A model generated the notes under the pieces. The model ran no database searches. It had not been told where the DNA came from and saw nothing but the letters and a program-made list of their open reading frames with translations. Position numbers and translations under genes: made by a program. A stretch of DNA of 41,190 nucleotides from an uncultured Schlesneria sp. (GTDB taxonomy: Bacteria > Planctomycetota > Planctomycetia > Planctomycetales > Planctomycetaceae), in assembly GCA_903858935.1 (NCBI GenBank), contig CAIOKO010000063.1, positions 1 to 41,190 on the forward strand, in the 5' to 3' direction. Position 1 is the first letter of the stretch, and every line of letters starts with the position of its first letter. This document shows, in pieces, positions 1 through 41,190 of this stretch.

Positions 1-101
1 ATTCGTTACTGTTCAGAGAGCATCACCCGGCCCGAAACTCTGGGTCAAATCGTCGAACGATCAGGGCGGCCATTCGTGGCCGGGCGATGCGTGCCATGTT
101 T

Positions 102-851
102 CTAAAATTGCGTCGCCGGCTGGGAGCAAGCGAGGAAAAAAGTAGAAATTTTGCGCGGTTGGTTGCTCTTGCGCTGCGGCGGTCGTCGGGAGTGACTGAA
201 AGTCCCACTCCCGCTCGCAGCGGCAACCAACCAGTCCTTGGTGAATACTATAAGGGGGGCCAGGCCGAAAACCAGACAGGCGGCGATCGCCAGCCAAGTC
301 ACTCGCCAGCCGTACGTCGAAACCGCATAGCCCGTACCAACAGTCGTGTTAATAAAACCGATCGCCAAGAGGACTGAGAACAGACCCATCGCCATTCCCA
401 ACCGCCGGGTGAACCACTTCCCAATCATCGCCATGCTGACGACAGACAATGCACCCTGGCCAAAACCTCGAACAAGGGTCAAAGTCACCAATAACCAAAT
501 CCAATTCGTCGCCTGACTCAGACCGGCTACGGATAAGCCCAGCACGACCGCCACCGCAGTTAAAACATGACGGACGCCAAATCGATCAATCGCCTTTCCG
601 ACAGGGAGGCAAATGGCGGTTCCAATCAACACGGCCCAAAAGTTGAGCTGACTAAACAGAGCTTCACTGACATTCAATGCGGTGTCTTCGGTCAATGGCC
701 TGGTGATTAATCCCAGCCCATGCGTACGACCCGGTAGCGTTGCGGTCATCGCGACGGATGCCATCAACAGATTGACCCAACCGTAATAGATTCGTCGCTC
801 CGCCGACGTTGCGACCTGATCGGGTGCGATGGTCGGTGCCGCAAGACTCAT
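102..851 (-). CDS. Truncated MFS transporter (N-terminal half only)
   Basis: This 249-residue product reads as the first six transmembrane helices of a major facilitator superfamily permease. It has the YYGWVN start, a helix 2-3 loop of the type GKAIDRFGVRH and a helix 4 region RGFGQGAL. Full-length relatives have about 400-430 residues and twelve helices. Here the hydrophobic pattern stops after residue 215 (IVFTKDWL), and a polar, low-quality tail follows to the stop. The other two frames also close within about 80 bases, so a single frameshift does not restore the second half. Its start overlaps the stop of the PQQ-propeller gene by four bases (ATGA), so the two are translationally coupled. 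It is most likely a decayed gene; substrate unknown. Confidence 0.7.
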   Translation of the reverse strand: MSLAAPTIAPDQVATSAERRIYYGWVNLLMASVAMTATLPGRTHGLGLITRPLTEDTALNVSEALFSQLNFWAVLIGTAICLPVGKAIDRFGVRHVLTAVAVVLGLSVAGLSQATNWIWLLVTLTLVRGFGQGALSVVSMAMIGKWFTRRLGMAMGLFSVLLAIGFINTTVGTGYAVSTYGWRVTWLAIAACLVFGLAPLIVFTKDWLVAAASGSGTFSHSRRPPQRKSNQPRKISTFFLACSQPATQF

Positions 852-2113
852 GGAGTCCCCACTCGAACAGCGACGAGTTCCGTACCATCCCTGGCAAACA
901 GCAGGCCATTCGAAAGCGCCGGCGTCACGAGCGTCCCTTTACAAACCGTCGCTTTGGCAAGCTGAACACACTTTTTGTCATCAATCTGGAAAAGCTTCAG
1001 CGTTCCTCCATCGTCCAGAACCAGTAGCCGGTTATCAGCCACCTGGATCACTCCTACATGAAAATAGCCTATGGCGGGAACGTTCCAGAGTTCCTCACCA
1101 GTGCTGACATCCAGACAGCGTAGTGACGCCACGGGAAGGGGATTTAAGACATTTGTCACAAGACAAACCTTTTGATCTCCGCAGCGAACACCGCTCGAGA
1201 AATAACCGCCAATCTCTTTCTTCGTCCACAAATGTTCCGAGCGAACTCCGTCGGTCGACTGAGTAATTCGAGTGGCAATCGTGCCGTCGTTGGAATTCGA
1301 CGTGATCAGAACATCGCCGACCGCAAGTGGTGTCGGTGCGGGACCAGACGGTTTAAAAACCAGAGGCGCCTCCCAACTTAATCGTCCATCCAGCGGATCA
1401 ACTGCCAGTAAACGGAGCGACGTCACAAACAGCGCCGTTTGGTCGGTGACATCCTGTCCCGGAGCGCGAAAGAGAATTGGTGACGCGGTACTCGCCGGTT
1501 CATCGAACCCCTGCCACGCCAGTTCGCCCGTCAATGCATTGAATGCGGCCAGCGCCGTCTCTTTACCACCGACGCTGATAACAACATGATTTCCCACGAC
1601 GAGCGGCGAACAACAGACACCGAAACGCGGAACTGCCGCTTTGAAATCACGGTAGACATCGCGCTGCCAAAGTCGCTTACCGGTATCAGCCTCGTGACAA
1701 CTTAAAACTCCCGAAATCCCATAGGTGTAGACTCGGTTCCCAGCCACAGTCGGCGTTGCCGCAGGACCTCCGCCAACAGCACTGAGGTACGCAGGACGAG
1801 AATATTTTTCTCGCCATTGTTCTTTGCCAGTTAAAGCGTCAAAGGCAACAACCTCTTCTTCCTGAAGCGGATCCACTCGCGCATGAATAAAGACGCGACC
1901 CCCGGCCACAACGGGCGAGCTGTATCCAGACCCCACATCGACTCGCCAGACAACGGGTGGATCGACGGTCCAGGATTCGACTTTCTCGACCGACGAGCCA
2001 TTCCGCTGTGGGCCAAGCCATTGCGGCCAGTCACCTGCGGTGGCCAATTCCGCAGAAATCGCCGCAATCATGCAAATCAATATTGGCCTGATCATCGCTT
2101 GCCTTTCTGCCAT
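848..2113 (-). CDS. PQQ-like beta-propeller repeat protein, exported
   Basis: The 421-residue protein begins with a hydrophobic signal peptide (about residues 7-26, ending ELATA-G), followed by DWPQWLGPQRNG, the usual opening of planctomycete outer-compartment PQQ/YncE-type propellers. Repeated blade motifs such as ALTGKEQW, ADTGKRLWQ, ALTGELAWQ and VSTGEELWN mark a seven- to eight-bladed quinoprotein-dehydrogenase-like propeller. No enzyme-specific catalytic residues are evident, so it may be a binding or scaffold protein rather than an alcohol dehydrogenase. GGAGG lies 11 bases before the chosen ATG; an in-frame ATG six codons later is also possible. It is the first gene of a two-gene unit with the downstream MFS fragment. 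Confidence 0.85.
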   Translation of the reverse strand: MAERQAMIRPILICMIAAISAELATAGDWPQWLGPQRNGSSVEKVESWTVDPPVVWRVDVGSGYSSPVVAGGRVFIHARVDPLQEEEVVAFDALTGKEQWREKYSRPAYLSAVGGGPAATPTVAGNRVYTYGISGVLSCHEADTGKRLWQRDVYRDFKAAVPRFGVCCSPLVVGNHVVISVGGKETALAAFNALTGELAWQGFDEPASTASPILFRAPGQDVTDQTALFVTSLRLLAVDPLDGRLSWEAPLVFKPSGPAPTPLAVGDVLITSNSNDGTIATRITQSTDGVRSEHLWTKKEIGGYFSSGVRCGDQKVCLVTNVLNPLPVASLRCLDVSTGEELWNVPAIGYFHVGVIQVADNRLLVLDDGGTLKLFQIDDKKCVQLAKATVCKGTLVTPALSNGLLFARDGTELVAVRVGTP

Positions 2114-2144
2114 TGGTCACGGCCCCTCCAAGTTTCACAAAACG

Positions 2145-3086
2145 TTAGAAATCGCCAACCACTTCGCCACCCCCACGTGTAATCAACGCATCATACGTGT
2201 TCACATCGAGGTTCTGCGAAATAAACCTTACAGCACCATCCGCCATAAGATGATGTGCTCCGCCAACATGTTGACTGGATGGCCCCCATGTCTGATCAAT
2301 GGTATTGCCGAAGCCGTAAAGGGGGGTGGAAATGAAATAGGGCGTGTAGTTGATGGCATTCGTGTTTCCGCCATACGGAGGATTGATGCTGGTCGGATTA
2401 AACCAGCGACCGGCCAATGCAGCGCTGGTTCCATCGATCCAGACAGACGCTCCCTGCTCGCGGGTCTCGACAAGCATCGCCGTGTTCGAACTGCCGTCTG
2501 TGATGTCGCGAAACCCGTTTTTTGATTGTGGATAAAGTATGCCTTCTGCAGGCGTCGCCCCCGACAGACCCACAACTGTCTTTGCCCCAAGGGCAGCATA
2601 GTTGCGAATGGCGTAGTTGGTTGAACTGAGGGGAGCACCCGTATAATGAGCATCGTTGCTGTATCTCTGCCCACTGAAACTTGGACAAACATACGCGGGA
2701 AGCGATTTTGAAGCGAACTGCAAATTCGAGGGATCGAGGGCCGAAATACTGTAATTCAGCCCATTGTAAATGCTACTCTGATCCAGATACGGCAGAATCA
2801 AACTCGCAAAGCTGTGAAGTCGAATGTTGGGGTCAGCGGGACCCGTCCCCGGATAGTTCCAAACGCCTTTTCCAAAGGGGCTGATGCTGCTCGGCGGAAA
2901 GACGGTGAATGTCCCTTCGTAATTGTGAAGAGCAAGTCCGAGTTGCTTGAGATTGTTCTTGCATTGTGTTCGTCTTGCGGCCTCACGTGCCTGCTGGACG
3001 GCTGGCAGTAACAAGGCAATCAAGACGGCGATGATTGCAATGACGACCAACAATTCGATTAACGTAAATCCTCGGCGACGCAGCAT
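2145..3086 (-). CDS. DUF1559 domain protein with type IV pilin-like N-terminus
   Basis: Starting from ATG at 3086 the protein opens MLRRRGFTLIELLVVIAI, a class III prepilin cleavage and methylation motif (G/FTLIE) followed by one hydrophobic helix. The next part, LLPAVQQAREAARRTQCKNN, is the hallmark of the DUF1559 family, which is hugely expanded in Planctomycetes. The tail contains HHLMADGAVRFIS, the H-X9-DG type C-terminal motif. Length (313 residues) is normal. AAGGG nine bases before this ATG favours it over a TTG ten codons upstream. It probably forms or decorates a pseudopilus or surface structure after prepilin peptidase processing; the exact role is unknown for the family. Confidence 0.9.
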   Translation of the reverse strand: MLRRRGFTLIELLVVIAIIAVLIALLLPAVQQAREAARRTQCKNNLKQLGLALHNYEGTFTVFPPSSISPFGKGVWNYPGTGPADPNIRLHSFASLILPYLDQSSIYNGLNYSISALDPSNLQFASKSLPAYVCPSFSGQRYSNDAHYTGAPLSSTNYAIRNYAALGAKTVVGLSGATPAEGILYPQSKNGFRDITDGSSNTAMLVETREQGASVWIDGTSAALAGRWFNPTSINPPYGGNTNAINYTPYFISTPLYGFGNTIDQTWGPSSQHVGGAHHLMADGAVRFISQNLDVNTYDALITRGGGEVVGDF

Positions 3087-3308
3087 GGAAGGTGCCCTTA
3101 AAGCAGGTGATGACAAACTTGGCGGGTTGTTTTCGGCGGGCTGACAATCTAATATTCTCAGTAACGTGAGAATGTTTTACCCCCTCTGAATGCCGAGTTC
3201 AAGCGTCGCAGCATTGGCCATGTCTCGATTTCAGTTGTCAAAGCGTGCATGACTGGCAACCAAATCTTGCATGGTCAAGAAATTATCACAAGGGAAGGCC
3301 TCGAAATA

Positions 3309-4094
3309 ATGTTAGACACATTTCACACGGCTGCCGTCAATCAACAGATCATCGATGAATACCAAGAGACGGGATTGGCTGTTTTACGCGGAATATTCAG
3401 CGCTGATGAGATAAATGCAATTTCCGAAGAGGCCAATCGGGTATTGCAACGGACCGACCTGATCGACAACAAGAACCTTCGGTGTCGCTGGCAGAACCAC
3501 CACCTGACCGAAGAATGTCGCTTCGACTGTTTTGACCCGATCATCGATCTCAGTCCGACAATCGAACAAATGGCTCGTGATCCGCGCGTCCTGGAGATTG
3601 TCTCTGCTCTTTACGGCGAAGAGGCGTGCTTGTTCAAAGACAAGTTGATTTTCAAACCGCCAGGAGCAAAGGGCTATGGGCTTCACCAGGATTACATCGG
3701 GTGGAAAAGCTTTCCACGCAGTTTCGTCACAGTCCTGATCCCCATCGATCCTGCAACGGACGAGAACGGCGCAACGGAAGTCTTTCCCGGTTTACACAAG
3801 AACGGATTTCTGTCCGCCATGGATGGAGAGTATCACGAACTTCCCCTCGCCGCTGTGGAAGGGACCCAGGGTATCAGACTCTGCTTGCAACCCGGCGATC
3901 TGGCTGTGTTCGACGGGATGTTGCCGCACCGCTCGGCAGCCAATCAGTCCGAATCATGGCGGCGGCAGTTGTACCTCAGTTACAACGCCAGATCCGATGG
4001 CGGCGATCAACGAGATTCCCATTACCAGGAATTTCATATCTGGCTTAAACGCAAGTATGCAGAATATGGGAAAACCGACACCTACTTCTTGTAA
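3309..4094 (+). CDS. Phytanoyl-CoA dioxygenase (PhyH) family protein
   Basis: This is a 261-residue Fe(II)/2-oxoglutarate-dependent oxygenase of the PhyH/EctD type. The iron facial triad is visible as H-x-D in GLHQDYIGW and the distal His in GMLPHRSAANQS. The 2-oxoglutarate-binding Arg is probably in the following RRQLYLSYN. The N-terminal part (ETGLAVLRGIFSADEI) matches the usual first strand and helix. ATG at 3309 has GGGAAGG ten bases upstream, whereas an in-frame ATG 60 bases earlier has no ribosome site. The substrate cannot be told from sequence. It is followed after 38 bases by a lipoprotein gene on the same strand. Confidence 0.85.
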   Translation: MLDTFHTAAVNQQIIDEYQETGLAVLRGIFSADEINAISEEANRVLQRTDLIDNKNLRCRWQNHHLTEECRFDCFDPIIDLSPTIEQMARDPRVLEIVSALYGEEACLFKDKLIFKPPGAKGYGLHQDYIGWKSFPRSFVTVLIPIDPATDENGATEVFPGLHKNGFLSAMDGEYHELPLAAVEGTQGIRLCLQPGDLAVFDGMLPHRSAANQSESWRRQLYLSYNARSDGGDQRDSHYQEFHIWLKRKYAEYGKTDTYFL

Positions 4095-4132
4095 ATTGCA
4101 TCGAGAAACAAATCTCCCCAAGGAGTCTTGAA

Positions 4133-4618
4133 TTGACAAGCCTGAACTCTCGTCGCGCTCTAAGCTTCAATAAAGTGCCCACGATCCATTGGGTGACGTT
4201 GTGCGCCCTCGGATTTTCAACATTGCTGACTGGCTGCAACGGAAACGCCGAAAAGAAGGAAGTCTACTCGGTGTCCGGTACCCTGCTCATCAACGGCAAA
4301 CCTGCCGCTGATGCATGGATTACGCTCGCACCTGACACGGAAGACGTGCCTGCTCCCATGGCGCGCGTCGATAAAGAGGGTTTGTTTCAACTGACCGTCT
4401 ATGATCAGGACATTGCGAAATACCCGAAACCTGGTAATCCCGCCGGCGAGTACCATGTACTCGTGCGCATGCCGAAGGATCCTTCGATACCGTTGTCTCA
4501 GGATCGGTTAGGCGGCGCATTTGCCAACCCAGAGGTTTTCGAACATATCGTTACTATTGAAGCTGGCGAGAATACACTCGATCCCATTCAAATCGACAAT
4601 GCAAAGCTCCTGTTCTAA
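4133..4618 (+). CDS. Lipoprotein with carboxypeptidase-regulatory-like domain
   Basis: The start is a TTG preceded by AAGGAG at seven bases, the only good ribosome site in the region. The 161-residue product has a basic N-terminus, a hydrophobic stretch (about residues 19-32) and the lipobox LLTGC, so it should be lipid-anchored. The mature part (VSGTLLINGKPAADAWITL, then ARVDKEGLFQL and PAGEYHVLVRMP) is the beta-sandwich seen in planctomycete proteins annotated as carboxypeptidase-regulatory-like or transthyretin-like. Such small lipoproteins are numerous in this phylum and often sit beside DUF1559 genes, as here. Function unknown. Confidence 0.8.
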   Translation: MTSLNSRRALSFNKVPTIHWVTLCALGFSTLLTGCNGNAEKKEVYSVSGTLLINGKPAADAWITLAPDTEDVPAPMARVDKEGLFQLTVYDQDIAKYPKPGNPAGEYHVLVRMPKDPSIPLSQDRLGGAFANPEVFEHIVTIEAGENTLDPIQIDNAKLLF

Positions 4619-4715
4619 ACCCCGACATAACGGTCGTCTGCAAATCACCGCTTTTGATCATTCCCCTCAATGAACGAGCGACGACAGGCAACATGTTGTG
4701 AGTAAAGCCCGGAGT

Positions 4716-5060
4716 TCAACCTCGTTCATCAGACTCGTTGCCTGGAACTTCGATTCGGCAACAGCCAAGATTGAGAAATTGCTTCGTCGACTTCGGGCAC
4801 TGTTGAAGCAGGCCGGGACTCAGGCTGTAGATGATGAATCTCCCCTCGCGTTTGCATTCGAGAAGACGAGCTTTTTTCAGAATTTTTAAATGATGCGAGA
4901 TTGTCGCAATCTCAACGTCCAATAATTCTGAAATATCGCCAACCGCCATTTCCCCCTGACGAAGAACATCAATGATCCTCAACCGAATGGGATCGGCAAG
5001 TGCTTTCAATTGTTCAGAGCATGATCTGGATTGGAAGCCGTCGTTCTTCACGTTGCTCAC
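4716..5060 (-). CDS. ArsR-family winged-helix regulator
   Basis: The product has 114 residues with the ArsR/SmtB core: LKALADPIRLRIIDVLRQGE, then the helix-turn-helix VGDISELLDVEIATISHHLKIL and the wing ECKREGRFIIYSL. No metal-binding ELCVC motif is present in the recognition region; Cys residues remain at the N-terminus and in LGCCRI near the end. The start is a GTG at 5060 with no convincing ribosome site; a second GTG three codons later is equally possible. It stands alone between genes on other units, so its target is unclear. Confidence 0.85.
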   Translation of the reverse strand: MSNVKNDGFQSRSCSEQLKALADPIRLRIIDVLRQGEMAVGDISELLDVEIATISHHLKILKKARLLECKREGRFIIYSLSPGLLQQCPKSTKQFLNLGCCRIEVPGNESDERG

Positions 5061-5241
5061 CGGCAGAATTGCTGTTTGAAGTGGTCAACAATTTCAAAAT
5101 CAACGAGCGGATGATAGGTAGCAAATTAGAAAGCCACAATCGAATGAGATGCTAGTGCGACGGGTAATCCTCGAATGACTCACCATCAATTTTGTCAGGC
5201 GGAATTCCGCCTCACGAAGCACTGCGGCCAGTCGATTTCTC

Positions 5242-5592
5242 TTACGACGCTTTCATGTGACGAAAATGGTCCTGAATGCAAATCACGAAGGGAGCGATTC
5301 CAGAGGCACCTTCAAACTCAGTCCAGGTTCTTCCGAAGAATTTGACCATTGGAAAATTGCTGAAGCTGACGTAGATCTTTTCGAGGGGCAGCTTCTTCGC
5401 ACCTTGCGTCAGTTCGACCGAACAACTGAAGGAATTATTGTTCCCCGGCACCAACTGGCCGTCTGTCACGAGTTCAATCTTGGCGTTTTTCAGCGGACCA
5501 GAAACTTTGTCGAGAAAGCTCTTTAATAGCAGGTCAGCGGTCTCTCTAACGTCTGGCACGAGGGTACACCTTGGGGAATTTGGTTTCATCAT
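5242..5592 (-). CDS. Hypothetical protein, about 116 residues
   Basis: The reading frame extends upstream to 5802, but the upstream part is poor in protein-like features. The conserved-looking part begins at MKPNSPRCTLVPDVRETAD (one of two adjacent ATGs, 5595 or 5592). It predicts an alpha/beta protein with a polar segment VTDGQLVPGNNNSFSCSVEL followed by LPLEKIYVSFSNFPMV. There is no signal peptide or membrane helix, and no strong ribosome site. I do not recognise the family. It lies upstream of no obvious partner and downstream of an ArsR gene on the same strand. Confidence 0.55.
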   Translation of the reverse strand: MMKPNSPRCTLVPDVRETADLLLKSFLDKVSGPLKNAKIELVTDGQLVPGNNNSFSCSVELTQGAKKLPLEKIYVSFSNFPMVKFFGRTWTEFEGASGIAPFVICIQDHFRHMKAS

Positions 5593-5883
5593 GTGACGAT
5601 GATACCAGAAAGGCCGTGAAAAAGCCCCTCGAGCTTTCTTAAGATGCTCACGAGCGAATCTTTGACAAATCACTTTCATAACAACGACGAACTCAATAAC
5701 CCGCGGCCACTGTCCGTGCGATAAGGCAGTTAATTCGAAAAAGTTTGCAGACGGCGGGAAGTACATCCTCCGGAAATAGAGAGACAAGCGAACGAGCACC
5801 AAGTGTTAGTAGATGTGAAAAGGCATGCGAGTTGTACACTCTAAGTCGGTTGGATAGTCAGTTGCCTGCTGACATTCGCCAAT

Positions 5884-7002
5884 TTACAAATTCATTTTGT
5901 TCGGAAGTGAAAATCGGAAGGTCGATCCGATTCCTTCCCGGCTTTCGACTGTCACTTGGCCACCACTCGCCTCGGTAAACACCTTTACGATGGCAAGCCC
6001 CAGCCCGAATCCCCCTTCACTATTCGGATCGGATTCTCCTTTGTCGAAGATCCGATCGAGATACTCTTTCGAGATTCCCTTCCCAGTGTCAGTCACCCAG
6101 CACTCAACGCTTTCTTCCGCAGACTGTACTTTTGCCCCCACAGTCACTTCACCTTCCGGGGTGTATTTGATGGCGTTGGCAATTAGGTTCTGAAAGACCC
6201 GCCTCAACACACTTGCATCTGCAAAAACAATCAAATCGTCTGGAACCTGATTGATCAAATGAGTCTTGGAAGTCATTGCCAAGGGATGCAGATCGCGAAT
6301 CAGTGACTCGACAAGCGGCCACAAGTCGAACTCTCGTTTTTCCAGTTTGAGTCCAGTGTCAGCCTTAAGATTCGCATTCTCCTCGAGGACCTTGTCGACG
6401 AGTTTTTCGAGTTGCGTCACGTTGCGACGCAAGGCATTAAAGATCTTCGCCGCTTCGGGGACAATTTCCCGCTCAGGAATTGTCAGCTCAAGGATTTGCA
6501 CAGCAAGAGAAATCGCACTCAAAGGAGTTCGAAGATCGTGGGCGACAAACGCGAGGTATTCTTCCCGGCGTTGCTGCACCTCCATCGCACGCTGAGTCGC
6601 GTAAGATTGCAGTGCCAAGCCGATCGCATGATCAAAGACACGGTTAATGATATGAAAAGGTCGCCCCTGCAGGCTCACTCCGTGGCGATCACCAAGATCG
6701 TGAATGCAACCCCGAAGGATATTGTATTCTGCAACCACCTCTTCAATATCAAATCCATCTTCGACACGTTGAACACCATGAGCGGGGGCGCTCACTTCCT
6801 GGAGTGATTCAGGGATCGTCTGGCCGGTATCGGATTCGAGCGCCGTTGCCAATTCGACAAGTATTGTTGGTATATGGTCATTGAGCGTTGGGATATCAAG
6901 GTGCCGCGCACAGGGAAGTTCCCGCACTTGTTGCCGCCATCTCGAAAGTAAATCCTGAAGTTCCTGTTTGACGAGTGCCGCTAATTGTTGAGCAGTGTTC
7001 AT
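5884..7002 (-). CDS. Sensor histidine kinase with RsbRD-like N-terminal domain
   Basis: The 372-residue soluble kinase has no membrane segment. Residues about 10-140 fit the RsbRD/RsbR N-terminal fold seen in stressosome proteins (HGVQRVEDGFDIEEVVAEYNILR). The H-box FVAHDLRTPLSAI, N-box NLIANAIKYT, G1 DTGKGI and G2 GFGLGLAI follow, so HisKA and HATPase_c are complete. The second ATG (7002) is 12 bases after AAGGA, whereas the first ATG (7014) directly abuts it, so the second is preferred. No response regulator is adjacent. A cytoplasmic stress sensor is a reasonable inference. Confidence 0.88.
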   Translation of the reverse strand: MNTAQQLAALVKQELQDLLSRWRQQVRELPCARHLDIPTLNDHIPTILVELATALESDTGQTIPESLQEVSAPAHGVQRVEDGFDIEEVVAEYNILRGCIHDLGDRHGVSLQGRPFHIINRVFDHAIGLALQSYATQRAMEVQQRREEYLAFVAHDLRTPLSAISLAVQILELTIPEREIVPEAAKIFNALRRNVTQLEKLVDKVLEENANLKADTGLKLEKREFDLWPLVESLIRDLHPLAMTSKTHLINQVPDDLIVFADASVLRRVFQNLIANAIKYTPEGEVTVGAKVQSAEESVECWVTDTGKGISKEYLDRIFDKGESDPNSEGGFGLGLAIVKVFTEASGGQVTVESREGIGSTFRFSLPNKMNL

Positions 7003-7346
7003 CGTTTGCAGCATTCCTTCGTTGTATCGATTCGAACAGAACCAGATGCTGCGAGTCTCTGATGAGGCTGATAAGCAAGAGAGTCAGCAGAACCAAGAAT
7101 CGTGGCCCCAGTTCACCACGACGACCATAACCCCAAGATTTTCGGTGGGGGCAGGTCGGCAATGCGATGCTTCACGCGAGGATCAAAATCCCGAGCAGCA
7201 TCGTACCCGGCATTTCCATTTCTCTTTTTCCCACAAAAACGACGCTGACTTACGATTTGAGCATCGCTGCATTCGGAATGCACATTGAAGAAAACCGGCT
7301 TCGTGTTCGCCCAAACGTCCGCCGGTCGACTCCCAATGCTTTCGAG
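7003..7346. other. Intergenic stretch without a recognisable gene
   Basis: This 344-base gap lies between the kinase start and the stop of the 76-residue membrane protein gene. Reading frames present on both strands have no ribosome site or protein-like composition. I see no repeat or strong hairpin. Confidence 0.5.
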
Positions 7347-7577
7347 CTAAGCCGCCTTTCTTGCACCAGCAATGACAACAACGATACCGGCAACAATCGC
7401 TAATCCTCCCAGGATTGGCGGAATCGGCCAGGTCTTGCTCGTCTCGGCCGTGGCTTTAAGCGGCCCCACATCAATCACGACATCGCGGCTGGTATACGGA
7501 ATGGCCCGATAGAACAACCCCATCGCTCCCGCTGCGATGAGAACGACACCGACAAATACGAGGGCTTTATTATTCAT
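7347..7577 (-). CDS. Small two-TM membrane protein
   Basis: The 76-residue product has hydrophobic segments at about residues 5-23 and 54-72, joined by a polar loop with DVGPLKATAETSKTWPIPP. This layout (TM, 'I/VGPLKA(T)' loop, proline pair, TM) is common in small stress-associated proteins of unknown function. AAGGAG lies nine bases before the ATG. It is the second gene of a two-gene unit, 43 bases downstream of the Lmo0937-type gene, so it should share the attenuated leader at 7851-7960. No enzymatic motif is visible. Confidence 0.75.
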   Translation of the reverse strand: MNNKALVFVGVVLIAAGAMGLFYRAIPYTSRDVVIDVGPLKATAETSKTWPIPPILGGLAIVAGIVVVIAGARKAA

Positions 7578-7620
7578 GGAAACGAACTCCTTAAGTAATC
7601 GAGCGAACAGACTCAGACCG

Positions 7621-7770
7621 CTAGATGGGCGACCGGCCCCCGATAATCCTCAATAAAATGACGACCACGGCGACGACCAGCAGCAAATGGATCAATCCGC
7701 CAGCCGTGACTGAAGAGACCATTCCCAACAACCAGAGAATCACAAGTAGAACAACGATCGTCTCAAGCAT
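7621..7770 (-). CDS. Lmo0937-family small membrane protein (copy 1)
   Basis: This 49-residue protein begins MLETIVVLLVILWLLGMV and continues with SSVTAGGLIHLLLVVAVVVI and a short tail LLRIIGGRSPI. The arrangement of two hydrophobic helices around a GG-L-IH-LL core is typical of the Lmo0937 family, whose founding member belongs to the Listeria general stress regulon. AGGAG stands about 12 bases upstream of the ATG. It is nearly identical to the protein at 20948-21097. Its leader contains one of five homologous attenuator-like RNA elements. Function is unknown; a role in envelope stress is inferred only from the family. Confidence 0.85.
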   Translation of the reverse strand: MLETIVVLLVILWLLGMVSSVTAGGLIHLLLVVAVVVILLRIIGGRSPI

Positions 7771-7850
7771 TTGTTTTCTCAGCTCCTGAATCGGATTCGA
7801 ACGATCGGTCGCGACATTCGCGACGTTTGCAAAACTTCCAGATGGAATGC

Positions 7851-7960
7851 AAAAAGCCGACCAACTGGAACTTCTGTTAAAAAGTTCCGGTTGGTCGGCT
7901 TACGCTTTCTCGCTGACAGGCCCCGCCAAATGGCGGCTGCCGTTCATTTGTCTTCCGACT
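7851..7960 (-). promoter_or_regulatory. Leader RNA element A: aptamer-like fold plus intrinsic terminator
   Basis: Read on the minus strand, the element starts AGUCGGAAGAC and continues to a hairpin CCGCC-AUUU-GGCGG nested in GGC/GCC. It then runs to GCGUAAGCCGAC, which is also the 5' arm of a long hairpin (GCCGACCAAC paired with GUUGGUCGGC, plus GGAACUU with AAGUUCC) closed by a U5 tail. A terminator about 80 bases upstream of the Lmo0937 start means transcription must be able to read through it. Homologous elements B, C, D and F are described below. The ligand or trigger is unknown. Confidence 0.7.
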
Positions 7961-7966
7961 GACGCG

Positions 7967-7995
7967 ATTATACCGTTTCGTGCTCGAGATTCACA
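7967..7995 (-). promoter_or_regulatory. Candidate promoter of leader A
   Basis: On the minus strand a perfect TATAAT occupies 7972-7967, with TGTGAA 17 bases before it. A start six to seven bases downstream would fall on the first base of the conserved AGUCGG block of leader A. The same TGTGAAT block stands in the matching place before leader B, with a poor -10 (TAGAGC). This is positional evidence only. Confidence 0.45.
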
Positions 7996-8002
7996 GGAAG
8001 CC

Positions 8003-8335
8003 TCATCTGACGGCTTCCAGGTACCGGTAATCGTACATCCACCCCTCACCCTCTACGTCGCTCAGAACGGCGATGCGGCCGGTGCTCATGAACGCCAGCT
8101 TGAAGATCTCCCATTGATCGGCATTAATATCGCCTTGCTGTGAGGTCACGCCACCTTCTTCCCAGACGATCGTCACGCCGTGACCACCGGGAATCGCGAA
8201 ATGCCCAAGTCGAGTAACTCGGCCGAAATGCCATTCGAACTTGGCACCGGCCTTCTTCGCCTGCGCCGCTTCCAACGCGTCTCCGCCCGCTTCGTGCGTC
8301 TGGTGCTTCGTTGACCCTGACTTTTGCTTCGCCAT
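8003..8335 (-). CDS. Hypothetical protein, 110 residues
   Basis: The N-terminal 30 residues are polar and rich in Lys, Ala, Gln and His. The rest is a compact beta-rich region: FEWHFGRVTRLGHFAIPGG, VTIVWEEGGVTSQQ and a C-terminal WMYDYRYLEAVR. No signal peptide, membrane helix or known motif is visible. The ribosome site is weak. The gene sits just upstream of leader A on the same strand but is separated from it by that element's own promoter. Not recognised; composition and length look like a real planctomycete small protein. Confidence 0.6.
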   Translation of the reverse strand: MAKQKSGSTKHQTHEAGGDALEAAQAKKAGAKFEWHFGRVTRLGHFAIPGGHGVTIVWEEGGVTSQQGDINADQWEIFKLAFMSTGRIAVLSDVEGEGWMYDYRYLEAVR

Positions 8336-8726
8336 CGTTTTCTCACTTTCTGTTGTGGTTCACCGATCGCCTGGTTTTCAATTTTGAAAAGACTTTACGT
8401 TCGCATCTTTCACAGCTTTTCCTCTCAGGGAATGGCGCGAAAGTCTATCGAACAAAAAGAGCATTATCCACGTCTCATATGACGCGATTGGGCCACCATA
8501 AGAATTAACAGGTTATTTCATTCCCTTGGCAACGATTCAAAGAATGCAGGATGTCTTGCGGGCCGTGGTGACGATCTTTCAATTTAGATTTGCCGATGAT
8601 TGATGCATTTTTTAAAATCGAAGTGCGACAACAGTCGCGTCATCAGGCGAACTCACTTCGCTCGAATGACGTACGAAATTGGAGAAATGTTCCTGTAATC
8701 AAGCCGTCTGGAAAGGAGCTGGCAAC
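8336..8726. other. Intergenic stretch without a recognisable gene
   Basis: This gap of about 390 bases lies between two divergent small genes and must hold both promoters. It is AT-richer than its surroundings, but I find no unambiguous -35/-10 pair, repeat or hairpin. Confidence 0.45.
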
Positions 8727-8969
8727 GTGACTCGGGCGACACATGTCAACGATGTTGAGTTGAGCGATGCGGAGAATTATTTTTTTCAACGGTGCAATGA
8801 GCACGGCATCGTTTTCGAACAATTGACGAACGAATCCAAAGCGATTTGCCTCGCAATTATTTCTTCCGCGAACTACATCGCAGACATGGTCGCAGCCTCG
8901 CATCACGACACACACAAAACGCTTTCCGCCAGCGAGTCCCGACCTACCAACGGAACGATTAAACGATAA
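8727..8969 (+). CDS. Hypothetical small protein, 80 residues
   Basis: A GTG start at 8727 is preceded by AAAGGAG at eight bases, a strong site that decides the start; an upstream in-frame ATG at 8679 has none. The product has a helical middle (ELSDAENYFFQRCNEHGIVFEQ, then ICLAIISSANYIADMVAASHH) and a polar tail. It has no membrane segment or known motif. An imperfect GACCG/CGGTC hairpin follows the stop at about 8978-9001. I do not recognise the family. Confidence 0.55.
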   Translation: MTRATHVNDVELSDAENYFFQRCNEHGIVFEQLTNESKAICLAIISSANYIADMVAASHHDTHKTLSASESRPTNGTIKR

Positions 8970-9226
8970 AAAACAGGATGCGACCGTTCTCTCGTGCGGT
9001 CAACGTCAGTCAGCACGCGATTCGGCGAGAGGCGAAGAGCGCGTCAAACTTATGACTTAACGGATAAAGCGCAAGCAAAGGTGCCTCTCTCGGTATGGTC
9101 ACACGTTGCAACAGCGGCACAAGCTTGCCTGGCTGTACTGCGATAGTCCAATAATTGGCGGGCGGTCATAAGCTGGCAAGGTCTACGGAATCCGTCGACC
9201 AAAAACAACGTCGGCTTAGTTAACCA

Positions 9227-9241
9227 GACAGGGGTCCTGTC
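9227..9241 (-). terminator. Hairpin at the end of the P-type ATPase gene
   Basis: GACAGG (9227-9232) pairs perfectly with CCTGTC (9236-9241) around a three-base loop, overlapping the stop codon of the ATPase gene. A TAAGCCGACG block followed by a U-rich run comes next on the minus strand. It is a plausible but short terminator. Confidence 0.4.
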
Positions 9242-11873
9242 AGATCCAATTTCTCTTCAGTAGCCACATTTTGACCAACTGTGTCAGAATGGCATAACAG
9301 ACGAGTGTGATCGCTAACAGCGGCCAGTACAGCGACGGCAGTGCCATGAAGCCCAGAGAACGCCCCAGCGCCGTGAACGGAATGGCGATTCCAGTCATCA
9401 TGATCACCACAGACATGACCATCATTGGCAAGGACGCTCGGCTTTGTAGAAACGGAATTTTGTTGGTGCGGATAATGTGAATGATCAGTGTCTGCGTCAG
9501 TAAACTCTCGACAAACCAGCCCGTCTGAAAGAGACTCGCACTTCGAGCCGCAGCCTCGGGCGTGGAAACGTTCCAGCAGTTAAACACATAAAGCATCATG
9601 AAATATGTCGTGTAGTCGAAGATCGATGAGCACGGGCCAATGAAAACGATGAAGCGTGTCAGCCGTTTGATGTCCCAGGGGCGCGGCTTCTCGACCTGCT
9701 CGGGGTCGACATCATCGGTCGGAATCGTCGTCTGGCCGATGTCATACAACAGGTTGTTCGCCAGGATCTGGATCGGGGCCATCGGTAAAAACGGGACGAA
9801 AACGCTCGCACCGAGAACGCTGAACATGTTGCCGAAGTTGCTGCTGGCCCCCATGCGGACGTACTTGAGGATGTTGGCAAAAACCTTTCGCCCTTCGACA
9901 ACGCCCGCTTCCAGGACCATCAGCGATTTTTCCAGCAGAATCATATCGGCCGACTCTTTGGCAACGTCCACTGCTGTATCAACGCTGATTCCGACATCCG
10001 CCGCGTGCAAGGCGGGGGCGTCATTGATGCCGTCGCCCATGAACCCCACCGTGTGCTTGCGAGACTGCAGGGCCTTGATGATCCGTTGCTTGTGAGCAGG
10101 AGTCACTCGAGCAAAAAGCGTCGCTTTTTCGGAGGCATCGGCAAGTTGGGTGTCGGACATCTTCTCGACATCACTGCCAAGCAACATGACCGATGTGTCG
10201 AGACCGACCTCTTTGCAGATCTTGCGTGCAACCAGATCGTTATCTCCGGTGACAACTTTGACTGATACCCCGTGACTTTGCAAAGCCTTGATCGCCGCAG
10301 CAGCCGTTTCCTTCGGCGGGTCCAGAAAGGCGACATAGCCGTTCAAGATCAGGTCGCGTTCATCGTCCTTGGAATACGGCGTCGAGTCTCCCACCACGGC
10401 GCCTCGCGACTCAAGGTCTTTGCTGGCGATTGCCAGGACGCGGAAGCCATCGGCGGAAAGTGTCTCGTATTCCTTCTTCAACTGTTCGATGTGCGGGTGA
10501 TCCATCGGGTTGAGTTTGTCCGCGAGCGTGAAGTTCGCACAGCGTGGGAAGATCTCTTCTGGTGCTCCCTTGCTGATAATTCGGTCCTTGCCTTCAGGCG
10601 TACGCACGACAACAGACATGATGCGACGCTGGAAGTCGAAGGGGATCTCGTCCACTTTTGCATAATCGGGAATCTTTGCGTGAGTGTGGACTTCTGTGTG
10701 GGCCAGCACCGCGCGATCCAGGACGTTCTTCAATCCCGTCTGAAAATGGCTGTTCATATAGGCCAGCGCGAGCACGCGATCGTCCTCTTTCAATTCAACG
10801 TCGCAATGTCTTTCCAGAATCACACGATCCATCGTGAGCGTGCCGGTCTTGTCGGTGCAGAGCACATCCATCGCACCCAGGTTCTGAATCGCATTGATCC
10901 TTTTGACGATCACCTTCTGACGGCTCATTTCCAGCGCCCCTTTTGAGAGACAGACCGTCACGATCATCGGCAACATATCCGGAGTAAGACCCACGGCCAC
11001 GGCGACAGCGAAGAAAAAGGCTTCCACCCAGTTCCCCTTGGTAAAGCCGTTAATCAGAAAGACAAGAGGAACCATCACCAGAATGAATCGCAGCATCAAC
11101 CAGGTGAATTGAGCAATTCCTTTGTCGAAAGCGGTTTCTTGTGGAACATCGGAAAGCGAATGGGCCATCCCCCCCAGATAGGTTTCTTTACCGGTCGTCA
11201 CGACAACTGCCGTCGCCGATCCGCTTTCGACGCTCGTACCAAGGAAGGCGATGTTCGCCAGATCAATCGGCGCGGTTGTCGCAGCATCCTTGACGATCGC
11301 AAACTTCTCCACAGGCAGGCTCTCGCCTGTGAGTGAGCTTTGAGTCACGAACAGATCCTTCGCCGTCACGATCCGCACATCGGCAGGGATCATATCCCCT
11401 GCCGCCAACTGGATCATGTCACCGGGAACCAGTTGGGAAACCGCGATTTCCTGAGATTTGCCATCACGAGTAACGGTGGCAGTGACCGAGATCATCGCTT
11501 TTAACCGGGCCGCCGCACGTCCCGCCTTCGCTTCCTGGATCAGCCTCAGACCGACACTTGTCACGACCATCAGCGACATCATGATGCCGGCCCGCGGGTC
11601 ACGGGTGGCGAATGAGATGGTTGCCAGGAACAGTAGAAGAATCACGAGCGGGTTGAGAACCGCACCCCAGAGCAGCATCAGAAGACTGGTTTGCTGGTCT
11701 TTTGCCAGCTCATTCGGCCCATGCTTTGCGAATCGAGTGCGAGCCTCGTCGCCGGTCAAACCTTCGCGTCGCGTCGAAAGTTTTGCCAGGACCGCTTCAA
11801 TCTCCATCGCCGCCGAGTCAATCAACGTTTTTGAGACTTGCGTTACTGCCGTCGTGACTTTTGCTTGTGACAT
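9240..11873 (-). CDS. mgtA: Magnesium-translocating P-type ATPase (MgtA/MgtB type)
   Basis: The 877-residue P3B-type ATPase has a cation-ATPase N-terminal domain (about residues 20-90) and the actuator motif SLTGES (180-185). The M4 sequence VGLTPDMLPMIV (about 294-305) is characteristic of MgtA. The phosphorylation motif DKTGTLT has its Asp at 341. The hinge motif VTGDN and the MGDGINDAPAL motif follow, then the C-terminal M5-M10 bundle. Length matches MgtA (860-900). It imports Mg2+ across the inner membrane. The leader holds a strong U-tailed hairpin (11910-11959), which may simply end the preceding gene or attenuate this one. Confidence 0.92.
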   Translation of the reverse strand: MSQAKVTTAVTQVSKTLIDSAAMEIEAVLAKLSTRREGLTGDEARTRFAKHGPNELAKDQQTSLLMLLWGAVLNPLVILLLFLATISFATRDPRAGIMMSLMVVTSVGLRLIQEAKAGRAAARLKAMISVTATVTRDGKSQEIAVSQLVPGDMIQLAAGDMIPADVRIVTAKDLFVTQSSLTGESLPVEKFAIVKDAATTAPIDLANIAFLGTSVESGSATAVVVTTGKETYLGGMAHSLSDVPQETAFDKGIAQFTWLMLRFILVMVPLVFLINGFTKGNWVEAFFFAVAVAVGLTPDMLPMIVTVCLSKGALEMSRQKVIVKRINAIQNLGAMDVLCTDKTGTLTMDRVILERHCDVELKEDDRVLALAYMNSHFQTGLKNVLDRAVLAHTEVHTHAKIPDYAKVDEIPFDFQRRIMSVVVRTPEGKDRIISKGAPEEIFPRCANFTLADKLNPMDHPHIEQLKKEYETLSADGFRVLAIASKDLESRGAVVGDSTPYSKDDERDLILNGYVAFLDPPKETAAAAIKALQSHGVSVKVVTGDNDLVARKICKEVGLDTSVMLLGSDVEKMSDTQLADASEKATLFARVTPAHKQRIIKALQSRKHTVGFMGDGINDAPALHAADVGISVDTAVDVAKESADMILLEKSLMVLEAGVVEGRKVFANILKYVRMGASSNFGNMFSVLGASVFVPFLPMAPIQILANNLLYDIGQTTIPTDDVDPEQVEKPRPWDIKRLTRFIVFIGPCSSIFDYTTYFMMLYVFNCWNVSTPEAAARSASLFQTGWFVESLLTQTLIIHIIRTNKIPFLQSRASLPMMVMSVVIMMTGIAIPFTALGRSLGFMALPSLYWPLLAITLVCYAILTQLVKMWLLKRNWI

Positions 11874-11909
11874 TTGGTTCCAGACGGCGATGAGAAGAAT
11901 CTTGGGACG

Positions 11910-11959
11910 AAAAAAGCCGACGCGTCAGAACGCCTTGAAGGGAATTCTGTCACGTCGGC
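11910..11959 (-). terminator. U-tailed hairpin between the Gly/Tyr-rich gene and mgtA
   Basis: On the minus strand GCCGACGUG...ACAGAA pairs over about 15 bases with UUCUG..CGCGUCGGC and is followed by U6. The hairpin belongs to the same sequence type (GCCGAC...GUCGGC-Un) as the terminators of leaders A-D. The upstream conserved block (UCGGRARAC, internal hairpin) is not convincingly present here. It lies 49 bases after the stop of the Gly/Tyr-rich gene and 37 bases before the ATPase start, so it could serve as terminator, attenuator or both. Confidence 0.65.
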
Positions 11960-12007
11960 TGCTGATGTGGTATCGCTGTTGTATGGCCAAAGCGTAATCG
12001 ATCCATT

Positions 12008-12361
12008 TTAAAATATGGAAAGTCCGAACCCTAAAGGCCCTTGGTAGACAAATCCATTTCCATAGTTGTAGTCGTTTCCATAGCCAACGTACCCATTGCC
12101 ATAGCTACCGTATCCATATCCATTGCCGGTATACCCATTGTTGTACGGGTCATACCCATAATTGGAATACCCGTAAGCGTTTAACCTTCGTGGGCCGTAA
12201 CCGTTATCAAAACGGCCATTTCCATAACCGTAATAACGACGAACACCAGGACCACTTCTTACATATCCGTTATAATATGGACCGTACGCATGACTCTCGC
12301 CCGCAGTCACAACGAGAATGCCCAGGAGCAGTATCATTAAGTCAAGCCGTCGTTTCATCAT
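12008..12361 (-). CDS. Gly/Tyr/Asn-rich secreted protein
   Basis: From ATG at 12361 (AAGG just upstream) the 117-residue product has a signal peptide MMKRRLDLMILLLGILVV ending near ESHA-YG. A low-complexity mature part follows, built from YGNGY, YGYGSYGNGY and GYGND units, about one third Gly and one quarter Tyr. The frame continues upstream to 12442 without a ribosome site. Such repeats suggest a surface or extracellular structural protein; no enzyme motif is present. It sits between the PRC-barrel gene and mgtA on the same strand. Confidence 0.7.
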   Translation of the reverse strand: MMKRRLDLMILLLGILVVTAGESHAYGPYYNGYVRSGPGVRRYYGYGNGRFDNGYGPRRLNAYGYSNYGYDPYNNGYTGNGYGYGSYGNGYVGYGNDYNYGNGFVYQGPLGFGLSIF

Positions 12362-12475
12362 CTGTGCCTTGTGGATGAGTGATTGAATTGATCGAAACAA
12401 ACAAATGTGGCACAGGACGCGGTGAGTTCGGTCCCATGCCACAAAATCGAAGATGTTTGAAACAAACTTCTACGG

Positions 12476-13531
12476 TTAGTTCTTATCGACCACCAATTTG
12501 ACTTCTGGAGCGTTCTTTCGATGAGCTCGCAGTTCCGTCAATTGTTCCTTGGTGAGTACTTTTTCGATCGCCACCATCTTGGAGGCCGAAAGCGAAAGCA
12601 GTCGCGCGTGCATGCCCTCAATTTCGCGGTTCATCGAACGCAATTGAGAGCGGTATTTCCCTTCGACTTTATCTGCCGCTTCTTCCTGATCCGAAGTGAG
12701 AGTCACACCGACCCCTTCATGTGCTTCTTCGATCGCATTGACGGGCTTGTCTGCGGCCTGATTCGGAGCGGTGTTTGTTGCCTGGACGGCCTTTTCATAT
12801 TTGGCTGTCTTCAGCCGATGACTTCTGACTTTTTCACGTTGAGGTTCTGTCAGATTATCTTCAATCGCGGCGAGCAACTGCGATTCCAACTCAATGGTCT
12901 GCAGATACCGGCTGCCGAATTGCTTAGAAACCATATTCATCGATTCGTCGTAGTTGGAGATGATCCCCTTAATCTGTTCATGTTGCTTCTCTGAAAGCTT
13001 CAGTTTTTCCAGGCATTCCGGGATTGCAGCAGCATTGGATTGCACTAGGACAAGAGCGGCCAGCTTTGTCGAATGCTGTACCGTTTTCAGCGGACCATAA
13101 AACTTGTCAACGTTCGCCCATGCGGGATCACCAGCGACAGGCCAATGGCTCTTGTCGAACCCAGGTGCATTTTTGAGCTTTTCCTTGGTTGTTGCCAGTA
13201 CAAGATGCTCTACCTTGTCATTGGTCCCAAGCTTGAAAGCGTCCCATGGGACCGCGAACAGCTTGTCGCCAATTCCGATAAAGCCACCAAAATCAAGAGC
13301 GGCGTAGACGATCGCACCGCTGTCCAACTCGATGACCAGATCCTTCACTTTACCGAGGTCTTCTCCAGCAGCGTTGCGGACCGCCATCCCCTCAATCGCG
13401 CTGGTTCGGAAATGATGCGTCACCGCCGAATTCGTCTTTTGATCGGCGCTTTTATCGTCTGCAATCACTTGCATGCTCAGAAAGCTTAACGACAACGCGG
13501 CGACCGATAACACTGTTGCACAAGTCTTCAT
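12476..13531 (-). CDS. PRC-barrel domain protein with Spy-like C-terminal helices, exported
   Basis: This 351-residue protein has a signal peptide (residues 1-24, ending VIA-DD). A PRC-barrel follows at about residues 42-120 (EGMAVRNAAGEDLGKVKDLV, then GFIGIGDKLFAVPWDAF). Beyond residue 170 it is helical with two LTxxQ-like stretches, LKLSEKQHEQIKGII and LTKEQLTELRAHR. These recall the periplasmic Spy/CpxP fold but are not diagnostic. AAGGAG lies seven bases before the ATG. PRC-barrel proteins occur in stress and envelope-surveillance settings, in agreement with its neighbours. The binding partner is unknown. Confidence 0.82.
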   Translation of the reverse strand: MKTCATVLSVAALSLSFLSMQVIADDKSADQKTNSAVTHHFRTSAIEGMAVRNAAGEDLGKVKDLVIELDSGAIVYAALDFGGFIGIGDKLFAVPWDAFKLGTNDKVEHLVLATTKEKLKNAPGFDKSHWPVAGDPAWANVDKFYGPLKTVQHSTKLAALVLVQSNAAAIPECLEKLKLSEKQHEQIKGIISNYDESMNMVSKQFGSRYLQTIELESQLLAAIEDNLTEPQREKVRSHRLKTAKYEKAVQATNTAPNQAADKPVNAIEEAHEGVGVTLTSDQEEAADKVEGKYRSQLRSMNREIEGMHARLLSLSASKMVAIEKVLTKEQLTELRAHRKNAPEVKLVVDKN

Positions 13532-13641
13532 ACTTCAGCTCCTTTTTTTCAGAAAATGCGGTGACCTTCTCGCAGACGCAACAAGCGACTGTATCCCACG
13601 CCCCTTTTCAGGCTGATGGGGAATCCGGTCATCACTGACAG

Positions 13642-13674
13642 GGAGTCTGAATCGCTGAAAACGATTCAGACTCC
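13642..13674. terminator. 13-bp perfect stem-loop
   Basis: GGAGTCTGAATCG (13642-13654) pairs exactly with CGATTCAGACTCC (13662-13674) around a seven-base loop. It lies downstream of the PEP-CTERM gene and upstream of the PRC-barrel gene. No U tract follows on either strand, so it may be a Rho-assisted terminator or an mRNA-stabilising hairpin. Confidence 0.5.
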
Positions 13675-13735
13675 ATTCGTTTCAGGCGGGCGAAGTCGAC
13701 TGCGTCGACTCGTTCATTTTGTCGCTGTTGCCCGG

Positions 13736-14413
13736 CTATAATGCACACGCCATACGGCGACGCGCAATTGCAATAATGCCAACCCCGATCGCCGACAGCG
13801 TTTGACAAAGCGTGCCAGGTTCGGGAACTGCCGTAGAATCAGACGTCGTCACTTCCATCTGAAAAGGACCGTTCGTATCTGAATTCGCTGTTACCGTAAG
13901 AACGCCCAATGGATAGTAGGCCCAGTATTCGCCGCTGACACCAACCCCCTTCGCATCCGTTGCATAGTCCCAGGCCACAGTTGACGACGGACTCGACGGA
14001 GCGGTATTCAATTCAACCCAGTACCGCGTATTGGCGGCGAGAACATAATTTGCGACAGGAATGTCGTAGACCGAAGCCGTTGTCGCCAAAGTACTGTCAC
14101 TAAACGTTCCGAGCGTGACCAGCCGCGACCCTGGACTGCTGGATGAATCACTGAAGAGGCTCACCGTAAATTGGGGTCCCCCTGGAGTGCCCGGGAAACC
14201 TGAGAGCATCATCTTGATATCCGTGAGTACCGAAGAACTGCTGCCGGTCGAAAAGGAATCGAAAGACGGACCATCCACAGAAACAGGGTCCGTTCCACCG
14301 GAGGTCGTGACGTTGGGAAGATTGTTATAAATATCGTTTGCTTCTGCAGCAGCCCCTAACAACATCATGCAACATGCGCTCATTGCAATGACGTACATCC
14401 GAAGACAATTCAT
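13736..14413 (-). CDS. PEP-CTERM sorting domain protein
   Basis: The 225-residue product has an N-terminal signal peptide (to about residue 26, AAAEA-ND). A Ser/Thr-rich beta domain with motifs such as FTVSLFSDSSSSPGSRL and NTRYWVELNT resembles the 'choice-of-anchor' family. A PEP-CTERM tail closes it: AVPEPGT, a hydrophobic helix and the basic end ARRR. The protein should be exported and processed by an exosortase; none is in this window. GAGGAG seven bases before the ATG supports the start. Confidence 0.85.
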   Translation of the reverse strand: MNCLRMYVIAMSACCMMLLGAAAEANDIYNNLPNVTTSGGTDPVSVDGPSFDSFSTGSSSSVLTDIKMMLSGFPGTPGGPQFTVSLFSDSSSSPGSRLVTLGTFSDSTLATTASVYDIPVANYVLAANTRYWVELNTAPSSPSSTVAWDYATDAKGVGVSGEYWAYYPLGVLTVTANSDTNGPFQMEVTTSDSTAVPEPGTLCQTLSAIGVGIIAIARRRMACAL

Positions 14414-14640
14414 TCGTCAACTCCTCATCCCCAGGAAAGATTCTGCGGCCTACGTTCACTATAAACGGCAAAACCGCGGCGGTACTTCTGATTGTCACAT
14501 TGACTCATTGACTCACAGAACCAAAGTCCAGTCGCCCGACCGACTGCCAGTGACAGCGAGCAGACTAGGTCTCGCGTCGTGTATTCCTAATTGCTTTGCC
14601 AGCGGGCAAAGCCACACGGATTAATTCCACAGCATCGGTC

Positions 14641-14745
14641 TTAATAATCGTTGCCGTCATCGGACGGTAAATTGCGTTCCCATGAGATAGCCTGATGGTC
14701 TCGTTTGAGTTTGCTGGTCACGTCGACATTAAATTGACTTTTCAT
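14641..14745 (-). CDS. Possible 34-residue ORF
   Basis: This short frame encodes a polar peptide starting MKSQFNVDVTSKLKRDHQ and ending in an acidic tail. AAAAGG lies ten bases before the ATG. Nothing else fills the 490-base gap between 14414 and 14903. Without homologs it cannot be distinguished from chance. Confidence 0.25.
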   Translation of the reverse strand: MKSQFNVDVTSKLKRDHQAISWERNLPSDDGNDY

Positions 14746-14903
14746 TCGTAAAGAACCTTTTCGCCTGTCGCAATCGGATGGCCCTCGTCACAGCAGGCCA
14801 CCTGCGATCAACAGCGACAACATAAACGGGAACGAGCGACACGACTCATTCGAGAGGTCGCTGGTGTCACATGCTCGTACTCCAAAGCTGGCCGAATGAT
14901 CGG

Positions 14904-15089
14904 TCAGTCAAGGTTACTCACCTGATATTTAGCTTGTCGGTGATCCTGACTAAACGCGTTTACTTGCTTTATTGTTTTCGCAATCCTGAAACTGATCATG
15001 GCCCCGAAGAAGCCGCCAACTATTAATAAAGACACCAAAAAGCCTTCTGCTGCCACGAGCGGAACGGAGGCCACTACGAGACTTAGCAT
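14904..15089 (-). CDS. Small membrane protein, about 61 residues
   Basis: The product has two hydrophobic stretches (about residues 2-12 and 16-36, FLVSLLIVGGFFGAMISF) and a polar helical tail, AKTIKQVNAFSQDHRQAKYQ. ATG at 15089 has GGGGA six bases upstream. A GTG at 15125 in the same frame would add 12 residues but has only a weak site. The family is not recognised. Its long leader contains element D, so it joins the other tiny membrane proteins behind this RNA element. Confidence 0.6.
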   Translation of the reverse strand: MLSLVVASVPLVAAEGFLVSLLIVGGFFGAMISFRIAKTIKQVNAFSQDHRQAKYQVSNLD

Positions 15090-15254
15090 TTCTTTCCCCA
15101 CTTGAATTGAGACAATGTTGGTCACAATTAGCGATCTCTTTTCAGGGTCATTTAACCATACCTATTGGTACTGAGAATTGGAGAAAGCCGGGTGAAATAT
15201 CTTGCCTGTCGAACTTAAACCTCTTTAATGAGCTGTCAACACACGTCGAAAAAC

Positions 15255-15390
15255 AAAAAAAGCCGACGTGATGAAACACCAGAAGGAATTTCATCGCGTC
15301 GGCTTACTCAGTAACAAGCCTCTCGGTAAGTGCCGAGTTGCTTTTTATTTAGTTTTCCGATGTGGCAAGGTAACAGGGTTTCACCTTGCC
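15255..15390 (-). promoter_or_regulatory. Leader RNA element D with an extra 5' hairpin
   Basis: On the minus strand a hairpin GGCAAGGU/ACCUUGCC (15390-15364) precedes the block AUCGGAAAAC. Then come AAAGC-AA, the stem CUCGG/CCGAG and GCUU, so AAGC pairs with GCUU around the stem. GAGUAAGCCGAC leads into the terminator: GCCGACG with CGUCGGC, and GAUGAAAUUCC with GGUGUUUCAUC, with U7 at 15261-15255. Inner and outer stems differ in sequence from A and B but keep pairing. It lies about 130-165 bases upstream of the small membrane protein start. Confidence 0.7.
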
Positions 15391-15572
15391 CCACATTCGC
15401 TACTTCATGTTACGGGATTATTTTTAAATAGCAATGACTGAATGGCGATTATTCCAGGAACAGTAAGGAAACGCGAAATAACGCCGCGTTGAGTTAATGC
15501 CCCTCATTAATTTTGATTTTAAGCATGCAGTCGTCTTTCCTCGCTTATCGTGATAACATATCCCCAGCAATT

Positions 15573-15677
15573 ATCGGGAGACTTGATAAAGGGCAACCCA
15601 GCCATATCGAGGGGCTCGTTTCAGAGTAAACCGGCATGAATGAATACCTGAGTGTGTTCATCCACGTCGGTTTTTTT
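15573..15677 (+). promoter_or_regulatory. Leader RNA element F upstream of the Csp gene
   Basis: This is the only plus-strand copy. AUCGGGAGAC (15573-15582) is followed by GGGC-AA, a weak CC(C)/(G)GG hairpin and GCU, so GGC pairs with GCU. GAGUAAACCGGC then begins a terminator (CCGGC...GUCGG plus AUGAAUAC with GUGUUCAU, two A-C mismatches) with U7 at 15671-15677. Its block order and length (105 nt) match A-D although the sequence is clearly diverged. It stands 77 bases before the start codon of the Csp-type gene. Confidence 0.62.
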
Positions 15678-15754
15678 GTTTCTGTCACTCGGATCGAGAC
15701 ATCATTTTCTGATGCTGGTATCGAGATGACAGTCTTTCAGGAAAAGGTTTGGTC

Positions 15755-16198
15755 ATGAAGAATCGAATGTCCTGTGGAATCGGCGCAATGGTTTTGTCGA
15801 TGTGCTTTTCGATCGTCGGCGTTGACGTACTCGCCCGTCCGGCGCAAGCGGCTGAATCGAAATCCCATGCCATGTTGCAAGAGTGTGCGAAAGCGTGCTC
15901 GGACTGTCAGCGAGCGTGCGACCACTGTTCAACCCATTGCGCGCGCCTGCTGGCCGATGGCAAGAAGGAACACCTGGTAAGCCTCATGCACTGTCAGGAC
16001 TGCGCAACGAGTTGTGCTGCCTGTGCTCAAATCTGTGCGCGAGGCGGGCCGCTTGCCGCCGTGATGGCCGATTGCTGTGCCAGATGTTGCGACCAATGTG
16101 CTAAATCGTGCGAAGCCTTTCCGATGGATGCCCATATGAAGGCCTGCGCCGAGGAATGCCGTAAGTGTGAGAAATCGTGCAAGACGATGGCCAAATAA
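15755..16198 (+). CDS. Csp-type four-helix-bundle copper-storage-like protein
   Basis: The 147-residue product has an N-terminal signal sequence (about residues 1-33, ending AQA-AE). The mature helical part has about 21 cysteines, mostly in CxxxC and CxxC spacing (ECAKACSDCQRACDHC, CQDCATSCAACAQIC, CARCCDQCAKSC). This is the DUF326/Csp1 pattern, in which Cys thiolates line the core of a four-helix bundle and bind many Cu(I) ions. ATG at 15755 has AAAAGG seven bases upstream. Export suggests an extracytoplasmic metal store. Its leader carries element F. Confidence 0.85.
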   Translation: MKNRMSCGIGAMVLSMCFSIVGVDVLARPAQAAESKSHAMLQECAKACSDCQRACDHCSTHCARLLADGKKEHLVSLMHCQDCATSCAACAQICARGGPLAAVMADCCARCCDQCAKSCEAFPMDAHMKACAEECRKCEKSCKTMAK

Positions 16199-16203
16199 CT
16201 GGT

Positions 16204-16245
16204 GAGCGACACTGAGCGACCGTCTTCGGTCACTCAGTGTCGCTC
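16204..16245 (+). terminator. Long hairpin after the Csp gene
   Basis: GAGCGACACTGAGCGACCG pairs with CGGTCACTCAGTGTCGCTC with one mismatch around a four-base loop (TCTT). It starts five bases after the Csp stop. No T run follows. Its core resembles the palindromes at 23141 and 24284, so it may be a repeat-derived terminator. Confidence 0.6.
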
Positions 16246-16309
16246 GCTTGCCAATTTACGAGTCAAATTCACTGAGTCGGAGGAGACTCTATAGAGGCTT
16301 CATATTAGA

Positions 16310-16550
16310 CCAAAGTAGCCATCATCGCTTCGCGTGATGAGCATTGTTCGAAAAACTACCAGATTCCAATCCGCATATTTTCTTAGAAACAAAATTCAAA
16401 CGATGTTTTTGTACCGATGCGTCGGCAACGCTTGAATAGTTATCGACGCATGCTCATCACGCGGAGCGATGATGGCTACTTTGGATGAAATCCTGAATCT
16501 TGACTCAATGAGTCAAATTTCAAACTCGAAGAAGTCCGGTGCTGTGGCAC
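16310..16550 (+). repeat. MITE-like dispersed repeat, copy 1
   Basis: A 35-bp inverted repeat (16310-16344 and 16450-16484, beginning CCAAAGTAGCCATCATCGC) encloses about 105 bases. An attached 66-base segment ends in GTGGCAC and has a degenerate CTTGACTC/GAGTCAA-type hairpin. The same unit recurs at 17380-17618, inverted at 22742-22969, and as a fragment at 29765-29849. No transposase is encoded. Confidence 0.8.
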
Positions 16551-16553
16551 GTC

Positions 16554-16592
16554 GTGTGTGTGTGTGTGTGTGTGTGTCGGGGGGGGGGGGGG
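16554..16592 (+). repeat. Microsatellite (GT)12-C-G14
   Basis: Twelve GT dinucleotides (16554-16577) are followed by a C and a run of 14 G (16579-16592). The tract abuts the right end of repeat copy 1. Such tracts are prone to slippage and may be mis-sized in the assembly. Confidence 0.9.
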
Positions 16593-16679
16593 AATATTCC
16601 GTCATCAGTTTCCCTGCAACACAACAGTTTTCACGGGCCAATACCCCGACAACAATAATTGGCAGCTACGAAGGGATTC

Positions 16680-16835
16680 TCAAATACGGCCGAGCAAGAC
16701 CAGAATCAGCAGGATCACAAAAATGGTCCCCAGTCCGCCACTTGGACCATAGCCCCAGTTTCTGCTGTGTTGCCAGGTAGGGACCGAGCCAAGAAGCATC
16801 AGAATTAAAATCACCAGCAGGATCGTACCAAGCAT
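16680..16835 (-). CDS. DUF3309 family small membrane protein
   Basis: From ATG at 16835 (AAGGA about ten bases upstream) the 51-residue product has a hydrophobic helix MLGTILLVILILMLLGSVPTW. A short polar turn follows with WGYGPSGGLG, then a second helix IFVILLILVLLGRI. The central tryptophan/GYGPSGGLG motif is diagnostic of DUF3309. Function is unknown; members are tiny inner-membrane proteins often found near stress genes. Leader element C lies 110 bases upstream. Confidence 0.88.
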   Translation of the reverse strand: MLGTILLVILILMLLGSVPTWQHSRNWGYGPSGGLGTIFVILLILVLLGRI

Positions 16836-16945
16836 TTTCGTTTTCCTTTTTACTATCAGACCGAGACGGAAGATCGAGTCCTTCCACAACGAGTGGAAAC
16901 ACCAGAGACGATTCCCATCGACTTAATGCACGGGACCGGAAAAAC

Positions 16946-17094
16946 AAAAAAGCCGACGCAGCAGAACACCCAAAGGTATTCCATTGCGTCGGCTTACTTA
17001 CTAACCAGCCTCCCGGAACCAGCCGGGCTGCTTTTTATTTAGTTTTCCGATCCCTGTTGAAAGAGAGGTACTGTCTCAGCAACTCTCTTTCAAC
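16946..17094 (-). promoter_or_regulatory. Leader RNA element C with an extra 5' hairpin
   Basis: On the minus strand a perfect 12-bp hairpin GUUGAAAGAGAG/CUCUCUUUCAAC (17094-17056) precedes AUCGGAAAACUAAAU. Next come AGC-AG, the stem CCCGG/CCGGG and GCU, so AGC pairs with GCU. AGUAAGCCGAC runs into the terminator (GCCGACGCA with UGCGUCGGC and a long G-U-rich extension) with a U6 tail at 16951-16946. It is closest to D, but stem sequences have changed on both sides, which supports pairing. Confidence 0.72.
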
Positions 17095-17379
17095 TCTCCT
17101 TAGGGTACGCCTTTTTCTTTGTAATAACAATCAGCTCATCCGAATTGAGGCTCATTGACTAAATAAAAGTAGTAATGCCTGCCAGTTATGCTCAGCCACG
17201 GGTTAATTGCAGATGCTCTTCCATACAACGCCGTGAAGCATTGTTTGTTCGAGAAAAGAAATCGTTTCGAAACCGTGCCACGGCTTTGATGTCCTCAGAC
17301 AAGCAGTGCCGAGCTGCAAAACGAACGTTGACTCCAAGACACGGCTTCTCCGAAGACTCCAGTGAGGTTTTGCGTCAGA
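17095..17379. other. Intergenic stretch, no gene seen
   Basis: This lies between leader C and repeat copy 2. It must contain the promoter of leader C on the minus strand, but no clear hexamer pair is visible. The last 30 bases (CTCCGAAGACTCC block) resemble sequence flanking the other repeat copies. Confidence 0.4.
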
Positions 17380-17618
17380 CTTAAGTAGCCACCATCGTTC
17401 CGCGCGATGAGCATTGTTCGAAAACCTATCAAACTCCAATCCGCATGGTCTCAAATCAGAAATTCAAACGGAATATCTGTCCCGATGCTTCGGCAACGGT
17501 TGAATCGTTTCCGACGCATGCTCATCACGCGGAGCGATGATGGCTACTTTGGAAGAAATCCTGAAACTTGACTCAACGAGTCAAGTTTCAGACCCGAAGA
17601 AGTCCAAAGCAGTGGCAC
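17380..17618 (+). repeat. MITE-like dispersed repeat, copy 2
   Basis: The inverted repeats are at 17380-17414 (diverged) and 17518-17552 (perfect consensus). The attached segment holds a perfect 14-bp hairpin CTGAAACTTGACTC/GAGTCAAGTTTCAG (17561-17591) and ends GTGGCAC. It stands beyond the 3' end of the hybrid kinase gene. Confidence 0.8.
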
Positions 17619-17710
17619 ATCTCGACGAAGAAAGTCGAAACATGCTTCATGGCATTGACTGTGCGGGCGACAGGCCCCATAAAAAAAGGCCAACAATCGC
17701 TGCGGGAGTA

Positions 17711-20700
17711 TCAGTTTCTTTTTGCTGAGGCGGCTGCGAGTATTTGTTGTAATTTGTTGAAATCAGGCGGTTTGACCAGATGATGGTCGAACCCCGCCTC
17801 TTTCGAACGCTGCCGATCTGAATCCTGTCCATATCCGGTCATGGCCACCAGGATCACATCCTTGAAGATTTTCTGTTGGCGCATTTTCCTGGCGACTTCG
17901 AAGCCGTCCATACCTGGTAATCCAATATCCAGCAGCACAACATTCGGACAGAAGTCTTGTGCTGCCGTCAATGTGGACGGACCGTCATGGACCGTCAGGA
18001 CTTCATGCCCTGATTTTAACAACAGCATCCCCAGCATCTGTGCAGCATCCTCGTTGTCATCCACGACCATGACACGCAAGGAACGATCGTTCTTCTGGGA
18101 GCTTTCGTTTTCTAATTCAATTGGTGGATTTGCAGTCGCCATCATGACCGGCAAATGCACAATGAACTCCGCCCCCTCTCCCAATGTACTGACGACTTCG
18201 ACTCGTCCTTTATGCATTTCGACGATGCGCTGTACCAGAGCCAGCCCGATTCCCAGCCCCCCTTGCGAACGATCAAGCGATTTTTCTGCCTGCGTGAACA
18301 GGTCAAAAATGTGTGGCAAAGTCTCCGGCGCAATACCAATGCCATTGTCCCTGACTCGCAAAACGCATTCGTCGCCTTCTTGCTGGACTCCCAGCCAGAT
18401 GTGGCCCGCATCGCGCGTGAATTTGGCGGCGTTAGTCAGCAGGTTGACAACGACTTGTTCCAGACGAGCCGCATCGGCGAAGACCCAGATCGGTTCCTTC
18501 GATAACGACACGGTGAGGGCGTGCTGGTGTCGGACAATCAATGGACGAACCGTCTCGACCGCATGTTCGACGACCGCATTCAGTGCAACCCGCTCCTGTT
18601 GAAGGTGGATTCTTCCAGTGGTGATCCGGGAAACTTCCAACAGATCGTCAATCAGTCGAGTGAGCTGCCCCACCTGACGCTCGATAATCGTGCGAGCCTT
18701 TTGCTGTATTGGATCTTCGTTCTTCTGGAGACCAAGAAGCTGTAAGGCACTGGCAATGGGAGAAAGAGGATTGCGGAGTTCGTGGCTGAGCATCGCCAGG
18801 AATTCATCCTTGCGGCGGTGCAGGTCTTCCAATGCGACGGCTTGCTCCCGCATCTGAATTTCCAGGCGGTTACGTTCGGCTTCCAACCGGCTGCGTTCCG
18901 TGATATCTCGAATGTTGCACTGAATCACCTTGTGGTGATCCTCATGGTAGGCGTTGGCGACAACCTCAACTTCAACCGTCAGTCCCGTGTTGGTTTCCAT
19001 TGGCAGGTGTTCGTAACGTATGTAGCCAGAGGTCTGAAGTGTTCGGACCGCAGCCTCATTGGCCGTCCTATCGCTGAAGAGTCCGATCTCCCACAGCTCT
19101 TTCCCCGAGAAATGTTCATGCGAATACCCCAATAGTTCGCTCATGAACGGGTTGGCATCGGTGATTCGCCCGGATTCCGTGTCAAGAATCAGGATGCCAT
19201 CTTTGGCCGTCTCGAAAAGACGCCGATAACGGATCTCCGAATCCATCAACGCCATTTCTGCCAGCTTGATGCCATGAATGTCCGTGTTGGCACCCATCCA
19301 CATGATGATCTGGCCCGATTCATCACGCATCGGCACGCCGCGACTGACATGCCAGTGATACTCACCATCGGCACGTCGGAACCGACTCTCGTGTTCGTAG
19401 ACTTCGCCGGTATTCGTCGCGTACAGCCAGCTTCGGATGTGATCGTCCACGTCATCGGGGTGGATGAACTGCTTCCATCCCCAATCCCGAATCTGTTCAA
19501 ACGTTAAGCCGGTATACTCCATCCACTGCGGATTGAAGTAGTCCACGCTTCCGTCCGGCTTGGTGGTGACAAGTTTTTGAGGTATCGATTCCAGTATGAA
19601 CCGAAGCCGCTCTTCACTTTCACGTACTGCGGCCTGTGTCCTCAGCTTCGCATAAACCACCGTGACGTAATGGGTAATCGTTTGCAGAAATGCCATTTCA
19701 TCCGTGTCGAATTCATCTTTCGACCGGCTTCCGAAAGAAAGCGTACCCAGCAGGATGTTGTCGGAGATCAGCGGATTGCAGACGTAAGCACGCAAACCAA
19801 TTGTTTTGACAAGCCTGGTATTCAGGTCATCGGACTGTTGGATGTAATTCGCCACGATGGGCTGACGAGACAATGCGACGGTACCGCTGATCGCCTGACC
19901 GAACTCCAGCTTCTCCTTCGTGTGAATGGACTCTTCAGAGACACCTTCGCACGAGACCAGCTTCAAAGTGTCTCCGCTCTCATCGACCCTGAAGTTAAAG
20001 TACGTGTCCAATCCCATATCCGGACCAACCGTGGTGAGCAGGCCGTGCAGCATGGCGTCGGGATCGGCGGCGGACAGCAGCATCCCCGCTGCCTCTAAAA
20101 GCAAATGCAGCCGTTCGTTCTTCTTTTCAAGAGCGACTTCCACCCGCTTGCGTTCAGTCACATCCCGAATCACACAGGCAATGAGAATCCCTTCATGGTC
20201 GGGAATTGGGCTGAGGCTGATTTCCACGGGGAACTCGGTGCCGTTTTTCCGCAATCCTAACAGGTTCAGACCCGCTCCCATCGGGCGAGTGCTGGGATTC
20301 ATCGCGTAACCGGCTCGCTGCATTCGATGATCGTCTCGAAGCCGCTCAGGCAACAGTAGTTCAACCTCCGTGCCAATCAACTCATCCCGCAGGTGCCCAA
20401 ACATACGCTCGGTCTGCCCATTCACACGGACGATTTTGCCCGACTCATCAGAGATGACGACGGCGTCGGGTGCGGCTTCCAAAAAGCTGCTGAACTGTCG
20501 CTGGGCCTGACGCCCGCGAATCAACGTGTTGACGAAGGAAAGCAACTCAACTTCTTCCACCGGATATGTCAGATACGCTTCGTCTCCCCGTTCCATGTGA
20601 TGTACAAACTCACTGCTTTCGACGGGAGCATCCGACAGATGAAGCACAGGGATGTTGGCGGTGGCGGCGTGAGCCTTCAGCCGACAACAGACCTCGAATC

Positions 20701-20896
20701 CGGTCATATCAGGAAGTTGAAGATCAAGCACAATCAGATCTGGCGTTTCCAACGCCAGACGAAGACCGTCTTCACCGTTCGTGGCATCTCGGATTTTGAA
20801 ACCCGCTCGACGAAGTGGCTTGTCCAGAGAATACCGCCGTTCCTCATTGGCGATAATGATCAAAGCGGTCAGGTGTTGAGCGTCGCGCATCGGCAT
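17711..20896 (-). CDS. Hybrid sensor histidine kinase with N- and C-terminal receivers, PAS and GAF domains
   Basis: This 1061-residue soluble protein is ordered as follows. Receiver (about 10-125; LIVLDLQLPDMTGFE). PAS (about 135-255; FLEAAPDAVVISDESG, ending VIRDVTERKR). GAF (about 268-420). PAS (about 435-550). PAS (about 555-675). HisKA with H-box MLSHELRNPLSPI (about 695-760). HATPase_c with N-box NLLTNAAKFT and G2 GLGIGLALV. C-terminal receiver (about 945-1061; VVLLDIGLPGMDGFE, Lys in VKPPD). No membrane segment is visible, so the signal is cytoplasmic or relayed. It lies 51 bases behind a Lmo0937-type gene on the same strand and so probably shares attenuated leader B. Confidence 0.93.
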   Translation of the reverse strand: MPMRDAQHLTALIIIANEERRYSLDKPLRRAGFKIRDATNGEDGLRLALETPDLIVLDLQLPDMTGFEVCCRLKAHAATANIPVLHLSDAPVESSEFVHHMERGDEAYLTYPVEEVELLSFVNTLIRGRQAQRQFSSFLEAAPDAVVISDESGKIVRVNGQTERMFGHLRDELIGTEVELLLPERLRDDHRMQRAGYAMNPSTRPMGAGLNLLGLRKNGTEFPVEISLSPIPDHEGILIACVIRDVTERKRVEVALEKKNERLHLLLEAAGMLLSAADPDAMLHGLLTTVGPDMGLDTYFNFRVDESGDTLKLVSCEGVSEESIHTKEKLEFGQAISGTVALSRQPIVANYIQQSDDLNTRLVKTIGLRAYVCNPLISDNILLGTLSFGSRSKDEFDTDEMAFLQTITHYVTVVYAKLRTQAAVRESEERLRFILESIPQKLVTTKPDGSVDYFNPQWMEYTGLTFEQIRDWGWKQFIHPDDVDDHIRSWLYATNTGEVYEHESRFRRADGEYHWHVSRGVPMRDESGQIIMWMGANTDIHGIKLAEMALMDSEIRYRRLFETAKDGILILDTESGRITDANPFMSELLGYSHEHFSGKELWEIGLFSDRTANEAAVRTLQTSGYIRYEHLPMETNTGLTVEVEVVANAYHEDHHKVIQCNIRDITERSRLEAERNRLEIQMREQAVALEDLHRRKDEFLAMLSHELRNPLSPIASALQLLGLQKNEDPIQQKARTIIERQVGQLTRLIDDLLEVSRITTGRIHLQQERVALNAVVEHAVETVRPLIVRHQHALTVSLSKEPIWVFADAARLEQVVVNLLTNAAKFTRDAGHIWLGVQQEGDECVLRVRDNGIGIAPETLPHIFDLFTQAEKSLDRSQGGLGIGLALVQRIVEMHKGRVEVVSTLGEGAEFIVHLPVMMATANPPIELENESSQKNDRSLRVMVVDDNEDAAQMLGMLLLKSGHEVLTVHDGPSTLTAAQDFCPNVVLLDIGLPGMDGFEVARKMRQQKIFKDVILVAMTGYGQDSDRQRSKEAGFDHHLVKPPDFNKLQQILAAASAKRN

Positions 20897-20947
20897 GAAT
20901 TGTTAACTCGCAGAAGTTCTTTGTGGAGAGACAAGAGGCAGCGACGG

Positions 20948-21097
20948 CTAGACAGGCGCTCGACCCCCGATAACCCGCAATAAAATCACGACGACGGCGA
21001 CCACCAGCAACAAATGGATCAATCCACCAGCCGTGACTGACGCGACCATTCCCAGCAACCACAGAATCACGAGCACGACGATAATTGTTTCCAGCAT
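20948..21097 (-). CDS. Lmo0937-family small membrane protein (copy 2)
   Basis: The 49-residue paralog of the protein at 7621-7770 begins MLETIIVVLVILWLLGMV and keeps the core SVTAGGLIHLLLVVAVVV; only conservative changes separate the two. GGAG lies about nine bases before the ATG. It is followed by the hybrid kinase gene, so a tiny membrane protein and a cytoplasmic kinase may be co-expressed. Leader element B lies 88 bases upstream. The pairing of a near-identical protein with a near-identical leader suggests duplication of the whole unit. Confidence 0.85.
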   Translation of the reverse strand: MLETIIVVLVILWLLGMVASVTAGGLIHLLLVVAVVVILLRVIGGRAPV

Positions 21098-21184
21098 TTG
21101 TTTTCTCCATTCTCAAATTGACTTCGAATCACTGGTCACGACATTCGCGATCAGATGTGTGAGCAAAGCGATCAGACCAAATGC

Positions 21185-21294
21185 AAAAAGCCGACCAACG
21201 GAAACCTCTGTTAAAAAGTTTCCGTTGGTCGGCTTACGCTTTCTTACTGACCGGCCCCGTCAAACGATGGTGGCCGTTCTCTTGTCCTCCGACT
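21185..21294 (-). promoter_or_regulatory. Leader RNA element B
   Basis: Minus strand: AGUCGGAGGACAAGAG, then GGC-CA, stem CCAUC/GACGG with one mismatch, and GCC. GGUCAGUAAGAAAGCGUAAG follows, then a 16-bp terminator (GCCGACCAACGGAAAC with GUUUCCGUUGGUCGGC) and a U5 tail. It is 110 nt long, like A. Compared with A, the terminator stem differs at compensated positions. The upstream TGTGAAT block seen before leader A is repeated here. Confidence 0.7.
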
Positions 21295-21484
21295 CCCGTT
21301 TGCTCTACGACGCACACATTGAAATTCACAGGGAGCAAACCAATGTTTAACAAGTCTTCTAGAGAACTTTATATCAACCCGGCTGACCACGTATTTGATG
21401 GAACTGGGTCAGTGAAGTAGTATCGTCGCCAGCCCGATTCTCCAATTCCCGCTTGACACAACCGACTTCCAGGAAGGCATACTC

Positions 21485-22675
21485 ATGTCGCTCGATCTAC
21501 TTTCTCGACGCGATCTGTTCCGACAGGGAACTATTGGCGTTCTGGCATTGTCTATTGGATCGCGCGTCGCCCGGTCGCAGGAAGCGTTGCCGAATCCCGT
21601 CGGGTCTGCAGATCTGATTGCACGGCAAGCCGTCCCGTTTAATGGCGAACCACCACTGAATAAGCTGGTCGAGAACTGGATCACTCCTGTCGATTCGTTT
21701 TTTGTTCGCAGCCATGGAAATGTTCCTGAAATCGCTGCGAAGGATTTAAAGCTCACCATCGACGGCATGGTCGATAAGCCAATGACGTTTACCGTCGCCG
21801 AACTGATGGAGCGATTTCCGAAAGCGAAAACCACCGCGACGTTGACCTGTGCAGGCAACCGCCGCAGCGAGTTCGCTGCCATCAAGAAAGTGGGTGGTAT
21901 CCAGTGGGAAGCCGGCGCAATCGGTAATGCGGAATGGCAAGGAATCCGACTCGCTGATGTCCTGAAATTCGTGGGCGTCAAAGCCGAAGCCAAACATGTC
22001 TGGTTCGAAGGACGTGATGAAGTCGTTGAAAAAAACATCGCCTTTCCCTTCGGCGGTTCGATCCCCATCGAAAAGGCTCAGGTCACCACAGCAACAGGTT
22101 CAAGCCTGCTGGCAACGGAGATGAACGGGAAACCATTGACGCCATCGCATGGTTTTCCACTGCGAACCATCGTTCCGGGCTTCATCGGCGCCCGAAGCGT
22201 GAAGTGGTTACACAAGATCACGGTTGCGGACCGCCCTTCCCCCAACCATTTCGTCGCCGATGTCTATAAACTGGTGCCTGAAGACAACGCCGAATTGATC
22301 GCCAAAACATCGCCAATCTATGAATTCACATTGAATTCAGTCATCTGTGTTCCCACACAGGGTTCATCCGTCAGCGGAAATCAGATCAACGTCAAGGGGT
22401 TTGCCCTGACCAACGGAACGACTGGCCGCAGCGTTCAGAAGATCGAAGTATCTGCCGACGGCGGCCAATCCTGGAAAGCCGCAAAAGTGACCTCATCCGT
22501 CAGCGATTACTGCTGGGTCCTGTGGTCAGCCGAGATCCCGTTAACAGAGACAACCACGAGTCTCGTTGTCCGAGCAACAGACACCAGCGGCGAAACCCAG
22601 CCCGAGAAAAACCCGTGGAACTATAAGGGATATCAATTCAACGGCTGGCATAGAGTGAATCTGAAACGCGGATAA
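21485..22675 (+). CDS. Sulfite oxidase-like molybdopterin enzyme (SorA type), Tat-exported
   Basis: The 396-residue protein starts with a Tat signal (SRRDLFRQG, then a hydrophobic run to about residue 31). The oxidoreductase molybdopterin-binding domain spans about 60-270: FFVRSHGNVP, then TLTCAGNRRSEF with Cys122 as the likely Mo ligand, then GFPLRTIVPGFIGARSVKWL. The C-terminal Mo-cofactor dimerisation domain spans about 285-393 and ends in PWNYKGYQFNGWHRV. This is the sulfite oxidase/dehydrogenase arrangement. It would oxidise sulfite to sulfate outside the cytoplasm. No cytochrome partner gene is adjacent. It stands beside a rhodanese and persulfide-type block. Confidence 0.88.
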   Translation: MSLDLLSRRDLFRQGTIGVLALSIGSRVARSQEALPNPVGSADLIARQAVPFNGEPPLNKLVENWITPVDSFFVRSHGNVPEIAAKDLKLTIDGMVDKPMTFTVAELMERFPKAKTTATLTCAGNRRSEFAAIKKVGGIQWEAGAIGNAEWQGIRLADVLKFVGVKAEAKHVWFEGRDEVVEKNIAFPFGGSIPIEKAQVTTATGSSLLATEMNGKPLTPSHGFPLRTIVPGFIGARSVKWLHKITVADRPSPNHFVADVYKLVPEDNAELIAKTSPIYEFTLNSVICVPTQGSSVSGNQINVKGFALTNGTTGRSVQKIEVSADGGQSWKAAKVTSSVSDYCWVLWSAEIPLTETTTSLVVRATDTSGETQPEKNPWNYKGYQFNGWHRVNLKRG

Positions 22676-22741
22676 GCGACTGCGACAATTGATTTTGGGT
22701 TACCTGAGTCCCTGCCAAAGGTCTCGGTCGGGATTCATTTT

Positions 22742-22969
22742 GTGCCACTGCTTCGGACTTCTTCGGGCCTGAAACTTGACTCAACGAGTCAAGTTTCAGG
22801 ATTTCATCCAAACGCTTCGCGTGATGAGCATGCGTCGAAAGCGATTCAAGCGTTGCCTCAGCATCTTGGCAGATATTCCGTTTGAATTTATGATTTGAGA
22901 ACGTGCGGATAGTAATTTGGCAGGTTCTCGAACAATGCTCATCACGCGGAGCGATGATGGCTACTTTGG
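22742..22969 (-). repeat. MITE-like dispersed repeat, copy 3 (inverted)
   Basis: In reverse orientation it starts with the perfect 35-bp terminal repeat (22969-22935). It has an internal deletion in the second terminal repeat (22831-22808) and contains the 15-bp hairpin CCTGAAACTTGACTC/GAGTCAAGTTTCAGG (22768-22800) before GTGGCAC. It lies between the sulfite oxidase gene and the ArsR gene. Confidence 0.8.
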
Positions 22970-23140
22970 TCTGAGGCGAAGCCTCTCTGGAGTCTTCGGA
23001 GAAACAGTGCTCTTAGAGCCGATTATTCGTTCGCTCGACGTACGAGCGAGAGTCTTTCTTCGTTAGCCCTTCGCTTGTACGCAGGGCTGACGTTACGCCG
23101 AAGATCCAGGCATTGACGGCATTTTCCGCCAGATGAAGAG

Positions 23141-23170
23141 CACTGCTTGACCCAACGCGGTCAAGCAGTG
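23141..23170. repeat. 12-bp palindrome of the CACTGCTTGACC type
   Basis: CACTGCTTGACC (23141-23152) pairs exactly with GGTCAAGCAGTG (23159-23170) around CAACGC and is followed by GCAC. The same theme returns at 24284-24313 and, more loosely, at 16204-16245. Confidence 0.6.
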
Positions 23171-23220
23171 GCACAAAAGACGCGCCTCGAATTCCGTTTT
23201 TACCTCCCCAGAAAAACTCA

Positions 23221-23248
23221 TTGACATGTCGGAATATTCCGATATAAT
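23221..23248 (+). promoter_or_regulatory. Promoter with palindromic operator for the ArsR operon
   Basis: TTGACA (23221-23226) and TATAAT (23243-23248) are perfect sigma-70-type hexamers 16 bases apart. The spacer contains the perfect palindrome TCGGAATATTCCGA (23229-23242), which directly abuts the -10. A repressor bound there would block RNA polymerase. The ArsR start is 21 bases downstream of the -10, so autoregulation is the simplest reading. Confidence 0.85.
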
Positions 23249-23268
23249 TGAGTAATGGAGAACGACGA

Positions 23269-23592
23269 ATGACGATTGAGACCAAAGCAACGCTAAAACT
23301 CACACCATTAGATGCCATGGGGCAAGCGGCTGAATGTCTGAAAATATTGGCTCATCCGCATCGGCTTCGTATGGTCCAGATGCTGCTTCAGGGACGGTAC
23401 ACCGTCGGGGAATTGGCCGAGTCATGTGGAATTCCCAGCCACATGGCCTCAGAACATCTGCGGCTGATGCAGCGGTGTGGCTTTCTGGTGAATGAGAAAG
23501 AGGGTCGGAATGCGTACTACCAGATCATTGAAACTCACCTGGCGAACATCATGACATGCATTGAGGCTCGATTCGGCGGCAAATGCAATTGA
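23269..23592 (+). CDS. ArsR-family repressor of the rhodanese/persulfide operon
   Basis: ATG at 23269 has GGAG eight bases upstream; an in-frame TTG earlier overlaps the -10 box. The 107-residue protein has the ArsR fold: CLKILAHPHRLRMVQMLL, then VGELAESCGIPSHMASEHLRLM as recognition region and the wing VNEKEGRNAYYQI. Cys are at about 23, 53, 70, 97 and 106. They do not align with the BigR/SqrR pair, but C53 with C97 or C106 could form a thiol switch. Linked genes (rhodanese, CoA-disulfide reductase-rhodanese) suggest it senses reactive sulfur; this is inference. Confidence 0.88.
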   Translation: MTIETKATLKLTPLDAMGQAAECLKILAHPHRLRMVQMLLQGRYTVGELAESCGIPSHMASEHLRLMQRCGFLVNEKEGRNAYYQIIETHLANIMTCIEARFGGKCN

Positions 23593-23684
23593 TAAGCGAT
23601 TGCCAAACGAAACATCAGATCGAAGCATGTCCGTACTTTTGAAATGCCTTTCAACAATCAATGAATGAATTTAAGGAGAAACTC

Positions 23685-24245
23685 ATGAGCGTCACCACCA
23701 TCAAGCCACAAGAACTTGCCAGCCTCTGTAAGGATGGAAAGAAGATCGAACTGATCGATGTCCGGACACCGGTGGAGTATCGGGAGGTTCATGTCGACGT
23801 CGCCCGGAACGTTCCACTCGACCAGCTCGATGTCAGTTCTTTGATGCAAGCCCGAAACGGGTCATCCCATGAACCTCTTTACGTCATCTGTAAATCGGGC
23901 GGTCGAGGCCAACAAGCGTGTGAGAAGTTTCAGAAGGCGGGATTCTCGAACGTCATCAACGTCGAAGGGGGAACGACGGCGTGCGTCGCGGCGGGACTTC
24001 CCGTCGTCCGTGGCAAGAAGGCAATGTCGCTGGAACGTCAGGTCCGCATCGCAGCGGGATCACTCGTCCTGCTCGGCGCGATTCTCGCCTGGTTTGTTCA
24101 TCCCGCATTCGTCGGACTTTCGGCGTTTATCGGCTCGGGTCTCGTCTTCGCGGGGATCACGGACACTTGCGGAATGGGGATGATGCTGGCCCGCATGCCA
24201 TGGAACCAGTGCAGCAAGGATTCCGCAGCCTGTAGTACGCGCTGA
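23685..24245 (+). CDS. Rhodanese-like domain fused to DUF2892 membrane domain
   Basis: ATG at 23685 has AAGGAG six bases upstream. The 186-residue protein carries a rhodanese domain (about residues 5-105) with the active-site loop CKSGGRG. Two hydrophobic helices follow (about 125-165) with the DUF2892 signature CGMGMMLARMPWNQC. This fusion is known for membrane-anchored rhodaneses that pass sulfane sulfur to other proteins. It lies 92 bases downstream of the ArsR gene in the same direction and should be in its operon. Confidence 0.88.
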   Translation: MSVTTIKPQELASLCKDGKKIELIDVRTPVEYREVHVDVARNVPLDQLDVSSLMQARNGSSHEPLYVICKSGGRGQQACEKFQKAGFSNVINVEGGTTACVAAGLPVVRGKKAMSLERQVRIAAGSLVLLGAILAWFVHPAFVGLSAFIGSGLVFAGITDTCGMGMMLARMPWNQCSKDSAACSTR

Positions 24246-24283
24246 ATCCCTCGTGCTTTTGTCAATCTTCTGAATTCGAGTGC

Positions 24284-24313
24284 CACTGTATGACCGACTT
24301 CGGTCATGCAGTG
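24284..24313. repeat. Palindrome between rhodanese and reductase genes
   Basis: CACTGTATGACCG (24284-24296) pairs with CGGTCATGCAGTG (24301-24313) with one G-T wobble. Downstream, to about 24372, are pieces of the CTCCGAAGACTCC and GTGGCAC blocks found around the MITE-like repeats. It may be a remnant of that family. Confidence 0.55.
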
Positions 24314-24431
24314 CTCTTTGACGGTTAAAAGGCGAAGAGACTGCGCCTCCGAAGACTCCGATGCTGTGGCACAGAGCCTGCACTTCGAAGTCTGACGATG
24401 CCCTCGCCAACATCAACAAGGAAATTGCAAG

Positions 24432-26081
24432 ATGAAACTGCTCATCGTCGGTGGAGTGGCCGGAGGCGCATCGGCTGCCGCTCGTTCCCGTCGTCTTTCG
24501 GAAGACGCCGAAATTGTGGTATTTGAACGAGGACCGGATGTTTCGTTCGCCAACTGCGGCCTTCCCTATTATATCGGGGGCGAAATTGCCGACCGTGATA
24601 AGCTACTCGTCACGACGCCCGAGCGATTGCGATCTCGCTTTAAGCTCGATGTCCGTACGCAGTCGTCGGTCGAAGCGATTGACCGCGTCGCCAGAACGGT
24701 TCGTGTCCGAAATCTTGCATCCGGTCAGGTCTATGAAGAATCGTTCGATAAATTGATTCTTGCCACCGGTGCGGCTCCTTTTCGTCCGTCGATAACCGGC
24801 ATAGACCTGCCCGGAGTATTCACATTGCGCAACCTGCAAGACACTGACCAGATCAAGTCACGGGTGACCAGTCATGTGAAACAGGTTGTCCTTCTGGGGG
24901 GAGGCTTTATCAGTCTGGAATTAGCCGAGAATCTGGTTCGACTCGGCATCTCCACCACTGTCGTCGAAAAAAACGACCAGATTTTGACCCCATTCGACAA
25001 AGAAATGACCACCCCCTTCGTTGAAGCATTGGCAAGCAAAGGGGTCACGTTGGTTCTCGGCCAGTCTGCAGAGGCAATCGAACAGAGTCCCGACGGCTTG
25101 ATCGTTTGCCTGGGTTCAGGCCAACGCATAACTGCCCAACTGGTCATTTTCGGAATTGGCGTGCGCCCTGAAAATAAACTCGCAGTAGATGCGGGCCTGG
25201 AAGTCGGGCCGCGTGGTGGAATTCGAGTCAACGATTACCTGCAAACCAGCGACCCCAGCATTTACGCGGTTGGAGACGCAATTGAAGTGAATGACGTCAT
25301 TTCCGGCGACAAAACTCAGGTGCCGCTGGCGGGACCAGCCAACCGCCAGGGACGGATCGCCGCCGACAACGTGTTTGGTCGTTCAATGAAATACCGTGGA
25401 ACCCAGGGGACTTCGATCCTCGGGTTCTTCGACCGTACCGCCGCAATGACGGGCGCTTCGGAAAAAGTCTTGCGGCGAGCAAACCGCCCCTTCCGTAAGG
25501 TTTACATTCACCCGGCACACCACGCCGGTTACTACCCTGGTGCTGAAGGCATGGTGCTGAAGCTTCTGTTTGATCCGACGACAGGTCAGATTCTCGGTGC
25601 TCAAGGCGCAGGGGGGGCTGGTGTCGACAAGCGAATTGATGTCCTCGCCGTTGCGATTCAAGCGAAAATGACCGTGTTCGATCTGGAAGAAATGGAACTA
25701 GCCTACGCACCGCAATTCGGATCGGCAAAAGATCCGATCAACATGTTGGGATTTGTGGCGGGGGGACTGTTGCGAGGCGAGCATCCGCAAATCGATCTCG
25801 AAACGGTATTGGCAGACTCCTCTACGAACAAACCCTTTCTTCTCGACGTTCGGACTGCGCAGGAATTTGGGAACGGCCACATTCCTGGAGCGGTTAACAT
25901 TCCGGTCGATGATTTACGATCACGCTTGAATGAACTTCCACAAGATCGAAAGATTGCCGTCTATTGTCAGGTAGGTCAGCGAGGCTACATCGCAACCAGA
26001 ATTCTTATGCAAAAGGGATTCTCAGTTGCGAATATCGGCGGCGGCTACAAGACGTACAGACTCTTTCATCCCGCCAGGTGA
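24432..26081 (+). CDS. CoA-disulfide reductase-type flavoprotein with C-terminal rhodanese domain
   Basis: The 549-residue protein has an N-terminal FAD-binding motif (VGGVAGGASAAARSRR). The conserved redox Cys at about residue 42 is in FANCGLPYYIGG, followed by a second dinucleotide motif VVLLGGGFISLELAENL (about 155-170). A C-terminal pyridine-nucleotide-disulfide dimerisation domain follows, then a rhodanese domain (about 455-549; LLDVRTAQEFGNGHIPGAVN, active loop CQVGQRG). This is the CDR-Rhod or NADH-dependent persulfide reductase architecture, which reduces CoA disulfides or persulfides. With the upstream rhodanese it forms a sulfane-sulfur relay. Confidence 0.92.
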   Translation: MKLLIVGGVAGGASAAARSRRLSEDAEIVVFERGPDVSFANCGLPYYIGGEIADRDKLLVTTPERLRSRFKLDVRTQSSVEAIDRVARTVRVRNLASGQVYEESFDKLILATGAAPFRPSITGIDLPGVFTLRNLQDTDQIKSRVTSHVKQVVLLGGGFISLELAENLVRLGISTTVVEKNDQILTPFDKEMTTPFVEALASKGVTLVLGQSAEAIEQSPDGLIVCLGSGQRITAQLVIFGIGVRPENKLAVDAGLEVGPRGGIRVNDYLQTSDPSIYAVGDAIEVNDVISGDKTQVPLAGPANRQGRIAADNVFGRSMKYRGTQGTSILGFFDRTAAMTGASEKVLRRANRPFRKVYIHPAHHAGYYPGAEGMVLKLLFDPTTGQILGAQGAGGAGVDKRIDVLAVAIQAKMTVFDLEEMELAYAPQFGSAKDPINMLGFVAGGLLRGEHPQIDLETVLADSSTNKPFLLDVRTAQEFGNGHIPGAVNIPVDDLRSRLNELPQDRKIAVYCQVGQRGYIATRILMQKGFSVANIGGGYKTYRLFHPAR

Positions 26082-26178
26082 CGGCAAAGTTGTGATCGAA
26101 CAGACTGAGAATGTCGACACCCCCGTTCGACTTCGGTATTCCTGGATCGAGATTAAGTTCAGTAAGGATCGAGCCTCA

Positions 26179-26880
26179 ATGCTTCGTACCATTTCTCTGA
26201 CACTGTTTATGCTCAGTAGCTTGCCAGTCGTGAATATGACAACGGCGCAAGAACAGAGCGTGAAGCCCGGGATTAATGACACTTTCCGTAATCCGGATGT
26301 GAAAGAATTTCAGGGGCGGTTCGAAGTAGAAAGCCGCGAAGTATTTGCACTTCGCAAAGAGATTGTCGCAGCGTGCAAGGTCCAGCCAGGCCAGACGGTC
26401 GCCGATATCGGTGCCGGAACCGGGCTTTTCACCCGGATGTTCTCGCCCCTTGTCGGTAAAGAGGGACGCGTCATCTCTGTGGATATCGCGCAAGCGTTCC
26501 TGGATCACATCGAGAAGACGAGTCGTGAGGCGGGAATGCTCAACATCGAAACTTTACGCGGCACAGCGGATTCAACCAACCTGCCTCCCGAATCAATCGA
26601 TGTCGCCTTCATTTGTGACACCTATCATCACTTCGAGTATCCATTGAAAACAATGGCGTCACTTCACCGGGCGTTGAAACCAGGTGGCCGAGTCGTTCTC
26701 GTCGAATTTCGCCGTGTTGAAGGGACCAGCACCGACTGGGTCATGAACCACGTTCGAGCAGGACAAGAAGTCTTTGAGTCAGAAATCGTCAAATCGGGAT
26801 TCAAAAAGGTGCGTGAAGAACGTGACCTTTTGAAAGAGAACTATCTCGTCACTTTTGAAAAGGTAACGGCGAATCCATAG
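26179..26880 (+). CDS. Class I SAM-dependent methyltransferase with a signal peptide
   Basis: ATG at 26179 has AAGGA ten bases upstream. The 233-residue product starts with a signal-like segment (MLRTISLTLFMLSSLPVV, predicted cut near TTA-QE). A Rossmann methyltransferase fold follows: motif I VADIGAGTGLFT (about 74-86), the acidic end of beta2 in ISVDIAQAF, then IDVAFICDTYHHF and LKPGGRVVLVEF. The family resembles ubiE-like or arsenite-type enzymes, but no substrate motif is diagnostic. Export is odd because SAM is cytoplasmic. It lies 97 bases after the reductase gene and is probably co-transcribed. Confidence 0.8.
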   Translation: MLRTISLTLFMLSSLPVVNMTTAQEQSVKPGINDTFRNPDVKEFQGRFEVESREVFALRKEIVAACKVQPGQTVADIGAGTGLFTRMFSPLVGKEGRVISVDIAQAFLDHIEKTSREAGMLNIETLRGTADSTNLPPESIDVAFICDTYHHFEYPLKTMASLHRALKPGGRVVLVEFRRVEGTSTDWVMNHVRAGQEVFESEIVKSGFKKVREERDLLKENYLVTFEKVTANP

Positions 26881-26994
26881 AGCAAAGCCGTGTCGAATGA
26901 AATTTCCACCTACCGCTGACCTGCAAACGCCAACTGGCATCATGTGGCGGCGTCCGATAGGCTGAACGTCCCCCCAAAAAGGAAGGACCGTTCA

Positions 26995-29022
26995 GTGCAG
27001 ATCACTTCAGACAAAAAACGTGCATTCCGGACATCAGGTCGCCTGGCCTGGTCTGCATCGCTGGTCTTCGCTGGCATCAGCGTCTGTTTTGCATTCTGCA
27101 GCATTTTCCTTTTGGCGACCACTGCGGTCGCAGCAGAACCGCAAGAAGCGGTACGGCAATTGGAGACCAGACTCTCAAAGCTGACACCCGCAAACCCCGA
27201 ACTGCTCGCCGACGCGGAAATCTTCCACAAAGGAGCGGTATGGGCTTTGAGATATGACCAGTCCCTCGCCGCAAAAGATATTGAGCTACTGAACAAAGGA
27301 TTGGCTCGTGGATTGCAACGAGCGGAATCCATCGCGGTGAACAAGACGCCCTGGACTAAAAAAACGGGAAGCGTCCTGCGCGGATATGTCTCTGCCGTTG
27401 ATGGGTCGACTCAACCCTACGGCGTGATTATCCCGCAGAGCTACGACGGAACTCGACCGATGCGTCTCGATGTCGTGCTGCATGGAAGTTCGAAGCCGGT
27501 AGGGATGAGTGAACTTCGCTTCGGCACCCGCTTTGATCAGGGCGATGAAAATGGAACGCCCGGCCCCGATGTCAACTACATCGAACTGCATCCACTGGGT
27601 CGTGTCGAGAACTGTTATCGCTGGGCCGGTGAAACCGACGTGTTCGAAGCCATTGAAGCGGTCTGCCGCAATTACAACGTTGATCGCAATCGGATTGTTC
27701 TACGCGGCATGTCGATGGGGGCATCCGGGACATGGCATCTCGGCCTGAAGCACCCGGACCGCTTTGTCGCACTTGGACCATATTGCGGCTACGTCGACAC
27801 GCATCGCTTTTCCGAGACACCGATTCCGTCGTTCATCAAGGTCGGCCCGCTTCCCGATCATCAGGAATCAGGGCTGCACATGCTCGACTCGGTCGACTAC
27901 GCCGCAAACGCTTGTGTCGTACCTGCCATCGCAGCCATCGGCGACCTGGATGTCTTCTTTCAGGCACACGTGATCATGGGCGAGGCGTTCGCAAAGGAAG
28001 GCCTGCAGATGGTGAACCTGATCTCGCCAGGGACCGGACATGTGATCGATCCCGTCACTCATGCCGAGCAGATGCGGCGGATTGGCGAATATGCCGCGAA
28101 GGGGCTCGACCACGCCCCGCGACAGTTGCGGTTCGTCACGTGGACGCTGAAGTACAATCGTTGTCACTGGATTGAACTCCTCGGACTGAAGCAGCACTAC
28201 TCCCGCGCCGAGTTTAACGCGAGTGTTGCCGACGACGGCAGTATTGAAGTCTCGAAGATCGAAAACATCACGCAATTCGCGATTCATCCGACAATGCTTC
28301 AGAAGGACGGAGCGAAATTGCGAATTGCAGGAGTTGATATCACGTTGCCGAAGTCGGATACGGCGCTCGTGATCGCTCAACAAGACGGACAGTGGCAGCC
28401 GCTCGGCCCGCGCGGCTCAGTCGTGCTTAGGGGAAAACGACCGGGACTACAGGGGCCGATTGATGATGCCTTCAGTGCGCGTTTCGTTTGTGTACGCGGC
28501 ACCGGAAAGCCCTGGAATCCCGAAATCCAAGCATGGGCATCTGCGAACCTGCGACGGTTCGAGTATGAATGGGCTCGTTACATGCGTGGCGATCTGCCTG
28601 TCAAGAACGATACCGAAATCACTGCAACCGATTTGAATGAAAAACATCTGATTCTATTTGGCGACCCCGGCAGCAATTCGTGGATTGCCAAAGCATTACC
28701 TAGCCTGCCGCTGAAGTGGACCCCGGAAAGTCTGTCGATCGGCGAAGGAGTTTTTTCTTCAGTCGAACATGCTCCGGCCATCATCTGCGCCAGCCCGCTG
28801 AACAAAGACCGTTACATCGTCATCAACAGCGGCCACACATTCCACGAAAAAGAATTCGCAGCATTCAACTATCTGCTCTTCCCGCGTCTGGGCGATTGGG
28901 GAATCATGAAGATCGAACCCGGTGCTGATCAATGGCAACCCTCGGCCACAGACTTTCCCGAGAAAGTCATTCGCGCAGGTTTCTTTGATGAAGCGTGGAA
29001 GAAGCCGGTTCTTGAAAAATAG
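26995..29022 (+). CDS. Secreted alpha/beta-hydrolase (prolyl oligopeptidase/esterase-like)
   Basis: GTG at 26995 with GGAAGG eight bases before it is the likeliest start (675 residues). A GTG at 26944 gives a longer, less natural N-terminus. A signal peptide follows (about residues 17-45, ending AVAA-EP). The alpha/beta-hydrolase core shows HGSSKP, then RGMSMGASGTW with the nucleophile Ser, and PGTGHVID near the expected His. The 300-residue C-terminal part (beta-rich, ending in GDWGIMKIEPGADQW) is common in planctomycete secreted peptidases and esterases. It probably degrades an external polymer; substrate unknown. Confidence 0.82.
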   Translation: MQITSDKKRAFRTSGRLAWSASLVFAGISVCFAFCSIFLLATTAVAAEPQEAVRQLETRLSKLTPANPELLADAEIFHKGAVWALRYDQSLAAKDIELLNKGLARGLQRAESIAVNKTPWTKKTGSVLRGYVSAVDGSTQPYGVIIPQSYDGTRPMRLDVVLHGSSKPVGMSELRFGTRFDQGDENGTPGPDVNYIELHPLGRVENCYRWAGETDVFEAIEAVCRNYNVDRNRIVLRGMSMGASGTWHLGLKHPDRFVALGPYCGYVDTHRFSETPIPSFIKVGPLPDHQESGLHMLDSVDYAANACVVPAIAAIGDLDVFFQAHVIMGEAFAKEGLQMVNLISPGTGHVIDPVTHAEQMRRIGEYAAKGLDHAPRQLRFVTWTLKYNRCHWIELLGLKQHYSRAEFNASVADDGSIEVSKIENITQFAIHPTMLQKDGAKLRIAGVDITLPKSDTALVIAQQDGQWQPLGPRGSVVLRGKRPGLQGPIDDAFSARFVCVRGTGKPWNPEIQAWASANLRRFEYEWARYMRGDLPVKNDTEITATDLNEKHLILFGDPGSNSWIAKALPSLPLKWTPESLSIGEGVFSSVEHAPAIICASPLNKDRYIVINSGHTFHEKEFAAFNYLLFPRLGDWGIMKIEPGADQWQPSATDFPEKVIRAGFFDEAWKKPVLEK

Positions 29023-29139
29023 GTTTGTATTCCGAAGCACCAAAGGCTCTCCATTATTTCTGGGTGAGTCGCTTATACGCGTTGCGCATTCGGTGCAATT
29101 CTGAGATATCGGACTCTTCAAGCCGACGTATCGTGACTT

Positions 29140-29643
29140 TCATTGGTTTGTCTCGGCAGGGCGAGAAACTGGTAGTGACTGGACAACCAGTGCAACGAGA
29201 AAGTTGAACCAGATCGCCGCCATCCAAAGCCAGAAGCCGATGTTGTGTGCGACGACAGTGGCGGTGTTTCCTCCCTCGTCCATCAGGAACTCGGTCAACA
29301 GGAAACCACCGAGTGAGAACACTGCTGCAACGAACAGAACAATGGTCGCAATTCTCCGCTTATCAAATCGATCAAACAGCAGGATCATTGTCCCCAGTGC
29401 AAACAACGGATTTGCCAGCCAGCCGACTGCGTGAAACTTACCGTCCAACAGACCAAACACGCCGAGCCAACCGAAGAACAGCAGCGGCCAGCCCGGATAC
29501 TGATCTGGTGCTCCGTCCTTATGAATCAGATCGAGTGCCGTAAGCCACGGGGCGATCGCAAATATCACGATTCCTGCAAGAGCGACCCAGCGAAGTGGAT
29601 TCTGACTTGGGCGAACCGGCTTTGGAAAAATTGGCGACGACAT
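29140..29643 (-). CDS. Four-TM membrane protein of unknown function
   Basis: From MSSPIFPKP at 29643 the product has 167 residues and about four to five hydrophobic helices (WVALAGIVIFAIAPWLTAL, PLLFFGWLGVFGLL, FALGTMILLFD, IVLFVAAVFSLGGFLL, WLWMAAIWFNFLVALVV). Frames upstream to 29754 lack a ribosome site and overlap a repeat region. No transporter or enzyme motif is visible. It stands between two plus-strand and minus-strand units and has no clear partner. Confidence 0.65.
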   Translation of the reverse strand: MSSPIFPKPVRPSQNPLRWVALAGIVIFAIAPWLTALDLIHKDGAPDQYPGWPLLFFGWLGVFGLLDGKFHAVGWLANPLFALGTMILLFDRFDKRRIATIVLFVAAVFSLGGFLLTEFLMDEGGNTATVVAHNIGFWLWMAAIWFNFLVALVVQSLPVSRPAETNQ

Positions 29644-29764
29644 CGGCTCGCTTTCGAGTGTTTGAGATGTGGAACCAGTGAACGCAATGCTCCGCTTGAC
29701 CAAAGTCTTAAGCATTAACTCGGGGAATGCCAAGAGGGAATAATTTCTCGGCAATGATTGACTC

Positions 29765-29849
29765 GTTCTCGAAAAATGCTCATCACGCGGAGCGATGATG
29801 GCTACTCTGGATGAGCACTGGCTAAGCGAAGACGGTCATCCGATGGCAC
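29765..29849 (+). repeat. MITE-like repeat, fragment (copy 4)
   Basis: It contains one terminal repeat (29776-29810, one mismatch from consensus) preceded by GTTCTCGAA as in copy 3, and a diverged tail ending GATGGCAC. The left half is missing. It lies just beyond the 3' end of the CheB-CheR kinase gene. Confidence 0.7.
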
Positions 29850-29875
29850 ATGACGTTTTCGCCATGACGTGCGGA

Positions 29876-32800
29876 CTACATCTGTTTCATCTTCGTCGCG
29901 ACGACTCGTTCGAGCAATCGGACCAGAGCGTCGAAATCGACTGGTTTTGTGACGTGTTCGTCGAACCCGGCGACGAGTGCTGCCGCTCGATCTGAATCCT
30001 GGCCGTATCCCGTCAACGCGATGAGAATGGTTGTTGCCCCTTCGCTACGAAGTGTCCGGGCAATCTCGTGGCCGTCCATGCCGGGCAGCCCGATATCAAT
30101 CATCGCGACTTGCGGATGCTTCTTTCGGATCAGCTCCAGGCCGCTGAGGCCATCGGCGGCGACTTCTACCTGAAAATCTTCGAACTCCAGAAGCTGCCGT
30201 AACAGGTCGCGGGCATCTTCGTTGTCTTCCACCAGAGCGATCGAACGGGGGCGCTCGACCATCGTTTCGGGAACGGAATGCTGGAAATCACCGTCATCGT
30301 GTGGCGGTTCGATCAGGGGCACATGAACAGTGAACTCGCTTCCCTGACCGTCACCCCGGCTGAAAACGGTGACGTTGCCGCCGTGCAGTTCTGCCAATCG
30401 ACGCGATAGCGACAGCCCCAGACCGAGTCCTTCAGACGCCTCGTTATGAGTCCGGCGAAGTTGCTCGAATGGCTCAAAGATCCTTTCCTGCATCTCGATC
30501 GGAATTCCAATCCCGTGATCTTTAACCCGGATGATCCCCGACATATTCGATTCTGATTCCAGCGATACGACAATCGTTTCCCCTTGCGGACTGTAACGGG
30601 CGGCATTCGTCAGAAGATTAATCACAATCTGACGCAATCGAACCGCGTCTCCGTCAACCCAGGCTGGTTCACTCGCAATCGAGACTTTGACCTTCTGATT
30701 GCGTTTTTCGAACATCTGCATAACCGATTCGACCGATTCCCGAACAACATGCTCCAGTTCGACCGGGGATCGACGGAGCTCAATCTTCCCTTTGGTGACG
30801 CGGGAAACGTCCAGCAAATCATCCAGCAGCGCCGTCATCTGGCTGGTCTGGCGATCGATCGCAGCAAGAGTTTTCTGCAGCAGTTCTGAATTGTCTCGGC
30901 CCGATTGAAGCAACCTCAGAGCCGAAGTCACTGCCCCCAGTGGATTCCGCAATTCGTGAGACAACGTCGCCAGAAACAGATCTCGCTGTTCGACTTGTTT
31001 CTGTTTGGCAGCGACCAGCTCTTTCAATTCCGTAATATCATTCATGGCCACGAAACAGCCGCGGACAACCCCCTTCTCATCTCGATCAGGAACGTAATGA
31101 GCTAGAATCCAGTTCTCATGATCTGGTGCATCTGTCGGGAACTTTCGACGCAACTCGGCCGTCACGGATTCTCCTGCAAAGACCCGATCCAGAATCGGCT
31201 GTTTCTGAGCATAAACCGCTTCGCCAACGATGCTCTGGACACGTTTGTTACAAACCTCATCCGGAGTCACCCCCAGTTTTTCGCAGTAATAATTGTTGAC
31301 GTAGCGATAGATACGATCGGTATCGATGTAGGCGATCAGCATCGGGACGCCGTTGATCACCAGTCGCAATTGCTGTTCGCGTCGGGACAGTTCGAGTTGC
31401 GTCGACTGTCGGACGGTAATGTCGTTGATCGATGAGATGATCAACAGACCCTTCTCGGTTTTGATCGAGTTCAGCCCTACTTCCACCGGGAATTCTTCGC
31501 CGTTTTTACGAAGCGCGTAAAGTTCACCCAGTCGTTCCATCTCGCGAGGTTTTGGATTTTTGGCGTATTCTTCACGATCAAGCCGATGCTGTTCTCGCCG
31601 CTGTTCCGGCAAAAGCATTTCAACCGGTTGACCGATCATTTCCGACGCTTCATAACCGAAGATCGATTGCGTCCGTTGATTAACGATCTGGATCAACCCT
31701 TGATCGTTGATGGCGACAACGGCATTCGGGAAGAAGTCGATGACACAGTTCAAGTTCATCTGTGCCCGACGCGTCACGTCGATGTCGGTCAACGTCAGGA
31801 CAACCCCTTCGCTCCCCTTCTCGGTGAGATAAGGAAGTATCCGCATCAGGAACCAGTGCCCTCCAGCATCCTGGATCTCAGACTCTTGAAGCTGGCCCGT
31901 CGCCAGGACCAACCGCAGGTCGCGCAGCAGATGTGCATATTGAAGGCGACTATGAAAGGCCTCAATCGATCGACCGACGTCGTGCAGCACGAGACTGAAA
32001 ATCTCGCCAATCCGAGGCGTGAACCGCCGAATTCGAAGTTGGCGATCGAGAAACAGCGTATGGACCTGAGTGCTGTGCAGCAAGTTCTCCATATCGTCTG
32101 TCAACTCGGTCAACTGCTGGATCTTGCGCTGATGTTCGGCGTTGACCGTATAGAGTTCTTCATTGACCGAATGAAGCTCTTCGTTCGTACTTTGTAATTC
32201 TTCGTTTGACGCGACAAGTTCCTCATTCGTCGCCTGCAGCTCTTCGTTGCTGGTTTCCAGCTCTTCAATCAGTGCCTGAGTATTCTCTTTCGCGCGACGA
32301 AGTTCTCCTTCCAGTTCCTGAATCTCGCGGCCAGAAACATGCTGCATGTCGATCCAGGTTTCGGCATCGGGAAGAACCTGTGTCTGCTTCACGTTATTCG
32401 GAGCGAACGTGATCAGGTAATCGGTCACGTCAACTTTCGAATTGTTGACGGGTCGAACTCCCAGATCAAGCTTTTCGTCTCCAACCATCAAACCGCTGAG
32501 GTGCACCGGTTGCTGAGTTGTCTGAGTTCGCCGGATCGCACCCACGACCGCCAGCTTGAGCGGCGATTCCATGCAATCTAAAACATCACCGCTGGTACGT
32601 CCCGACGGATGGCGAAGGTATTTGCCGGCATCACCAAAGACATGCAGTAATCGATTGCTACTGTCGATCAATAGTCCCGGCGGCATGAAGTCCGCCAGTA
32701 ACGCGTCGTAAGCGCCGGCAATATGAGAATCGATCCCGCGTCCTGTCGGCGTGATGTATTCCGGCAATCCCGATGCTCTTAACGATCGACCTGACGTCGC

Positions 32801-34285
32801 CAGAGTTGGTCGCAATTCGAAATTGAGCCGGACATCCCGCCGTTTGCGATAGATGTTCCAATGGCGGTCGATCGGCTCGAACTCGTCCTCCAGTTCGCCT
32901 GTACTTTCGCTCGGACCAAGAAACAGAATCCCGTTGGCCTTCAGACCGAAATGAAACAGCGACAACGCCTTCTTCTGTGCACCGGGCTGCAGATAAATCA
33001 GCAAGTTACGACAGGTGACCAGTTCCATTCGCGTGAACGGAGCATCCTTGATGATATTGTGCGGGGCAAACACAACCATCTGCCGGATTCGCTGATTGAC
33101 CGTGAAGCCCCATTCGTTTTGCGTGAAATACGTCACCAGCCGATCGGGCGAAATATTGCCGATACTCTCCTCGCTGTAGACTCCGTGCCCGGCCTGATCC
33201 AACGAGATACGATGCACATCGGTGGCGAAAACACGAGCAGTGATATCTTTGCCGCTGGCAAGAATTCGTTCGTCAAGCAGAATGGCGATCGAATATGCCT
33301 CTTCACCCGTTGCACATCCCGCGACCCACGCTCGAAACTCGGTATTGGATTCGTGTTTCTTCAGTAATTGATCGATTTCTTCGCCCAGTCGATCAAAGGC
33401 TTCTTCATCACGAAAAAACCGAGTGACCCCGACCAGCAGGTCATGATACAGGGCATTAAGTTCGACCGGGTCTCGCTCTAATCGATCCAGATAGACTTTG
33501 ACCGAGTCGATACGAGTCAGTTGCAGCCGACGTTCCGTTCGTCTGACGACGGTGTTGAGTTTGTAAAATGAAAAGTCGATGCCATACTGGTCTCGCAGCA
33601 GTCGCAGGATCGCTGCCAGCCCTTCTTCGTCCGCGGGAACCGTTTCGAACTGAGCCGCCAGGTCGCTGATATCGTGGCGGACACCGTACTGCACCAATGC
33701 CGTCGGAATGTCTTCCGGATCGAGCGACAGATCCACGACACCGGTTTCGCGAGCCGCACCAGGCATCCCGTCAAATTTCGCCGAACGTCCTGTCTGGGCA
33801 ATGACGAGACCGCCGGCACGATGAATATCCTGGATGCCACGTGATCCATCACTGCCGGTCCCCGAAAGAACGATGGCAATCGCGTTGCGACCGCAACTTT
33901 GAGCCAGCGAACGGAAGAAGTAATCGATCGGCAACGTCAGTCCCTGATGCGGGTCGACTTCGGTCAGCAACAACTTTCCGTCCGAAAAAATCATTTCACG
34001 CCTGGGTGGAATCAGATAGATCGAATCCGGCTCGACCACCATCCCGTCTTCGACCCGATGGACCGAAAGTGCCGTTCGACGCGACAACAGTTCATCCATC
34101 AGACTTTTAAAGTCGGGGGAGAGATGCTGAACAATGACAAATGCCATGCCCGTATTGGTCGGCATCTTATCGAACAATCGTTCGAGAGCTTCCAAACCTC
34201 CTGCCGAGGCTCCGATCCCGACAATGTATGTCGGAACCAATTCGCCCTTGGGTGATTCAATGGCCAGTATTTCACTTGTGGACAT
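29876..34285 (-). CDS. CheB-CheR-PAS-histidine kinase-receiver hybrid protein
   Basis: This 1469-residue protein (ATG 34285, GGAG nine bases upstream). The CheB methylesterase domain is at about 20-200 (GIGASAGG, QHLSP, SGTGSDGS). The CheR methyltransferase is at about 210-480 (FFRDEEAF, WVAGCATGEEAYSIAI, CRNLLIYL). A long coiled coil follows at about 650-730 with repeated SNEELQ/TNEEL units. Then come a PAS_10 type segment and two PAS domains (about 750-1110). HisKA has H-box TLSHELRNPLGAV; HATPase_c has NLLTNAARYS and GLGLGLSL; a receiver (about 1365-1469; VAMIDIGLPGMDG, Lys in TKPVD) closes it. No membrane helix is visible. No chemotaxis genes are adjacent. It is divergent from the CsrA-receiver gene. 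Confidence 0.95.
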   Translation of the reverse strand: MSTSEILAIESPKGELVPTYIVGIGASAGGLEALERLFDKMPTNTGMAFVIVQHLSPDFKSLMDELLSRRTALSVHRVEDGMVVEPDSIYLIPPRREMIFSDGKLLLTEVDPHQGLTLPIDYFFRSLAQSCGRNAIAIVLSGTGSDGSRGIQDIHRAGGLVIAQTGRSAKFDGMPGAARETGVVDLSLDPEDIPTALVQYGVRHDISDLAAQFETVPADEEGLAAILRLLRDQYGIDFSFYKLNTVVRRTERRLQLTRIDSVKVYLDRLERDPVELNALYHDLLVGVTRFFRDEEAFDRLGEEIDQLLKKHESNTEFRAWVAGCATGEEAYSIAILLDERILASGKDITARVFATDVHRISLDQAGHGVYSEESIGNISPDRLVTYFTQNEWGFTVNQRIRQMVVFAPHNIIKDAPFTRMELVTCRNLLIYLQPGAQKKALSLFHFGLKANGILFLGPSESTGELEDEFEPIDRHWNIYRKRRDVRLNFELRPTLATSGRSLRASGLPEYITPTGRGIDSHIAGAYDALLADFMPPGLLIDSSNRLLHVFGDAGKYLRHPSGRTSGDVLDCMESPLKLAVVGAIRRTQTTQQPVHLSGLMVGDEKLDLGVRPVNNSKVDVTDYLITFAPNNVKQTQVLPDAETWIDMQHVSGREIQELEGELRRAKENTQALIEELETSNEELQATNEELVASNEELQSTNEELHSVNEELYTVNAEHQRKIQQLTELTDDMENLLHSTQVHTLFLDRQLRIRRFTPRIGEIFSLVLHDVGRSIEAFHSRLQYAHLLRDLRLVLATGQLQESEIQDAGGHWFLMRILPYLTEKGSEGVVLTLTDIDVTRRAQMNLNCVIDFFPNAVVAINDQGLIQIVNQRTQSIFGYEASEMIGQPVEMLLPEQRREQHRLDREEYAKNPKPREMERLGELYALRKNGEEFPVEVGLNSIKTEKGLLIISSINDITVRQSTQLELSRREQQLRLVINGVPMLIAYIDTDRIYRYVNNYYCEKLGVTPDEVCNKRVQSIVGEAVYAQKQPILDRVFAGESVTAELRRKFPTDAPDHENWILAHYVPDRDEKGVVRGCFVAMNDITELKELVAAKQKQVEQRDLFLATLSHELRNPLGAVTSALRLLQSGRDNSELLQKTLAAIDRQTSQMTALLDDLLDVSRVTKGKIELRRSPVELEHVVRESVESVMQMFEKRNQKVKVSIASEPAWVDGDAVRLRQIVINLLTNAARYSPQGETIVVSLESESNMSGIIRVKDHGIGIPIEMQERIFEPFEQLRRTHNEASEGLGLGLSLSRRLAELHGGNVTVFSRGDGQGSEFTVHVPLIEPPHDDGDFQHSVPETMVERPRSIALVEDNEDARDLLRQLLEFEDFQVEVAADGLSGLELIRKKHPQVAMIDIGLPGMDGHEIARTLRSEGATTILIALTGYGQDSDRAAALVAGFDEHVTKPVDFDALVRLLERVVATKMKQM

Positions 34286-34517
34286 ACGCCAAATCTCCAT
34301 ATCGAGCGTGACGACAGATCGTCCTGAATGACAGCCCCGAGAAACGCCTCAAGCCAGATTCATCGTGTCATTCTTACAATTCGAACGGCCAGAGCAAGTG
34401 TTTCAGATAAGCTTATCCACTTTCGTCTTGACTTTTTAATTTCATCTGGCATTGTATTGGCAGGGTTAATGCAGTGAAGAGACTGCCGTAGCCGGCAAGA
34501 TGTCGGGGGGGACCCGT

Positions 34518-34604
34518 CAAGGATGGTTTGGAATCGTTGAACGATTCCGCCAAGGATCCAGGCGCGGGATGGAAGTGTTCCATCTCCAGAAAAGGAATTC
34601 CATC
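34518..34604 (+). promoter_or_regulatory. Leader of the CsrA-receiver gene with CsrA-type GGA motifs
   Basis: CAAGGATG (34518-34525) and CAAGGATCC (34551-34559) match the CsrA consensus (A)CARGGAUG. The hairpin GGAATCG/CGATTCC (34530-34548) separates them. GATGGAA (34568-34574) can pair with TTCCATC at 34578-34584 or with a second TTCCATC at 34598-34604 that abuts the start codon and covers the site AAAGGA. Autoregulation is plausible; transcript start is unknown. Confidence 0.5.
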
Positions 34605-35345
34605 ATGCTCGTCGTTTCTCGGCGATGTGACGAAGAGATCGTTTTCCCAACGATTGGTGTCACAGTCAAAATTCTGCAGGCGACCGGTAATCGTACCCGA
34701 CTCGGGATACAGGCACCGGCCAACATTCAAATTATTCGCGGCGAACTTCTGACGTCATCCGAGCCGCCACCGTCGAATCATAAACTGCGGAACGATCTCA
34801 ACGCGATCACACTGTTTATCGAAATGTACGAACGGCTCGTCAGCCGAGGTGATCTCGATCGTGCCCATCAGACCTATCTGCAGATGCTGACGCGACTGAA
34901 AGAAATCGATCGAAATCATGCTCCGCTCGAAGCGATCCCGGAAGAGCCCCATCCCATGGCTCGAGTGCTGATCGTGGAAGACGATGACAACGAGCGCGAG
35001 TTGCTGGCCGGTTTGCTGCGGATGGATGGGTGTGTGGTCGATACCGTACCCGACGGCGAACAGGCACTTGTCAGGCTATCGTCAACTGAGCCTCGGCCAG
35101 ATGTAGTTCTGCTCGACATGATGATGCCAAAGCTCAACGGCCCTCAAATGCTGTCAATGATCCGCAAAAGCTCAAAACTGAATGACCTGACCGTTTTTGG
35201 AATGAGCGGACACCGGGCTGACGAGGTCGGCGTCACGGTGGGTGGACGGGATGGAATTAATGCCTGGTTCGAAAAGCCCCTCAATCCAAACCGGCTTGTG
35301 GAAGCGATCCATCAACACCAGATGCCGTCAACCGTCGCTTTGTAG
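34605..35345 (+). CDS. CsrA-like RNA-binding domain fused to helical segment and response-regulator receiver
   Basis: ATG at 34605 has AAAGGA eight bases upstream; earlier in-frame ATGs add non-CsrA sequence. Residues 1-50 are CsrA: MLVVSRRCDE, then GNRTRLGIQAPANIQIIRGEL. The two key RNA-binding arginines (R6, and R45 equivalent to R44 of E. coli) are kept, with one inserted residue. Residues 58-105 are helical and start NHKLRNDLNAI, resembling a kinase DHp H-box. Residues 119-238 are a receiver with acidic pocket E125/D126-D128, phospho-acceptor D171 (LLDMMMP), S201 and K224. The protein thus joins post-transcriptional control to phosphorylation. It is divergent from the CheB-CheR hybrid kinase, a possible phosphodonor. 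Confidence 0.88.
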   Translation: MLVVSRRCDEEIVFPTIGVTVKILQATGNRTRLGIQAPANIQIIRGELLTSSEPPPSNHKLRNDLNAITLFIEMYERLVSRGDLDRAHQTYLQMLTRLKEIDRNHAPLEAIPEEPHPMARVLIVEDDDNERELLAGLLRMDGCVVDTVPDGEQALVRLSSTEPRPDVVLLDMMMPKLNGPQMLSMIRKSSKLNDLTVFGMSGHRADEVGVTVGGRDGINAWFEKPLNPNRLVEAIHQHQMPSTVAL

Positions 35346-35406
35346 CGGTTTCATCCGTTTATTGTTGGTTGCCAGGATGGCACTTCGAGCAGGCAATGAC
35401 GCCTAT

Positions 35407-35441
35407 TCGGGCAGAGGGTTTTTAAATCCCCTGCCCGTTTT
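35407..35441 (+). terminator. Intrinsic terminator after the CsrA-receiver gene
   Basis: CGGGCAGAGGG (35407-35417) pairs with CCCCTGCCCG (35427-35436) and is followed by TTTTT. This is a standard Rho-independent terminator about 60 bases beyond the stop. Confidence 0.85.
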
Positions 35442-35728
35442 TGTCGTTAAAAGTGCGTTCCAATCTGTCAACCGAACCCACTCACGGCAAATTCGCGTTC
35501 TGCGGATTTTGCTGGCAAATTAACTTTTCAGCCGGTTTTCTCTCGGACTTAGGCTCGTTTCCCTCGACTCGAACGCCTCTGGATGTCAATCTGAAGCAAC
35601 CGTAACGGGTGTGCCGATAAGCGAACGGTCAGAAAGCCGAAAGACGCCCGTTCGCGACGGAATCCGACCGGGACTGACATTCGTCGGCAGCATTCGCCAA
35701 TCGTTCGACAATAAGAGGCCACTCACTT
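35442..35728. other. Intergenic region before glgA
   Basis: About 290 bases without a gene lie between the terminator and the glycogen synthase start. It should hold the glgA-galT promoter. A loose GAACG/CGTTC pairing near 35625-35655 is the only structure seen. Confidence 0.4.
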
Positions 35729-37237
35729 ATGCGCATCGTACTTGCCAGTTCCGAAGCAGTCCCGTTTTCGAAAACGGGTGGACTCGCGGACGTTGCATCG
35801 GCGCTCCCCAAGGCGCTGGCTCATGTCGGTCACGACACGTTCCTGATCACACCCTACTATCCTCAAGTCTTCAAGAAGAACGCTGGCGGAAACCAACCTG
35901 CGATCGAACCGACCGGGTTATCCGTTCATGTTCCCGTCGGTCCAAAACATGTCGAAGGCCGGATTCTGAAGTCGACCTTGCCGGGTTCGCGTGTGATCGT
36001 ATACCTGATCGATCAGCCGATCTACTTCGATCGTTCAGGCTTGTACGTCGAACACGATCAGGACTACCGGGACAATAGCGAGCGGTTCATTTTCTTCAGC
36101 CGTGCGGTGATGGAGGCCATTCGCGTCCTGGGTCTGAATCCCGATATCGTCCATGCAAACGACTGGCAAACCGGACTGGTCCCTGCGTTATTCGATATCG
36201 AATACCGGGATCAACCCGGCTTCGAACACACCGCGTCGATCTTTACGATCCACAACATGGCGTTTCAAGGTCAGTTCTGGCACTGGGATATGCTGCTGAC
36301 TGGTTTGGACTGGAAGTATTTCAACTGGCGTCAGATGGAATGTTATGGCCATTTGAATTTACTGAAGACGGGTATTTCGTTTGCCGATCTGGTGACGACC
36401 GTCAGCCCGACATACTCGCGTGAGATCCAGACGCCGGATTTTGGTTGCGGCCTGAATGGGGCCTTGTCGTCACGACATGACGACCTGTTCGGCATCTTAA
36501 ATGGCGTTGACACGGAAGTCTGGAACCCCTCGACTGATCCGCATCTTGTGAAGAATTATTCCGCCGCGTCCCTGGCCGACGGCAAGGCCGAATGCAAAGC
36601 CGCTTTACAAAAACGACTTGGGCTGCCCGAACGTCCCAATGTCATGTTAATCGGAAGCATCTCGCGGATGACCCATCAAAAGGGTTATCAGTTAATTGAA
36701 CAATGTTCACATATGCTGCTGGATCAGGATGTTCAGTTTGTCTTTCTCGGCTCTGGCGAACCGCGGTTTGAAGACATGTTGTTGAAAATGGCCAGCGACC
36801 ATCGATCAAAGGTTACCACAATCATTGGATACGATGAACCGCTTTCGCATCAGATCGAAGCGGGATCAGATGCCTTCCTGATGCCAAGCGAGTTCGAACC
36901 GTGCGGTCTCAACCAGATGTACAGCCTGATCTACGGGACCGTGCCAATCGTACGAGGAGTGGGCGGCCTGGCAGATTCGGTGATTGATGCGACGGACGAA
37001 AACCTCGCCAACCAGACAGCAAACGGTTTTTCGTTTCGTGAGTTTCGTAGTGACGTCCTTTTCTGGAACATCTGCCGGGCTCGAGCCACATACGCCGAAA
37101 AACAAAAATGGAATCAACTGCAACAAACAGGCATGAAACGGGACTGGTCGTGGAAGCGTAGCGCCGACGAATATCTGCATGTCTACGAACGAGCGATCAA
37201 TAAGCGATCCGAAAAATCACAGAACAAAACCACGTGA
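35729..37237 (+). CDS. glgA: Glycogen synthase (ADP-glucose type, GT5)
   Basis: This 502-residue GT5 enzyme starts MRIVLASSEAVPFSKTGGLADV, in which KTGGL binds ADP-glucose. The N-terminal domain continues with VHANDWQTGLVP and IFTIHNMAFQG. The C-terminal domain has NGVDTEVWNP, RMTHQKGYQL and MPSEFEPCGLNQMYSLIYGTVPIVRGVGGL, containing the catalytic Glu loop. Length and order match GlgA. It elongates alpha-1,4-glucan from ADP-glucose in the cytoplasm. galT follows after 56 bases, forming a sugar-nucleotide/glycogen unit. Confidence 0.95.
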   Translation: MRIVLASSEAVPFSKTGGLADVASALPKALAHVGHDTFLITPYYPQVFKKNAGGNQPAIEPTGLSVHVPVGPKHVEGRILKSTLPGSRVIVYLIDQPIYFDRSGLYVEHDQDYRDNSERFIFFSRAVMEAIRVLGLNPDIVHANDWQTGLVPALFDIEYRDQPGFEHTASIFTIHNMAFQGQFWHWDMLLTGLDWKYFNWRQMECYGHLNLLKTGISFADLVTTVSPTYSREIQTPDFGCGLNGALSSRHDDLFGILNGVDTEVWNPSTDPHLVKNYSAASLADGKAECKAALQKRLGLPERPNVMLIGSISRMTHQKGYQLIEQCSHMLLDQDVQFVFLGSGEPRFEDMLLKMASDHRSKVTTIIGYDEPLSHQIEAGSDAFLMPSEFEPCGLNQMYSLIYGTVPIVRGVGGLADSVIDATDENLANQTANGFSFREFRSDVLFWNICRARATYAEKQKWNQLQQTGMKRDWSWKRSADEYLHVYERAINKRSEKSQNKTT

Positions 37238-37293
37238 TCGTCTGAACGGATCGACGGACCATCGGTTAATGGCTGGCCTCTCAAGGTTTCGAC

Positions 37294-38292
37294 ATGCCTG
37301 AATTGCGCAAAGATCCGATGATGCGACGCTGGGTGGTGATGGCTCCGGATCGCGCCAAGCGACCGATGCAATCCATTGCAGCACCTCTCATCGCTGGAAC
37401 CGATTTTGATCCTTTCGCCGAAGGGAATGAAGCGTCTACGCCACCGGAAATCCTGGCCTATCGAAGCGCCGATTCGGTCGCGAATGGACCGGGTTGGCGA
37501 GTTCGCGTGGTTCCTAATAAATATCCCGCCTTACAGTCTGAACCTTCGCTCGAAACAAGACGCGAAGGGATCTACGAAATGATGAACGGCTTGGGAACTC
37601 ACGAAGTCATCATTGAATGCCCACACAACGAAACCAATCTCTCACGTTTAAGTGTCGAGAATGTTCGCGAAGTGATGGCGGCGTATCGTGAACGAATGGC
37701 AGACCTGAAACGGGATCGTCGACTGGTCCATGCCTTGATCTTCAAAAACAACGGAATCCTCGCAGGAGCGTCGCTGCCCCACTCGCATTCGCAATTAATC
37801 GCCAGCCCGGTTGTTCCCATCGCGATCTGGGAAGAAATCCAGGGTGCCCTGGATTTCTTCAACAACCAGCGTCGCTCGATCTTCGACGAAATGATCCAGC
37901 AGGAACTGGCGACGGGTTCGCGAATCGTCCTCGATACGCCGGGATTCATCGCTTTTTGTCCGTATGCGAGTCGATTCTCGTTCGAGACCTGGATTCTGCC
38001 AAAAGTTCAATGCAGCCACTTCGAAAACATCAGCCCGAAATCGATTGACGAACTGGGGCACGTCCTGAAAGAAGTACTCGGCAAACAGGAACGAGCGCTC
38101 GGCGATCCACCGTACAACTATGTCCTTCACTCAGCCCCGTTCGACCAGCCCGAACTGCCGCACTTCCGCTGGCACTTTGAAATCTTTCCTCGACTGACTC
38201 GAGTTGCCGGATTTGAATGGGGAAGCGGATTCTATATCAATCCTGTCTACCCTGAAGACGCAGCAAAGAAACTGCGAGACGCTTCGGCGTGA
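37294..38292 (+). CDS. galT: Galactose-1-phosphate uridylyltransferase family (HIT superfamily)
   Basis: The 332-residue protein opens [24 protein letters not shown], like GalT and related UDP/ADP-hexose pyrophosphate transferases. The active-site motif is [13 protein letters not shown] (H-x-H-x-Q), with a second conserved region [11 protein letters not shown] and [11 protein letters not shown]. GalT exchanges UMP between UDP-glucose and galactose-1-phosphate in the Leloir pathway. Close relatives use ADP-glucose instead (GalT-like ADP-glucose phosphorylase), and the glgA neighbour makes that alternative worth noting. AAGG lies seven bases before the ATG. Confidence 0.88.
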
Positions 38293-38359
38293 TCGTTAGC
38301 AATCTAAGCCTTCAAATATTCCCCAAAAGTCCCCGGTGGAATCAATCTCGCCAGAGATA

Positions 38360-38692
38360 TCAATATCGTGCAACAGCTGGATCTATCTGCTGAGACCATT
38401 CGTCGATTCCGCCTGCCATGTTGGTCACATGAGCGAATCCTTGCTGTCGCAGCCAGTTCGTGACACGCATGCTTCGACCGCCGTGGTGGCAATGAACGAC
38501 AATCGCGCCGTCACGATGCGGCTCTAATTCACCAACTCGGGATGCCAGCTCGCTCATCGGGATTAACGTCGTCCCCTCGATGCAGGCGGTGACCCGTTCG
38601 GCAGGCTCTCGACAATCGAGGAACAGAAACGACTTACCCTGGTCGCGCCAGCCTTTGACCGCACGACAATCCATTTCCAGCGGACTCGACAT
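38360..38692 (-). CDS. Single-domain rhodanese-like protein
   Basis: This 110-residue soluble rhodanese has LFLDCREPAERV (domain entry) and the active loop CHHGGRSMRV with the catalytic Cys, then FAHVTNMAGGIDEWSQQ. AAGGG before the ATG supports the start. It lies eight bases behind a 69-residue gene on the same strand, so the pair is an operon. It could transfer sulfane sulfur or act as a redox/regulatory partner; GlpE-like size suggests the former. Confidence 0.88.
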   Translation of the reverse strand: MSSPLEMDCRAVKGWRDQGKSFLFLDCREPAERVTACIEGTTLIPMSELASRVGELEPHRDGAIVVHCHHGGRSMRVTNWLRQQGFAHVTNMAGGIDEWSQQIDPAVARY

Positions 38693-38700
38693 GACTTCCC

Positions 38701-38910
38701 TTAACGCAAGACTTGCTCACGAGCGAATTGGCGAGCCATCTTGAAGGCGTGCCGTAGAGCGAAAATTCGAGTCTCCATCTGCTCTTCCGTGTAATACTTT
38801 CCGATATCACTGGTCGGCAAACCGGCGATGTTAATCGTCAATGGCATTAAGTCCAGAAATTCACGATAGCGTCGTTGTTGATCGGCGGCAGTTGTGTCGG
38901 CACTCGACAT
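38701..38910 (-). CDS. Hypothetical 69-residue protein
   Basis: The product is mostly helical and soluble (RYREFLDLMPLTINIAGLP, then YYTEEQMETRIFALRHAFKMARQFAREQ). AGGAG lies about eight bases before the ATG. There is no known motif. Tight linkage to the rhodanese gene (eight bases) implies joint expression. Such short LPxxDIGKYYTEEQ-type proteins look like a planctomycete-conserved family, but I cannot assign a function. Confidence 0.7.
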   Translation of the reverse strand: MSSADTTAADQQRRYREFLDLMPLTINIAGLPTSDIGKYYTEEQMETRIFALRHAFKMARQFAREQVLR

Positions 38911-39029
38911 AATGAGACTCCTGAACGATTTCAGTGAAATTGACTTCGAATAAAAGGCGACGAAGCGAGAGATCGATTCATTTGAGCGCCCTCGAAAGCC
39001 CGCTTCATCGTCGGTTCAATGACAAAGAC

Positions 39030-39959
39030 TCATGTGCGACGATTCATATATTGCTTGATAATGTCCGCAGCCGTGTTGGAAGGCTTTTCTTCCTTCTTCG
39101 CGCCACCAGTGTTCTGCGGCGGAGCGACAACTTTTGCCCCAGTCTCTTCCGGATTTGGCAACTTGACTGCCAAGTCGACGGTTGCAGTTGGCTCAGGTTC
39201 GGGCTCGGCTACCGGCGCTGCGGCAGCCATCCCTGGATAACCTGGCTGCATTGGCATCATTTGAGGGTATCCCATTGGATATCCCATCTGTGGCATGTAC
39301 CCAGGGGGCTGAGCATAGCCTGGCGGATATTGCGGGTATTGTTGAGGCATGTATCCGCCGGGCATCGGATACCCTGGAGGCATCATTCCAGGATATCCGG
39401 GATACCCCTGAGGATACCCCGGTGCCATCGTTTGTTGCTGTAGATACTGCTGCTGTGCCGCAGCTGCAATGATCGCCGTATCAGAAGGAATCACCGGGGC
39501 GATCTCTTCGGCCGCCGGCGCGTCTGAGTACGAATTCAATTCATAGCTGGTTTCGGTCTCTTCTGCGGCGACGACTGGCAATTCGTCGGCTGGCGTCAGG
39601 GCTGGCAGAGCGGGTTCGACATCAGGTGCTGACGAAATTGGCGAAACCGGTTTCGCCTGAGCCTGTCGGATGACGACTTCCAGATCTAATTTTCCGATGG
39701 AAACTCGATCACCCGACTTTAAGATGACTTCCCCGCGAAGATTCGTCCCATTCACGCGAGTCCCGTTCGTACTCCCCAGGTCCCGCAACCGAATTGCGTA
39801 ATCGTCGATCGAGAAGACGCAGTGATGCCGACTGACGAGATCACTATTTGGCCGCAAATGGCAATCCTGCTCCCGACCCACAAGAAATTTCTTGGTGTTA
39901 AGCGGGATCATTTTGCCCTGGTGCTTTCCACCAAGGATTTTCAATTCGGCCTGCAACAT
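39030..39959 (-). CDS. FHA domain protein with Pro/Gly/Tyr/Met-rich tail
   Basis: Residues about 5-95 form an FHA domain: KFLVGREQDCHLRPNSDLVSRHHC, then LRDLGSTNGTRVNG, containing the phosphothreonine-binding Arg, Ser, His and Asn. An acidic linker (about 100-165) is followed by a low-complexity region of PGYP, GYPGM and PQQYP units (about 180-250). A conserved-looking C-terminus ends DIIKQYMNRRT. FHA domains bind phosphothreonine and partner with Ser/Thr kinases, which are abundant in planctomycetes. GGAG ten bases upstream of the ATG supports the start. Confidence 0.88.
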   Translation of the reverse strand: MLQAELKILGGKHQGKMIPLNTKKFLVGREQDCHLRPNSDLVSRHHCVFSIDDYAIRLRDLGSTNGTRVNGTNLRGEVILKSGDRVSIGKLDLEVVIRQAQAKPVSPISSAPDVEPALPALTPADELPVVAAEETETSYELNSYSDAPAAEEIAPVIPSDTAIIAAAAQQQYLQQQTMAPGYPQGYPGYPGMMPPGYPMPGGYMPQQYPQYPPGYAQPPGYMPQMGYPMGYPQMMPMQPGYPGMAAAAPVAEPEPEPTATVDLAVKLPNPEETGAKVVAPPQNTGGAKKEEKPSNTAADIIKQYMNRRT

Positions 39960-40225
39960 GAATCAGCCACTCCCTAATCCCAGAGGCCTACTTCGATAAA
40001 GGCGAATATACAACCATCTAACAATCCACACTTGAAGGTATTGTACACGCCTAGGTCGGAGACAACCAGAAAAAATAAAAGTATTGAAGACGCCAAGGAC
40101 TGATGTGAGCGATGCGGGCCCGTACGTCACAATACTTCGATGAAGTTTGAGCATGCTACGCTAACGCTAAGACTTTCGTCTGTCAACGAGTAAACCAGTC
40201 CTCGCACTTCTAATGAGCGTCAAAA

Positions 40226-40963
40226 TTATCGATGCCGAACATCCATTCGGTTTTGATCACACAACCGGATCGCCATTTCAATTTCCCTGGCCGTCAAGTC
40301 GCCGATGATCGATTTTTCAGCAAGCGATTCCGCCACGCGACCCGTAAGCCGTTTCGCCAGATCCTCAGGAATATTCGCCAAACAAAGGTCCGCCAGACCC
40401 GGCAAATGCATCGCTAACGACGAGGCCCGACGAATCAGACTGCCGTGTTGCAAAATTGCACCATGCCGACGCCGCTGAGCACTCCCCAAAACCTTGCTCC
40501 CACCCAACGTCAAATCATGAGAATCCTGGCGGAGAAAACATAATAACGGCTCTTCAGCACGCTTCAGTGTTTGCCCTCGGACGGTGACTGGAAATCCCAT
40601 CTCACAAAGGCTGCCAATGATGGAGTCGTGCACAAGGTCATATAACTGCTCCGGCCGCTCGAACAACTTTTGACTCGCAGGGATCACCACGCTGTATGTC
40701 AGTTCGTCATCATGCAGAATCGCCCCACCACCCGACAGCCGGCGCACCGCCGGCAATCGGGAGAGAAGCGGGTCCCCAGCCAGTTCACCGGATTTCTGGA
40801 AATATCCCAAAGAAACCGTCGGTTCACTCCACTGATACCAACGCAAAGTCGCCACGCCGTCAGTAATCGCCGATTCCAACAGCGCCTCATCCACCGCCAT
40901 ATTCAAGGCACCGGAACGAGCTTCCGCTTCAATGATCACTCGCAATTCAGGAATTCTTATCAT
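40226..40963 (-). CDS. Lipoate/biotin protein ligase family (LplA-like)
   Basis: The 245-residue protein has NMAVDEALLE, then RRLSGGGAILHDDELTYS (the lipoyl/biotinyl-binding RRxSGGGAVxHxxGxLxxS type motif) and GGSKVLGSAQRRRHGAILQHGSL with the catalytic Lys. It probably attaches lipoate or octanoate to carrier domains. A perfect TATAAT (40976-40971) stands only seven bases before the ATG and no ribosome site is present, so the mRNA may be leaderless. It could also be an octanoyl transferase (LipM type), but no active-site Cys is evident. Confidence 0.85.
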   Translation of the reverse strand: MIRIPELRVIIEAEARSGALNMAVDEALLESAITDGVATLRWYQWSEPTVSLGYFQKSGELAGDPLLSRLPAVRRLSGGGAILHDDELTYSVVIPASQKLFERPEQLYDLVHDSIIGSLCEMGFPVTVRGQTLKRAEEPLLCFLRQDSHDLTLGGSKVLGSAQRRRHGAILQHGSLIRRASSLAMHLPGLADLCLANIPEDLAKRLTGRVAESLAEKSIIGDLTAREIEMAIRLCDQNRMDVRHR

Positions 40964-41046
40964 GATCGCGATTATATACCGAAATCATCGCCAACCACGA
41001 TAACCTCTCGCCAAATATTGCAAATCAAAACAGACCCTCACGAATT

Positions 41047-41190
41047 GACCCGCGGAAACGTGCCAGCAAACGTTGCCTCATTCTTCATCGCGAGCACTAA
41101 AAAAGACGGGACCCGCGGAAACGTGTCCGCAAACGTTGCCTCATTCCTAATCGCGAGCGTTAAAAAAGACCCGCGGAAACGTGTCCGCAA
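41047..41190. repeat. Tandem repeat, unit about 58-63 bp, running off the window
   Basis: Three units start at 41047, 41110 and 41168 with GACCCGCGGAAACGTG. The first two continue with GCAAACGTTGCCTCATTC, an ATCGCGAGC block and an A-rich end. The third is cut by the window edge. Each carries a short GCGGA/TCCGC inverted repeat. No coding frame is apparent. Confidence 0.8.

Follow-up and report, generated by a model that had tools for sequence, protein, structure and literature searches.

Five elements of similar length and layout, lettered A, B, C, D and F, lie on both strands of a 41,190-nt stretch of DNA from an uncultured Schlesneria sp. (the whole of which is referred to here as the window), and they raise the question of what such elements are and what they do. 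The original prediction, made from the letters of this stretch, described them as riboswitch-like attenuator leaders in which a conserved hairpin runs into a U-tailed terminator. On re-reading the sequence, the positions and strands given for all five proved correct (Table 1).

A conserved RNA core within and beyond the window

When folded without their terminators, leaders B and D and a further copy (L001) adopt a common core of ~62 nt, a hairpin closed by the helix UCGG/CCGA (P1). Within it follow, in order, a 3x3 internal loop (RRR/AAR), the pairs ACU/AGU, a second 3x3 loop, the pairs UAA/UUA, a GC clamp and an apical stem of variable sequence. The unpaired positions conserved across the family include the two sides of the first loop (A-W-G and A-A-G), the A after the GC clamp and the G before GUUA. 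The predicted leader design thus holds, but the prediction did not detail its outermost part, in which UCGG pairs with CCGA and the 3x3 loop and AC(U)/(A)GU come next. It had also proposed an inner stem that differs between copies while its pairing is kept in four of them; interiors do vary in this way, but the inner stem of leader C is weak, and the minimum-energy fold of its isolated core departs from the consensus shape of B, D and L001. Leaders A and F are set apart as a divergent subtype by ~6 additional nucleotides in the 3’ strand, an insert that also shows when their isolated cores are folded. In full length, A, B, C, D and F are each more stable than their dinucleotide shuffles (z from -3.2 to -7.1, none of 200 shuffles being as low in any case), although the terminator hairpin accounts for much of this effect.

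Table 1. Positions of the five leaders, their terminators and the genes that follow them in the window
Feature	Position	Strand	Evidence
Leader A core, divergent subtype	7894..7958	-	R1 32.1 bits, E 2.1e-6; isolated core closes UCGG/CCGA
Leader A terminator, GCCGAC common with core	7851..7899	-	Sequence; 3’ arm and U tract; stem in minimum-energy fold
Gene after leader A: 49-aa DUF5670 small protein	7621..7770	-	PF18919, E 3.3e-13
Leader B core	15298..15360	-	R1 85.9 bits (R1 training member); minimum-energy core fold equals consensus
Leader B terminator	15255..15303	-	Sequence; 3’ arm and U tract
Gene after leader B: 61-aa small protein, no family match	14904..15089	-	
Leader C core, weak inner stem	15574..15635	+	R1 66.4 bits (R1 training member); minimum-energy fold of isolated core deviates
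Leader C terminator	15630..15677	+	Sequence; 3’ arm and U tract
Gene after leader C: 147-aa Cys-rich Csp1-like protein	15755..16198	+	TIGR04401, E 3.7e-8, 33.7 bits (below cut-off of 100); no Pfam match
Leader D core	16988..17050	-	R1 84 bits (R1 training member); minimum-energy core fold equals consensus
Leader D terminator	16946..16993	-	Sequence; 3’ arm and U tract
Gene after leader D: 51-aa DUF3309 protein	16680..16835	-	PF11752, E 1.2e-23
Leader F core, divergent subtype like A	21228..21292	-	R1 20 bits, E 0.0044; not reported by R2 at E<=1e-4
Leader F terminator	21185..21233	-	Sequence; stem in minimum-energy fold; 3’ arm and U tract
Gene after leader F: 49-aa DUF5670 small protein	20948..21097	-	PF18919, E 2.8e-13

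Several other features of the region were observed. Leaders A and F, together with their DUF5670 genes, resemble a duplicated pair carrying a distinct core subtype. A histidine kinase with an RsbRD-type N-terminus (5884-7014) lies beyond leader A and a PAS/GAF hybrid histidine kinase (17711-20896) beyond leader F, and both would fit a stress island. A 45-bp inverted repeat of MITE-type appearance (16310-16484; arms 89% complementary, 85 nt between them) and a (GT)n tract leading into a run of 14 G (16554-16592) are also present. Directly 5’ of the core, within ~45 nt of it, a second hairpin of variable sequence is enriched across the family (z < -2 in 43 of 129 leaders). It is exemplified by 17056-17094 on the minus strand before leader D, and may belong to the leader RNA or act as an operator.

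The sequence pattern TCGGRRRAC...GTAARCCGRC occurs eight times in the 7.9 Mb of the Schlesneria genome that contains the window, and the reversed pattern is absent from it. A covariance model, R1, was built from B, C, D and two other copies of the same genome. Applied to this genome it returned 20 matches at E <= 1, three of which are antisense echoes of the same hairpins, and in the window it found leader A and, weakly, leader F, as the prediction of a common family would have it. A second model, R2, was derived from a 43-sequence alignment of R1 hits in which 12 of 18 pairs are changed on both sides. Since R2 did not report F at the threshold given in Table 1, the membership of F is judged more by its architecture than by its score. 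The 216 model hits plus F, which was added by hand, were reduced to 196 distinct leaders.

The original prediction also pointed to covariation, which is present in sequences outside the training set. A further 53 leaders were aligned to R2, two of which (L160 and L163) duplicate training rows exactly, while another three are 91-98% alike. With the two identical rows removed, 94.9% of cells in the remaining 51 pair and both-side changes occur in 15 of 18 pairs; these changes amount to 70 cells, compared with a mean of 15.4 after shuffling, and none of 500 shuffles was as high. The outcome is similar for all 53 rows (pairing in 95.0% of cells, double changes at 15 of 18 pairs, and five measures on none of which any of 500 shuffles reached the observed value) and for the 48 rows that remain without all five sequences at least 91% alike (95.2% paired, 15 of 18 pairs, 67 double-change cells, none of 500 shuffles as high). 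Pairing falls to 41-46% when the partner is slid by one column. These figures are for rows aligned to the model, a procedure that favors the model’s own structure. RNAalifold was also read on a structure-free MAFFT alignment of 40 of the 53 sequences (39 of them outside training); it gave 14 pairs, 10 with double changes, that make up the outer, middle and apical helices, the UAA/UUA pairs not being recovered.

A strand common to core and terminator

The closing strand of the core, CCGAC, is also the base of the terminator, and it pairs with GUCGG before the U tract when the terminator is included in the fold. This dual role had been proposed for the last conserved block of the five elements, and it extends across the family. 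Among leaders with at least 90 nt of downstream sequence, 187 of 190 have a 3’ arm that can pair with at least 5 of the last 6 nt of the core and leads into a U tract, compared with 17 of 183 control stretches taken 400 nt further on. The interior between the two terminator arms is variable in sequence, with a median length of 30 nt and exactly 30 nt in 106 of 189 leaders. Because the CCGAC strand is common to both, the core fold and the terminator fold are mutually exclusive. One leader, L015, carries the altered strands UCAG, GCUGGU and ACUGGU, so that both pairings are kept; such three-strand covariation is seen in few cases, as P1 has only four, nearly invariant pairs.

The energetics of this competition were computed for non-redundant leaders (146 minus near-copies, leaving 133, of which 128 have an identified terminator). 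The terminator base is part of the minimum-energy fold of the full leader in all 128, while the isolated core closes UCGG/CCGA in 127 of them, and closing P1 within the full leader costs a median of 9.2 kcal/mol. Given the much greater stability predicted for the terminator, termination would be the default of the unbound RNA and an ON switch the natural reading, with the proviso that the energy model speaks to equilibrium, where the terminator wins, and says nothing on switching.

We consider it likely that the elements are riboswitch-like transcription attenuator leaders, off by default and turned on by a partner. According to this model, each element would serve as the 5’ leader of a gene, often one of stress type. 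In the ON state (fold 1) the ~62-nt core would close UCGG/CCGA around the conserved 3x3 loop, whereas in the OFF state (fold 2) the same CCGAC strand would form the terminator base that precedes the U’s. With nothing bound, the terminator would be favored and transcription would end prematurely. If a partner bound the core before the polymerase had finished the ~30-nt interior of the terminator, the core would stay closed and transcription would run on. The two folds would thus interchange in the cell, and binding would turn the genes on. Some observations fit the attenuator model less well: the isolated core of leader C prefers another fold, 3 of 190 leaders lack a recognized terminator, and the family is scattered very unevenly, with no copy in 7 of 14 relatives from the same genus.

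Genes after the leaders and phylogenetic distribution

The elements are positioned as leaders, in keeping with the predicted placement before genes. Downstream of the 133 non-redundant leaders, the nearest predicted gene shares the leader’s strand in 114 cases and runs opposite to it in 5, and 14 leaders have no gene within range. Upstream, 45 genes share the strand and 65 are opposite. The median distance from the core to the start of the next gene is 120 nt. Neighboring genes were called with a home-made codon-usage finder, and target families were assigned from best-guess frames. Among the matches listed for the 138 longest downstream frames are 19 MpsC proteins, 6 sensor kinases with PAS domains, 6 Csp1, 4 BON/OsmY, 3 KaiC and 2 YflT proteins, 3 sigma-70 factors (best named RpoD/SigA, also RpoS), and single Hsp70, catalase and ice-binding proteins. 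Those listed for the 124 second frames include 4 MpsC, 4 DUF3309, 3 CsrA, 2 CsbD, 2 Transgly_assoc, 1 DUF1328 and 1 DUF5670 protein, and many of the frames in both sets have no family match. The original view that the genes are unrelated needs amending, as small stress-type families recur among the nameable targets, which are therefore not a random set; ‘stress-type’ is used here to describe these recurring families and makes no claim of enrichment.

Within the genomes searched, the leader family is limited to Planctomycetota and one unclassified bacterium. Counting the Schlesneria genome itself in each case, matches were found in 16 of 59 relatives, 60 of 297 genomes of the same class and 7 of 294 in a phylum-wide draw. 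None was found in 194 genomes from the phylum of a Haloferula genome, in 200 from the phylum of a gammaproteobacterial genome, or in 16 non-planctomycete genomes that had chance matches to the sequence pattern; the wide searches used stricter filters, which can miss weak copies. Of 118 loci bearing the sequence pattern, 96 have a model hit and 22 do not, the latter comprising 21 from named non-planctomycetes and one from a Schlesneria MAG. Distinct leaders in named records are found at 85 loci of Planctomycetota (46 in Planctomycetia, 21 in Phycisphaerae, 5 in Brocadiia and 13 class-less) and at one locus of the unclassified bacterium. Within the genus, one relative carries 25 copies, and these natural leaders in a single genome are a ready test bed for finding the signal.

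Candidate partners and known systems

The partner of the attenuator would most likely be a small molecule or ion, or else the linked protein MpsC1. We give about even weight to a riboswitch proper, with the core as the direct binding site of a metabolite or ion related to stress. The core is compact, with ~10 highly conserved unpaired positions, many copies per genome stand before recurring gene types, and competition for the terminator base is a feature of known riboswitches. The target genes, on the other hand, suggest no ligand and form no single pathway, and a search of the window with the 4227 models of Rfam 15 at gathering scores gave no match. With the same scores, six loci with relatives yielded a tRNA and no leader match, and in E-value mode all Rfam hits in positions 15000-17200 of the window fell below their cut-offs. 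The original statement that the elements belong to no known riboswitch class thus holds as far as Rfam 15 reaches, for the window and these six loci.

It is possible, though less likely, that antitermination is gated by a protein, MpsC1, which is encoded head-to-head with the leader and would bind the core and switch the regulon. Equally tentative is the associated suggestion that the leader before MpsC2, in the shared intergenic region, resembles a regulator’s home target. MpsC proteins (DUF2294, PF10057) are closely linked to the family: in a range of 1200 nt, 37 of the 196 leaders have a divergent MpsC1 gene upstream (35 genes) and 37 have MpsC2 downstream on their own strand (36 genes, 28 of them within 300 nt), with both present at 18 leaders. 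PF10057 is found in 50 of 60 leader-bearing but 44 of 237 leaderless class genomes (Fisher 8e-21, a value overstated by the kinship of the genomes). For 39 of these 44 leaderless genomes, the surroundings of the best MpsC hits (40 regions) contained no leader. In a rapid tree built on few columns, 35 of the 41 MpsC proteins from those regions group in a clade of their own (SH-aLRT 100). MpsC1 is also well conserved, with 62-91% identity to the copy of the Schlesneria genome for 34 of 35 others and 48% for one.

Other observations speak against gating by MpsC1. Ten of the 60 leader-bearing genomes, each with 1-4 leader copies, have no MpsC hit, among them G011 (99% complete, 4 leaders), and in G281 an MpsC1/MpsC2 pair is unaccompanied by a leader, even in a search with filters off. 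MpsC1 is otherwise arranged in 8 cases (4 upstream on the same strand, 2 downstream on the same strand and 2 downstream on the opposite strand), its AlphaFold model gave no convincing match to a solved fold, and MpsC could simply be a favored target. MpsC1 is thus a strong candidate partner, though one that may not be needed in view of G281 and the ten MpsC-less genomes. The genomes G083, G254 and G281 (loci L233, L234 and L196), in which MpsC2, and in G281 also MpsC1, occurs without a detectable leader nearby, are usable as natural controls. In S. aureus, deletion of mpsC is reported to have left growth unaffected (PMC6689103), and the leader family offers a lead on the function of DUF2294/MpsC.

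An independent small RNA acting in trans is improbable. The self-contained length and own terminator would suit one, and the terminated product could act in trans, but the next gene is overwhelmingly on the same strand, and a strand shared by core and terminator would have no evident role in a plain small RNA. A mobile or dispersed stem-loop repeat, which several copies per genome on both strands and a patchy occurrence among close relatives might suggest, is scarcely credible in view of interiors that differ with pairing kept, a fixed same-strand place before genes and a recurring MpsC neighborhood, and the original preference for a functional cis-acting RNA is supported by covariation outside the training set, the helices recovered from the structure-free alignment, the terminator in 187 of 190 leaders and the strand bias of 114 to 5.

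Returning to the attenuator model, a bolder and distinctly doubtful extension is that Planctomycetota might run part of their general stress response via one RNA switch, with up to 25 copies per genome, controlling stress effectors, sensor kinases, a sigma-70 factor and CsrA, with the head-to-head DUF2294 protein MpsC1 as its dedicated partner or signal reader. Should the attenuator model itself hold, the leaders would be a phylum-restricted RNA class linking transcription termination with a broad, stress-leaning regulon.

Among known systems, the fluoride and ZTP riboswitch classes also employ competition for the terminator base. The leaders resemble them in having a compact, aptamer-like core whose closing strand is the 5’ arm of the terminator, and in standing in several copies before related genes. 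Unlike these classes, the leaders have no Rfam match, their recurrent targets are stress-type effectors rather than members of one metabolic pathway, and in the searches made they were found only in Planctomycetota and the one unclassified bacterium. The RAT elements of the BglG/SacY type are hairpins with internal loops that overlap a terminator, at which CAT_RBD proteins cause antitermination. The leaders share this overlap, and protein-gated read-through is one of the explanations weighed above, but their core is ~62 nt. Antitermination of the BglG type is unlikely here, because the Schlesneria genome has no CAT_RBD match, whereas 4 of 14 control genomes were positive; a search for the ANTAR domain gave no match in this genome, but none in any control genome either. 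The Rhodopirellula-1 motif is listed as a possible cis-regulatory RNA of Planctomycetes and Proteobacteria (Weinberg et al. 2010, PMC2864571). The leader family differs in its absence from the 200 genomes of the gammaproteobacterial phylum, but the two may nevertheless be identical. We therefore call the leader family a putative new RNA class that combines a known working principle with an unusual set of targets.
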